Origin: a virus
Reading direction: 5' to 3' (one strand)
DNA: 37,253 nucleotides
Virus record (IMG/VR): IMGVR_UViG_3300044490_000259
Span: 1 to 37,253 of that record
Each line of letters begins with the position of its first letter. Positions within the stretch are counted from its first letter, which is position 1. This document shows positions 1-37,253 of the stretch, piece after piece. Under the pieces are notes generated by a model. It saw only the letters and a list, made by a program, of their open reading frames with translations. It was not told the origin of the DNA and did no database searches. The position numbers and the translations under genes were made by a program.

Positions 1-471
1 CGCGTCGGCGTCGTCAAGCAACGCCCGACCGGCAGACGTCGCAGTCCCGTAGGCCCACACGCCCGCTCCGGTGCTGTATGGGTAGCGGTCGGCCGCCGAA
101 ACCACGCCAACGTCCGTCCAGTCCGTAAGCGCCGCCGACCCAGGCTGGCAGAGCGCAAGGCTCGACTCCGCGACGGTCATCCGGTCCGCAAGCGCGTCGA
201 GCCCCGCCTCCACCTGGGTCGGGTCCGGGTTCGTCCAGTCGCCGCCATCGGCCGGCGTGTAGTCGAGGTCGCCCGCGTCGGACGATGCCGCGAGGTAGGC
301 CGTAGACGCCGTGGTCGCCGCGGTCCCGAGCTCGAGCGCGGTGCGAAAAGCCGGGGCATCGGTCACGCCCGATCCGTCGCCCTCGACTCCGCTCGGCGGC
401 GGGGTGTAGCCCGATCCGGCCCATGCGGGCACGGCCAGCATGAGCGCCGCGACGACTGCCCAGAGTCTCAC
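1..471 (-). CDS. Exported fibre-like protein, 3' end off window (partial)
   Basis: Reads from a GTG at 471 to the window edge without a stop (157 codons). The first 18 residues form a clean Sec signal peptide (VRLWAVV..., hydrophobic core, AWA cleavage site), followed by GSGYTPP. Residues after about 60 carry DYTPADGGDW, then a DP-x-x-V-x-x-x-LDALADR segment. This pattern is common in phage tail-fibre and stalk proteins. The same arrangement recurs in the neighbouring upstream gene (468-1391), so the two are paralogues at their N-termini. The start overlaps that gene's stop by 4 nt (GTGA), implying translational coupling. A signal peptide is unusual for a virion protein. It could be an exported adsorption or receptor-masking protein instead. 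Function is inferred; the coding frame is secure because the alternative frames are arginine-rich. Confidence 0.7.
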   Translation of the reverse strand, partial: MRLWAVVAALMLAVPAWAGSGYTPPPSGVEGDGSGVTDAPAFRTALELGTAATTASTAYLAASSDAGDLDYTPADGGDWTNPDPTQVEAGLDALADRMTVAESSLALCQPGSAALTDWTDVGVVSAADRYPYSTGAGVWAYGTATSAGRALLDDADA

Positions 472-1391
472 CACGGGACCTCCGATAGCCCTGTCCGGTA
501 GGCGACCAGGGTCACGTCGAGCTCCTGATTAGTCAGGAGCGCCGTCTGCGTGCGCAGGCCAATGAGCCCTGCCCCTGCCGATACGGTGTGCGTCCCCATC
601 GAATGCAGCGGGCCGCCGGTCGGCCCCGTCCAGATGGTGAGCGTGGTCCCGCTCCGCTCCAGCACGGCATCCACGCGAGCGCCCACGCCGGTCTCCACCG
701 CCGTGTATGCGTCGTAAGACTCCCATCGCGCGGTCCCCGTCGACGAGGACAGCCGATAGAGGGTTCCTGTTCCCTCTCTGACTCTTTCGTTCGTGTAATA
801 GGCGCCGACCCCGAACCAAGAATTCGCGGCGGCACTCGGGCCGTCAACGAATACTGGCCCGGCAACGGCCACGGACAGGTAATCATCCCACCCCGTCGGT
901 GTCATGACGTACCGCATTGCGACGCGGAAGTCGCCGGCCCCGATGGATCGCAGGATGCCGAGTGTTCGGTTGGCCGTGCCGTAGTCCGTCGAGCAGTCCG
1001 AATCCAGATTGGCGCGGACGCGGAGCACGCGCCCTGCAATCATGTAGCGGCAGACGCCGTTGCTCGCGCCCGCCGCCTCAGCGTCCGGCCAGTTGCCGAG
1101 CACGATGGCGTCGAGTTCGTCGCCTGCCTGCGCGTTGCACGGGTCGGCCCAATCGTAGGTCCCGCACGCCCCAGCCGATTCCAGCGCGTCGACCCGACCG
1201 GCGAGCTGGTCGAGCGCGTCGGAGCACTCGCCGGGGTCGATGCCGCCCGACCAGTCGCCGAGCGTCGCAGGCGTGTACGTCAGCTCGGTAGCGTCAGACG
1301 CACCGCCACCTCCGGCCGGCGGCGTGTACCCTGACCCGGCGAGCACCACGGCCGGCACAAGCAGGCAGAACGCGAGGATGGCCCTGGTCAT
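468..1391 (-). CDS. Exported protein with fibre-like N-terminus and beta-sandwich-like C-terminus
   Basis: 307 residues from an ATG at 1391; this start overlaps the preceding stop (ATGA). Residues 1-18 are a Sec signal peptide (MTRAILAFCLLVPAVVLA) followed by GSGYTPP and a glycine run. Residues about 35-75 hold TYTPATLGDW and a DP...ALDQLAGRVDALES helix, matching the next gene downstream. Residues about 75-307 alternate Gly/Trp/Tyr-rich strands (for example YVMTPTGWDDYLSVAV, TLTIWTGPTGGPLHSMG), resembling a LamG or concanavalin-type carbohydrate-binding sandwich. That fold call is inference from texture only. Four to six cysteines in the region after residue 85 could form disulfides after export. 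Longer upstream in-frame sequence exists but is arginine-rich and overlaps the next gene, so it was not used. Confidence 0.72.
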   Translation of the reverse strand: MTRAILAFCLLVPAVVLAGSGYTPPAGGGGASDATELTYTPATLGDWSGGIDPGECSDALDQLAGRVDALESAGACGTYDWADPCNAQAGDELDAIVLGNWPDAEAAGASNGVCRYMIAGRVLRVRANLDSDCSTDYGTANRTLGILRSIGAGDFRVAMRYVMTPTGWDDYLSVAVAGPVFVDGPSAAANSWFGVGAYYTNERVREGTGTLYRLSSSTGTARWESYDAYTAVETGVGARVDAVLERSGTTLTIWTGPTGGPLHSMGTHTVSAGAGLIGLRTQTALLTNQELDVTLVAYRTGLSEVPW

Positions 1392-1831
1392 GGCGTCGCC
1401 CGGAAGTAGCCGCACAACTGGCCGGTGACGCCGGCGGCGCCGGCACGGAGCGCGATGGTCTGCGTGGAGAGCCCCCGGAGCGGCAGAACCCACACCCCGC
1501 CGCTCGGCACGAGGCGTTTGTTGGTCGTGTCCGCCCCGCACGAGGCGCCCGCTGCGAGGCAGATGAACAGGCTCGCAGAGGTATTGGCGACGCTGATTTC
1601 CGTCCAGTACAGGCCGGACCCGAGCGCGCCGGAGCCCAGCGCGTTTTCCAGACCCGAGCTCGTGAAGTCCGACCAGGCCGCGCCGATGGTCACGTCCTGA
1701 CATCCGGACTTGGTGCCGCGCACGTCCTGCGCGTCCTCCGCGCGGGCGAGCCCCGCGACTCCGAGCACGCACCCCATGACCACGACCCACGCGACCACGC
1801 GCGCCCACGTCGGCATGATGAGGTCTCTCAC
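1388..1831 (-). CDS. Exported small protein with signal peptide, function unknown
   Basis: 147 residues from a GTG at 1831 that overlaps the endolysin stop (GTGA); an internal ATG at 1816 is an alternative. The hydrophobic segment VVAWVVVMGCVLGVAGLARA is a Sec signal peptide with an ARA cleavage site. The mature part contains C-x-D, SLFICLAAGASC and a C-terminal QLCGYFRATP, giving several cysteines consistent with a periplasmic or secreted disulfide-bonded protein. It sits between the endolysin and two exported fibre-like proteins and is coupled to both neighbours by 4-nt overlaps. I do not recognise a family. Roles in host-surface interaction or lysis are possible but not shown. Confidence 0.65.
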   Translation of the reverse strand: MRDLIMPTWARVVAWVVVMGCVLGVAGLARAEDAQDVRGTKSGCQDVTIGAAWSDFTSSGLENALGSGALGSGLYWTEISVANTSASLFICLAAGASCGADTTNKRLVPSGGVWVLPLRGLSTQTIALRAGAAGVTGQLCGYFRATP

Positions 1832-2451
1832 GGTACAGCCTCCACCGCGGCACGGAGCGCCGCCCAGGGCATGGCAGGACCGGGGTCCGCCTTGCCGATT
1901 TGAATGTCACAGTGACCGACCCACCGGCGCCCGTCCCGGAGCGCGCGGACCTGCGTGGCGAGCTGCGCGGCGAGCACCACCACCTGCTCGGCCTGCGCCG
2001 CGGTGTAGGGCTCGCACCAGACGTCGCCGATCTTCACGGGCGCTGCGCCCTTGTAGGCGCCGCCGTAGCCGTCCACGAAACCGCCGCTACCGTCCGGCGC
2101 CCGGCGCAGGATGCCGACGTTTTCGAGGTCGATGCCGATGGACATGGCATTCACGCCGCGCCGCGCTCGCCCGGTCGGGTCAACCCACGTCGAGCCGCCC
2201 GCATGCCAGGTGCGCTCCGGGAGCTCGGCCGCCTGGAGCACCCGACCGTCCCGCAGGATGACGAAGTGCGTGGAGGTCTGGCGCCCGTCGTCCGCGAGCC
2301 ATGCGCGCATCCGCGCCTCGTTCGCGTCGCCCGGCGCCCGCGGTGGACTGCCCGTCCAGTGCAGGACGGCGCATTCGACCGGAATCACTCGCGCGTCGCC
2401 TGCGCGGTACAGCTTCTTGCACGGCACACGGATCGTGTCCATGCGCGTCAC
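1828..2451 (-). CDS. N-acetylmuramoyl-L-alanine amidase (endolysin)
   Basis: 207 residues, GTG start at 2451. This is an Amidase_2 (PGRP-like) zinc amidase that would cleave the bond between N-acetylmuramic acid and L-alanine in peptidoglycan at the end of the lytic cycle. Candidate zinc ligands are H31 (VLHWTGS), H180 (WVGHCDI) and D189 (KADPGPAMPW), in the family order. SIGIDLEN at about 104-111 is the usual central strand, and the THFVI motif is near residue 61. There is no signal peptide, so it would need a holin for access. It heads the leftward minus-strand set, close to the divergent terminase genes, and the next gene starts within its stop codon. The family call is strong. Confidence 0.93.
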   Translation of the reverse strand: MTRMDTIRVPCKKLYRAGDARVIPVECAVLHWTGSPPRAPGDANEARMRAWLADDGRQTSTHFVILRDGRVLQAAELPERTWHAGGSTWVDPTGRARRGVNAMSIGIDLENVGILRRAPDGSGGFVDGYGGAYKGAAPVKIGDVWCEPYTAAQAEQVVVLAAQLATQVRALRDGRRWVGHCDIQIGKADPGPAMPWAALRAAVEAVP

Positions 2452-2516
2452 GCCTTGCGCAGGTGCGGCACGATGGCCGCTGCACGCTTCGGGTCATGTG
2501 GGTTCATGGCTGACAT
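2448..2516 (-). CDS. Possible 22-residue ORF coupled to the endolysin
   Basis: ATG at 2516 (or 2507) reads MSAMNPHDPKRAAAIVPHLR and two further residues, and stops so that its TGA overlaps the endolysin GTG (GTGA), the same 4-nt coupling used throughout this genome. No good Shine-Dalgarno is visible before 2516. It may be a short leader that sets endolysin translation rather than a functional peptide. Confidence 0.35.
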   Translation of the reverse strand: MSAMNPHDPKRAAAIVPHLRKA

Positions 2517-2537
2517 GAGGGGCACTGTAGCGCAACG

Positions 2538-2557
2538 ATGCTTCGATTTGTAGAATC
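2538..2557 (+). promoter_or_regulatory. Late-promoter-like repeat, copy 1
   Basis: ATGCTTCGATTTGTAGAATC lies six bases before the small-terminase ATG and shares ATG--CGATTTGTAGA-TC with a copy at 4558-4577. TAGAAT (2551-2556) matches a minus-10 box at 5 of 6 positions, but no good minus-35 is seen, so an activator-dependent or phage-specific late promoter is a reasonable inference. Confidence 0.4.
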
Positions 2558-2562
2558 AGGGC

Positions 2563-3048
2563 ATGCCTGGTGCGCCGAAGTCCCGAGTCAAGCAGGCCGC
2601 CGCGAATCGAGGCCCGATCCAGCGCCGCAGCGTCGCCGCCTGGCAGGACGAGGTCCTCATCGACGCCCTGTGCGCAGACCTCGCCGTCGGGTGCTCCTAC
2701 GAGACCACCGGACTGGCCCACGGGCTCGGACCGTCGACCCTCGGCGGATGGGTCCGCGACGCCGTCGCCGCGTGCGACGCGCTCGCTGCCGACCCGGACA
2801 AGGACGTCGGCATGGACCCGGCGAAGCTCGCCGCTGCGGTGCGTCTAGTGCGCGCGCACGCTGGGGCGTCGCAGGAGCTGGAGCGAAAGCTCCACGCCGG
2901 CGAGGTGTGGGCCCTTGAGATCCTGTCTCGGCGCCACCGGCAGACGTGGGGCCGGAGCGACACGATCGCAATCGGTAGCGCGGATCCAGGGCGCGAGGTG
3001 GCCGTCCTGCTCGGGGCGCTCGCCGCGGTGGCGAAGCCGGACGCGTGA
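2563..3048 (+). CDS. terS: Terminase small subunit
   Basis: 161 residues from ATG 2563. The small terminase recognises the packaging site and recruits the large subunit. The N-terminal half is basic, with a helix-turn-helix-like stretch (about 40-70: LAVGCSYETTGLAHGLGPST then LGGWVR), which fits the family's DNA-binding domain. The second half is helical and could oligomerise (...LERKLHAGEVWALEILSRR, QTWGRSD). It overlaps the following large-terminase GTG by 4 nt. Position at the head of the late operon supports the call, although small terminases are too divergent to be certain by eye. Confidence 0.8.
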   Translation: MPGAPKSRVKQAAANRGPIQRRSVAAWQDEVLIDALCADLAVGCSYETTGLAHGLGPSTLGGWVRDAVAACDALAADPDKDVGMDPAKLAAAVRLVRAHAGASQELERKLHAGEVWALEILSRRHRQTWGRSDTIAIGSADPGREVAVLLGALAAVAKPDA

Positions 3049-4511
3049 GCGCCCTCACCGTCGCAGGCCTCGCGCCCGGCATGAGCGAGTGGCAGCGGGA
3101 CCTTCTGCGCTACGTGCTCCGCCCCCAGGGCGGCGCCATCGCGGGCATCGCAGGTGGGAAGAGGTGTGGCAAGTCCGTGGCGGCCTGCGCTGCCGCGGCG
3201 ATGCTGGCCGTCACCTGCGACGTGCCGGCCAATCAGATCGCCGTGGTCATGGACACCTTCAGCCGCCTCCGAGACGTGCACCTCCCCATCATGTCGCAGC
3301 TCGCCCCATCGGTCGGGGGAAGGTGGTGCGCGGGGGACCACGAGTATCGATGGCCGGGTGGGGCCGTCGTGCGCTTCCGACACCTGGACGTCGCGGGCTC
3401 GCCCACCGCCGGCAACCCGCTCGAGGGCCAGACCCTCTCGGCCATCGTCGGGGACGAGCTCCAAGAGGCGCACGTCGACTATGGGACCATCTTCCGGGAA
3501 CGGCTCTCGCGCGACCTGCCCGTGCGCGTGATCGATGCGGACGGGCGCGACCGCGAGGTCATGCGCGCGCCCGTCCTTGTCATGATCGGACTGCCGATGC
3601 GGACGTGGTGGATCTCGCTGGCCCGCGACCTCGGCGGGCGCGTCTACCGCCCCAAGACCCGGGACAATGAGGCGAACCTGGCCCCCGGCTACGAGGCCGC
3701 GCTGAGGGCGTCGATGACGGAGCGCTACGCCCGGTCGATGCTCGACGGCGAGGATTGGACGCCGGAGGGGCAGATCCTCTACGGCTTCAGCGCGCAGGAC
3801 TATCCGGCCGGCAACGTCCTGCGCGGGGTCGTGCTCGACTTCCGCCGCATGCGGACGATGCTCTCCGGCGACCTCGGCTACCGTTCGCCGCACTTTCTCC
3901 TGCACGTCGAGGTCTGGCCGGGCGTCTGGTGCGTGGTCCGCGAGTGGGCGCCCGACGGCGTGGCCCTCCCCGACCTCTGCGACGTCCTCGCGGCGGACGT
4001 GTGCCCGCGGCGAGACTGGTCTCCCGGGTGCGGACGGCTCCCGGTGGACGAGCTGGTGGTCGACCCGGCCGGCGCCGCGACGAACGACCAGACGGGCCAC
4101 CCCGACCTGGAGCTGCTCGCCCGCCCCCAGCCGCACGGGCTCGGGCTCTGGCCGATGGTGGAGCCGCAGGGCCCGCGGCGTGCCGTCGTGCCCGGGCTCC
4201 AGCGGATGAACGTCTCACTGGAAAAGCGTCTGCTTCTCATGTCGGGCGGCGTCTACGACGGTGGCCTCGCCGCGCCGGAGGGCAAGCGGACGCTCATCCG
4301 GTGCGTTCAGGGCTACCAGTGGGATCCGCGCGATCCGAGCAGGCCGCACAAGCCGAGCCACGACACGGTCTCTCACGGGGTCGACGCGTGGCGCTATGGC
4401 TGGCGGCGCGTCGGGTGGGACGCGATGCCGGTCCCGGCGGATGTGGGGCCGGTCGCGACGCGCGAGCCCGAGGGCCCCTCGCTGTGGGACGCGGCACGGG
4501 ATGCGCGGTGA
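3045..4511 (+). CDS. terL: Terminase large subunit
   Basis: 488 residues, GTG start at 3045. This is the DNA-packaging ATPase and nuclease. Walker A is GGKRCGKS (about 37-44) and Walker B is IVGDELQEAH with D137-E138. The C-terminal nuclease half shows acidic positions expected of the RNase-H-like domain: SGDLGY, VVDPAGAATND and HDTVSHGVDAWRYG. Length is typical. It is coupled to the small terminase (4-nt overlap) and followed by a 118-bp gap with repeat motifs before the portal gene. The call is firm; the packaging mode (cos or headful) cannot be told from this sequence alone. Confidence 0.93.
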   Translation: MSALTVAGLAPGMSEWQRDLLRYVLRPQGGAIAGIAGGKRCGKSVAACAAAAMLAVTCDVPANQIAVVMDTFSRLRDVHLPIMSQLAPSVGGRWCAGDHEYRWPGGAVVRFRHLDVAGSPTAGNPLEGQTLSAIVGDELQEAHVDYGTIFRERLSRDLPVRVIDADGRDREVMRAPVLVMIGLPMRTWWISLARDLGGRVYRPKTRDNEANLAPGYEAALRASMTERYARSMLDGEDWTPEGQILYGFSAQDYPAGNVLRGVVLDFRRMRTMLSGDLGYRSPHFLLHVEVWPGVWCVVREWAPDGVALPDLCDVLAADVCPRRDWSPGCGRLPVDELVVDPAGAATNDQTGHPDLELLARPQPHGLGLWPMVEPQGPRRAVVPGLQRMNVSLEKRLLLMSGGVYDGGLAAPEGKRTLIRCVQGYQWDPRDPSRPHKPSHDTVSHGVDAWRYGWRRVGWDAMPVPADVGPVATREPEGPSLWDAARDAR

Positions 4512-4524
4512 CCCGTCGCCGCCG

Positions 4525-4577
4525 ATGCTACGATTTAAAGCACAGACTTGCACCCACATGATGCGATTTGTAGACTC
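4525..4577 (+). promoter_or_regulatory. Late-promoter-like repeats, copies 2 and 3
   Basis: The 118-bp terminase-portal gap (4512-4629) holds two motif copies: ATGCTACGATTTAAAGCACA at 4525-4544 (degenerate) and ATGATGCGATTTGTAGACTC at 4558-4577. The second closely matches the copy before the small terminase. A TTGCAC at 4548-4553 sits 17 bp before TAGACT (4571-4576), a weak but correctly spaced promoter. This would allow extra transcription of portal and capsid genes. Confidence 0.4.
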
Positions 4578-4629
4578 TGGCCGGACACCCGCTCACCCGA
4601 CGCCCCAAGGTGCGGAGATGTGACCCGTC

Positions 4630-6015
4630 ATGCGCCTGAGCCCTTCGACCGCCACGCCTGAGCGCGCCGCCCAGATGCGCGATGCGAGCGTGCGGCCGGA
4701 AGCGCCGCTCGGCAGGTCGGGCAAGCCCCTGGCGGGCGGGCGGGTCGCAGGCTTCGAGCACAACGTGCGGCTCCAGGGCCCGCAGAAGCTCATGGCGGCC
4801 TATCGCAAGGCGGAGCGCAACCCGGCAGTGGCCGCCGGGTGGTCCTGCATGCGGTCCTTCATGCTCTCGGCCGAATGGGACGTCGAGGCGGCCGACGACT
4901 CCGACCTTGCCCAGCGCGCGGCGGCGCACGTGCGCGCCAACCTGGGCATCGGTCGCACGAAGAGCGCGACCGGGAAGGCCTGGGAACGGCTTCTCGCGGA
5001 GTTCCTCGCCGTCCGTAACCGCGGCTTCGGCTGGTGGGAGCTTGTCTGTCGCGAGGGCGCGGACGGCCAGTGGTACACGCACTGCCTCTGGCGCGACCCC
5101 GGGTCCGTCTCTGCGTGGATCGTCGACGACTGGGAGTGCCTGGTCGGCATCTGCCAGTCCGCAGGCTGGCTCACGGGATCCGCAGAGATCCCCATGTCCC
5201 GCGTGCTCTACATGGCGCGCGAGGCCGAGGGGACGAACTTCGAGGGGATCGGGCTGCTCCGGAGCGCGGAACCGCTGGCCCGCGACCACGACCGGACCAT
5301 GCAGGCCCTCATGGTCGCGGTGCAGCGGTGGGCCATCGGCACGCCTGACCTGGTGATGAACCGGGAGCGGTGGCGCCAGACGCACCCGGGCGGGACAGAC
5401 CAGCAGTACGAGGCCGAGGTCGCCGAATGGAAGCGGTGGCTTTCCAAGTACGCATCCTTCGAGCACGGCTTCATCGTCCGCGAGGACCACGTCACGCTCG
5501 GGACATTCGGTGGTGATGGACAGAACTCCACCGAGTTCGCGAACACCCTGAACCTCCAGGCGCGACTGATCCTCACCGCGTACCTCGCGCAGTTCCTCGC
5601 GCTCGGTTCGGAGGGCTCCGGCGGCTCGTACTCGCTCGGCGAGACGCACGCAGAGACGGCACAGCAGGCCGGCGAGAACGAGCTGGAGGCCGTGCGCGAC
5701 GACCTCACGACCAGCCTGATTCCGCGGATGGTCCGGTGGGGCCTCGGCGCGGACGTGCCCGACGAGGCGATGCCGCGGCTGACCTTCTCGGGCCTTCGGG
5801 CGCCGCTGTGGGTCTCGCTCATCGACCGCTTGCCGGCCGCTTTCTCCGCGCTCGGCATCACGCCGCAGACCGCGCTGGAGACTGAGGTCTTGCGCGAGCT
5901 GGGCTTCAAGGCCGAGGCCATCGACCGCAGCCCGGCGGACCGACTGCGTGGCACGGCTGGGCGCCCGCCGGTCGCACCGCCGCCCGGCCCCGTGGCCATC
6001 CGGGGGGCGCCGTGA
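4630..6015 (+). CDS. Portal protein (Mu gp29 / DUF935-like)
   Basis: 461 residues from ATG 4630. Portal proteins form the dodecameric ring at the capsid vertex through which DNA enters and leaves. The sequence follows the DUF935 pattern: SCMRSFMLSAEWDVEAADDS near 75-95, VRNRGFGWWEL, then WRDPGSVSAW, a RVLYMAREAEGTNFEGIGLL segment in the middle, and a YLAQFLALGSEGSGGSYSLG wing followed by a helical region to the end. The C-terminus is Pro/Ala-rich and probably disordered. It overlaps the protease GTG by 4 nt. It is preceded by the repeat motifs at 4525-4577, so it may have its own promoter. Confidence 0.85.
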   Translation: MRLSPSTATPERAAQMRDASVRPEAPLGRSGKPLAGGRVAGFEHNVRLQGPQKLMAAYRKAERNPAVAAGWSCMRSFMLSAEWDVEAADDSDLAQRAAAHVRANLGIGRTKSATGKAWERLLAEFLAVRNRGFGWWELVCREGADGQWYTHCLWRDPGSVSAWIVDDWECLVGICQSAGWLTGSAEIPMSRVLYMAREAEGTNFEGIGLLRSAEPLARDHDRTMQALMVAVQRWAIGTPDLVMNRERWRQTHPGGTDQQYEAEVAEWKRWLSKYASFEHGFIVREDHVTLGTFGGDGQNSTEFANTLNLQARLILTAYLAQFLALGSEGSGGSYSLGETHAETAQQAGENELEAVRDDLTTSLIPRMVRWGLGADVPDEAMPRLTFSGLRAPLWVSLIDRLPAAFSALGITPQTALETEVLRELGFKAEAIDRSPADRLRGTAGRPPVAPPPGPVAIRGAP

Positions 6016-7364
6016 CGACGCCGCGCCCCGACGGCCCCATCGGCCCGCTGGCCATTCACCCAGACCACGCGGTCGCCGCCTTCTCGTGGCCGCCGCGCGA
6101 GGCGCCGGCCGTCGCTCCGGGGGCGGACGTGGCCCGCATCCGCATCGAAGGGCCGCTCTCATCCGACGACTGGTGGGGCACATCGTACGCCGCCATCCAG
6201 TCGCGGCTCGCCGATGCCGTTGCGGACCAGGCCGTCCGCGCCATCGTCCTCGACATCGACTCTCCGGGAGGGACCGTCTCGGGCATCGCCGAGACCGTGG
6301 CCGCCGTGGAGCGCGCCCGCGAGGCCAAGCCGGTCATCGCTTACGTGCGTGGCATGGCGGCGTCCGCGGCGTATTGGCTCGCCGCCGCGTGCGACCGAAT
6401 CGTCGCGGTCGACACCGCCCAGGCCGGGTGCGTCGGCGCCATCTGCACCGTGCTCTACCTCGCCCCGGCCATGCGCAAGATGGGCGCCGAGGTCTACCGC
6501 TACACTTCGAGCCGAACGCCTCTCAAGGCGCCGGAGCCAGGCACGGAGGCTTTCGACGCCGAGCGTCAGCGTCTCATCGACGCGGCCGGCGACCTCTTCC
6601 TGGCACACCTGGCCCGTCTGCGTGGCCCGGCCGGAATGGATCTCGACGCGGCCGCGGAGCTCTACCAGCGCGGGCGGATGCTCTCGGCGCCCGCAGCGGT
6701 CGCCGCCGGCTGGGTCGATGCCGTCGTCGCCCCCGGCGCCGAGAGCGCGGACGCGTGGCTCATGCACGGCGGCTCCCCACCGCCCGACGAGCCGGAATCG
6801 CCGTTTCCCTTCCTTCACCTCTTTCACCGGGCCGAGGCGGCCCATTACCCCGAGGAGGGCGCCATGCCCAAGACCCCCGAGGGCGCGGCGGGTGCCGCGA
6901 CCCCGACCGCGAGCGAGGCCGCCGAGGCCGCCTTCCTCGCGCAGATCAAGACCTTGACGGAGGCCAACGCCGCCGCCGTCGAGCGCGCCGAGGCCGCCGA
7001 GCGCAAGCTCGCGGCGGACGCGGCGGAGCGCGCCGGCCTCGCCGGTCGCGTGGCGCAGCTCGAAGCGCAGGCCAAGGCCCACGCCGAGGCCGCCGAGCGG
7101 CGCGAGGTCGCTGCGCTCATCGACGCGGCCGTCGCCCGCGGCGCCATCGACCCGGGCCAGCGGGCGCGACGCGAGGCCTTCGCCGCGAAGCACGGCCGCG
7201 AGGCGCTCGCCGAGGTGCTCGCCGACATCCCCGACGAGGCGGCCGGGCCCCGGTCCGTGCTGACCAGCGGGCGCGTGGCGCCTGGCGAGCCGCCCGACGA
7301 GGTGGCGAAGGCCCGAGAGAAGGCGCAGGCGGAAATCAACGCGGCCACGCGGAAGGGGGCCTGA
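6012..7364 (+). CDS. S49 (SppA-type) capsid protease with C-terminal scaffold domain
   Basis: 450 residues, GTG start at 6012. The N-terminal 270 residues are a signal-peptide-peptidase-A-like serine protease used by many phages to mature the prohead. DIDSPGGTVSG is at 81-91, the nucleophile S118 lies in GMAASAAYW, and a general-base lysine is plausible at K172 (TPLKAPEPG). After a Pro-rich linker, residues about 305-390 are Ala/Glu/Lys-rich heptads forming a coiled coil, typical of a scaffold. An internal ATG at 6864 with a strong ribosome-binding site could release the scaffold separately, as in lambda C/Nu3. Placement between portal and capsid genes agrees with this role. Confidence 0.88.
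   Translation: MTTPRPDGPIGPLAIHPDHAVAAFSWPPREAPAVAPGADVARIRIEGPLSSDDWWGTSYAAIQSRLADAVADQAVRAIVLDIDSPGGTVSGIAETVAAVERAREAKPVIAYVRGMAASAAYWLAAACDRIVAVDTAQAGCVGAICTVLYLAPAMRKMGAEVYRYTSSRTPLKAPEPGTEAFDAERQRLIDAAGDLFLAHLARLRGPAGMDLDAAAELYQRGRMLSAPAAVAAGWVDAVVAPGAESADAWLMHGGSPPPDEPESPFPFLHLFHRAEAAHYPEEGAMPKTPEGAAGAATPTASEAAEAAFLAQIKTLTEANAAAVERAEAAERKLAADAAERAGLAGRVAQLEAQAKAHAEAAERREVAALIDAAVARGAIDPGQRARREAFAAKHGREALAEVLADIPDEAAGPRSVLTSGRVAPGEPPDEVAKAREKAQAEINAATRKGA
6864..7364 (+). CDS. Nested scaffold protein (internal start in protease gene)
   Basis: In-frame ATG at 6864 within the protease gene, preceded by GAGGAGGG at 6852-6859 ending four bases before the ATG. It would give a 166-residue protein beginning MPKTPEGAAG and covering the coiled-coil region and the C-terminal RSVLTSGR...ATRKGA tail. 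In phage lambda the scaffold Nu3 is made the same way inside protease gene C. The start signal is visible; actual use is inference. Confidence 0.5.
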   Translation: MPKTPEGAAGAATPTASEAAEAAFLAQIKTLTEANAAAVERAEAAERKLAADAAERAGLAGRVAQLEAQAKAHAEAAERREVAALIDAAVARGAIDPGQRARREAFAAKHGREALAEVLADIPDEAAGPRSVLTSGRVAPGEPPDEVAKAREKAQAEINAATRKGA

Positions 7365-7365
7365 G

Positions 7366-7767
7366 ATGAAGGGCAACGTCACATCCGTCGTCCTGAGCGG
7401 CGCGGGCACGAAGGGCTACTGCGGCCGGCTCAACGGCAGCTACTCCGGCACGTTGCCGGTCGCGCTCATCGGGAGCGATGGCACGACCGCCACGGCGCAC
7501 CGGAACATGGGGATCTTCATGGAGTCCTACGACTCCGGCGATCTGGGCTCGCTCCAGACCGACGGGGTCTGCGAGTTCGCGGTGGCCGGTGGTGTGATCG
7601 CCCCCGGCATTCTCTGCACCACGTCCGCGGCCGGCAAGGTCGTGGCGGCTGCGAGCGGAGATCGCGCGTTCCTGCGGATGATCGGCGGCAAGTCGTCGAC
7701 CGGCGCGACCGCGGACGGCGCGCTCTGCACCGTCGAGATCCTCCCCACCTACATCGACATCGCCTGA
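7366..7767 (+). CDS. Head decoration protein (DUF2190-like)
   Basis: 133 residues starting at ATG 7366, one base after the protease stop. It is Gly/Ala/Thr-rich and beta-like throughout (SYSGTLPVALIGSDGTTA, FAVAGGVIAPGILCTTSAAG, VVAAASGDRAFLRMIGG), with the VAxGGVIAPG element seen in small capsid-decorating proteins of the DUF2190 type. Size and position immediately before the major capsid gene fit a capsid stabilisation protein like lambda gpD in role, not necessarily in fold. The role is inferred mainly from context. Confidence 0.7.
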   Translation: MKGNVTSVVLSGAGTKGYCGRLNGSYSGTLPVALIGSDGTTATAHRNMGIFMESYDSGDLGSLQTDGVCEFAVAGGVIAPGILCTTSAAGKVVAAASGDRAFLRMIGGKSSTGATADGALCTVEILPTYIDIA

Positions 7768-7780
7768 GGAGGACCACGAC

Positions 7781-8827
7781 ATGAGCACGCAGGACACTCT
7801 CTCCCCCGTCCCGTACCCGCTCTTCTCGGCGGCCATCGGGGCGATCTCGAAGCTCCGACTCGTGTGCGCGGCCATCGGTCCGATCCAGGTGCCTTCCGGG
7901 CAGGGCCGCCAGACCGGCACGATCTTCGTCGCCAACACGGTCGAGTTCGACGGTGGCCCGCAGACCAGCGAGACGGGTCTGGAGGCCGACTACCCGCTGC
8001 TGCCGGGCAATCTCGACACGACCGTGACCTACACCCTCAAGGAGCACAAGCACTACGACCGGGTCCTCGACCGGCACGAGCGGTGGAATCAGGGCACCGG
8101 GCCGCTCGCGCTGAAGGCCGGCGTGCGCATCGGCCGCAAGCTCGGCAAAGACATGGAGCGCGCCCTCGCCACGGTGCTCTTCTCGACGTCGAACTTCAAC
8201 AACTCGGCGGTCGTGGATCTCGGCGGCGGCGGCGTCCAGTGGTCGACGTTCTCGACCGCGAAGCCCGATCTGGACATCAAGAAGGCGCTCATCGCTTTCC
8301 GCGAGCAGTCCGAGGTCGACGCGACGCACATCGTCATCGGACGGCAGGCGCTCGACGCCTACGCGTCCTGTCTCTACTCGATGGACGTGCAGGTCGTCAC
8401 CAGCGGCGGCGCCACGGGCCAGGCCCTCACCGAGGAGGCGGCGGTCCAGCGGATCGAGCGACTCCACAACGTCAAGGTGCTGGTGGGCGCCGAGCGCTAC
8501 AACTCGGCCGCGCCGGGCCTCTCGAAGTCGGGCGCCTACATCTGGGGCAAGGGCTTCTGGGTCGGCTGCCTCGGCGACGTCGAGAATGCGTCGATGACGG
8601 ACGCCGGCCTGAGCCTGGACGCGCGCGCCGTGGCGGTCGTCGTCGATGCCGAGGCCGGGTCCGCGTCTGGCCTCGACATGAGCGGCGCCGCGCTGCCGAT
8701 CAACATCGAGGCCAACGCCCAACTGCCCCCGAAGGCCAAGGCGACCATCGTCTCCGGCGAGGCCTACTGGGACGTCGTGCTCTGCAAGGCCGAGCTCGGC
8801 TACTACGTCACGGCCGTCGTGGCCTGA
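7781..8827 (+). CDS. Major capsid protein
   Basis: 348 residues from ATG 7781, with a strong GAGGAGG ribosome-binding site seven bases before it, as expected for the most abundant virion protein. An N-terminal SPVPYPLFSAAIGAISKLRL helix and a PLLPGNLDTTVTYTLKEHKH strand region (E-loop-like) are followed by a long mid-helix. A conserved-looking THIVIGRQALDAYAS stretch, VLVGAERYNSAAPG and a C-terminal KATIVSGEAYWDVVLCKAEL strand resemble HK97-fold coat proteins of Mu-like and related phages. Neighbours (protease, decoration, head completion) support it. The exact family is not identified. Confidence 0.85.
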   Translation: MSTQDTLSPVPYPLFSAAIGAISKLRLVCAAIGPIQVPSGQGRQTGTIFVANTVEFDGGPQTSETGLEADYPLLPGNLDTTVTYTLKEHKHYDRVLDRHERWNQGTGPLALKAGVRIGRKLGKDMERALATVLFSTSNFNNSAVVDLGGGGVQWSTFSTAKPDLDIKKALIAFREQSEVDATHIVIGRQALDAYASCLYSMDVQVVTSGGATGQALTEEAAVQRIERLHNVKVLVGAERYNSAAPGLSKSGAYIWGKGFWVGCLGDVENASMTDAGLSLDARAVAVVVDAEAGSASGLDMSGAALPINIEANAQLPPKAKATIVSGEAYWDVVLCKAELGYYVTAVVA

Positions 8828-8839
8828 GAAGGGATCGCC

Positions 8840-9082
8840 ATGCCGCTCTACACCTACGCCCCGCTGCACAAGACCCAGGTCCCCCGGCTCGGGATCGCCG
8901 GGCCCGGCGAGTACGAGATCAGCGAGGCCGATGCAGCCGAGCTGAACGGCCGCATCGAGGGCAAGGACGGCGCGCCCGCGCTGACCCTCGCTGGCGGCGC
9001 GCCCAAGGTCACCAAGGGAGATCCGAAGCCCAAGGCCGCCAAGGCCCCCGCCGCCCCCGACCCGGGGACTGAGACGACCTGA
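8840..9082 (+). CDS. Small head protein, function unknown
   Basis: 80 residues from ATG 8840 (preceded by AGAAGGGA). The N-terminal half is ordered-looking (MPLYTYAPLHKTQVPRLGI, a short GEYEISEADAAELNGRI helix); the last 30 residues are Lys/Ala/Pro-rich and probably disordered. It ends in TGATG with the next gene. Its location between capsid and the Mu F-like gene suggests a minor head or connector protein, but no family was recognised. Confidence 0.6.
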   Translation: MPLYTYAPLHKTQVPRLGIAGPGEYEISEADAAELNGRIEGKDGAPALTLAGGAPKVTKGDPKPKAAKAPAAPDPGTETT

Positions 9083-10020
9083 TGCTCGACGCCCCGGCCA
9101 TCGCGACCGCGGCGGTCGGGGGCGTCCCCTTTCTGCCGCACGCCGACGCCCGCGTGGGGCCCGGTGTGCGGTCCTCGCGCCTGGACGCCATCATCAAGCG
9201 TCGGGACGCGATCGTGGAGCGAGCCGGGGAGTCAGTGCGTGACGACCTCGCGCGCCTGGCGGACGAGCTGGGCAAGCGCGTGGTCGACATGCTCGCCGAC
9301 AAGGCCGGCGGCGACCCTCTGCGCCTCGCCGTCGACACGACGTCCCTGGATGAGATCCTCGACCTGCTCTACGAGCTCGGCGTGAACGACTCGCAGCGGG
9401 CGTGGTTCGACCACCTCCGAGAGCTGGCCGGGCTCGCGGAGGACGCGGCGCTCGCCGTGGGCATGGAGCGCGACGCGGTCAGTCTCGACCAGGAGGCGCT
9501 CGCGTCCGCTCTGGAGGCCCGCTACCAGGACGCGGCCACCTGGTGGGACGCGACCATCGAGCGGCCGCTGGCGCAGACCATCCTCGACGGACTTCACGAC
9601 GCGCGGGCGCTGACCTCCACCGCGGAGATCGCCGAGCGCATCTCGAACCGGGCGCGCATCTCCATCCCGGCGGCGTGGTCGGAGGCGACCACGCAGACGG
9701 CGGTGGTGGATCGTTTCGTCTCGGCGGAGATCGCCCAGAGCGCCGACCCGGACGGCGACGCCCTGCGCTGGGCCTACCTCGGCCCGGTCGACGGCATTCA
9801 GCGTCGATTCTGTCAGCACCTCACGGGGCGGTACTTCCGATTCGCAGACCTCGGCGCGTTGGACAACGGGACGGCGCTGCCGCATCCCATCTACTCGGGC
9901 GGCGGCTACCGCTGTCGGCACCGGTGGGCGCAGGCGCCCGCCGCCTTCTGGAAGGCCCGCGGGCTTGCCGAGGGCACGGCCGGCGACGTGGCGGCCGCGA
10001 ACGCGGGAGCGCGCCGATGA
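9082..10020 (+). CDS. Minor head protein, Mu gpF-like
   Basis: 312 residues from ATG 9082. The C-terminal part carries the signature of the Mu F / SPP1 gp7 head-morphogenesis domain: a long helical region, then RRFCQHLTGRYFR, a short variable loop, and SGGGYRCRHRW with paired Cys/His/Arg. The N-terminal two thirds are mostly helical. These proteins sit near the portal and take part in head assembly and DNA ejection. It overlaps the next ATG (ATGA). Confidence 0.75.
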   Translation: MLDAPAIATAAVGGVPFLPHADARVGPGVRSSRLDAIIKRRDAIVERAGESVRDDLARLADELGKRVVDMLADKAGGDPLRLAVDTTSLDEILDLLYELGVNDSQRAWFDHLRELAGLAEDAALAVGMERDAVSLDQEALASALEARYQDAATWWDATIERPLAQTILDGLHDARALTSTAEIAERISNRARISIPAAWSEATTQTAVVDRFVSAEIAQSADPDGDALRWAYLGPVDGIQRRFCQHLTGRYFRFADLGALDNGTALPHPIYSGGGYRCRHRWAQAPAAFWKARGLAEGTAGDVAAANAGARR

Positions 10021-11015
10021 TGCGTAAGGTCTGCATCGGCTACGACCACCGATTCCGGTGGGCGCCGCCCGATCCGTACGAGATGCAGGTGACGGATCCG
10101 ACCCTGACGGTGCACTGGCCAGGGGGCCAGGAGACGTACACGCTGACCTTCCCCGGCTACGCTGAGGTGACCGCCATCTCCGACGACCGGCGCACGCTCA
10201 CGGTCACCTGGAGCGCCGGCGCGTGGGACATGGGCGATCCGGCTCCGGTCGCCGCTCGCGTCGCCGCCGCAGAGCTGGGGCAGGTCAACGTGCGCGTGGT
10301 CCGCCTGAGCGACGGCGACCAGGTCGAGCTGGAGTCGCCCTTGCCCGACGCCATCACCGCCGTCGGCGCCGTGCTGCGGGCCCTCGTGTGCGCCGTGACC
10401 ATCCCACTCGCGGACGTGCCTGCGACCCCCGTGCGCCCCGTGCGCTTCTCGGTCGAGTATGCCTCGCTCACCGGCGGATCCACGTCCATCATCGACCGCC
10501 TGGACATGGGCGTCCTGGCCGTGGTCCGACACCCATTCTCCACCGGGCTCGTCGACGGCGAGCTGACTCGGATCGCCGGGTGGACCCGAAACGCTTACCC
10601 CGCTGGGCAGTCCGGCTTGGGCGACGCCATCTCGTCGAGCCTCGACACCCTCATCGGGCACATACGCCACCGGCGACCGGACCTCTACGAGGACCAGCTC
10701 GCGGGCCCGCAGTTCCGCCGCGCCCACGCCATCCTCGCGCAGCTCGCCATCCTCGACGACTACATCGCCCGCGGGCAGGACCGGGGCGCCGCGCGCGACC
10801 GGCTCGCCGCCGAGCTGGACGCCGAGCTCGACCGTGTCTTCGCCGCCCTGGAGTGGGTCGACGCCAACGACGATGGCGAGGCCGACGACACGCAGGCGGC
10901 CGGCGGCATCGTCGGGGGCATGGGCATCGCGGACTCGGCGCTCTGCGACACGAGCGCGGACGAGGACGCACAGCCAGTGACCTACACGCGCATCGGCATG
11001 GGGGACGACCGGTGA
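10017..11015 (+). CDS. Head-tail connector region protein, function unknown
   Basis: 332 residues, ATG 10017 (ATGATG, overlapping the previous stop). The N-terminal half is beta-rich (LTVHWPGGQETYTLTFPGY, RRTLTVTWSAGAWDMGDP); the middle carries a long helical region around GDAISSSLDTLIGHIRHRRP; the C-terminal third is helical and acidic. It lies where head-completion and adaptor genes usually occur. I see no recognisable catalytic motif. A combined adaptor or stopper role is conceivable but not demonstrated. Confidence 0.6.
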   Translation: MMRKVCIGYDHRFRWAPPDPYEMQVTDPTLTVHWPGGQETYTLTFPGYAEVTAISDDRRTLTVTWSAGAWDMGDPAPVAARVAAAELGQVNVRVVRLSDGDQVELESPLPDAITAVGAVLRALVCAVTIPLADVPATPVRPVRFSVEYASLTGGSTSIIDRLDMGVLAVVRHPFSTGLVDGELTRIAGWTRNAYPAGQSGLGDAISSSLDTLIGHIRHRRPDLYEDQLAGPQFRRAHAILAQLAILDDYIARGQDRGAARDRLAAELDAELDRVFAALEWVDANDDGEADDTQAAGGIVGGMGIADSALCDTSADEDAQPVTYTRIGMGDDR

Positions 11016-11629
11016 GCGTCACGGTCAAGCGCAGCGGCGCGCGCACGCCCCTGGCCCTGTGGGACGAGCTGGCGACGCGCCAGCTCGGCGCGGTGGTCGC
11101 GGCGGCCATCGTGGAGCGAACCTTTCACCGCGGGCAGGGCGACGACGATGGAGCGCTCGCCCCCTACTCGACGCGGGCCACCTCGGTCTCTTTCGACTCG
11201 GACACCGGCCGCCGGCTCAAGCCCAAGGGGGGGCTCCCGGCCTACGGGCGCGGCCACCCTCGGCGCCTCATCTCCGCCGGCGGGCGGGCGCCCAAGGGGT
11301 GGACCGTTACCGGCCGCCACTACCCGGGCGGGTACGCGCAGTACAAGCGCGACAGCCGGCGCGGGCTCACAAACAAGCTCGGCGCGTCCGGCGCCGCGGT
11401 GGATCTGGTGCTGTCTGGCGAGCTCGCGCGGTCGATCCGCGTGCGCACGGCGAGCCGGTACGCCGTCATCGTCGGCATCACTGGCGCCGCGCTCCGGTAC
11501 GGCCCGGGGACCGACGCACGCCGGCCGTGGCTCGACATCTCGCCGCAGGACGCGCGGGACATCGACGCGGCCCTGCCCTCCATCGTCCAGGGCGCGGCAG
11601 ATCGGAGCGTGAACCGTGCAAGTCGCTGA
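11012..11629 (+). CDS. Probable virion morphogenesis / tail completion protein
   Basis: 205 residues, GTG start at 11012 overlapping the previous stop. It is rich in basic residues and Gly, with YSTRATSVSFDSDTGRRLKP, GRHYPGGYAQYKRDSRRG, LSGELARSIRV, YAVIVGITGAALRYG and RPWLDISPQDARDIDAAL. This order (mobile loop, SGEL helix, strand, 'RPWLDIS') matches the Mu gpG-type and HK97 gp10-like virion morphogenesis proteins that complete the head-tail joint. The call rests on pattern and position between connector and tail-tube genes. Confidence 0.65.
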   Translation: MSVTVKRSGARTPLALWDELATRQLGAVVAAAIVERTFHRGQGDDDGALAPYSTRATSVSFDSDTGRRLKPKGGLPAYGRGHPRRLISAGGRAPKGWTVTGRHYPGGYAQYKRDSRRGLTNKLGASGAAVDLVLSGELARSIRVRTASRYAVIVGITGAALRYGPGTDARRPWLDISPQDARDIDAALPSIVQGAADRSVNRASR

Positions 11630-12080
11630 GGTCCGCGCGTCGCTTCTCGCGGCCGTGCTGGCCGCCGCTCCGAGCGTCGAGCCCGGCACGCGCATGGTCG
11701 CCTACCAGGCCGACCAGGTGGACAGCTACGAGGCGCAGACGGCGATGCGCCCTCGCCTCGCGCGCGTTCGCCTGGCCGACGCGCCGGAGGTCTCGCGCTG
11801 GACGACCACCGGGGCTTTCGACACGGCCGCCGCGCGCATCGTGGTCGAGATCGGCTACCCGGCTGATTGGCGGCGCACGGAGGACGGGCTCGACGACGCC
11901 ATCGCCGCGGACGTCGTGACCATCGTGACGGCCCTGCGCGGGGCCACGTGGCCCTCCGGCCTGCACAACCTGACCATCGGGCCGTCGCCCGTCTTGTCGA
12001 CCGTCACGGGCACAGGCGGGGCCATCGTGGCCCTCATCCTGACCTTCACCATCGGCGTCGAGTACGCCACCGGGAGCTGA
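11616..12080 (+). CDS. Probable tail terminator protein
   Basis: 154 residues, GTG start at 11616, overlapping the previous gene by 14 nt. The N-terminal helix (VAEVRASLLAAVLAAAPSV) and alternating strands, including ARIVVEIGYPADWRRTEDG and a C-terminal AIVALILTFTIGVEYATGS, fit the small alpha/beta tail terminator fold (lambda gpU-like). Its position between the tail-completion and tube genes is the usual one. No direct motif proves it. Confidence 0.6.
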   Translation: MQVAEVRASLLAAVLAAAPSVEPGTRMVAYQADQVDSYEAQTAMRPRLARVRLADAPEVSRWTTTGAFDTAAARIVVEIGYPADWRRTEDGLDDAIAADVVTIVTALRGATWPSGLHNLTIGPSPVLSTVTGTGGAIVALILTFTIGVEYATGS

Positions 12081-12083
12081 CCT

Positions 12084-13415
12084 ATGGGACTCCGCTCGGG
12101 CGCCGGTGCCGGCGCCGTCTTCGCCGTGGCCGCCGAGTCGGCCTTCGGGTGCTACGACGCGACCGACTACCGAGAGATCGATCTGTCGGGGCTCACCTGG
12201 TACTTCCCCCTCGTGAGCCGGGCGGACGTCGGGCGCTTCACCTCCGCGATGAAGATGCGGACCTACCAACGCGCGCTGGTCACCGCGCGCGGTGGCGAGT
12301 CCCCTCCGGAGGTCCTCGCCGTCACGGACGGGAGCGCGGAGGTCAAGCGGCAGCTCTCCGGGGAGTTCGACCTCACCTTCCCGTGGGCGTGGCTCGGGAG
12401 CACGCTCCCCTCGGCCTCCGCGCTGGGCGTCATCTTCGCGTCGGCTCTGCGCTACATCGCGGCCGCCGCGGCGTCGTCGTCGGTCCTGACCACGCCGAGC
12501 TCGACCACCTTCACGGTGGGCGGCGGTGACTACGGCAATTTCACGCCGGGCGACATGATCGGCGTGACCGTCGCGGGCCGGACCACGTGGCACCGGGTCA
12601 CGAGCAAGAGCGGCGGCGACACGATCAAGACCATGACCCCGCACGGCATGACCGGGGCGAGCACGGTCTACCACGCGCACCTGTACCTCGCCCCGCCCGA
12701 CGGCGCCCCCACGGGCCCCAGCTTCGCCGTGGGAATGATCGACCGGGACGAGGGATACGAGGTGGTCGCCACCGGGTGCCGGCTCAAGGCCATCACCTTC
12801 ACGCGCACCGGGGACGACGGGTCGTCGCTGGACGTGACGTGCCGCATCGAGGCCTCGGACGGGTACTACCTCGAAGGGTCGCAGTCGGGGGACATCACGC
12901 TCACCGAGCCCTCCATCTGGGGCGTGGGCGGGAGCTTCGCCAAGGTGCTGAACGCGCCGGTGACCATCTCGCAGGACCACGCGGCGAGCTCCGTGCCCTT
13001 CGGCGGCACGTCCGCCGAGCTGAAGACGCGGACCTGGGGCGCCGCCGTCGAGATCATGATGGACCGGCGTGGCGGCGGGCAGGCCTACCGCAACGGGAAG
13101 GCCGACATGGACTGCACCGGCCACAAATGCACCCTCGACCTCACGGCCGATCCGTCGACCACCCTCAGCCCGCGCGACATGCTCGCGGACGCCGAGCAGC
13201 GGGCGGTGACGCTGAACATCGGCGGGCTCTCGACGCGCGGCGGTTGCATCCACGTCCCGCGAGCGGCGGTCACGGAAGACCCCGGCATCGACATCGACGA
13301 GGAGCGCAAGTCGCACCAGGTCAAGCTCGAAGACGCGCCCTATGCCGGCGACACGGCGTCCACCGCGGACCAGACCAACGCGCCCTGGTGCATCGCGATC
13401 CGAAAGGCGGCGTGA
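12084..13415 (+). CDS. Major tail tube protein
   Basis: 443 residues from ATG 12084. It is almost entirely beta-structured, with features of phage tail-tube proteins: RSGAGAGAVFAVAAESAFG start, LKAITFTRTGDDGSSLDVTC, ASSSVLTTPSSTTFTVGGG and later strands with VTISQDHAAS. It is larger than minimal tube proteins, suggesting an inserted or appended domain (about residues 130-200, GNFTPGDMIGVTVAGR). It lies directly before the frameshifting tail chaperone and the tape measure, which is the diagnostic context. Confidence 0.75.
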   Translation: MGLRSGAGAGAVFAVAAESAFGCYDATDYREIDLSGLTWYFPLVSRADVGRFTSAMKMRTYQRALVTARGGESPPEVLAVTDGSAEVKRQLSGEFDLTFPWAWLGSTLPSASALGVIFASALRYIAAAAASSSVLTTPSSTTFTVGGGDYGNFTPGDMIGVTVAGRTTWHRVTSKSGGDTIKTMTPHGMTGASTVYHAHLYLAPPDGAPTGPSFAVGMIDRDEGYEVVATGCRLKAITFTRTGDDGSSLDVTCRIEASDGYYLEGSQSGDITLTEPSIWGVGGSFAKVLNAPVTISQDHAASSVPFGGTSAELKTRTWGAAVEIMMDRRGGGQAYRNGKADMDCTGHKCTLDLTADPSTTLSPRDMLADAEQRAVTLNIGGLSTRGGCIHVPRAAVTEDPGIDIDEERKSHQVKLEDAPYAGDTASTADQTNAPWCIAIRKAA

Positions 13416-13418
13416 CGC

Positions 13419-14156
13419 ATGGCGATCAAACGTCTTTCGCGCGTCGGGCAGGCGCTCCGCATCCCCCTCGTGTGCGATCCGCTGGTGCAGGCGCAGCTCG
13501 CAGACCGCGTCCGCGAGGCCGGCGAGGCGGCGCACGCGAAGGTGCTGGCCCTGCACCTGCCCGGCCCGCCCTACCCTGACGAGGTGCTCAGGGTGGCGGC
13601 CGCGCAGCGCGAGGCGGCGCGACAGGCCCAGCGCGAGGCCAACGCCCTCGCGGTCGACCGCTTCTCCGAGTGCCTCGACCCCGCGGTCCTCGGCGTGGAC
13701 CTCGCGGGCGTGACGCACGTCACCATCCGTGTCCTCGACGGCTTCGAGCGCCACGCCGCCCTGTGCGACGCCGTGGTCGCGTTCCCGAACGCGGACCCGA
13801 CGGACCGCCGAGCGCAGATGGAGGCGGGCTGGGCGCACTCCGTGGAGATCGCTCGGCGCGGGCTCCTCGCCGTGAGCGACGATCCGGCAACGCAGGTCAT
13901 GGAGTCCGACGGGACGAGGCGCTATCCGCTCGCTCCGCTGAAGGACATGCCGGACGTCGAGGCCGTGATTCGGGAGATCGTGTCGGCCATCGACACGGCC
14001 GGCAGCCTGGGAAAAGCGCCGCCGTCGCTCTGCGATGGGCCGTCCGGCGAGACTACGCACGCCGCGAGGGCGGCTGTGGAGTCGTCGCCGAGTGCGACGG
14101 CTGCGCCGGAGACGCCCCAGGCATCGCCGAGCACTTCCGAGAGCCCGGCGGGGTAG
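13419..14156 (+). CDS. Tail assembly chaperone, short form (G-type)
   Basis: 245 residues, ATG 13419. The N-terminal part (MAIKRLSRVGQALRIPLVCD) and helical body including LAVDRFSECLDPAVLGVD and DRRAQMEAGWAHSVEIARR fit a lambda G-type chaperone. The stop at 14156 follows 46 residues of low-complexity sequence. The slip site is embedded at residues 198-199. Confidence 0.8.
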   Translation: MAIKRLSRVGQALRIPLVCDPLVQAQLADRVREAGEAAHAKVLALHLPGPPYPDEVLRVAAAQREAARQAQREANALAVDRFSECLDPAVLGVDLAGVTHVTIRVLDGFERHAALCDAVVAFPNADPTDRRAQMEAGWAHSVEIARRGLLAVSDDPATQVMESDGTRRYPLAPLKDMPDVEAVIREIVSAIDTAGSLGKAPPSLCDGPSGETTHAARAAVESSPSATAAPETPQASPSTSESPAG

Positions 14157-14392
14157 TCGCATGGCACGGCGGCCCCGCATCGCCCGTGTGTCCCGCGTGC
14201 TCCACGGGCGAGCCGTGGGCGCTCGACACCGTGCGTGCGTACCTCGCGCTCAAGGCGGGCCTCACCGTGCGTGACGTCATCCCCTGTCCGTCCGATGTGA
14301 TCCTCGACGGCGTCATGGTCCTGGACCAGGAGGCCAATCGGATCCAGTGCGAGGAGTGGGCGCGGCGCGCCCGCGAGGCAGGCGGCAAGTGA
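13419..14392 (+). CDS. Tail assembly chaperone, frameshifted long form (GT-type)
   Basis: The zero-frame product (13419-14156) is 245 residues. At 14009-14015 the sequence GGGAAAA is in the correct phase (G GGA AAA) for a minus-one slip. Slippage reads from base 14015 into the -1 frame, giving a 324-residue product ending at 14392. The -1 extension holds cysteine pairs (CDGC and CPAC) and ends EEWARRAREAGGK; its stop overlaps the tape-measure GTG. This is the lambda G / G-T arrangement, in which the long form helps load the tail tube onto the tape measure. The zero-frame tail after the slip site is low-complexity Ser/Ala/Pro, as expected. Slippage efficiency is unknown. Confidence 0.85.
14009..14015 (+). 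promoter_or_regulatory. Programmed -1 frameshift site (G GGA AAA)
   Basis: The heptamer is aligned to zero-frame codons GGA (14010-14012) and AAA (14013-14015), preceded by G (14009). It joins the short chaperone frame to a 126-codon (stop included) -1 frame that is protein-like and ends at the tape-measure start. Downstream GC-rich sequence could fold and stimulate slippage. Confidence 0.85.
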
Positions 14393-16197
14393 GCACGGTC
14401 GGACGCCATGAGGTGCACGTCGCCGCGATCGGCGCGGAAAAGGCCGCTGCAGAGCTGCGTCGCGTCTCGGCCGCCGAGGACGGCATCACGACCTCGGCGG
14501 CCCGCGCGGCCAAGTCGCAAGCCGCGCTCAACGAGACCGTCGAAGACGCCTCGGAGTGGGCGATCCGCCAGCGGATCGCGGTTCAAGACGCCGAGATGGC
14601 CATCGCCCGCAAGGTGCGTGCGGAGCAAGCGGCCAGGCGCGAGATGGAGGCGCTGCTCAATCCGACGCGCGAGACGACCAAGGAGCTCGGCGCGCTGAGT
14701 CGCGCGGCTGGTCTGGCCGGATCCGGACTGTCCGTCCTCCGGAAGGCCGCCGAGATCATTCCGGGGATGGAGCTCGGGACCATCTTCGCGGCCATCGCCG
14801 CAGGGGCGTACGCGCTCTACAAGGCGTTCGACGACGGCGACGCGCCGATAGCGCGGCAGACCGCCGCGCTCCAGGCACAGGCCGCGGCGGCGCGATTGTT
14901 GGCTCAGGCCCAGCGCGAAGTCCTCGCCTCGCAGGTCTCGGCGGGGGCGTCGTCGGCCAAGCGCATGCTCGACAGGCTCGGGAGCGGCGCCACGCCGGAG
15001 GCCATCGACGCTGCGATCCGACTCGGAGCGCAGCGTGACGAGGCGGAGCGCGCGCAGGGCGAGGCGATCCAGCGAATGACCCGCCACGCCGGCGGGCTCG
15101 TGCCTGTGACGGATGCAGAGCAGCGACGCATCGAGGCTCTCCAGGCGGAGCGGAACAAGCTCATCGCGGCCGCCGAGGAGCGCGATGGCGACCCCTTCAA
15201 TCTTCGCAAGGGCGACGGTTACAAGCTGAGTCGCGTCGATCGGACCTTGCTCGGCATCCAAGCGAAGGCGCTCCAAAGTGAGATAGACAAAATCCGCGAG
15301 CAGGCGAGCGCCGTCCCGCCCGTGTGGATGGGCGCCCGGGTGCAGGAGACGACACGGGCGCTCGAGGACATCGACCGCCAACTAAATGGGGTCGGCATCG
15401 GCGACAGCGGCGCGGGGGGCGGCGGAGGTGGCGGGCGGGGACGCGGTGGCGGACTTTCGGCCCGCGAGCGGGCTGACAAAGCATGGTTCGCCAGGACCGA
15501 AGCCGAGATGGCAGAGCGTCAGCGGGCCGAGGCGGCGCAGGCCGCCGGCGTGGCGGCCGGCGTCCGGGAGTTCTCCAAGCCGGCGGCGACCGGGAGCATG
15601 GAGCCTTCGGGCGGCGGCGCGGCCTCGGGCCCCGTCGATGAGCTGGGCGCCGCCTTCGACGCGGCCGAGTCGCGCACGCGGGCATACTTCGAGCTGAGCA
15701 ATCGCCTCGCCTCCGAAGGCAAGCAGATGCTGCTCGGCTTCGGGCAGGGATTCGCCAACGCGGCCGCGGCGGCGCTCATCTCGGGCAAGGGCTTCCGCCA
15801 GACCACCAACGAGCTCGTCAAGGCCCTCGCGGCGCAGGCGCTGGGCCGGTCGCTCTTCGAGGCGGCCGCCGCGGTCGCCTCGCTCGCGATAGGCAACGTC
15901 CCCGCGGCCGCGCTCCACGGCAAGGCGGCCGCGATGTTCGGCGCCATCGCTGCGGGCGGGATCGTCGGGGCAGCCGCGTCTGGCGGCATTCGGGGCGGGG
16001 CTGGCGGGGGTGCGTCCTCTGCCGGTGGCGGCGAGGGCTTCGGTCAAGGCCGACTCTCGCCAGCGCCGCCCTACCAGCAGACCCCCGCCAGCATCACCGT
16101 CCTCATCGGCGGCGAGGAGGTCCACGCCGTCGTCGTGCGCGAGAACGACCGAGTCATCCAGTCCGGCTCCATGTCCCGGCCGAGGTTCGCGGCGTGA
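14389..16197 (+). CDS. Tape measure protein
   Basis: 602 residues, GTG at 14389 overlapping the chaperone long-form stop. It is mostly helical, with long coiled coil (about 60-110 and 215-330), a hydrophobic helix GTIFAAIAAGAYALYKAF (about 127-144), a Gly-rich break near 345-360, and a hydrophobic C-terminal region (SLFEAAAAVASLAIGNVPAA, MFGAIAAGGIVGAAASGG). This pattern and the position after the chaperone identify it. By the general rule of about 0.15 nm per residue, the tail would be near 90 nm; that is an estimate only. Confidence 0.88.
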   Translation: MSTVGRHEVHVAAIGAEKAAAELRRVSAAEDGITTSAARAAKSQAALNETVEDASEWAIRQRIAVQDAEMAIARKVRAEQAARREMEALLNPTRETTKELGALSRAAGLAGSGLSVLRKAAEIIPGMELGTIFAAIAAGAYALYKAFDDGDAPIARQTAALQAQAAAARLLAQAQREVLASQVSAGASSAKRMLDRLGSGATPEAIDAAIRLGAQRDEAERAQGEAIQRMTRHAGGLVPVTDAEQRRIEALQAERNKLIAAAEERDGDPFNLRKGDGYKLSRVDRTLLGIQAKALQSEIDKIREQASAVPPVWMGARVQETTRALEDIDRQLNGVGIGDSGAGGGGGGGRGRGGGLSARERADKAWFARTEAEMAERQRAEAAQAAGVAAGVREFSKPAATGSMEPSGGGAASGPVDELGAAFDAAESRTRAYFELSNRLASEGKQMLLGFGQGFANAAAAALISGKGFRQTTNELVKALAAQALGRSLFEAAAAVASLAIGNVPAAALHGKAAAMFGAIAAGGIVGAAASGGIRGGAGGGASSAGGGEGFGQGRLSPAPPYQQTPASITVLIGGEEVHAVVVRENDRVIQSGSMSRPRFAA

Positions 16198-17429
16198 GCG
16201 AGGGCGCCATCCTCTGCGGTTTCGACGCCGCGACGCTTCCGGGCTCGCCCTACAAGCGGGGCGCGACGAACACGACCATCCCGGCCACGACATCCATGTT
16301 CGACGGCGGGCGTTACCGTGACGCGGTCGCCTTCCTTACGGGGTACGGCGCGCCGAAGGACAGCGCGGTCGAGCTGGCCGCCCTCTGGGCCATCATCTCG
16401 ACGGCCGGCGCGGGCACGATGGTCATGGGCATCGACGAGAACGACCGCGTCTACCTCCAGACGTCGGCCAACGAGGCCTTCACGGTCACGCCCGGGGCCA
16501 GCGATCCGTGGGGGTGGGGGGGCGTCGTCTCCAGCGTGGCCTACGGCTCGGGCCAGCGTGCGACCGCCACCATGCCCTGGACGCGCGGCCCGCTGGACGT
16601 GACGGTCCTCGTCTCGCAGATGGTCATCGAGGCCGGCGTGGGGGCGGACGTTTTTCCACAGCACGCGGCCAGGCACCACAGCCTGCCGGGATTCCTGCGC
16701 TACGCCGCGGGCGACGCGGACGACACCTCGACCGCCTGCCTTGAGGATTGGGAGAACGACGCGCAGGACAACGCCTCGCGCCGCATCCGGTGGGGCATCG
16801 ACGCCGACGGGCACGTCTTCTGCTCGTGGCCGTCGCCGTCCATCGCTGACCTGGTGTGGAATGCCAACGCCGCCGCGACCGCATTCCGTGCGGCGCTGGG
16901 CTTCACGGGCGACGAGACCGCGGGTTCTGCCGTGGGCGGGCGCAAGGTCTTGACCGCCGCGCTTCCCTGCCCAGGCGTTCAGGTGATCCGCCGCGGCTTC
17001 TCGCAGCGCACCCCCCGCCGGGTCAACCGCGGCGAGGCCTCGGAGCTGCTCGACGGGACGGTCCGCGGGACTCGCACGTCGACCGGCGTGGAGCACGTCT
17101 ACGAGCTCGACCTCCGCGGCACGCTCGCCACCGTGGACGAGGAGCGCCACTTCCTCCGCCACGTCTCGCCGCTCCTCTTCCCGGGCGCGGCCGTGTCCAT
17201 GTACGGGCGCTGGGGCGATCCAAGGCGGGCGCGGACCATCGGCGAGTCCCGCACCGGCGCGGCCGTGGAGACCACGGACAAGTCCAACGTCGGGCAGTTC
17301 GGCGGGCTGGAAGGCCGGCGCCGCCTGCGCGTCGCGCCCGGCTCGAGCGAGGCCTTCGACCTCGGCTACGTGGACGGCCCGCGCCTGGTCACGCAGCGCC
17401 TGACCATCGTGGGCCGCGAGGATGGGTAA
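16194..17429 (+). CDS. Tail protein after tape measure (distal tail region), function unknown
   Basis: 411 residues, GTG start 16194 overlapping the tape-measure stop. It is beta-rich, with scattered Trp/Gly motifs (SDPWGWGGVVSSVAYGSG, MPWTRGPLDVTVLVSQM) and a C-terminal half with strand-turn repeats (TSTGVEHVYELDLRGTLAT, GAAVSMYGRWGDPRRART). Position directly after the tape measure is the usual place of the distal tail protein or hub adaptor. No conserved motif was recognised, so only the general assignment is made. Confidence 0.65.
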   Translation: MSEGAILCGFDAATLPGSPYKRGATNTTIPATTSMFDGGRYRDAVAFLTGYGAPKDSAVELAALWAIISTAGAGTMVMGIDENDRVYLQTSANEAFTVTPGASDPWGWGGVVSSVAYGSGQRATATMPWTRGPLDVTVLVSQMVIEAGVGADVFPQHAARHHSLPGFLRYAAGDADDTSTACLEDWENDAQDNASRRIRWGIDADGHVFCSWPSPSIADLVWNANAAATAFRAALGFTGDETAGSAVGGRKVLTAALPCPGVQVIRRGFSQRTPRRVNRGEASELLDGTVRGTRTSTGVEHVYELDLRGTLATVDEERHFLRHVSPLLFPGAAVSMYGRWGDPRRARTIGESRTGAAVETTDKSNVGQFGGLEGRRRLRVAPGSSEAFDLGYVDGPRLVTQRLTIVGREDG

Positions 17430-18513
17430 GGTCTTCTCCGGCTGGCCCTCGCCCGACCCCTTCGCCGTCGGGACCGGGCAAGTGCTCCGCGCGGCCGCCG
17501 CTCAACCGTTGGGCGAGGCCCTGGACTACGCCAGATCCATCTACGGGCGGCGCGACCTGGTCTGCGCGTCCTTCCCGCAACTCGGCGGCGGCGACACGGA
17601 GTTGACGGGCTGGCAGGCCACGGAGGACCAGACCGCCTACAGCGCGCACCCGCAAGCGGCCTGGACGATCCCAGTGCTCCCGGATTGCGCCGAGGTCACG
17701 GTCGAGGTGGATGTCGTCGGAGAGGCCACCCTCGACGGCTGGATCAAGGTGGTGGGCGACGGGGCGGCGGTGGAGCACCACGCGCTCACGCTCGGGCGGA
17801 AGACCCTCGTCGTCGGCGTGGACACGACCGCGGACGAGCAGGAGATCCGCCTGTGGCTCAAGGCGGACTCGGCGGGCAAGACCATCACCATCTCCAGCGT
17901 GACCGTCTACGCGGACGTCCTGACCTCGCCCCTCGCGGCCGGCGCCGGCTCCGACGGTTTCGTCGGCGTGGACGAGGACGAGCTCGGCGCGGACGAGGCG
18001 CTCTCCACCGATCTCGTCCACGGAATGCTCGGCGATCTGGGTCGCCTGCGAGACACGGTGCAGACCGCGTACCAGTGGAGCGCGTGGCGCCCGGCCTCCG
18101 GCGTGACCGAGAAGGAGGCGATGATGGATGCGTGCGCGCACGTCGCCGTGGTCCCGGTCTGGCAGGGGTCGGGCGGGCACGTCGTCGAGGTCAGGATCCG
18201 CGCCGCGTCCGATCCGGTCGACGACACGCACGTCCTCGTCGGTCTGGGCCCGCGCCTCGCCCCGCCGTACACGCGCGAGGTCTCCATCACCATCCCCGCG
18301 GCCGCTGCGACCGGGTGGTACAGCGAGACGATTCAGCTCCCCACGGGCCAGCGCGCCGCCGCGGGCATGCCGTCTGGGTGGGACTCGACGTTCGCGACGG
18401 TCTGGCCGGTCGGCTACAGTCCGAACATCGGAGGCCTCGACGTCGACCTGGCCACGACCGACGCGCATCTGACGACCGCCCGCGTCCTGTCCGTCTCCGC
18501 GTGGGTCCGCTGA
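17422..18513 (+). CDS. Tail or baseplate protein, function unknown
   Basis: 363 residues from ATG 17422, overlapping the previous gene by 8 nt. Residues about 65-170 look like a beta-sandwich (TVEVDVVGEATLDGWIKVVG, TLGRKTLVVGVDTTADEQEI, KTITISSVTVYADVL), as in carbohydrate-binding or Ig-like accessory domains. A helical linker (about 180-230) leads to a second beta domain with HVVEVRIRAAS and PYTREVSITIPAAAATGWYS. The two-domain layout suggests a peripheral tail-tip component that could contact the cell, but the assignment rests on texture. Confidence 0.62.
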   Translation: MGKVFSGWPSPDPFAVGTGQVLRAAAAQPLGEALDYARSIYGRRDLVCASFPQLGGGDTELTGWQATEDQTAYSAHPQAAWTIPVLPDCAEVTVEVDVVGEATLDGWIKVVGDGAAVEHHALTLGRKTLVVGVDTTADEQEIRLWLKADSAGKTITISSVTVYADVLTSPLAAGAGSDGFVGVDEDELGADEALSTDLVHGMLGDLGRLRDTVQTAYQWSAWRPASGVTEKEAMMDACAHVAVVPVWQGSGGHVVEVRIRAASDPVDDTHVLVGLGPRLAPPYTREVSITIPAAAATGWYSETIQLPTGQRAAAGMPSGWDSTFATVWPVGYSPNIGGLDVDLATTDAHLTTARVLSVSAWVR

Positions 18514-18514
18514 C

Positions 18515-19159
18515 GTGGCGCTCCCTGTCCCCCTCGTCCTGCGCATCCCCGCGACCGGTCCGGTGCAGAACGCCCGCCCGGTCCGCGGCGCCACGCTGGG
18601 CGGCATCGTCTACGCGCTTGCCTGCCTGGTCGGCTACCGCGGCCGCGGGTGGCGGACGTGGATCCCCACGGTGCGGCACTCGTCCATCGCGGACACCGGC
18701 CTCGCCTTCGGGCTCAGCGATCGGACCGAGGAGCACTCGCTCTGGTGCCAGCTCTCGCCGCACACGTCGCACCTGGAGCTCGTGGCGGTCGTGTCCTCGC
18801 GCACGTCCGGGGGCACCACGGCGCCCTACGTCGAGGTCTCGGCCTACGACGGGAGCGGCGTGGCCCTGGACGTCGGCGTCCGGTGGGGCCGTGACGATGG
18901 CACGCTCCCGGGCTCCGACGCGCCGGACGGGGCGAACCTCGCCGCCTGGGACGTGTACAAGTACAAGCGCGCGTGGCCCGTGGTCGTGCAGACGGGCGGC
19001 ATGCTCGGCGACAATCTCGCCGTGGCCGCGACGCCGACCCACCCTCGCATGCTCTACGTGGCCGACGCTGCCGGCGAGCGCTGCAACCTCATCGTCACGA
19101 CTCTTGGCGCGCAGCTCCACAGCCTGACGGCCATCGAATACTGCGAGGCGACCCTGTGA
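18515..19159 (+). CDS. Tail or baseplate protein, function unknown
   Basis: 214 residues, GTG start at 18515, one base after the previous stop. Short beta-type segments (LPVPLVLRIPATGPVQNARP, VEVSAYDGSGVALDVGVRWG, YVEVSAYDGSG) end in LHSLTAIEYCEATL. The stop overlaps the GTG of the tail-tip gene. It shares the general appearance of the 17422 protein's beta domains, so the pair may be related, but I did not align them. Confidence 0.6.
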   Translation: MALPVPLVLRIPATGPVQNARPVRGATLGGIVYALACLVGYRGRGWRTWIPTVRHSSIADTGLAFGLSDRTEEHSLWCQLSPHTSHLELVAVVSSRTSGGTTAPYVEVSAYDGSGVALDVGVRWGRDDGTLPGSDAPDGANLAAWDVYKYKRAWPVVVQTGGMLGDNLAVAATPTHPRMLYVADAAGERCNLIVTTLGAQLHSLTAIEYCEATL

Positions 19160-22100
19160 GCCTGGACGATTTGCGAGGCCGCCCCGTCGCCTGGTGCGTG
19201 GAGGTGTCCGGGCTGTCGACCCGGTACTACTCGCACGTGCCGCCGGGGACGGGCCTGCACTCGGGCGAGGTGGGCACGACGGGCGAGGTCTACGTCGACG
19301 TGCACGCGATCCTCGATGGCGGCGTCAGCGCCCACGGCGGGCGCATCGACGAGGTGGGCGGCGTCGCCAAGCACGATCCGGTCACGGTCAAGCTCCTCGG
19401 CCGCGGCGCCGGCGGCTCCGACGGCCTCACGGTCCATCCGTACCTGGAGCTGCTACGCTCCGGGCATCGAGGGGCGAGCCGGTGGGCGAAGCTCCTGACC
19501 ACGCTGCCGCACGGGTTCTTCTCCGGCGTCGACGTGGAGGTCGACCGCGACGTCTCGGGGTGGACCGTGCCCGGCTTCATCCATCTCGGGCAGGAGTGCA
19601 TCCACGTCACGGGCACGGACGGCACCGGCGCCCCCGGCGATCCGTACCGATTCACGGGCTGCGATCGCGCGAGCCACTACACGCAGCCCCAGCACCACGT
19701 CGTTGACGCCCTCCGCGGCGAGGACGTCTACGTGACTCAGGAGCCGGTCTTCTGGCGCGGTCGCCGGAGCCGCGTCTACGTCGCGCCGCTGTACCAGGAC
19801 GGCACGGCCGGGACCTGGGTCGAGTATTGGCGAGGCTTCATCGGCGCCGATCCGACCATGCGCGGCGACGTCATCACCCTGGAGATCGCTCCGCTCACGG
19901 CGGCGCTCGACTGGCAGGTGGGCATCGGCGCGAGCAGGACGACCACCACGACGGTCGCCGGCTGGCACTACATGACCGCAGGGGTCCTCGACACGCTCCG
20001 GGCCACGGTGGTCTGGAAGGCCGGCGACTTCTTTCGCCAGGCCGTCACGGGCGCGGACGTGGGGCTCCAGACCGTCGACGTCTTCACGCACGCGGACGTC
20101 ATCAACGACGCCTGCGACGCGACGCTCCCGCCCAACAATCCGCACCACGGCATTTTCCGCCTCGCATCGCCCGAGACCGAGGCGCAACCGATGGTGAGCG
20201 TCGCCGTCGGCCTGGGCACGTCGGGCACGGTCGAGTTTCCCGACGCCACCATCCCCACGGCGGTCGTGGGGGTGTACTCCGTCCTCGAATCCGCTCCGGC
20301 CGAGGAGTTCTACGACCTGCCCCTCGTGGACGAGGACGCCGGCACGTCGGCCTTGCTCCGTTGGCCGACCGCGCTGTGGGACGCGATCCGGCGTGCGGAC
20401 GCGTGGCGGGTCGCGCGCGGTGGCGTGGCCTCGTGGACGGATCCGAGCAGCGAGGGCGGGCCGCTCATGTGGACGTCGCTCGGCCTGCAGATGGTGGACG
20501 GCACGTGGCACTTGACCGCGCGCAAGCGATTCCACAGCCCGGGCGATCCGTGGGTCGGCGTCGACCTCGCCCACGACCGCGGGTGTTCCGTCGGCTCCGG
20601 ACTGACCTACGGACCCGGCGAGCTGGCCACGGCGCGGGCCGCGGTCGGCTGGCAGCCGCGCCGGGCGCTCCGCTGGATGTTTCAGGCCGAGGCCGACCAT
20701 GACAAAGAGCCGACGCGTCTCCCCGTCCTCGGCCCGCCCGACTGGTACTACCAGCCCGGCGAGCCCTACGTGGGGCCGCTCGCAGACGACCTCTACACGG
20801 GCTCCGGCGAGGCCCAGACGCTCCGCTTTTCGGGCTGGGGCGGCTCCGTGGACATCGCGGTCACCGGCTCGACGGCGGTCACAGACGAGGACGGGAACAC
20901 GGTCGGCTACGTCTACGATGTCGCCGAGCCGCTGAAGCCGAGCCTCGGCTGCCTGATCCAGATGCCCGGGGACGCCCCGCTGTCGGCGACGATGGTGGTG
21001 CAGGCGCGGTCCGTGGCGCTGGGCGAGTTCGTGCGACGCTTGCTCGTGTCCGGCGTCGGCGAAGGGCAGAACGGCCCCGCCGACGTCCTCCCGATGGGGC
21101 TCAACTTCGCCCAGGCGGAGGTGGACGAGGCGAGCTTCGACGTGGACGCCCCCGGAGCGCTCTCGGACCAGACCTGGGAGGTCGACCCAGGCAAGCCCGT
21201 CTCCGAGCAGCTCCGTCCGCTCCTGCTCGTCCTCGGCGCTCAGGTGTGCCAGGTCTACGACGGCCAGAACTGGGTCCTGCGCCTCGTCCCGCTGGGCCCC
21301 CCCTCCTCCACGGACGCCTCGGCGACGATCGCGGACGCCGACTGCACCGGTCGCCCGGAGACGCTGCGGGACGGGCGGGTGGTGCGGAGCTACCGGATCA
21401 AGGTCAATCACCCCCGTCCGGGCGAAGATGGCGAGCCGGTCGAGGTACCGTACGTCGACCAGGCCGCGCGCAACGCCGGCGGCGGGGACACGGGCGAGAC
21501 GCTCGACCTCGACCTGCGCGGGGTGCGCATCGCCGGCGGGGCTGGCGACCTTGCATCGGCAATGCACGACATCATCGCAGGCCTGCGCGAGCGGCTCGGG
21601 TCGACGCGCTCTCGGTGGCGGGTGCGGCTGACCTCGGACCTCGTCGAGGGGCTCTCGCTGGGCATCGGTGACACGGTGGCCTTCACGTCCGAGTGGGCGG
21701 TGGACGTCATCCCGTCGAGGTCCGTGGCGGCCCGCCCGTGTCGCGTGGTGGGCATCAAGCGCGACCTCCTGCGCGGCACGCTCGAGCTGGAGCTCGCAGC
21801 GCACCACGGCGTCGGGGCGGGCTACGTGCCGGCGATGCGAGTCGACTCCGTGACCGACGCGGACACGCTGGACGTCGAGCTCGGCGCGTTCTCTGACGAC
21901 GACGTCGGCTACTTCCAGGAGGGCGACGCCGTGGCGCTCGTGCCCGCCGGTGACTTCGCCTCGAAGACCTACGGCGTCATCACGACCATCGCCGGGCAGA
22001 CGCTCACCATCACGGGACACGGCATGGTCGCCGGAGACACCATCCGCTTCGCCCGCCACGACCTGGCCATCGCGGCGCGTGATTTCGTAGGCGGCTACGC

Positions 22101-22161
22101 CTTCATCGCCGACGCGGCCGAGCTGCTCTCGGACGGGAGCGCCGGCAAGGTCATCGGCTGA
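19156..22161 (+). CDS. Large tail tip / central baseplate protein
   Basis: 1001 residues, GTG start 19156. This is the longest gene of the late operon and its last. The N-terminal third is beta-rich with Trp/Tyr (CVEVSGLSTRYYSHVPPG, GWTVPGFIHLGQECIHVTG, WRGFIGADPTMRGDVITL). The middle contains WTDPSSEGGPLMWTSLGL and a Trp-rich GPPDWYYQPGEPYVG; the last 250 residues contain a helical stretch (LASAMHDIIAGLRERLGSTR) and small beta barrels. Size and position match tail-tip attachment or hub proteins of siphoviruses with short tips. No enzymatic motif was seen. It is probably the central host-contact or hub component. Confidence 0.7.
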   Translation: MSLDDLRGRPVAWCVEVSGLSTRYYSHVPPGTGLHSGEVGTTGEVYVDVHAILDGGVSAHGGRIDEVGGVAKHDPVTVKLLGRGAGGSDGLTVHPYLELLRSGHRGASRWAKLLTTLPHGFFSGVDVEVDRDVSGWTVPGFIHLGQECIHVTGTDGTGAPGDPYRFTGCDRASHYTQPQHHVVDALRGEDVYVTQEPVFWRGRRSRVYVAPLYQDGTAGTWVEYWRGFIGADPTMRGDVITLEIAPLTAALDWQVGIGASRTTTTTVAGWHYMTAGVLDTLRATVVWKAGDFFRQAVTGADVGLQTVDVFTHADVINDACDATLPPNNPHHGIFRLASPETEAQPMVSVAVGLGTSGTVEFPDATIPTAVVGVYSVLESAPAEEFYDLPLVDEDAGTSALLRWPTALWDAIRRADAWRVARGGVASWTDPSSEGGPLMWTSLGLQMVDGTWHLTARKRFHSPGDPWVGVDLAHDRGCSVGSGLTYGPGELATARAAVGWQPRRALRWMFQAEADHDKEPTRLPVLGPPDWYYQPGEPYVGPLADDLYTGSGEAQTLRFSGWGGSVDIAVTGSTAVTDEDGNTVGYVYDVAEPLKPSLGCLIQMPGDAPLSATMVVQARSVALGEFVRRLLVSGVGEGQNGPADVLPMGLNFAQAEVDEASFDVDAPGALSDQTWEVDPGKPVSEQLRPLLLVLGAQVCQVYDGQNWVLRLVPLGPPSSTDASATIADADCTGRPETLRDGRVVRSYRIKVNHPRPGEDGEPVEVPYVDQAARNAGGGDTGETLDLDLRGVRIAGGAGDLASAMHDIIAGLRERLGSTRSRWRVRLTSDLVEGLSLGIGDTVAFTSEWAVDVIPSRSVAARPCRVVGIKRDLLRGTLELELAAHHGVGAGYVPAMRVDSVTDADTLDVELGAFSDDDVGYFQEGDAVALVPAGDFASKTYGVITTIAGQTLTITGHGMVAGDTIRFARHDLAIAARDFVGGYAFIADAAELLSDGSAGKVIG

Positions 22162-22165
22162 GGGC

Positions 22166-22216
22166 GATGCGGGCAGCATCCGGCGTCTGGCCTGGAGTCA
22201 GGCTATCCATGCCCGC
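22166..22216. terminator. Hairpins between convergent operons (possible bidirectional terminator)
   Basis: The 55-bp gap between the tail-tip stop and the methyltransferase stop holds GATGC-GGGCA-GCATC (22166-22180), GCCTG-GAGT-CAGGC (22190-22203) and a longer pairing GCGGGCA (22169-22175) with TGCCCGC (22210-22216). No T-run follows on either strand, so termination is inferred from convergent gene layout. Confidence 0.3.
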
Positions 22217-24022
22217 CTAGGCGTCGAACCACCCCACCGGGAACCCCATGAGCCACGAGACCCAGCCTGGGTTCAGGTGGCTGCTGGTCGCCTGAAGCGC
22301 TCTGCGCACGCGCCCCCCGGCCAGCCACCGCCTCGGCCGCGCGAGGATGCGGCGCTTGTGATGGGGCGTGACGGACGACGTCGTAAGCCGAGCGACTACC
22401 TCACACAGCGGCTGAGCGTTGCGCTCCGCCGTGGCGTCGGAGGTCAGCCCCGAACGCCAGTCGGAGGCCCGCGGCGTGGGAACAGCACCGCGGGCGATGC
22501 GCTCCAGCGACGGGCGGTGGCCTGACGGGCGCCCCGCGTTCACACCGCCCTGCGATGAGCCGTAGGGCGTCGCCGTGGGAGTCGGCAACAGGCCGGACGC
22601 GATCGCGCCTTCGATGTCCATGTGCGTCGCATCCATGCTGCGCCCGGTCGCGTTCCGCGGAGTCGGTACTGAGCCGGCGATGCGGCCTCTGGCCACGGCG
22701 TCGTCCAGATTCGAGCGTCCGGAGTCCAGGCGCCGCGCCCCTACGGCCGCAGATGGCGCCCCACGTCGAGGGTCGCCCAGCCGTGCGATCGGAGACGGAA
22801 CCGATGTGCGGCCCCGGCCGCCATCCTCTCGCACGAAGTCTGTCAGACTCAACCCGGGGCTCGCCGCGCTCCCGGGTGTGCATCTCGATCCGGCCGCGTC
22901 GGCGTCGCTGGCCGTAGGCGTGGGCGCCGTGGTTCGCAGCGCCGCCCCCAAGAGGGTCTGGTTGCCGCGCTGGTATGTAGGCGACATGCGTTCGCCATCG
23001 GCAGCGGTCGGCGTGGGCACCACCCCGCGGCCGTACAGCCCTCGCACCGCTAGGTCGAGCGGCGTCAGGCCGGGCTCGGAGTTGGCCTCCTTGCCCCGCG
23101 CATAGCCCTGTGGGGTCGGGACCGGATGAAACGGTCCGGGCATCGCGTCGTGCCTCGTTCGTGCCGTCCGCGCATCGCAGAGCGAGCGTGTGGCGTACAG
23201 GCCGCCCGCGACGAAGGCGCCGCACGCCGGCACCTCTACGGCGTTGGCATCGCCGAAGAGATCGACCGTGACGGGCTCGCCGCCGAGGACGGTCCCCACG
23301 CATCGCCATCCGCGCGGCTCCGGCCGGTCGCGGAGCGCCCGTGCGACACACGCGCCCACGACCTCGGCCACCTGCGGCACGACCGCGTTGCCGAGAGCCT
23401 TCAGACGTGCGCGGCGCACGGCGGGGCGCATGTCGGCGCGGCTCACGGTGCGCGGCACGCCTGCGGGCTCCTTCGACCACAGGCCCCCACGATGTGCCCT
23501 GAACGCGCTCTCGACCACAGCGGGCGGCGCGAACACTCCGACGCGGCCGAGCCGGTGCGCGACGACGAACACACGGCTCCGGATGTGCAGCGCGCCAACG
23601 GCCATCGCGGACAGCGTGGTCCACTCCACGTCGTAGCCGAGCCCTGCAAGCCCCTCCACGACCGTAGCGAGTCCACGCTTGACCAGCGCGCCCACGTTCT
23701 CGATGACGACCACTGAGGGGCGTACGAGCCCGACCACGCGGAGCATCTCGAACCAGAGACCGGAGCGGGCGCCGGCGAGGCCTGCACCCTTTCCGGCGAG
23801 CGACACGTCCTGACACGGGAATCCGCCGCAGAGCACGTTGCAGACTGGCGGATCGGTCAGCGTCCGCACGTCGTCGTAAATGGTCGCGGCCGGCCACCGC
23901 ACGGCGAGCACGCGCCGGCAGAACGGGTCGGCCTCGCAGGCCCACGCGAGCTCGCAGCTCAGCGCGCGCTCCAGCCCGAGGTCGAGGCCGCCGATGCCGG
24001 AGAACACGGAGCCGAGCCTCAC
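22217..24022 (-). CDS. DNA (cytosine-5-)-methyltransferase with rearranged C-terminus
   Basis: 601 residues, GTG start at 24022. It transfers methyl from S-adenosylmethionine to C5 of cytosine. Motif I is VFSGIGGLDLGLE (6-18), motif IV with catalytic C70 is GGFPCQDVSLAG, motif VI is ENV (108-110), motif VIII is IRSRVFVVA, and motif IX/X is RLKALGNAVVP (206-216). Only about 50 residues separate VIII from IX, leaving little room for a target-recognition domain. The remaining 380 residues contain six PTP elements (such as VVPTPTAAD, LLPTPTATPYGSSQGG, AVPTPRASDW) and end NPGWVSWLMGFPVGWFDA. In related phage enzymes, to my knowledge, the PTP and GFPxGW sections usually lie before the LGN motif, so the order seems altered. 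A likely role is protection from host restriction. Confidence 0.88.
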   Translation of the reverse strand: MRLGSVFSGIGGLDLGLERALSCELAWACEADPFCRRVLAVRWPAATIYDDVRTLTDPPVCNVLCGGFPCQDVSLAGKGAGLAGARSGLWFEMLRVVGLVRPSVVVIENVGALVKRGLATVVEGLAGLGYDVEWTTLSAMAVGALHIRSRVFVVAHRLGRVGVFAPPAVVESAFRAHRGGLWSKEPAGVPRTVSRADMRPAVRRARLKALGNAVVPQVAEVVGACVARALRDRPEPRGWRCVGTVLGGEPVTVDLFGDANAVEVPACGAFVAGGLYATRSLCDARTARTRHDAMPGPFHPVPTPQGYARGKEANSEPGLTPLDLAVRGLYGRGVVPTPTAADGERMSPTYQRGNQTLLGAALRTTAPTPTASDADAAGSRCTPGSAASPGLSLTDFVREDGGRGRTSVPSPIARLGDPRRGAPSAAVGARRLDSGRSNLDDAVARGRIAGSVPTPRNATGRSMDATHMDIEGAIASGLLPTPTATPYGSSQGGVNAGRPSGHRPSLERIARGAVPTPRASDWRSGLTSDATAERNAQPLCEVVARLTTSSVTPHHKRRILARPRRWLAGGRVRRALQATSSHLNPGWVSWLMGFPVGWFDA

Positions 24023-24216
24023 GCCCGCCCCCTCCCCGGAGGGGTCGCATCTGCGCGCGGCACCGTCACTATCCGCCTGCGCCCGGCGTAGACCTCATCC
24101 GGCACGTCCGTCTCCACCGTGTCACGCGGGGCCGCGCCGCAGTACTCGCACGGGGCGACCGCCGAGAGGATCGGCGCACGAGTCGAGCCGCAGCGGCCGC
24201 ACTTCGGGGCGGTCAT
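24019..24216 (-). CDS. Small zinc-ribbon protein
   Basis: 65 residues from ATG 24216. Two knuckles, CGRC near residues 6-9 and CEYC near 23-26, form a probable Cys4 zinc site. The C-terminal half is basic and extended. It overlaps the methyltransferase start (GTGA). Such short zinc-ribbon genes are common in phage early operons; function unknown. Confidence 0.65.
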   Translation of the reverse strand: MTAPKCGRCGSTRAPILSAVAPCEYCGAAPRDTVETDVPDEVYAGRRRIVTVPRADATPPGRGRA

Positions 24217-24605
24217 GGTGCGGCCTCCAGGGCACGAGCGAACGCGGCGATCTCCGACGGCTCCCCCTTGCTCCACCACAGGGGCTCGCAGTCGTGCGGC
24301 ACGGAGCCCATGCACCACTCCTTGGCGTCGAGCGTCACCGCGACGAGGTGCGGGTGGCCCCACGCCCGGCGCACGACCGCAAGAATGGCGAGGCGCGTCA
24401 CCTCGTCGTCGAGGTCTGGAAACGAGCCGGAGCCGGGCATCCAGGGGTCGTATTGGCTTCCGGGGGGCGACTCATCGGGCAGTGTCACGCGGGCGGCCTG
24501 GTGCGCTTCGTGGCAGTCAGAACCGACCCCGCGCATCCCTGGGAGCCACTCCCACCGCGGACATGCGACCAAGCGCCGAGCGAGCTCGGTCGACTCAGGG
24601 GCCAT
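24213..24605 (-). CDS. Conserved phage protein, function unknown
   Basis: 130 residues from ATG 24605; the upstream in-frame extension is arginine-rich and was not used. It matches a type common in phage early operons: STELARRLVACPRWEWLPGM at the start, PDLDDEVTRLAILAVVRRAW in the middle and EPSEIAAFARALEAAP at the end. No catalytic motif. Its start shares a base with the stop of the gene before it (TGATG), and its stop overlaps the zinc-ribbon ATG. Confidence 0.7.
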   Translation of the reverse strand: MAPESTELARRLVACPRWEWLPGMRGVGSDCHEAHQAARVTLPDESPPGSQYDPWMPGSGSFPDLDDEVTRLAILAVVRRAWGHPHLVAVTLDAKEWCMGSVPHDCEPLWWSKGEPSEIAAFARALEAAP

Positions 24606-24826
24606 CACACCCACCTCTCGATCCGGGCGCGGAGCTTGCGGGCCGTCTCCTCGCGCGACTCCCACTTGGTCGGCAGCCGGCGCGTGGGGTGCCGCGCGTC
24701 GATGCGGTCGACCGCCAACTCCGCGGCATCGACCAGTCCGCGGTGCGACTGCTCGACATCCACCGGCAGCACCGCCCGCAGGTGCATGATGATGTCTCGG
24801 AGCGTCAGCTCGGCATGGTCCGTCAT
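24605..24826 (-). CDS. Small helical protein, function unknown
   Basis: 73 residues from ATG 24826, chosen because GAGAGGTG lies eight bases upstream, right at the end of the preceding gene (its stop is the TGA in that segment). An ATG at 24841 is an alternative. It contains two amphipathic helices (LTLRDIIMHLRAVLPVDVEQ, SREETARKLRARIERWV). Function is not recognised. Confidence 0.6.
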   Translation of the reverse strand: MTDHAELTLRDIIMHLRAVLPVDVEQSHRGLVDAAELAVDRIDARHPTRRLPTKWESREETARKLRARIERWV

Positions 24827-24830
24827 GGTG

Positions 24831-25409
24831 TCACCTCTCATGTCCGCCGCTCCCGCTAGCCGCGAGCGTCGCCGGCCGGCTCACCCGCGCGTGCCAGTGC
24901 CAGCCGACGACACCGAGGTCATCGGCCGGCCGCACCGTGCGGCGACACTCGCTCCCTACGTGTTCGACCAGCTCGGCGGGCGTGAAGGTCCGCGCGCCCG
25001 CCGCCCCGAACGAAAGCACGATGAGCGCCACGGCGCCACACCGCTCGGCGTCTCGTAGCTGGCCCCACTGCTCGGGCCCGAGTCCGCCAGGAGCGCCGAC
25101 CGACCGGGCGTGCGCGTCGATGCCGGAGTCCCACCCGCCGGGGCCCGCGTGACTCTTCGCCTCGATGAGCACGGCGCGCCCGTCGCCGAGGTGGCCCACG
25201 AAGTCGACGCCCTGGGGACCCGCGAAGCACGCGCGGAAGCACGACCGTCCCCGCGCGTCCGGGCGCACCGGGCCGAGCACTCGCGTCGGCGTCCCCACCC
25301 GGCGGACGCATGTGAGATCCTGTCGCGCGAGCTGGGCGTGGTAGGCGTCCAGCGCCGCCTCGAATGCCTCGCCGTGGGCGCGGGCCGCTCGGGCCGATGC
25401 GCTGCTCAT
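24831..25409 (-). CDS. RecU-like Holliday junction resolvase / PD-(D/E)XK nuclease
   Basis: 192 residues from ATG 25409. The nuclease motif is GPQGVDFVGHLGDGRAVLIE followed by AKS, with D69, E83 and K85 as the expected D-E-x-K active site, and an N-terminal helix AHGEAFEAALDAYHAQL typical of RecU. The aromatic/cysteine segment GRSCFRACFAG precedes the core. RecU proteins resolve four-way junctions during recombination and repair. A phage resolvase would debranch replication or recombination intermediates before packaging. It lies in the early operon with replication and recombination genes. A general restriction-type nuclease is the alternative. Confidence 0.75.
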   Translation of the reverse strand: MSSASARAARAHGEAFEAALDAYHAQLARQDLTCVRRVGTPTRVLGPVRPDARGRSCFRACFAGPQGVDFVGHLGDGRAVLIEAKSHAGPGGWDSGIDAHARSVGAPGGLGPEQWGQLRDAERCGAVALIVLSFGAAGARTFTPAELVEHVGSECRRTVRPADDLGVVGWHWHARVSRPATLAASGSGGHER

Positions 25410-26197
25410 GGTGAGTCTCGGCCGCTGCTCAGCAGCGACGCGACGACGGCACTGCCGGCCTTGGGCACGCCGCGCACCACGAGCCATCCGGGCAGGTCGC
25501 CCTGGATGGCGGTGCGGAGCTCGCCGAGTGCCATGTCTCGCACGTCTGGCAGGTCGCGGAAGCGCATGCGGAACGACGGCGGACCGTCCTTCGACAGCGC
25601 CACGTCGAGCCCGATGGACACCTCGTACCTCTCGGCGTGGCCCAGCCAGAGCGGGACCTTGATGCCGAACTCCTTGGGGATTTCGGCCTTTGTCCCCTTG
25701 GCGCCCTCCTTGACGCGGAAGACCGTCTCCGCATCGTTCTCCAGGTCGGCGTCGAACTCCACCTCGACTCTGGCCTTGAAAGCCGACACCGCCGCGAGCG
25801 TGCTCTTGCTCACGAGGTCTCCGGCCCGGTCCTCGATGAAGTTGCGGAGCCTGATGGGGCTCATGTCCTGCCCGACGGACTTCTGCCACGCCTCGATGGC
25901 CGTGGACGGATCGAGGACCATCCGGACCAGAGAGTGGTCGGCTCCTTTGATTTCGTCGATGACCAGGCGCACGCCGCTCGCGTCCACGTACACGGCGGAG
26001 TCGGCAGATCCGTGTATGTTGGCGTAGGCCACGAACGAGTCGCGGCCCGTCAGCGTGTGCAGGCGGCAGGGGCCGCGGCCGTCCACGTGCACGAGCCGCG
26101 AGCCGTCGGCCACAGCCAGTGTATCACCCAGCGCCACGGCCTGAGAGTGCGGCCTGAACCGCTCCAGCAGTTCTTTGATCGTCTCGATGATGCTCAT
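25406..26197 (-). CDS. DUF2303 family protein (YfdQ-like)
   Basis: 263 residues from ATG 26197. The order of elements fits DUF2303: SFVAYANIHGSADSAVYVD, AIEAWQKSVGQDMSPIRLRN, FIEDRAGDLVSKSTL, then a PKEFGIKVPLWLG strand region and SFRMRFRDLPDVRDMALGEL. The biochemical role of the family is not established; members are found in phage early and recombination operons. It overlaps the RecU-like start by 4 nt. The upstream in-frame stretch contains a different gene's complement and was rejected. Confidence 0.75.
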   Translation of the reverse strand: MSIIETIKELLERFRPHSQAVALGDTLAVADGSRLVHVDGRGPCRLHTLTGRDSFVAYANIHGSADSAVYVDASGVRLVIDEIKGADHSLVRMVLDPSTAIEAWQKSVGQDMSPIRLRNFIEDRAGDLVSKSTLAAVSAFKARVEVEFDADLENDAETVFRVKEGAKGTKAEIPKEFGIKVPLWLGHAERYEVSIGLDVALSKDGPPSFRMRFRDLPDVRDMALGELRTAIQGDLPGWLVVRGVPKAGSAVVASLLSSGRDSP

Positions 26198-26202
26198 GTG
26201 TT

Positions 26203-26568
26203 TCAGGCTCCCTTTTCCGCCGCGGCGTTCGCGCGGATGACACGCTCGATGTCGAGCTGGGTTGTACCGGGGTCGATGCGCATGTCCACGAAGACCTCGC
26301 CGCCATCCACGAACGCGGTGTCGCCCACCTCTGGGCGCGGCACAGCCACGTCCACCTTGTGCGACGTGCGCATCGTGTGCTCGCCGTTGGGTTCCAGCTT
26401 GAGCTTGATCGTGATGGAGCGGGCGCCCGTGCGCTGCGGCTTCTCGTTCATGCCGGCGACGCAGTCCGCCAGCACCTGCTCGATTCCAGCATTGATGTCG
26501 TCGATGAGGCGGCCACCGGAGAACGTCTGCGCGCTCAACGGGACGTGCACCTTGTGTTTCGCTACCAT
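26203..26568 (-). CDS. Conserved early protein, function unknown
   Basis: 121 residues from ATG 26568, with a strong AAAGGAGAG ribosome-binding site upstream. It contains PLSAQTFSGGRLIDDINAGI, a strand-rich middle (RSITIKLKLEPNGEHTMRTS) and a short acidic strand (GDTAFVDGGEVFVDMRID). It is separated from DUF2303 by 5 nt, so the two are probably translated together and may act as partners. No family was recognised. Confidence 0.65.
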   Translation of the reverse strand: MVAKHKVHVPLSAQTFSGGRLIDDINAGIEQVLADCVAGMNEKPQRTGARSITIKLKLEPNGEHTMRTSHKVDVAVPRPEVGDTAFVDGGEVFVDMRIDPGTTQLDIERVIRANAAAEKGA

Positions 26569-26606
26569 ACTCACTCTCCTTTCCGGGGAAGCGCCCGGTG
26601 CGCATG

Positions 26607-26638
26607 TGTCAACTTCGGCCGGCGCACGGTGTGCCGGC
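26607..26638 (-). promoter_or_regulatory. Stem-loop followed by consensus -35 box
   Basis: Between two genes of the leftward operon a 21-nt hairpin (26618-26638) pairs GCCGGCGCA with TGTGCCGGC around a CGG loop (one G-U pair). Downstream on the minus strand is TTGACA at 26612-26607, an exact -35 consensus, but no convincing -10 lies 16-18 bp further. It could be a pause or processing site, or an internal promoter with a poor -10. Confidence 0.35.
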
Positions 26639-26643
26639 AAACG

Positions 26644-26851
26644 TCACGTCAGGCCGCCGAGTCGCCACCCGACGGCGGTCCTCAACACATCGGCCTGTGA
26701 GATGGCCCCGGCAGCGAGGGCGACGCGCACGGCGTCCACAGCGTCCGCGTCGAGGTAGAGCGTCACACCATTGAGACTCATCGCCGCGCCTCGCTCATGC
26801 AGGCCGCGACCACCGCCCGCACCCGTCCACTGAATTCCGGATCTGGCGCTC
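26644..26851 (-). CDS. Small protein with ribbon-helix-helix-like pattern
   Basis: 68 residues if started at ATG 26851, which has GGAGG seven bases upstream; 45 residues if started at ATG 26781. The conserved-looking part is after the second ATG: VTLYLDADAVDAVRVALAAG followed by a helix AISQADVLRTAVGWRL, a strand-helix-helix pattern seen in small DNA-binding or antitoxin-like proteins. The first 24 residues are Gly-rich and may be a leftover of a shifted frame. Function unknown. Confidence 0.5.
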
Positions 26852-26905
26852 ATCGATTCGCCTCCGCGTCGTGGTATCTCGGTTATGGTTGATGGCACCC
26901 GAGCA

Positions 26906-28129
26906 TCACCGCGTCCCCGGCTCGAAGATGCCGAGCAGCGGCTGCACGGAGCCGTCGGCGAAGTGGGCGTCGAGCCACACGTCCCCGGTCGGTTCCGTGC
27001 CGGTCCACCCGTGTGGCCAGGTGCCGGCGGCGAGCAACTCGCGAACCCGGGCCTCTTCCTCCGCGTCGAGCAGCGAGACGGGCGGCCGGCCGGCGATGGC
27101 AGCTCCATCATTGACCCGCCGCTGGATGTCAAGCACCTGGTCGAGCGCCCACGCTCTGGCCTCCAAAGTGATCGGCCCGAGGCGCTGCTGGTTTTTGGAG
27201 AGAGTGCCGTCGGCGCGGGCCTCGCCACCCGGCTGTCGCAATCGCATGATCGCCTTGCGCAACTCGCGCCACAGCGGGCGCAACTCCTTGAGCGGCTCCA
27301 GGTATCTCCACGCCGGCCGCGCAATCACGTTGTCGAGCGCCGTGTCCTTTTCGGTCAGGGGGCAACCCACGCAGCCGGTCCGAGCATTGATCTCTTCGGC
27401 CTCCTCACCGCCATATGCGTCGGCCAAGGCTGCCGTCGGCCAGCCACCGAAGTCCGCGTGCGGAGCGTAGAACTTGAGCCAGTCCCAGACCTTGCAGACC
27501 CGCCAGTGCAGGATCGGGGCGAGCGTGTCGCAGAGCGCGTCGGGCAGCGTCTCCTGATACCAACCCTGCCCGCACTCGGCCCCGTCTTTGGAGCATGACA
27601 TCGCGATGCGACCGTCGCGGATCGCGCTCTCCCCCTGGCGGACACCGGTCAGCGTGAGCACCTTCTCCTGGCGCTCGCCGAAGATGCGTTTGAGCTCGGC
27701 TGCCATCGGGTCGACTTTGATCTGCCGGGTACACCATCGGAGCGTGTTGTTGTTCGGCGGGGGCACGCCGCGCCCGAGGATGTAGACGAGGAAACGCTTG
27801 TCGAGCGGGGCCCGCACGGTGCGCACGTCCACTCCGCGCTCTCGCAGCTTCGCCTGGATCTCGAGCGCCGATGCGTAGAGCGGCAGGAGTTCGAGCCCCG
27901 TGTCCGCGTAAAGCACAGTGAGCGTCTCCGGGTGCTGAATACGGCCAGCGTCGAGCAGGTGGAAGAGCAGTGTGAGCAGCGTCGTGCTGTCCTTCCCACC
28001 GCTCCAAGCGACGGCCCAGTGCCGATGTGTCGGGCCGTACGAGGCCAGCGAGGCCACGGTGAGATCGATGCTCTCTGGGATCTGCAAGCGGCTCGCAGTC
28101 CCGACAAACAGATCGTCCTGTCGCGTCAC
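26906..28129 (-). CDS. DndC-like / PAPS reductase family PP-loop protein
   Basis: 407 residues, GTG start at 28129 overlapping the upstream stop (GTGA). The PP-loop SGGKDST is at 43-49, followed by RWCTRQIKVDP (131-141), GVRQGESAIRD (162-172) and RTGCVGCPLTEKD (250-262) with C253-x-x-C256. This combination is seen in DndC and related PAPS-reductase-fold sulfur-transfer proteins, where the cysteines may hold an iron-sulfur cluster. DndC incorporates sulfur into the DNA backbone as phosphorothioate, but the partner genes dndA, B, D and E are not in this window. Other possibilities are sulfur modification of nucleic acid bases or a PAPS reductase-like enzyme. The fold call is strong; the reaction is inference. 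Confidence 0.75.
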   Translation of the reverse strand: MTRQDDLFVGTASRLQIPESIDLTVASLASYGPTHRHWAVAWSGGKDSTTLLTLLFHLLDAGRIQHPETLTVLYADTGLELLPLYASALEIQAKLRERGVDVRTVRAPLDKRFLVYILGRGVPPPNNNTLRWCTRQIKVDPMAAELKRIFGERQEKVLTLTGVRQGESAIRDGRIAMSCSKDGAECGQGWYQETLPDALCDTLAPILHWRVCKVWDWLKFYAPHADFGGWPTAALADAYGGEEAEEINARTGCVGCPLTEKDTALDNVIARPAWRYLEPLKELRPLWRELRKAIMRLRQPGGEARADGTLSKNQQRLGPITLEARAWALDQVLDIQRRVNDGAAIAGRPPVSLLDAEEEARVRELLAAGTWPHGWTGTEPTGDVWLDAHFADGSVQPLLGIFEPGTR

Positions 28130-29130
28130 TTCGCTCCCCCCAACGCCAGAAATCGTGACTCTGGAAACATGTCCCTCCTGATTTCGAGCGGCGTTCCCGT
28201 CTCCTCCACTCTCCGGCCGTCGATACACACCCAGCCGTCGTCCCATCCGGTGCAGCCTGCGCCGCTACACCGGGGACACGGCGGCCAGTCTCGCTCCGCC
28301 TCCACCGGCTCCGTCGGTCCCGGCGGAGCCTTCCCGACCGACAGACTCGCTGGTCCGCTCCGCCTGCCACGCGCGCTCGCCGGCATCGGTGGCAGGTCTG
28401 GAAGCGGCCCCTCGCCCGCGAGCTTGCGGAGGAACCCGAGGGACGGCGAACCGTTGCGGGTCTTGTCCACCGCCGCGCCGATGGCCCACCGGACGCGCTC
28501 GGCGCCGTGGGCCTGGAGCAGCTCCGCCACCGCGTCGACCACGGCGGGCGGAGGGAACAGGCCGGGAGCTCGACGCCCCATCCCGCCCTGGGTCCGCCAC
28601 CACGCATCGACCAGCCCCCCGACCTCGCCGGAATCGACAGGGGTTTCACGTGCGTGCGCGGGCGCGGCGGTGGCGGCGTCTGGAGAAGGTCTGGAGAAGG
28701 TCTGGATCTCCTTATTAGGGGGTGCAGGGGGGGTGTCCGCGTGGCGGACAAACATGTCCGTATTGCGGACATTCGTGTCCGCGTGGCGGACATCGGTGTC
28801 CGTATTGCGGACATCCGGACTGTCCGTATTGCGGACACTCTTGTCCGCGTGGCGGACATCAGGGGTCTCGCCGGTCCCCTCATGTCCGTCACCCGGACCG
28901 CCGGACGGAAGTCTCGCGACCCACCGCGCTCCGACCTTCTCCGCGTACCCCTCCGACACGACGTCCTCGAGGAGCTCGTACGCCGTCGACCGCGAGGTGC
29001 CCGTGAGCTGGGCGAGCCGTTGCGCGCCGGCGCCGTCGGGGTGGTGGTAGCGGACTGCGATCGCCATGAGCTTCCCGAGCGGCGCGAGGCCGCTGCGCAG
29101 GATTTCGCCGATGTCGGAGCCGAAGGACAC
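28126..29130 (-). CDS. Replication initiator-like protein containing the iteron array
   Basis: 334 residues, GTG start at 29130 with GGAGA upstream. The N-terminal winged-helix-like part includes LMAIAVRYHHPDGAGAQRLA then QLTGTSRSTAYELLEDVVSE (about 21-60). Residues 91-132 are heptad-like repeats DVRHADK-SVRNTDS-PDVRNTD-TDVRHAD-TNVRNTD-MFVRHAD, encoded by the 17-bp palindromes at 28734-28858. A helical DnaD-like part follows (VVDAVAELLQAHGAERVRWA), then a cysteine knuckle CPRCSGAGC near 285-293. In lambda, gene O similarly contains the origin iterons in its middle. The DNA-binding and origin roles are inferred from this analogy. Confidence 0.75.
   Translation of the reverse strand: MSFGSDIGEILRSGLAPLGKLMAIAVRYHHPDGAGAQRLAQLTGTSRSTAYELLEDVVSEGYAEKVGARWVARLPSGGPGDGHEGTGETPDVRHADKSVRNTDSPDVRNTDTDVRHADTNVRNTDMFVRHADTPPAPPNKEIQTFSRPSPDAATAAPAHARETPVDSGEVGGLVDAWWRTQGGMGRRAPGLFPPPAVVDAVAELLQAHGAERVRWAIGAAVDKTRNGSPSLGFLRKLAGEGPLPDLPPMPASARGRRSGPASLSVGKAPPGPTEPVEAERDWPPCPRCSGAGCTGWDDGWVCIDGRRVEETGTPLEIRRDMFPESRFLALGGAK
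28734..28858 (+). repeat. Iteron array: six 17-bp palindromes (putative replication origin)
   Basis: Six perfect copies of TGTCCG-N5-CGGACA start at 28734, 28755, 28776, 28797, 28821 and 28842. Spacers alternate: cgtgg, tattg, cgtgg, tattg, tattg, cgtgg. Start-to-start distances are 21, 21, 21, 24 and 21 bp, two helical turns apart, so all sites face one side of the DNA. A degenerate copy TGTCCGTCACCCGGAC is at 28883-28898. The lower-GC stretch CTCCTTATTAGGG lies just beside the array near 28708-28720. The array is translated in frame as the heptad repeats of the initiator. Likely role: binding sites for the initiator and the phage origin. Confidence 0.85.
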
Positions 29131-29178
29131 GAGGTCTCCGCTGGGTCAGGGTCTTGTGGGCCGCCTCGCTACCGGCCG

Positions 29179-29808
29179 CTACGGCGGCCCCGTCGCCCGG
29201 ACCGCCGCCGGTCTAGGCTCTGGCGGCGTCGGCGCCACGAGCGCGTCCCAGGGCCCGCGCAGGGGCCATGACGGGGCGAGCCTCGCCACGGCCCGCTGCA
29301 GGACCGCCGCCCACCGCGCCTTGAGGGCTGCGAGCGGGTCGCGGACCGCCGCCATCGGGCGGCGAGGTGGAAACGCCGGGCTTGTCGCGGCCGGCCCGGC
29401 GGCGGCCTGCATGGCGGGGGGCGGGGAAGGAGAAGACTCCGCCCCCACGTGCGACGCCTGCACCGCGGGGGCCGTCTCGGGCTCCGCGGACGTCTCGATC
29501 TCGAACTGGTCGGGGTCGCGCCCTCGAAACTCGGGGGCGACCGCTGGGCCTGGGTAGGTGCGCTGCGGCCTGGTCGCGAGCTGCGCGTCCTCGGCGAGCG
29601 TCTCCCACCCGCCCTCGGCCTCCCCGCCCGCGCCGGCCCGCCGGTGGGCAGACCTTCGAGCCGGCGCGGGCTGGTCTGCGGCGGGCTGCTCGCGCCGCCG
29701 CGGGGAGTCGATGGCCTCTGCTCGCTCAGCGTCTCGAGCCGCGCGCTTCTCAGCGCGGGCGTCGAGCTCGGCGAGCCTGGCGCGGAGGCAGGCGAGGGCG
29801 TCGGTCAT
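29179..29808 (-). CDS. Low-complexity early protein, function unknown
   Basis: 209 residues from ATG 29808. The N-terminal 45 residues form a charged helix (LACLRARLAELDARAEKRAA); the rest is Pro/Ala/Arg-rich and mostly disordered, with a short helical segment near the end (LAALKARWAAVLQRAVARLA). It sits between the lipoprotein and the initiator in the leftward operon and overlaps the lipoprotein stop (ATGA). The reading frame is supported by gene coupling more than by recognisable sequence. Confidence 0.55.
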   Translation of the reverse strand: MTDALACLRARLAELDARAEKRAARDAERAEAIDSPRRREQPAADQPAPARRSAHRRAGAGGEAEGGWETLAEDAQLATRPQRTYPGPAVAPEFRGRDPDQFEIETSAEPETAPAVQASHVGAESSPSPPPAMQAAAGPAATSPAFPPRRPMAAVRDPLAALKARWAAVLQRAVARLAPSWPLRGPWDALVAPTPPEPRPAAVRATGPP

Positions 29809-30044
29809 CGGTCCGCCCCGTTGCGGCCGGGCGAGGGCATCGCCCCGACCGGTGCCACGCACTTGGGGCTGAACCGTCCATTGACCGCCGCGCCCACCAG
29901 CGGCTCGCGGCAACGGCCGTCGATGCACTCACCGCCGAAGTCGCCCGGCTTCGGGCCGCATCCGCCCAACGAGAGGGCGACTGCGAGGACGATGGGCTTG
30001 GCGGCGAGCGCGGGTGAGGGCGGGGTGGTCGAGTCGGCGTCCAT
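29805..30044 (-). CDS. Predicted lipoprotein (first gene of the leftward operon)
   Basis: 79 residues from ATG 30044, placed six bases after a TATCCT -10 box, so the message is probably leaderless. Hydrophobic PIVLAVALSLGGC ends in a lipobox (LGGC, C29), although the n-region is acidic. Further cysteines at 40, 45 and 62 could pair in the periplasm. Being first out of a repressor-controlled early promoter, it may act on superinfection or the host envelope; this is inference. The gene's position is secure, its function is not. Confidence 0.6.
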   Translation of the reverse strand: MDADSTTPPSPALAAKPIVLAVALSLGGCGPKPGDFGGECIDGRCREPLVGAAVNGRFSPKCVAPVGAMPSPGRNGADR

Positions 30045-30050
30045 GATCCA

Positions 30051-30080
30051 AGGATAGGCACACTATCCAAGGATTTTCAA
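30051..30080 (-). promoter_or_regulatory. Leftward early promoter, leaderless
   Basis: Minus-strand TTGAAA (30080-30075), 18-bp spacer, then TATCCT (30056-30051). ATG at 30044 is six bases after the -10, about where transcription should start, so the mRNA would have no leader. The operator GGATAG-N5-CTATCC covers the spacer and -10. The layout is the same as that of the rightward promoter at 31062-31090. Confidence 0.7.
30052..30068. promoter_or_regulatory. Operator GGATAG-N5-CTATCC, leftward promoter
   Basis: Perfect 6-bp inverted repeat with spacer GCACA overlapping the -10. ATCCAAGGAT also flanks it on both sides (30047-30056 and 30065-30074). Same arms as the operator at 31073-31089, so one repressor should bind both. 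Confidence 0.75.
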
Positions 30081-30173
30081 GGTGCACTTCCCGTCTTCTT
30101 GTTGCTTGAACGGTCTGGCATTCTCCCGTCGTGATCGCAGCGAGCCGGATCACCAAACAGGAAGGAGAGAAGA

Positions 30174-30431
30174 ATGAAGCGATGGATTGTTCTGGCCTTG
30201 CTACTCGCCGCTCCAGTAGCCGCAGGTGGAGCAAGCTATGACCCGGACGCCAACGTGAATGACGAAGGTGACGCGGGATGGTCCGACGAGGACGCCGGGC
30301 TTTATGAGCAGGTAGAGCAGCCCGTCAGTTGCAAGCAAGGTTGCCGGTGCGGGAACTCGTGCATCGACTGCTCAAAGACTTGTCGCAAGGGAAGCGGCAA
30401 GGGGTGCTCAACGATGGGCGTCGGACGGTAG
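30174..30431 (+). CDS. Secreted cysteine-rich small protein (possible lysogenic-conversion gene)
   Basis: 85 residues from ATG 30174 with a GAAGGAG ribosome-binding site. A Sec signal peptide (KRWIVLALLLAAPVAAGGA) is followed by an acidic linker and a C-terminal module with seven cysteines (53, 57, 59, 63, 66, 70, 78) reading CKQGCRCGNSCIDCSKTC. Similar cysteine motifs with a CGxxCI core occur in small secreted bacterial proteins of unknown role. It is oriented opposite to the leftward operon and lies between that operon's promoter and the regulators, a typical place for a gene expressed from the prophage. No promoter was firmly identified. Confidence 0.7.
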   Translation: MKRWIVLALLLAAPVAAGGASYDPDANVNDEGDAGWSDEDAGLYEQVEQPVSCKQGCRCGNSCIDCSKTCRKGSGKGCSTMGVGR

Positions 30432-30761
30432 CAGGTGGTGCAGGAGCAAACGGAAAGTGCAGGAGTAGCGAAAAACGGCAGGTGGTGCAGGTGGTGCAGG
30501 AACCACAGCCGACAACCGAACCGTCAACCCGCTGGCGTCTTGTCGGGGTGGTCGACCGCGACATCCGCAGTGGGGATGGTCCCGCCTCACGGTCACCTTC
30601 CGCGCAATCCACGCGCTTGGTGAACAGGCCACGAGCACGCCAGAGATTCAGCAGCAACGCGGGCGTCCGGGTGCTCATGGAAATGGGCTTGCAAGCCGTC
30701 GACGCCGCCCGGGACCATCCCCGTTTTCTTGGCCGTTGAAGCCCCAGCATCCGAGACGTAG
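30432..30761. other. 330-bp stretch without a confident gene
   Basis: Contains short direct repeats of GCAGGTGGTGCAGG near 30431-30445 and 30478-30502, and marginal open frames on both strands. One plus-strand frame (ending 30739) finishes with VRVLMEMGLQAVDAARDHPR, which looks protein-like but overlaps the cysteine-rich gene in its 5' part. Another (from about 30435) has WCRWCR. No start signal or family supports either. It may be a decayed gene or non-coding. Confidence 0.4.
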
Positions 30762-31046
30762 CTAACGGACGAGTGCCAGAAGCCGCTCCATCGCGTCGGT
30801 GGGGTGCTTCGCGCGGACCGCCTCGATTAGGCTGCGCTCCGACTCGGTCAGGGCGAACGCATCCATCAACTCGCCGGGCGACGTCCCAAGCCAGGCAGCC
30901 GCAAGGTAGACCTGCGCGGCCGTCCAGGGCCAGCCGTTTTCGAGCTGGCCCACTCGGCCGCGCGTCACGCCAAGCACCCGTGCGAGTTGCAGTTGAGTGC
31001 GACTCGCAGCCTCTCGGCGCGCGCGGACGGCACGGCCGATGAAAAT
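30762..31046 (-). CDS. XRE-family regulator, start uncertain
   Basis: About 94 residues. The helix-turn-helix lies in IGRAVRARREAAS, then RTQLQLARVLGVTRGRVGQL and ENGWPWTAAQVYLAA. The C-terminal part (ALTESERSLIEAVRAKHPTD) is helical. No ATG, GTG or TTG is available in frame between the domain and a distant ATG at 31334, and that long form would lie antisense over the divergent regulator. An ATT at 31046 (or ATC nearby) is the best-placed start. It is divergent from the regulator at 31098, so one of the two is probably the lysogeny repressor and the other its antagonist; which is which cannot be told. Confidence 0.6.
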   Translation of the reverse strand: MFIGRAVRARREAASRTQLQLARVLGVTRGRVGQLENGWPWTAAQVYLAAAWLGTSPGELMDAFALTESERSLIEAVRAKHPTDAMERLLALVR

Positions 31047-31061
31047 ATCGATAGGGTGCGG

Positions 31062-31090
31062 TTGACTTCTGTGGATAGCTTGCCTATCCT
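31062..31090 (+). promoter_or_regulatory. Rightward regulator promoter, leaderless
   Basis: TTGACT (31062-31067), exactly 17-bp spacer, TATCCT (31085-31090). The regulator ATG at 31098 is seven bases after the -10, so the transcript should begin at or next to the start codon. The -35 matches the consensus at 5 of 6, the -10 at 4 of 6. Confidence 0.75.
31073..31089. promoter_or_regulatory. Operator GGATAG-N5-CTATCC, rightward promoter
   Basis: Perfect 6-bp inverted repeat with spacer CTTGC, overlapping the promoter spacer and -10. Read on the promoter strand, both sites fit GGATAG-NNTGC-CTATCCTTG, identical except at two spacer bases. Confidence 0.78.
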
Positions 31091-31097
31091 TGCCGGT

Positions 31098-31355
31098 ATG
31101 GACAGCGACGAGGTCACCAGGATCAACCGTGCCGTCGGCCGGCGCATCTACGAGTGCCGGACCGCCAGCGGGTTGACCCAGGCGGATGTCGCCGTTGCCC
31201 TCAATTGCAAGCGGGCGAACATCGGCCACATCGAGGCCGGCCGACAGTCCGCGACGTTTGTGCAGTTGTGCGCGATTGCCGGGCTCCTTGGGGTCCCGGT
31301 CAATCAACTGTACGCCCCGGCCGCTCGCACTCACGGTGAGTCGGCCGCCGGGTAG
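31098..31355 (+). CDS. XRE-family regulator (probable repressor or Cro-like protein)
   Basis: 85 residues from ATG 31098. The helix-turn-helix is IYECRTASGLTQADVAVALN followed by CKRANIGHIEAGRQ, with the usual Q and recognition-helix layout, and then a short helical LCAIAGLLGVPVNQLY; no peptidase or dimerisation domain follows. It is transcribed from the operator-containing leaderless promoter and so is likely autoregulated. It heads the rightward early set. The start was chosen because no ribosome-binding site is needed given the promoter position, and the upstream in-frame sequence would precede the transcript. Confidence 0.75.
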   Translation: MDSDEVTRINRAVGRRIYECRTASGLTQADVAVALNCKRANIGHIEAGRQSATFVQLCAIAGLLGVPVNQLYAPAARTHGESAAG

Positions 31356-31422
31356 GACATGATTTCGATCACGCTAGGCATGCCACGGATCGTAACGGGG
31401 CCCCCTGGCAGAGAGTAGACTG

Positions 31423-31444
31423 ACCGCCCGTTGCGTGGGGCGGT
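31423..31444 (+). terminator. Stem-loop after the regulator gene
   Basis: ACCGCCC (31423-31429) pairs with GGGCGGT (31438-31444) around an 8-nt loop in the 136-bp gap before the next gene. No T-run follows; it could attenuate read-through from the regulator promoter. Confidence 0.3.
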
Positions 31445-31491
31445 GTGGCACCGTCGCGCCTGACGTGCGCGTCTGGAAGGAGGAGTGCGAC

Positions 31492-31788
31492 ATGAACGGG
31501 AGCGTGAGTCAGATGACGGCGGCGGAACTGCGCGCGCTCGCAGACCTGAAAGAAGCCGAGGCCGCAACCGGGCCGAGCGGCGAGGGCTGGGGTGCGTTCA
31601 GCGGCGGAACCATGTGGGGCAAGGGCCGCCTCATCGTCGGCGTGTCCTCTGGTCGCTACCGGGCCCAGGTCGACGTGGGCGGTTCCTGGGTGAGCGTGGA
31701 GAACTGCGAGACCGCAGACGCCGCGCTCGACCAGCTCGCAGCCAGCCTCGACGCGGCGGCGGCCGAGATCCGGATGGCAGTCAAGTGA
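31492..31788 (+). CDS. Early protein, function unknown
   Basis: 98 residues from ATG 31492, chosen for the AAGGAGG ribosome-binding site seven bases before it; an earlier in-frame ATG at 31435 is not supported. It has an N-terminal helix (MTAAELRALADLKEAEAAT), a beta middle with Trp (GWGAFSGGTMWGKGRLIVGV) and a C-terminal helix. It starts the rightward recombination operon and overlaps the next gene (GTGA). Confidence 0.7.
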   Translation: MNGSVSQMTAAELRALADLKEAEAATGPSGEGWGAFSGGTMWGKGRLIVGVSSGRYRAQVDVGGSWVSVENCETADAALDQLAASLDAAAAEIRMAVK

Positions 31789-31997
31789 GCGCGCACAACT
31801 GGCACCACTACGAGGGCGAGGCCCGCGCCAAGGTGCTCCTCGAGCGGGTCCGCGAGTTGAGGGCCGGCACCGAGGAGGAGGCCGTCGCAGCCCTCGCCGA
31901 CATCATCGACGAGGGGGTCCTGGCGCAGCTCGTCTACATCGAGGCCCTCGACATCGCGAAGGGTGAGGGCGACGTGGCCGGGAGGTTCTCGGCATGA
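31785..31997 (+). CDS. Small helical early protein, function unknown
   Basis: 70 residues, GTG start at 31785 inside the previous stop. The sequence (SAHNWHHYEGEARAKVLLER, AALADIIDEGVLAQLVYIEA) is all-helical. No family recognised. Its stop overlaps the exonuclease ATG (ATGA), so translation is coupled to it. Confidence 0.65.
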   Translation: MSAHNWHHYEGEARAKVLLERVRELRAGTEEEAVAALADIIDEGVLAQLVYIEALDIAKGEGDVAGRFSA

Positions 31998-33055
31998 GCG
32001 CCGACATCGACTCCATCCCCGTCGGCGCCCGCGTCATCGACGCGGCCGGCCGGATGTTCGAGCGAACGGGCACGGCCTGGCGCGGGCTCACGCCGGCCGG
32101 CAAGCCGACGGGCGACGTCCTCACGGACAAGGTCATGCAGAAGCAGTCGCTCCGCGTCGTCGAGGGCCCGGCAGCCCGCGTCGCAGAGCCGGCCGTCGCC
32201 CCGCCGACTCTGCCCACCGGAATCGTCCACGGCCTCACCTTCGAGGAGTACAACGCCGACCCGGGCCTGCGCAGCTCGGCGCTCAAGGTGATGCGCCAGT
32301 CGCCGGCCCACTACCGGCATGCCCTGACGCACCCGAGGACGTCGAGTCCGATGCGGCTGGGGACCGCCGCGCACGTCGCGACTCTGGAGCCGGATCGATT
32401 CCGGCGGTCGTTCGCGGTGTGGGACCGCAAGACCGACACGGGCCGCAGTCAGCCCAGGTCAGGAGCCGCGTGGGTCGAGTTCGAGGCCGCGGCCGTTCGG
32501 CGCGGACAGACGGTCATCACGGAGGCGGAGCGCGACGGCGCGCTCGCCATCGCGGAGGCAGTGCGATCCAACCCGGACGCCGCCCGGTATCTCCGCGCGG
32601 GCGAGCCGGAGGTCTCGATGTTCTGGAATCGATGGGGCCGCCGCTGCAAGGGACGAGCGGACTGGACGACGATGCTGGACGGCGCCGACTGCGTGGTCGG
32701 GCTCAAGACAGCGCGAGCCGTCGAAGAGCGCGCGTTCGGCTCGCAGGCCTGGAAGCTCGGCTACCACATGCAGTGGTCGTTCTACCACGACGGGTGGCAG
32801 GCCATTCACCGACGGCCCCCCTTCATGGTGGAGATCGTCGTGGAGTCCGCCGAGCCCCACTGCGTGGCCGTCTACGAGCTCGGCGAGGACTGGCAGGACA
32901 AGGGCCGCGAGGACCTGGAGGCGTGCGCGGCGCGACTCGCCGAGTGCGAGCGCACCGGGCTGTGGCCCGGCCCGGTGGACACCGAGCGGCCTCTGCCGCT
33001 CCCGGCCTGGCTGGGCGAGACCTACGAGCTGACTGTGACGAGCGCGGAGGACTGA
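31994..33055 (+). CDS. RecE / exonuclease VIII-like 5'-3' exonuclease (PD-(D/E)XK)
   Basis: 353 residues from ATG 31994 with GGAGG eight bases upstream. The first 75 residues are a variable, Pro-rich region. The nuclease domain includes RSSALKVMRQSPAHYRHAL, LGTAAHVATLEP, CKGRADWTTM with D223, ADCVVGLKTA with D232 and K238, and YHMQWSFYHDGW with Q260 and Y264. This is the order seen in the RecE C-terminal nuclease. RecE-type enzymes chew 5' strands to expose single-stranded ends for annealing, enabling phage recombination. The following gene is the expected single-strand partner. Catalytic positions agree; substrate preference is inferred. Confidence 0.85.
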   Translation: MSADIDSIPVGARVIDAAGRMFERTGTAWRGLTPAGKPTGDVLTDKVMQKQSLRVVEGPAARVAEPAVAPPTLPTGIVHGLTFEEYNADPGLRSSALKVMRQSPAHYRHALTHPRTSSPMRLGTAAHVATLEPDRFRRSFAVWDRKTDTGRSQPRSGAAWVEFEAAAVRRGQTVITEAERDGALAIAEAVRSNPDAARYLRAGEPEVSMFWNRWGRRCKGRADWTTMLDGADCVVGLKTARAVEERAFGSQAWKLGYHMQWSFYHDGWQAIHRRPPFMVEIVVESAEPHCVAVYELGEDWQDKGREDLEACAARLAECERTGLWPGPVDTERPLPLPAWLGETYELTVTSAED

Positions 33056-33056
33056 C

Positions 33057-33734
33057 ATGGGAGACGACGTGACACCCTTCATCCAGGCGAAGAGCGACCA
33101 GCTCAACGCCGACGATCTCATCGCAGGACCGGTGACGGTCCGAATCGAGCGCGTGGAGATCGTCGGCGGCGAGCAGCCGGTGGTCGTGCATGTCTCGGGA
33201 CACCGGCCCTGGAAGCCGTGCAAGACCACGATGCGAGTCCTCGCCCTCTGCTGGGGGCCAAACACATCGGCGTGGGTCGGACGCGCCGTGCGGCTCTTCC
33301 GCGACCCGTCCGTTAAGTACGGGGGCGTCCAGGTCGGAGGCATCCGCGTCTCCGGTCTGTCCGACATCGACAGACCGATGGTGGCCACGCTCGCCACGAG
33401 CAAGGGCAAGAAGTCGGAGCACCGCATCGACGTCCTGCCGCGGATGGTCGACGCTCGCGGCCCTGACGGGCGGGTGCACGCCGGCCTGCTCGAGCGGGTG
33501 CGCAGGCGCTTGGAGGACCTCGGATTCGCGGAAGACGCCCTCGTCGACTACGTGGCGGCCGTCGTGCGCCCGGGCTCGGCCGTCGCCGCCCTCGGTGAGT
33601 GGTCATCGGATCAACTGACCTTCGCCCTGCGCCATCTGTCCGCCGGGTGGGCAACGGGCCTGGCCGACTTCGTCGCCAGTCGCCCCGACGACAACCCGCT
33701 CGACGACAACCCGTTCGGGCCGGAGGACGCGTGA
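33057..33734 (+). CDS. Conserved phage recombination-associated protein, possible ssDNA-binding
   Basis: 225 residues from ATG 33057. The core (KSDQLNADDLIAGPVTVRIE, GRAVRLFRDPSVKYGGVQVG, GIRVSGLSDID) belongs to a conserved phage protein type frequently seen beside RecE-like exonucleases; I know no proven activity. Strand-rich residues 20-120 could be an OB-like fold. The C-terminal tail is acidic with a repeated DDNP-LDDNPF and ends GPEDA, resembling the acidic tip of bacterial SSB, which ends DDDIPF. A single-strand-binding or annealing partner for the exonuclease is a reasonable inference. Confidence 0.7.
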   Translation: MGDDVTPFIQAKSDQLNADDLIAGPVTVRIERVEIVGGEQPVVVHVSGHRPWKPCKTTMRVLALCWGPNTSAWVGRAVRLFRDPSVKYGGVQVGGIRVSGLSDIDRPMVATLATSKGKKSEHRIDVLPRMVDARGPDGRVHAGLLERVRRRLEDLGFAEDALVDYVAAVVRPGSAVAALGEWSSDQLTFALRHLSAGWATGLADFVASRPDDNPLDDNPFGPEDA

Positions 33735-33781
33735 TGGCCCGCAAGCTCTTCAACGTGGCCAAGTCGTGGAGTGAGCTATGA
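33734..33781 (+). CDS. 15-residue micro-ORF in coupled chain
   Basis: ATG at 33734 overlaps the previous stop by one base (TGATG) and its own TGA overlaps the next ATG (ATGA); it encodes MARKLFNVAKSWSEL. It fills the gap between neighbours exactly, which suggests it is translated, perhaps only to carry ribosomes to the next gene. Confidence 0.4.
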   Translation: MARKLFNVAKSWSEL

Positions 33782-34116
33782 AGCAAGCCAAGTGTCGACT
33801 CTGCCTCCTGCCAATCGCGGCCGCAGACGCATTCCACCGCAGCAACAGGCTCAAGCACCCGTCACCCTGGCACCAATGGTGCGCGAGGACAGAGCGTGTC
33901 GGCATCGCTGAACAGTGGTGGTGGTTCGCCCTGAAGACCAGATCCGCTCGCGAGGAAGTGCGCCGAGCAGGCGGCCACATCGTGCCCAGCGGGCGCCGCG
34001 CGTGCATGGCTGCGGCGTTCGCGCCGTGGAACCGCCCCGACCCGCCGGGCGGCCACCAGAAGCCCACCAAGCGCCGCGAGAAGAGGCGCCCCACCAAGCC
34101 TGGGAGGCGACGATGA
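33778..34116 (+). CDS. Basic protein with CxxC motif, function unknown
   Basis: 112 residues from ATG 33778. It opens with KQAKCRLCLLPI (a CxxC pair), has WHQWCARTERVG (a further Cys/His) and a Trp cluster EQWWWFALK, then ends in a basic tail RREKRRPTKPGRRR. A small zinc-binding, nucleic-acid-binding protein is suggested. Overlaps its neighbour at both ends. Confidence 0.6.
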   Translation: MKQAKCRLCLLPIAAADAFHRSNRLKHPSPWHQWCARTERVGIAEQWWWFALKTRSAREEVRRAGGHIVPSGRRACMAAAFAPWNRPDPPGGHQKPTKRREKRRPTKPGRRR

Positions 34117-34181
34117 CCGTCTCCGAAAGTTTCAGTCAGATCGCCAGGCTCATTGCAATCATCGAGGTGACATCACCGTGA
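34113..34181 (+). CDS. 22-residue micro-ORF in coupled chain
   Basis: ATG 34113 overlaps the previous stop (ATGA); ends in GTGA at the next start. It encodes a short hydrophobic-leaning helix (ESFSQIARLIAIIEVTS). It may insert in the membrane or only link translation. Confidence 0.4.
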   Translation: MTVSESFSQIARLIAIIEVTSP

Positions 34182-34465
34182 GACCCGACCTGCTCACATT
34201 CGCGTCTGGCCTCGCGGTCGGCGCGCTCGCGTGCTACCTCGTCGGCGCCCGCAACGGCGAGGATGTCGGCCGGCTGGTCGCGGAGACCGTCGAGACCTGT
34301 GACGCCATCGCCCGAGACGACATCGCCCGGTGCATCGACTCGTGCCGCGCCGGCCTCGACCTGCACACCGCCGCGCTCCGCGCCCTCGGTGACCGCTGCG
34401 TGCTCGCCGTGCCCGACCGCGACAATCTGCGCGTCGAGCGCATGCCGGAGTGGCTTGCACCATGA
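34178..34465 (+). CDS. Small membrane protein, function unknown
   Basis: 95 residues, GTG at 34178. An N-terminal hydrophobic segment LLTFASGLAVGALACYLVGA probably anchors it in the inner membrane. The rest is a hydrophilic domain with cysteines (ETCDAIARDDIARCIDSCRA). It lies in the coupled chain; role unknown. Confidence 0.55.
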   Translation: MRPDLLTFASGLAVGALACYLVGARNGEDVGRLVAETVETCDAIARDDIARCIDSCRAGLDLHTAALRALGDRCVLAVPDRDNLRVERMPEWLAP

Positions 34466-34542
34466 CCACCGCCGAAGACCTGCGCCGCCTCCTGCCCGCG
34501 GAGCTGAAGACGTTCCGCGCCGAAAACGCGGGTGGTGCGTGA
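34462..34542 (+). CDS. 26-residue micro-ORF in coupled chain
   Basis: ATG 34462 overlaps the preceding stop (ATGA) and ends in GTGA at the next start. It encodes a charged helix (TTAEDLRRLLPAELKTFRAE). Evidence is the exact fit between neighbours. Confidence 0.4.
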   Translation: MTTAEDLRRLLPAELKTFRAENAGGA

Positions 34543-34853
34543 CCGTTCCGACGATACCCGAGTGGTTGGCCGCGAACATCCGCGCGGAGGCTGCATCCAT
34601 TGCGGACGACCTTCACGCATTGCCGGAGGGCACGCTCGTCGAAGTGGGCGGCGAGACCGTGGCCTACACCGGCCGCGTGCTCTCGATTCGGAAGGGCGGC
34701 GACCGCGTTGTCGGCGATCTGCGCCGGCCCGACGGAACGGCCGTCAAGTCCACGAACCGGCTGCAGGTCGTAGAGTTCCGCGTGAAGGTCTCCGGCGCCG
34801 TCACGGCCTCGGGGCATCTGGTCGCGTCCCTCGTCGCGAGGGTCGCGCCGTGA
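34539..34853 (+). CDS. Early protein, function unknown
   Basis: 104 residues, GTG at 34539. It has an N-terminal helix (TIPEWLAANIRAEAASIADD) and a strand region (GETVAYTGRVLSIRKGGDRV, STNRLQVVEFRVKVSG). No family recognised. It ends in GTGA at the excisionase-like gene. Confidence 0.6.
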   Translation: MTVPTIPEWLAANIRAEAASIADDLHALPEGTLVEVGGETVAYTGRVLSIRKGGDRVVGDLRRPDGTAVKSTNRLQVVEFRVKVSGAVTASGHLVASLVARVAP

Positions 34854-35272
34854 CCGCGCGTCGGCTCGCCAGAGATGCCGACGTCTGCGAGGCGCTCGGT
34901 GTCAGCGAGCGCCACCTGCGCGCGCTCTGCGCCGCCGGCGACGCGGCCCGCATCCGCGCCCCCTATGGGCGCCCCGGGCGTTCTCGGCTCTGGACGGGCG
35001 ACGAGGTGGCGTGGTTGGCTTGGGCGACGGAGGTTCAGGCATGGCGAGCGTCGAGCAGCGTGGAGACGGCTGGCGCGTCCGATGGCGGACGCTCGGAGGA
35101 GAGCCGCGCTCCCGGCAATGCCCGGACCGCCGCGCGGCCCGCGAGCTCAAAGCGGAGATCGAGCACGCCCAGGCCCTCGGGCGCGACTGGACGGCAGAGG
35201 CTGAGGGACGCGTTGGCCCGGGCCTCGACGACCTCTTCGCCGACGCCCTCGTCGATGCCGGACGCCGGCTGA
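34850..35272 (+). CDS. Excisionase-like winged-helix protein overlapping integrase
   Basis: 140 residues, GTG 34850. The MerR/excisionase-type motif is RDADVCEALGVSERHLRALC, followed by GRSRLWTGDEVAWLAWATEV, all within the first 65 residues. Residues about 66-140 are Ser/Arg-rich and lie antiphase over the integrase gene, so they may not be functional. Location directly before int and the small DNA-binding fold support an excision or directionality factor role. The 232-nt overlap is much longer than the other overlaps here. Confidence 0.6.
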   Translation: MTARRLARDADVCEALGVSERHLRALCAAGDAARIRAPYGRPGRSRLWTGDEVAWLAWATEVQAWRASSSVETAGASDGGRSEESRAPGNARTAARPASSKRRSSTPRPSGATGRQRLRDALARASTTSSPTPSSMPDAG

Positions 35273-36123
35273 AGGCGTCGACCGTCCAGCGCACCGAGAC
35301 GGTCCTCGCGCTCTTCCTCTCCGCCCATCCGGACGCCACGCCGGCAGCGCTCACGGTGGAGACCCTCCACCGCTGGCACGGAACGCTGCTCGCTCGAGGA
35401 CTCGCACGGCGCACCGCAGCCTCGTACCTCTTCGAGGTCGCCCACGTCTGGCGCTGGGCCTACGACTCCGATCGGTGGGGCTCCATCGTGCCGCGCCCGC
35501 GCAAGGTGGATCCGGGCCCCGTGCCGCCCCCGGCGCACGTCCAGGCTCCGGCCCTCGCCGACATCGACCGCGCCATCGCCGCTGCGGCGGTGGGATCGAC
35601 CAGGCCTTCGTGGCCCAGACGCTTGATGCTCGTCGTCCGCTTCACGGGCTTGCGGGCCGGCCAGGCGTCGCGCCTGACCTGGACCGACGTCGACCTCGAC
35701 GCACGGCGCCTCGTCGTGCGTCCCGAGCTGGGCAAGAGCCGGCAGGAGCAGCGCGGGCGCGCGCTCCCCATCCACTCCGCGCTCGCCGCCGAGATGGCTG
35801 GCTGGGGGCGCCGGGAGGGGCTCGTCGTGGACCTCCGTGGGAAGCCCGTCGACCATGCGCTGATGGCGCGCATCTACCGGGACGCCGGCGTCGAGACGCA
35901 GCAGCCGTTCCACGGCATCCGCCACGCCGTCGCGACCCACATGCGCCGGGCCGGGGTCTCGGAGGACGTCGTGGGGCGCCTCCTCGGGCACGGCGCGACC
36001 GTCACCGGGGCTCACTACATCGACCCGGCCGCCCTCTGGCCTGCGATGGTCGATGCCATCGCCACGCTCCCAGAATTGGGAGCCGCCGGTGTGACGGATC
36101 TGGACGCTCGGCGTGCACGCTGA
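35041..36123 (+). CDS. int: Tyrosine integrase
   Basis: 360 residues from ATG 35041, seven bases after GGAGG. It integrates and excises the phage genome by tyrosine-recombinase chemistry. Catalytic candidates are R205 (TGLRAGQ), K232 (GKSRQ), H291-x-x-R294 (FHGIRHAVATH), H317 (LLGHGATV) and Y326 (AHYIDPA). The N-terminal 60 residues resemble an arm-binding domain (MASVEQRGDGWRVRWRTL) and the SAM-like core-binding domain follows. A GTG at 35011 is a possible longer start. Downstream is the putative attP. All active-site residues are present, so it should be functional. Confidence 0.93.
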   Translation: MASVEQRGDGWRVRWRTLGGEPRSRQCPDRRAARELKAEIEHAQALGRDWTAEAEGRVGPGLDDLFADALVDAGRRLKASTVQRTETVLALFLSAHPDATPAALTVETLHRWHGTLLARGLARRTAASYLFEVAHVWRWAYDSDRWGSIVPRPRKVDPGPVPPPAHVQAPALADIDRAIAAAAVGSTRPSWPRRLMLVVRFTGLRAGQASRLTWTDVDLDARRLVVRPELGKSRQEQRGRALPIHSALAAEMAGWGRREGLVVDLRGKPVDHALMARIYRDAGVETQQPFHGIRHAVATHMRRAGVSEDVVGRLLGHGATVTGAHYIDPAALWPAMVDAIATLPELGAAGVTDLDARRAR

Positions 36124-36133
36124 CGGCGCGTCG

Positions 36134-36150
36134 GTGTCCCTGGTGTGTCC
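36134..36150 (+). repeat. Integrase arm-type repeat, copy 1
   Basis: GTGTCCCTGGTGTGTCC, two GTGTCC units 11 bp apart, starts 11 bp after the integrase stop. Copy 2 differs at one base. Confidence 0.6.
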
Positions 36151-36214
36151 ACGAAAACGCGCTGTCGTCTGCGAGCCGCGCCACTGGCCGCTATTACGCG
36201 CGTTGTCGTCTTGT

Positions 36215-36229
36215 TCATGTTCAACATGA
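36215..36229. repeat. 15-bp perfect palindrome in attP region
   Basis: TCATGTT-C-AACATGA lies between the arm repeats. It could be a binding site for the excisionase or part of the crossover core. Confidence 0.45.
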
Positions 36230-36397
36230 TGGCGCGGTACCTGGCCACGGACGGGGCGGACCTCAGCGCGGACGGGTGCCTATCAAGTAACCGATGTTCT
36301 TGGGTTTTGCCCGTTCCTGAGCCGCGTCGAGACCCGGCGGCCGAGGACTAGAATCGGCACGAGACGGGGCTCGTCGGCACCGGTCGGCGGCGGTCGT

Positions 36398-36414
36398 GTG
36401 TCCGTGGTGTGTCC
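36398..36414 (+). repeat. Integrase arm-type repeat, copy 2
   Basis: GTGTCCGTGGTGTGTCC; 16 of 17 bases match copy 1 in the same orientation, 264 bp away. Position on the far side of the gap suits a P' arm. Confidence 0.6.
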
Positions 36415-36419
36415 GGCAC

Positions 36420-36626
36420 TCAGTCCCGCCGCGCCTGCTCGTGCTGCGCCTCTGCGCGCAGCATCTCGAGGATGCGCTCGGCCCGTGCTTGCACCTCCGC
36501 CATGTCCGGCGGGGCCGGCGCCGCGGCCGATGGGGGTGACGCCGGTCGCCGAGGCGGCGCATCCGATGGCGGCGCGACCGCGACACGGTGAGCGAGCACG
36601 AGCACGAGCAGGGTGAGCGTGGTCAT
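36420..36626 (-). CDS. Small proline-rich membrane/exported protein (lysis cassette?)
   Basis: 68 residues from ATG 36626, overlapping the previous stop (ATGA). The hydrophobic start (TLTLLVLVLAHRVAVA) is followed by a Pro/Ala-rich stretch and a helix (MAEVQARAERILEMLRAEAQ). The Pro-rich exported layout recalls Rz1-type spanins but there is no lipobox cysteine. Last gene of the leftward lysis group. Confidence 0.5.
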   Translation of the reverse strand: MTTLTLLVLVLAHRVAVAPPSDAPPRRPASPPSAAAPAPPDMAEVQARAERILEMLRAEAQHEQARRD

Positions 36627-36979
36627 CGGCGCCTCTCAACGGCCCGCTGTATCGCGTCCAGCGTGGCGGTAAGCCGGGCAGCGTCGGTCGCCCGGACGTC
36701 ATTCTGCGCTTGAAGCGCCCGAATCTCGGTGCGGAGCGCAGCGAGCTCGACTGCCGTCGCCCGGTCTTTCTCAAGCGCCGCGACCCGGGCGGCCAGGCCG
36801 GGCGCGTATGGCGAGCCGTCGATGTCCCGGCGGAGGCCGTCGATTGCTCCGAGCACCTCCCAGCGCGCCAGAAGCGCGACTGCGACGGCCATCGCGACCG
36901 CACCGATGCCGCTGGCCACCTGCGCCGGGGTCAGGCGGACGCGCGAGGATGAATCGAGCGTGGTCGGCTGCTCGCTCAT
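36623..36979 (-). CDS. Membrane-anchored coiled-coil protein (holin or spanin-like)
   Basis: 118 residues from ATG 36979; the upstream in-frame stretch overlaps another gene and is arginine-rich. One transmembrane segment (ASGIGAVAMAVAVALLARWE) is followed by heptad-rich helix (AARVAALEKDRATAVELAAL to the end). This topology occurs in phage inner-membrane spanins (Rz) and XhlA-like proteins. It overlaps both neighbours by 4 nt. Exact lysis role is undetermined. Confidence 0.55.
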   Translation of the reverse strand: MSEQPTTLDSSSRVRLTPAQVASGIGAVAMAVAVALLARWEVLGAIDGLRRDIDGSPYAPGLAARVAALEKDRATAVELAALRTEIRALQAQNDVRATDAARLTATLDAIQRAVERRR

Positions 36980-37253
36980 CGGACCGCCCCGACTGCCAGG
37001 ACAACGCCGGCGCCGGCCGCGACCCCGACGAGCGCCCACGTCAGGCGCGACGGCGGCTCTGGGACCTCGCGCAGCAGGCGCGCCGCGCGGGCCTCAGAAG
37101 CTGCGCACCGGCGAAGCTCGGCGACCGCCGCGTCAACGTCCGCCTCGGCCTCGTAGGTCCGCCAGACGCCCGCCACGGGCAGCGCGCAGCCGGCCGGCAG
37201 CGAGACCGGCGACGAATCGCCCGGCGCCCAGGTCGGGCAGGATGCGAGCGCGG
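36976..37253 (-). CDS. Membrane protein with C-terminal transmembrane helix, N-terminus off window (partial)
   Basis: Open to the right window edge; 91 residues are visible. A cysteine-containing segment (SCPTWAPGDSSPVSLPAGCA), GVWRTYEAEADVDAAVAELR helix and a C-terminal transmembrane segment (LTWALVGVAAGAGVVLAVGA) suggest a periplasmic protein anchored by its C-terminus, a layout found among small phage lysis proteins. It is the first visible gene of the leftward lysis group. Confidence 0.55.
   Translation of the reverse strand, partial: ALASCPTWAPGDSSPVSLPAGCALPVAGVWRTYEAEADVDAAVAELRRCAASEARAARLLREVPEPPSRLTWALVGVAAGAGVVLAVGAVR

Follow-up and report, generated by a model that had tools for sequence, protein, structure and literature searches.

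The gene at positions 22217 to 24022 on the minus strand of the window, i. e. of the whole stretch of 37,253 nucleotides of viral DNA that was analysed (IMG/VR virus record IMGVR_UViG_3300044490_000259), is probably a single-chain, de-overlapped alpha-beta fusion of a split C5-cytosine methyltransferase. It has a GTG start and encodes 601 amino acids, with the stop codon included in the coordinates. In its product the motifs I-VIII are followed by motif X, an array of PTP/PSP modules and finally motif IX; this order results from the location of X at residues 206-216 and from the tail ending in IX. In the related genes, one stretch of DNA would give rise to alpha (I-VIII, X) from frame 0 and to beta (PTP modules, IX) from frame +1. 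In the window gene, the +1 frame of alpha no longer encodes beta; instead, a beta-like segment with PTP modules and IX follows in frame after a linker of ~65 residues.

Reading frame and catalytic half of the probable fusion gene

A single uninterrupted frame of 601 codons spans alpha, linker and tail, and motif IX is not located on a separate polypeptide. The plus-strand translation of 22217-24022 is broken by stops. The GTG start shares the sequence GTGA with the stop of the preceding ORF. In codon scoring, frame 0 was the top sense frame through alpha, the linker, the PTP region and motif IX. Judged by its codon use, the tail is genuine coding sequence rather than a chance ORF, since frame 0 scored best throughout it.

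The original prediction had assigned the gene to the cytosine methyltransferases. This was confirmed by a match of Pfam DNA_methylase (PF00145) to residues 1-158 (E 3e-34) and by the invariant motif residues. TIGR00675 was passed as well (113.7 bits vs the cut-off of 100.65), and in PHROGs the ORF matched phrog_363 at residues 1-224 and phrog_1008 at residues 453-600. The alpha part comprises residues 1-235 (23318..24022; like all features of this gene on the minus strand). Within it, motif I (FSGIGG, residues 7-12, 23987..24004) is intact, and so are motifs IV, VI, VIII and X. Motif IV (GGFPCQ, residues 66-71, 23810..23827) contains the catalytic cysteine, and its residues P69, C70 and Q71 were invariant in alignments A1 and A5. 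Invariant residues were also found in motif VI (ENV, residues 108-110, 23693..23701; E108 and N109), in motif VIII (HIRSR, residues 146-150, 23573..23587; R148 and R150) and in motif X (RLKALGNAVVP, residues 206-216; G211, N212 and P216), which together with the following predicted helix (216-231) extends over residues 206-231 (23330..23407). The window protein thus has the hallmarks of a C5-methyltransferase, i. e. motif I, PCQ in motif IV, ENV in motif VI, motifs VIII and X and the class-I methyltransferase fold, and from its sequence it is expected to methylate C5 of cytosine.

With an alignment of alpha relatives, AlphaFold2 modelled residues 1-160 as a block with pLDDT values of 83-98 and placed the helix of motif X at residues 216-231. 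VIA-align superposed residues 1-234 on residues 12-326 of M.HhaI (2i9k_A) with a Z score of 26.5, 216 aligned residues and an rmsd of 2.0 Å. The structure-search alignments span residues 1-234 or little more, so they are uninformative on the tail. As judged from the AlphaFold2 model and the match to M.HhaI, alpha is the entire large domain without the small domain.

The canonical order, in which the recognition domain and motif IX lie between VIII and X, was not found in the window protein. Motif VIII is separated from motif X by about 55-60 residues, and neither a recognition domain nor motif IX occurs between them in any frame; indeed, motif IX is absent from every frame before X. Hence the claim that there is no room for an ordinary recognition domain after VIII proved right. 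RLKALGNAVVP had been taken for a combined motif IX/X; the assignment to X stands, whereas motif IX is the terminal LNPGWVSWLMGFPVGW. In the alignment the VIII-X region of the window is altered relative to its relatives, and the +1 motif IX has disappeared from the window alpha together with its coding region.

Modules and motif IX in the tail

The tail begins with a linker between alpha and the PTP modules (residues 236-301, 23120..23317), for which frame 0 had the best coding score. PTP or PSP tripeptides follow at residues 302, 336, 367, 409, 453, 480 and 515, and MGFP is located at residue 592. The description of PTP repeats and an MGFP element as a C-terminal tail was therefore accurate. 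The C-terminal end of the tail reads LNPGWVSWLMGFPVGWFDA, with motif IX (LNPGWVSWLMGFPVGW) at residues 583-598 (22229..22276). The same element stands in frame ahead of X in seven relatives (L069, L122, L129, L131, L133, L137 and L162), where the pattern W[LM]MG[FWLYA]P is found ~22-27 residues before LGN. This is in agreement with the original prediction, which places the MGFPVGW element of related phage enzymes before the LGN motif.

The modules were compared with 135 distinct beta-like proteins. Module 1 (residues 302-335, 23018..23119) and module 5 (residues 453-479, 22586..22666) matched none of them. Module 2 (residues 336-366, 22925..23017) has counterparts in four, with 52-73% identity to modules of L216, L205, L172 and L108; module 3 (residues 367-408, 22799..22924) in seven, with about 70% identity to modules of L184, L181 and L194; and the PSP module 4 (residues 409-452, 22667..22798) in three, with 61% identity to a module of L172. 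Module 6 (residues 480-514, 22481..22585) was matched by 18 proteins, the best four at 61-64% identity, and module 7 (residues 515-550, 22373..22480) by 16, the best four at 51-69%. The counterparts occupy varying positions in their arrays, and those in L172 are arranged in an order that differs from the window. With seven modules the window array is also larger than any in the 135 proteins compared, which have at most six. That five of the seven modules recur in beta proteins at differing positions supports the fusion. From these sequences we infer that the PTP modules are exchangeable specificity cassettes, and cassettes of this kind would allow phage methylation specificities to be read from sequence.

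When compared with a profile of the +1-frame proteins from 57 relatives, the tail scored 71.0 bits (E 8e-20), with residues 473-600 as the best stretch. As a control, 200 residue-shuffled tails were run, and the sole one listed at E<1 had an E value of 0.49. The family phrog_1008, found in the window tail, was also matched by beta proteins (L172, L184, L205 and L002) and, in L156, by residues 248-438, which are the in-frame PTP-IX-X part of a canonical chain. On the basis of sequence, tail and beta are homologous. The suggestion that the gene is a fusion with a separate PTP-repeat protein has thus gained support, with the +1-frame beta protein of related methyltransferase genes as the partner.

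The tail is less than a complete beta protein. On visual inspection the linker resembled the beta N-terminus. The N-terminal beta element (SWRTSQ...MRNG), which overlaps VI-VIII in the relatives, had no match in the linker, however; its profile score of -2.8 was below many of 500 shuffles, and since the element is undetectable there, this candidate was ruled out. As a guess, it may be required only when beta is a separate protein. A relic of the overlapping alpha frame in the DNA of the tail (EPRLGLVAHGVPGGVVRR) was also considered and rejected, as it did not beat 300 synonymous shuffles. The search for direct repeats inside the gene revealed short weak pairs only and no clear duplication.

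Folding was done with separate alpha-only and tail-only alignments. In the model based on the alpha alignment, the tail had pLDDT values mostly below 50. The tail-only model had a mean pLDDT of 52.8, with a block of 65-81 around module 7 and values of 83-89 in the motif IX helix (346-353 of the model). The tail-only alignment matched beta N-terminal parts to residues about 275-295 and 340-375, where the model is meaningless. No docking of the tail on alpha was seen in these models, in which the tail is weakly predicted.

A predicted second protein in the +1 frame of related genes

A tblastn search of phages with the window protein gave 1093 records; identity was always below 60%, and in no record did a single place cover 80% of the query. 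Among the 60 matches listed, query coverage was at most 41%, and it was always the first part that matched; a phage search with the tail alone returned no match. The short relatives, e. g. SG4 gp64, have I-VIII and then X without a recognition domain. In frame +1, the DNA of the short relatives contains an ORF with PTP and NPxWxEWLMGFPxxWT. The annotation includes SG4 gp64 and vB_MoxS-R1 gp29 but not the frames that overlap them: the beta ORFs in +1 (3068-3736 in L002, which is SG4, and 3146-3700 in L005, which is vB_MoxS-R1) are missing from the annotation shown. A long +1 beta ORF in an Amycolatopsis plasmid (L010, 4251-5420) likewise lies outside the annotation shown, the plasmid table being incomplete by its own description.

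A first survey covered 117 loci in which I-VI share a frame with X, and synonymous codons were shuffled within each gene to obtain the expectation. The pattern W[LM]MG[FWLYA]P was found in +1 in 46 of the 79 short loci vs 0.165 expected, but never in +2. Across the 57 loci that have motif IX in +1, the +1 frame contained 6 stops between IV and VI (63.0 expected), 0 between VI and VIII (63.9 expected) and 0 between VIII and IX (68.8 expected). Downstream of X the +1 stops return in these loci (78 vs 57.7 expected), and frame +2 showed no comparable stop depletion.

The final set, made up of 188 distinct relatives whose X is in frame, was searched with a relaxed motif IX, again with a synonymous-shuffle expectation. 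Where VIII and X are at most 130 codons apart, motif IX was present in +1 in 95/109 genes (0.78 expected) and in frame 0 and +2 in 0/109 each. In the two other VIII-X length classes it was present in +1 in 46/64 (0.19 expected) and 9/15 (0.04 expected), with a frame-0 motif IX before X in 9/64 and 0/15 and none in +2. Overall, 150 of the 188 genes have motif IX in +1, and in 29 an IX was recognised neither in frame 0 nor in +1. When the +1 frames of L004, L013, L015, L026, L031, L036, L312 and L328 were read by eye, each contained a divergent IX-like stretch, that of L328 being weakly like motif IX. The beta ORF thus exists in the +1 frame of the relatives as far as sequence can tell, and nearly all of them seem to encode the target-reading half as a second protein in the other frame of the gene; its translation is predicted. 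The window's own +1 frame scored 28 bits against the beta profile. This was given no weight, because canonical enzymes score likewise, the conserved VI-VIII region forcing the similarity.

Other arrangements were encountered among the relatives. In L010, L071 and L196 the alpha frame lacks X, and a +1 ORF contains PTP, IX and X; this could be either a split like that of M.AquI or a programmed frameshift. In L011 (phage Llama and its listed relatives, 4001-4760) a frame change splits alpha into the annotated genes 74 and 75. L081 contains two C5-methyltransferase genes, at 1042-1911 and 3019-3780, in one piece of a viral contig.

The original prediction had named an order shared by most relatives as the outcome that would speak against it. 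Our comparison drew on 328 loci, which yielded 227 distinct methyltransferase genes, and in none of these did motif IX follow X in frame. Motifs were called with regular expressions, duplicates with the same core were removed and genes with an unrecognised motif fell out; 51 of the 227 have X in frame without a recognised IX, 28 were classed as 'other' and 1 was cut. L196 has both IX and X in +1 in this classification. Thus, in this set, an X that precedes an in-frame IX is unique to the window gene, whereas the short relatives as a rule likewise lack a recognition domain between VIII and X. From a scan seeded with the tail, 80 loci were retained, of which 68 have IX in +1 of a methyltransferase by rule, 1 is canonical (L208) and 11 were unassigned; the seven of these 11 that were read by eye were all overlapping. 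L229, L245 and L251 are cut by contig ends. In a scan ranked on the full window protein, the matches to residues 1-600 span far less DNA than a fusion needs. The one long span, L297, is the contig already seen as L081 with its two methyltransferase genes.

A FastTree phylogeny was calculated from 210 I-VIII (alpha) sequences and 158 columns. The window gene pairs with the overlapping gene L187 (support 0.92), and the clade around it has 169 members, of which 135 are overlapping, 32 unassigned and 1 canonical. Since the window gene is nested inside the overlapping clade, the fused order is best read as derived from the overlapping order.

Known enzymes, alternatives and possible mechanism

In M.EcoHK31I (YGGCCR), beta is reportedly read from another frame inside the alpha gene, similar to the 150/188 relatives described above and different from the window gene. 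According to a passage of PMC3404938 on this two-polypeptide enzyme, the large subunit carries I-VIII together with X, motif IX belongs to the small subunit, and the predicted recognition domain is assigned to alpha. Going by this passage, M.EcoHK31I and the window protein share the linkage of I-VIII with X and the location of IX on another element; they differ in that M.EcoHK31I consists of two separate proteins, whereas the window protein is one non-overlapping chain with PTP modules in its tail. M.AquI (CYCGRG), also a two-polypeptide enzyme, is split after motif VIII, within the variable region, according to the same passage (PMC3404938). Its small subunit carries IX and X, in contrast to the window protein, where X is kept with I-VIII in alpha; L010, L071 and L196 resemble M.AquI more.

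Natural changes of motif order within one chain are represented by the circularly permuted C5-methyltransferases, for which a section of PMC5944983 names M.BssHII, M.Alw26I, M2.Eco31I, M.Esp3I and M2.BsaI and reports, from a REBASE search for X before I, permutation sites in the variable region only. As presented there, these enzymes have IX and X before I, unlike the window protein with X and then IX, both after VIII. A circular permutation of the M.BssHII type is ruled out by the positions of I (residue 7), X (206) and IX (583). The idea of a domain permutation in the usual sense thus had to be dropped.

The same kind of PTP modules together with motif IX is found in L150 (Mycolicibacterium) and L156 (Streptomyces), there in canonical order, with the modules in frame between VIII and IX-X of one chain. 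The original prediction had proposed a new way of target recognition for the window protein. Yet it seems more likely that target recognition is conventional and that only the chain connection is unusual, since L150 and L156 carry such modules in the ordinary position. Multispecific phage methyltransferases with tandem small cassettes are exemplified by M.SPRI and the phi3T-type enzymes of Bacillus phages. By this description they resemble the window protein with its putative cassettes, but theirs are located between VIII and IX. A single chain in which X precedes PTP modules and IX appears to be new, and, unless it has been published before, so does the extent of the +1 PTP-cassette partner among phage enzymes. 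We found no published account of +1-frame PTP proteins in phage methyltransferases or of the fused form, a weak absence given thin coverage of the subscription literature.

Alternatively, alpha alone could be a complete methyltransferase of low specificity and the PTP tail an unrelated, disordered or non-catalytic appendage, e. g. for protein binding or anti-restriction. The high confidence with which alpha folds by itself, the mostly low confidence of the tail model and the phage annotations that list short alpha proteins alone as methyltransferases would fit with this. However, alpha lacks the recognition domain and motif IX used by known C5 enzymes, the tail terminates in the motif that precedes X in frame in canonical relatives, and the +1 frame is protected from stops across the relatives, so that we regard this explanation as improbable. 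An assembly artefact that unites the alpha part of one gene with the PTP part of another is about equally unlikely. It has to be considered because the fusion was found only once, on one metagenomic contig, with no second example among the 227 distinct genes and no close relative in a peptide-pattern search of IMG/VR. Against it stand the coding-like codon choice in an unbroken frame through alpha, linker and tail, and the loss of the +1 motif IX and its encoding region from the window alpha, which a simple two-gene chimera need not show.

Slightly less probable still is a degenerate remnant with rearranged motifs that has lost methylation. The motif order is unique in the set examined and the VIII-X region is altered compared with the relatives, but the catalytic motifs are intact, the 601 codons are free of stops with their coding bias kept, and the best matches of five modules to modules of distant phages reach 51-73% identity.

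The alpha-beta fusion remains the preferred reading, and for it the following mechanism can be envisaged. In the M.HhaI fold, the chain exits the large domain once VIII is complete, builds up the small domain, which includes IX, and re-enters with X. In the window protein, alpha would provide AdoMet binding, the attack on cytosine via the catalytic Cys70 and the large-domain fold. The tail would serve as the small domain, with motif IX docked on alpha and one PTP module placed in the DNA major groove as the recogniser. The chain would take X first and then reach the small-domain position from outside via the long linker. Such a path is not forbidden by the fold, since fragments of other C5 enzymes assemble in trans (as stated in a passage of PMC3404938) and many artificially permuted forms of M.MpeI and M.SssI have activity (as stated in a section of PMC5944983). 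As the seven modules resemble interchangeable specificity cassettes, several target sites are possible; the enzyme would then methylate several sites, most likely protecting the phage DNA from restriction. Such protection is the usual role of phage methyltransferases.

More tentatively, with somewhat less than an even chance of being right, most short phage C5-methyltransferase genes could be hidden two-protein enzymes, with a beta protein of shuffled PTP cassettes and IX, usually unannotated, in +1. The window gene could then be a natural 'unzipped' single chain, freed from double coding, which with its seven cassettes methylates several different sites. If this is true, many of the phage 'orphan' methyltransferases that lack a recognition domain have been annotated only by half, and annotation pipelines drop the reading frame in which their sequence specificity is encoded. 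The fused protein is good evidence that the +1 product of related genes partners the catalytic protein, and provides one chain on which this partnership can be tested. Moreover, it suggests that within one chain the recognition part can come after motif X.

In the surroundings of the gene, neither the PHROGs search with 20 window ORFs nor the Pfam search with seven named a restriction endonuclease, and most of the other long ORFs tried in PHROGs were without a match. A remote match to a large terminase was obtained for 3045-4508 (plus strand), and 31994-33052 (plus strand) encodes an exonuclease VIII-like protein. On the minus strand, 24834-25889 has a weak Holliday junction resolvase-like match and 25409-26302 encodes DUF2303 (phrog_210). 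Near the methyltransferase, a 446-aa PAPS-reductase-like protein is encoded at 26909-28246 (minus strand; phrog_12882, E 2e-184; Pfam PAPS_reduct, E 3e-8), and PHROGs places phrog_12882 in the category of auxiliary metabolic genes.

Follow-up and report, generated by a model that had tools for sequence, protein, structure and literature searches.

The palindrome array and the gene that contains it

The window analyzed here, an IMG/VR virus contig of 37,253 bases, carries six exact 17-bp palindromes of the form TGTCCG-N5-CGGACA, which begin at 28734, 28755, 28776, 28797, 28821 and 28842. The exact copies are separated by steps of 21, 21, 21, 24 and 21 bp, and their two spacer types follow the order A-B-A-B-B-A on the + strand. 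A seventh, degenerate copy lies 41 bp from the sixth, giving steps of 41, 21, 24, 21, 21 and 21 bp in gene orientation. No further exact copy was found in the record.

28734..28750, no strand assigned: palindrome with spacer CGTGG (sequence scan)
28755..28771, no strand assigned: palindrome with spacer TATTG (sequence scan)
28776..28792, no strand assigned: palindrome with spacer CGTGG (sequence scan)
28797..28813, no strand assigned: palindrome with spacer TATTG (sequence scan)
28821..28837, no strand assigned: palindrome with spacer TATTG (sequence scan)
28842..28858, no strand assigned: palindrome with spacer CGTGG (sequence scan)
28883..28899, no strand assigned: seventh copy, TGTCCG-TCACC-CGGACC, with one arm mismatch and in another reading frame (GPGDGH)

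The minus-strand ORF 28126-29130 reads the six palindromes as VRHAD/VRNTD. A sequence-only reading had described this array, with its steps and spacer order, and its simultaneous translation as heptads; both descriptions proved exact. No two of the 4-7 bp linkers between the copies (AACA, TTCG, TCGG, TCCGGAC and CTCT) are alike, whereas the 12 arm bases are invariant in the six exact copies, so the copies do not represent fresh duplications.

28126..29130, minus strand: putative O-like replication initiator gene, 334 aa, GTG start with GGAG upstream (codon-position G+C and winged helix-turn-helix match)
28915..29118, minus strand: N-terminal winged helix-turn-helix, residues 5-72 (AlphaFold pLDDT mostly 96-98, and Pfam)
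28954..28992, minus strand: predicted recognition helix, residues 47-59, RSTAYELLEDVVS, code position Tyr51 (AlphaFold model and helix alignment)
28420..28659, minus strand: helical C-terminal domain, residues 158-237 (AlphaFold, block pLDDT about 54-85)

The G+C content of the putative initiator gene at the three codon positions (0.72/0.59/0.81) resembled that of clear genes of the same phage, and its TGA stop overlaps the GTG start of the next gene (GTGA). AlphaFold, run on the window protein with 95 array-bearing ORFs, predicted disorder over most of the array-coded stretch, between the confident winged helix and the helical C-terminal domain. The sites thus lie inside the coding sequence, between the DNA-binding and C-terminal parts. 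The C-terminal domain (158-237) is a possible helicase-loading domain.

The Pfam match of the window protein was the HTH_IclR winged helix (E=4.5e-6) instead of HTH_36, and neither Pfam Phage_rep_O nor PHROG gave a match. The protein weakly matched the profile built from the array-carrying family (E=0.0017). No homologues of it were found in the viral contigs, and the 284 genomes from the phylum of a Byssovorax genome yielded four weak partial matches, all without arrays. Sequence and fold searches of the PDB returned generic winged helices or chance matches only. The best reading is that the window initiator functions like O and falls outside the Pfam Phage_rep_O family.

Genomic neighborhood

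The surrounding genes include the following:

26906..28129, minus strand: PAPS-reductase-like gene (phrog_12882), GTG start overlapping the initiator stop
24831..25889, minus strand: ORF with a Holliday junction resolvase match (phrog_843)
31994..33055, plus strand: Exonuclease VIII-like gene (phrog_412)
35011..36123, plus strand: tyrosine integrase

A DUF2303 protein is also present. Judged by these matches, the resolvase-like ORF, DUF2303, exonuclease VIII and integrase mark the early region of a temperate phage. No DnaB or helicase-loader gene was recognized among the scanned neighbors; the next gene is the PAPS reductase. Phage SfV also carries a PAPS reductase, two genes past its replication protein. 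The neighborhoods of 52 PAPS-reductase relatives held no GTCCG array, and a winged-helix ORF of the window-protein kind occurred in only 3 of the 52.

Constraint at the DNA level and helical phasing

Synonymous codon choice does not explain the array. We recoded the peptide synonymously 100,000 times, drawing codons at the frequencies used by the phage, and none of the versions reached the six palindromes observed; the maximum was three, and most versions had none. This result bears on the possibility that the VRxxD heptad is itself functional, with palindromy arising incidentally from codon choice and tandem duplication. The six window copies do share one frame, with steps that are multiples of 3 bp, as such a protein repeat would have. 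However, the seventh copy is in another frame, the array-coded region is predicted to be disordered, and the recodings failed to reproduce the palindromes. The relatives also departed from this pattern. Among the matches listed, 70 non-redundant arrays read the palindrome in all three frames (counts 78, 115 and 74), giving the peptides VRxxD, (G/S)PxxG or SxxRT depending on the frame; 56 of the 70 mixed frames, and step lengths were even modulo 3. The protein-level explanation is already contradicted by these data, and we regard it as highly improbable.

Instead, the 188 steps of the same 70 arrays, among the matches listed, were periodic at 11.1-11.2 bp (Rayleigh p about 1e-37, resultant 0.67). 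The 21-bp step of the window is one of the common steps among relatives, 22 bp being the commonest, and it is not codon-driven. The earlier proposal of a DNA-level constraint with helical phasing was therefore upheld by the recodings and by this period, whereas a heptad or codon phase as the design principle was not, given the mixed frames and the even distribution of steps over the three codon phases. No relative was seen that kept the heptads with palindromy lost; the reverse was the rule.

Relatives sharing the GTCCG word

We scanned viral contigs for two GTCCG-N5-CGGAC units spaced 2-30 bases apart and found such arrays in at least 119 stretches. Most lay within an ORF just after an N-terminal winged helix: among the matches listed, 78 distinct ORFs matched at E<0.01 a winged-helix profile seeded from 18 array ORFs, and 57 array loci did not match it. 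When the arms were scrambled as a control, the complete scan returned 18 stretches, none of them behind a winged helix. Among the matches listed, 95 array ORFs were scanned against known families; phrog_270 'replication initiation protein' matched 67, phrog_391 'O-like' 64, HTH_36 49 and Phage_rep_O six. The array carrier L010 proved homologous to lambda O (E=7e-10), P22 gp18 and phi80 gp15. No literature on the GTCCG motif or on the helix code described below was found in the material searched, most subscription journals being outside its scope.

A set of 114 genes was fetched by the HTH alone. At a spacer of 5, 91 of the 114 held two or more equal-arm palindromes, and spacers of 4, 10 and 12 yielded 0-5 per set. 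Their arms were mostly GTCCG, followed by GGCCG, GTCGG, GGTCA and GTACG, in frequencies biased by the use of array carriers as seeds. These genes bear on the idea that the palindrome is a dispersed element, mobile or forming an RNA hairpin, inserted in a coding gene. Single-strand folding did produce strong hairpins (z=-9.5). However, the record has no exact copies elsewhere, equal-arm palindromes of different sequence with the same 5-bp spacer occupy the same place in related genes, and the arm sequence co-varies with the recognition helix. We consider an insertion of this kind hardly credible.

Four TGTCCG-N5-CGGACA palindromes, with steps of 21, 42 and 43, were also observed in E. coli O157 typing phage 14 (KP869112.1, about 44985-45091), a Vequintavirus of 132 kb. 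This phage was the one hit to the repeat peptide in the phage collection. The hit lies in a hypothetical ORF of 47 aa, with the palindromes in and around it, and not in a recognized initiator gene.

Bacterial genome contigs gave 15 array hits, 13 of which were among the 57 unmatched loci. The arrays inspected there were not behind a winged helix, and some looked like operators. On a Byssovorax contig (L181:5810-5910), four tandem GTCCG-type palindromes in 21-bp steps, with a partly degenerate outer base, lie beside a MerR-like ORF; this arrangement resembles a set of operators and is not part of a phage initiator. At L183:7570 and L192:7415, the palindrome lies just outside ORFs resembling regulators (NtrC/Fis-type by eye in L183), which suggests that unrelated proteins use the GTCCG palindrome word.

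The window array might likewise be a set of transcriptional operators, with the winged-helix protein an autorepressor or regulator and no origin present. The best Pfam match, HTH_IclR, would suit such a role, as would the occurrence of the palindrome beside other genes in non-viral contigs (such as L181, L183 and L192; gene names read by eye). However, the array lies 230-400 bp inside the gene and not at a promoter. Its architecture and AT dip match the O-like genes to which PHROG assigns replication initiation, and lambda uses the same layout for its origin. An operator function is therefore unlikely, though less so than the two alternatives above.

Candidate unwinding region

The stretch directly 3' of the array, in gene orientation, is lower in G+C and contains a short direct repeat.

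28679..28718, no strand assigned: candidate unwinding region, 40 bases, 47.5% G+C vs a gene mean of 70%
28678..28706, no strand assigned: direct repeat GTCTGGAGAAG, 2.6 copies, within the candidate unwinding region and beside the array

This AT dip is modest in the window, where the 3' end of the initiator gene is slightly lower in G+C still. Across 70 arrays among the matches listed, the 25 bp that follow the array on the coding 3' side were 18 points lower in G+C, and the 25 bp after those were 9 points lower. In 58 of the 70 (among the matches listed), the 40-mer with the least G+C in the whole gene lay no more than 120 bp downstream of the array, with about 13% expected. An AT-rich tract thus directly follows the sites, modestly in the window and strongly across the 70 relatives listed. 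The cumulative GC-skew minimum of the record is at 28629, in a broad trough that also fits the change in gene direction.

The recognition helix and the arm base

For the 60 genes of the actinobacterial family, knowing residue X of the recognition-helix motif RS[ST][AV]X was enough to predict the third base of the arm in every case. Ile, Val, Leu or Thr accompanied T (37 genes), Arg accompanied G (20), and Gln or Glu accompanied C (3). The label of one gene, L390, was changed manually to GGCCG from GGCCC, with G as the third base in either case. Column X carried all 1.17 bits of information on the arm base, and the next column carried 0.74. Seven coincident residue and base changes were placed on a tree built without the recognition helix. 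Independent contrasts on the best tree agreed in six of six pairs' worth of changes, only as one-to-one residue/base classes; on well-supported branches three of three pairs agreed, too few for a formal test.

In 70 GTCCG genes, X was mainly Ile, Val, Ala or aromatic, and Arg occurred once. The sole exception to the code among GTCCG carriers was L061 (L061:5911-7053), in which seven identical TGTCCGGAAACCGGACA palindromes have T as the third base, yet Arg stands at the aligned code position, in a different helix family. We dropped an extension of the code to lambda, P22, phi80 and HK544, since register and fold family differ.

The window protein has Tyr51 at the code position with T as the third base, which is consistent with the code, itself established in the actinobacterial relatives. 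The co-variation of helix and site in the relatives is the strongest indication obtained that the encoded protein recognizes its own array, which we consider very probable; the sequence relationship of the window protein to the others is weak. For the family at large, we think it rather probable that winged-helix phage initiators of several bacterial phyla share the origin word GTCCG-N5-CGGAC and a readable code, in which one recognition-helix residue sets one arm base and both change together.

Comparison with known origins

The origins of iteron plasmids (RepA/Rep type) combine an AT-rich region with adjacent initiator sites that recur at helical spacing. Plasmid iterons are direct repeats, typically outside the rep gene, whereas the window sites are palindromes inside the initiator gene. 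The closer parallel is the lambda origin. In mid-gene O of lambda, an AT-rich tract adjoins the iterons, each of which is an imperfect inverted repeat of 19 bp; in Stx phages, additional iterons make the protein 13 residues longer (PMC7466680). The earlier suggestion that the window design is distinct from that of lambda O did not hold: the lambda iteron TCCCTC-AAAAC-GAGGGA is also an interrupted inverted repeat of 6+5+6 bp, with 20-24 bp steps inside O beside the AT-rich tract. The origins in lambda O, Stx phages, P22 gene 18 and phi80 gene 15 all share with the window interrupted palindromes of about 17-19 bp, steps of 20-24 bp, a position in the initiator gene and an AT-rich neighboring tract. 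Lambda differs in having TCCCTC arms and four imperfect iterons, whereas the window has TGTCCG arms in six perfect copies and one degenerate copy; lambda O also belongs to Pfam Phage_rep_O, where the window protein has no match.

Other arms occur in the same layout, as in phi80 (CGGGAA-GAAAA-TTCCCG) and SV1 (GGGCCG-AAATC-CGGCCC). The 'O-like' initiators of HTH_36 and PHROG 270 and 391, such as those of the Streptomyces phages SV1 and SoJo, share with the window a winged helix, in-gene palindromes with a 5-bp spacer and a C-terminal domain. In SV1 and SoJo, Arg at the code position goes with arms that mostly read GGGCCG, in contrast to TGTCCG with Tyr and no PHROG match in the window. In SoJo, a helicase loader adjoins the initiator. 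We regard the array as an origin of the lambda type whose recognition word differs and whose initiator belongs outside Phage_rep_O. What goes beyond the known is the breadth of the origin word and the helix-site code.

Proposed origin and its implications

The array is in all likelihood the replication origin of a temperate phage, arranged as in lambda, within the central, linker-encoding part of the gene for its own initiator. An origin inside the initiator gene had been proposed at the outset, and it is supported by the array, the gene architecture, the DNA-level constraint, the helical phasing, the O-like relatives, the AT dip and the co-variation of helix and site in the relatives. We infer its activity in this phage, together with the binding, unwinding and helicase-loading steps. 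Dimers of the encoded winged-helix protein would bind each 17-bp palindrome, with one recognition helix per half-site. Adjacent dimers, stacked along approximately one face of the helix, would wrap the DNA and open the AT-richer tract that lies directly 3' of the palindromes. Recruitment of the host replicative helicase would then fall to the C-terminal domain. The repeated peptide VRxxD would be a by-product within the disordered linker.

This interpretation extends the lambda origin layout far beyond the lambdoid phages and provides a simple sequence signature for finding phage origins. Since the site and its reader lie in one gene, natural variants come as matched pairs, and the recognition code and the co-evolution of initiator and origin can be read from sequence and put to direct test. 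If the shared word and code hold, each such gene would be a self-addressed replicon module, and to switch specificity the protein and all half-sites of its array would have to change together.

Follow-up and report, generated by a model that had tools for sequence, protein, structure and literature searches.

Two promoters that face each other about 1 kb apart in a phage record share one palindromic operator across their -10 elements. This pair is, on balance, probably an immunity or early-control switch, in which a small XRE protein would repress both its own promoter and that of the left operon, with both messages being leaderless. The window (the whole stretch of DNA analysed, 37,253 bases with a GC content of 71.4%) is the IMG/VR record IMGVR_UViG_3300044490_000259. 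Its plus strand carries the terminase, portal, head protease and major head genes. Domain and family searches also identified a RecE/exonuclease VIII-like gene (phrog_412, 31994-33055, plus strand), which lies 3' of the XRE gene, and a tyrosine integrase (35011-36123, plus strand). The presence of the integrase indicates that the phage is temperate and, together with the structural genes and the RecE-like exonuclease, that the record represents all or most of a temperate phage. An XRE-type DNA-binding regulator and an integrase thus occur together in this phage.

The left promoter lies on the minus strand and consists of the -35 hexamer TTGAAA (30080-30075), a spacer of 18 bp, the -10 hexamer TATCCT (30056-30051) and the six bases TGGATC, followed directly by the ATG at 30044. 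The right promoter, on the plus strand, has TTGACT (31062-31067), a spacer of 17 bp, TATCCT (31085-31090) and the seven bases TGCCGGT before the ATG at 31098. All bases, spacings and strands given for both promoters in the first-pass annotation match the sequence. In a scan with a sigma70-like consensus, to which TATCCT is a 4/6 match in its -10 part and which may not be that of the host, these two were the only sites between 29.7 and 31.6 kb (shuffle mean 0.2). Extended to the whole 37-kb record, the scan returned three sites, two of which are this pair (shuffle mean 0.4 per half). The arrangement noted in the first-pass annotation is real and well described, and the pair of promoters is most likely functional.

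A pattern search and a palindrome census placed the operator GGATAG-N5-CTATCC exactly at both promoters and nowhere else in the window, even when two mismatches were allowed. The left copy (GGATAG-GCACA-CTATCC in plus-strand reading, 30052-30068) overlaps the left -10 and the right copy (GGATAG-CTTGC-CTATCC, 31073-31089) the right -10, so that the palindrome covers part of both candidate regulated promoters, as had been claimed. Based on mononucleotide composition, 0.0007 copies are expected per window, and a backwards control pattern gave 0 matches. Among the perfect 6-N5-6 palindromes of the window, only four arms recur, one of them being the operator arm. The common block that was said to extend past the operator (GGATAG-NNTGC-CTATCCTTG) is present as well, with 19 of 21 nt identical between the inverted copies. 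Partial sites are also seen around the operators. An extra GATAG half-site (31050-31054), roughly two turns of the helix away from the right operator, precedes the right -35; of the 16 copies of GATAG/CTATC in the window, five are inside this module. At the left promoter (30046-30075), ATCC-TT-GGAT flanks the operator core on both sides, so that partial half-sites overlap there, which could give room to additional dimers.

Next to the shared operator, the two promoters have in common a very short distance between -10 and start codon. Both strands were scanned for a TANNNT -10 (at least 4/6 matches) located 5-8 nt before the ATG of an ORF of 60 codons or more. Three sites, and no others, were found in the genome, namely the left promoter, the right promoter and the small-terminase gene (ATG at 2563; 2551-3048, plus strand), which heads the structural operon; allowing GTG and TTG starts added zero sites. 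Shuffled sequences gave a mean of 0.64 sites and a maximum of 3 in 100 shuffles. The head of the small-terminase gene reads TAGAAT-CAGGGC-ATG (2551-2565), with an in-frame TAG within the -10 and without the operator. None of these three ATGs is preceded by a Shine-Dalgarno (SD) sequence, while the majority of the other starts in the window have one, such as AAGGAGG before 31493 and AGGAAGGAG before 30174; the ribosome-binding sites claimed to be missing at both promoters are indeed absent. Moreover, an in-frame TAG is found inside both the left and the terminase promoters (seven codons before the ATG in the left case) with no start codon in between, making the ATG the first possible start at these two heads. 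For the XRE gene, in-frame GTG and TTG codons do exist upstream, all of them 5' of the called -10. The predicted RNA folds of the three 5' ends show nothing special in structure. Since the scan returned exactly three operon heads, all three look leaderless, and for the pair of promoters we infer leaderless messages from the 6 and 7 nt that separate -10 and ATG. A preference for 70S initiation, which would follow from this, rests on work on leaderless mRNAs in E. coli (summarised in PMC4633059).

To put this layout in perspective, about 130 other loci were taken as control DNA (about 1.95-1.99 Mb, mainly phage, prophage and host sequences, mostly of lower GC content). These contain 184 leaderless-like sites in 1,988 kb, a density similar to that of the window. 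In none of these control records do two such promoters have an inverted repeat of at least 6 bp over the -10 in common. Taken by itself, the leaderless layout is therefore evidence of moderate weight; the strong evidence is the shared operator.

The gene that starts directly at the right operator encodes an 85-aa XRE regulator (31098-31355, plus strand), the candidate repressor of both promoters. It contains an HTH_31 domain (PF13560, 1.6e-11) and matches HTH_3 (6e-9), phage regulator families (1e-6 to 1e-7) and the control-protein models of PADLOC (8e-6). The closest natural proteins with a solved structure are C.AhdI (4e-5) and C.BclI (8e-4). The similarity to C proteins is thus present, but many other XRE families score equally. 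A CI-type C-terminal domain is lacking, and the AlphaFold model (mean pLDDT of 54) is too poor for use.

The left operon (minus strand) starts with a gene for a 79-aa lipoprotein-like protein (29805-30044), with a hydrophobic stretch ending in LSLGGC upon reading of the sequence. The second gene (29179-29808) has a start that overlaps the preceding stop. The third (28126-29130) is initiator-like: a winged HTH (PF09339, 4.5e-6) occupies its N-terminal part and a repeat array lies within the gene behind it, but no family search named the gene an initiator. A palindrome search resolved this array into six copies of TGTCCG-N5-CGGACA (28734-28858), each 17 bp long and spaced by 21, 21, 21, 24 and 21 bp, which are candidate origin iterons. 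The array resembles an origin placed within the gene of its own initiator, as in phage lambda, where the origin lies in the initiator gene O. Candidate iterons and operator agree in their 6-N5-6 geometry. A similar array, with two exact copies plus a third close by, is carried by one other viral contig. Also on the minus strand are a PAPS-reductase/DndC-like gene (26906-28246), part of the left operon, and a C5-cytosine DNA methylase (22217-24022), probably its distal part, both assigned by family searches. Between the two promoters and divergent from the left one lies a gene for a small, secreted, Cys-rich protein (30174-30431) with a strong SD, for which no promoter was found.

According to the first-pass annotation, one protein would switch the replication operon and the regulator together. 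A common operator does occur at both leaderless-type promoters, and the iteron array within a winged-HTH gene supports the label of replication operon. The head gene itself, however, is a lipoprotein-like one rather than one for replication, and only the third gene is initiator-like. In the mechanism proposed here, a dimer of the 85-aa XRE protein would bind the 17-bp palindrome, one dimer per palindrome. At each promoter, this dimer would lie over the -10 and some of the spacer and so block the RNA polymerase: on the right this would result in negative autoregulation, while on the left the same protein would shut off the leftward operon with its initiator-like and modification genes. Both messages would begin at the AUG or within 1-2 bases of it, and the head genes would be translated without an SD. 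The position of the palindrome, covering the -10, suggests repression. The XRE protein as the binder, repression over activation and the exact 5' ends are all what we infer from the sequence.

Database searches returned no second example of this arrangement. Scans of viral contigs with single proteins (XRE, initiator-like and exonuclease) found no relatives with the module. The operator patterns gave 0 matches in viral contigs, 0 in genome contigs (84,980 species) and 0 in 395 Gemmatimonadota genomes. In viral contigs, a looser operator-ATG pattern matched 89 stretches; among the 80 that were read, most are one conserved stretch in contigs of around 33-43% GC, and none has a second operator copy in the locus. 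One record of 72% GC has the operator-ATG layout once, before a 54-codon ORF, and shows no XRE match. As no relative with the module was found, the binding and the start sites remain predicted ones. A search with the terminase retrieved one relative (98.6%), but with only 5.7 kb of structural genes. With the PAPS reductase, many loci were retrieved, sharing with the window genes tested only a distant XRE match and fragments of the methylase, integrase, exonuclease and phrog_11517. Genome contigs were also queried with a composite of pieces of the window's terminase, portal, exonuclease and PAPS proteins and a pilin stretch intended for Myxococcota; all 80 loci kept matched through the PAPS part. 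The PAPS-reductase/DndC-like gene is 76% identical to a gene of a Gemmatimonadales MAG and about 60-68% to Bacteroidota genes, and the same MAG holds distant homologues of the phage's structural genes on one of its contigs. The style of the lipoprotein had suggested Myxococcota as the presumable host, which was not adopted because the nearest PAPS gene and the distant structural homologues sit in this Gemmatimonadales MAG.

The first-pass annotation speaks of both XRE proteins; the second one is a minus-strand ORF (30762-31052; PF01381, 3.9e-6), on which a different explanation of the locus builds. In a pair of the lambda type, the minus-strand protein would be the lysogenic repressor, expressed either with ATT or ATC as a rare start codon or by means of a divergent promoter. 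The plus-strand protein would be Cro-like, with both binding both operators at different affinities. The two XRE ORFs do diverge from a region of 46-60 bp containing one operator, the GATAG half-site at 31050-31054 adjoins the 5' end of the minus-strand ORF, and its codon use is coding-like (score of 0.18 vs 0.16-0.36 for the surrounding gene-like ORFs). The leaderless cI and cro of phage PY54 (see below) would be a precedent. However, no ATG, GTG or TTG is present near the HTH domain; the nearest in-frame one upstream is GTG 31229, inside the opposing XRE gene, and the frame upstream of about 31041 has no coding signal. ATT 31046 or ATC 31052 would give the protein a natural N-terminus. Sigma70-like scans of 29.7-31.6 kb and of the whole window found no promoter for it, and the intergenic region has one full operator only. 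The ORF would thus need an ATT or ATC start, or be damaged or hit by a sequence error. The claim of two XRE proteins is not upheld: this ORF does not qualify as an established second regulator, and we regard the lambda-type pair as unlikely.

Another explanation leaves the operator to a host regulator, which would couple both phage promoters to the physiology of the host. The XRE protein is a candidate binder of the palindrome, which leaves room for it. On the other hand, a small XRE protein that would suit the role is encoded right beside the operator, the layout of operator and ATG does not occur in the 395 Gemmatimonadota genomes (which may not represent the phylum of the host) and the genome contigs of the 84,980 species lack the full promoter pattern. 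We regard a host regulator as quite improbable. It might also be that the messages are not leaderless at all, with RNA starting upstream of the called -10, the closeness of TATCCT and ATG being coincidental and the palindrome serving promoters elsewhere. TATCCT is a modest match that is partly dictated by the operator arm, and shuffled sequences can reach three such sites. At both promoters, though, a -35 hexamer stands at 17 or 18 bp and no SD precedes the ATG, while the third operon head keeps the same -10-to-ATG distance without any operator. Such a coincidence seems to us as improbable as regulation by the host. The preferred reading remains the switch governed by the 85-aa XRE protein. 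A broader version is rather doubtful: every major operon (regulator, replication and late/packaging) might start leaderless and so bypass SD recognition, with internal genes mostly using an SD and one XRE protein gating two of the three through the operator in the -10.

The locus offers a compact and testable switch in an uncharacterised high-GC phage, with one operator sequence, two promoters and both transcription starts predicted. If all three heads are leaderless, the phage would be a handy case for leaderless initiation timing phage programmes or escaping ribosome competition. Proof of three leaderless heads and of one protein gating two of them would raise the standing of the finding.

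In lambda, likewise temperate, an XRE-type regulator works with operators placed at its own promoter as well as at that of an early operon, and in this the phage studied here resembles the CI/Cro system. It differs in that each promoter has a single operator where lambda has three, in lacking another repressor with a regular start and in the 85-aa protein having no CI-type C-terminal domain. With the C proteins of restriction-modification systems (C.AhdI, C.BclI and C.PvuII), it shares a small, single-domain XRE regulator. The C.PvuII-dependent transcript of such a controller is leaderless (PMC2997769). In contrast to these systems, no endonuclease was found among the neighbours of the XRE gene that were searched, and the methylase lies in the opposite operon, at a distance of 7 kb. 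Moreover, C.PvuII activates its own transcription, whereas here the palindrome covers the -10, suggesting repression. Mx8 imm, included for comparison, has an SD site.

In the immB switch of the temperate telomere phage PY54, cI and cro were found by RACE to be transcribed only as leaderless mRNAs starting from AUG, the Cro operator being one 16-bp palindrome; according to the same authors, lambda cI is likewise leaderless, and the related telomere phage N15 has related operators between its repressor genes and upstream of repA (PMC4488713). The likeness to PY54 and N15 thus lies in a leaderless regulator message and a palindromic operator that is also present at a replication gene (repA in N15). 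It is a likeness of design, seen here in a presumably unrelated phage. Two differences stand out: the leaderless pair of PY54 is cI and cro, whereas here it is the regulator and, at a distance of about 1 kb, a replication operon headed by a lipoprotein-like gene, and PY54 has a single operator where two near-identical ones are found here. Given the precedents of PY54 and N15, lambda cI and C.PvuII, the switch, for which no relative covering it was found, therefore repeats in an uncharacterised phage a design of a known kind.
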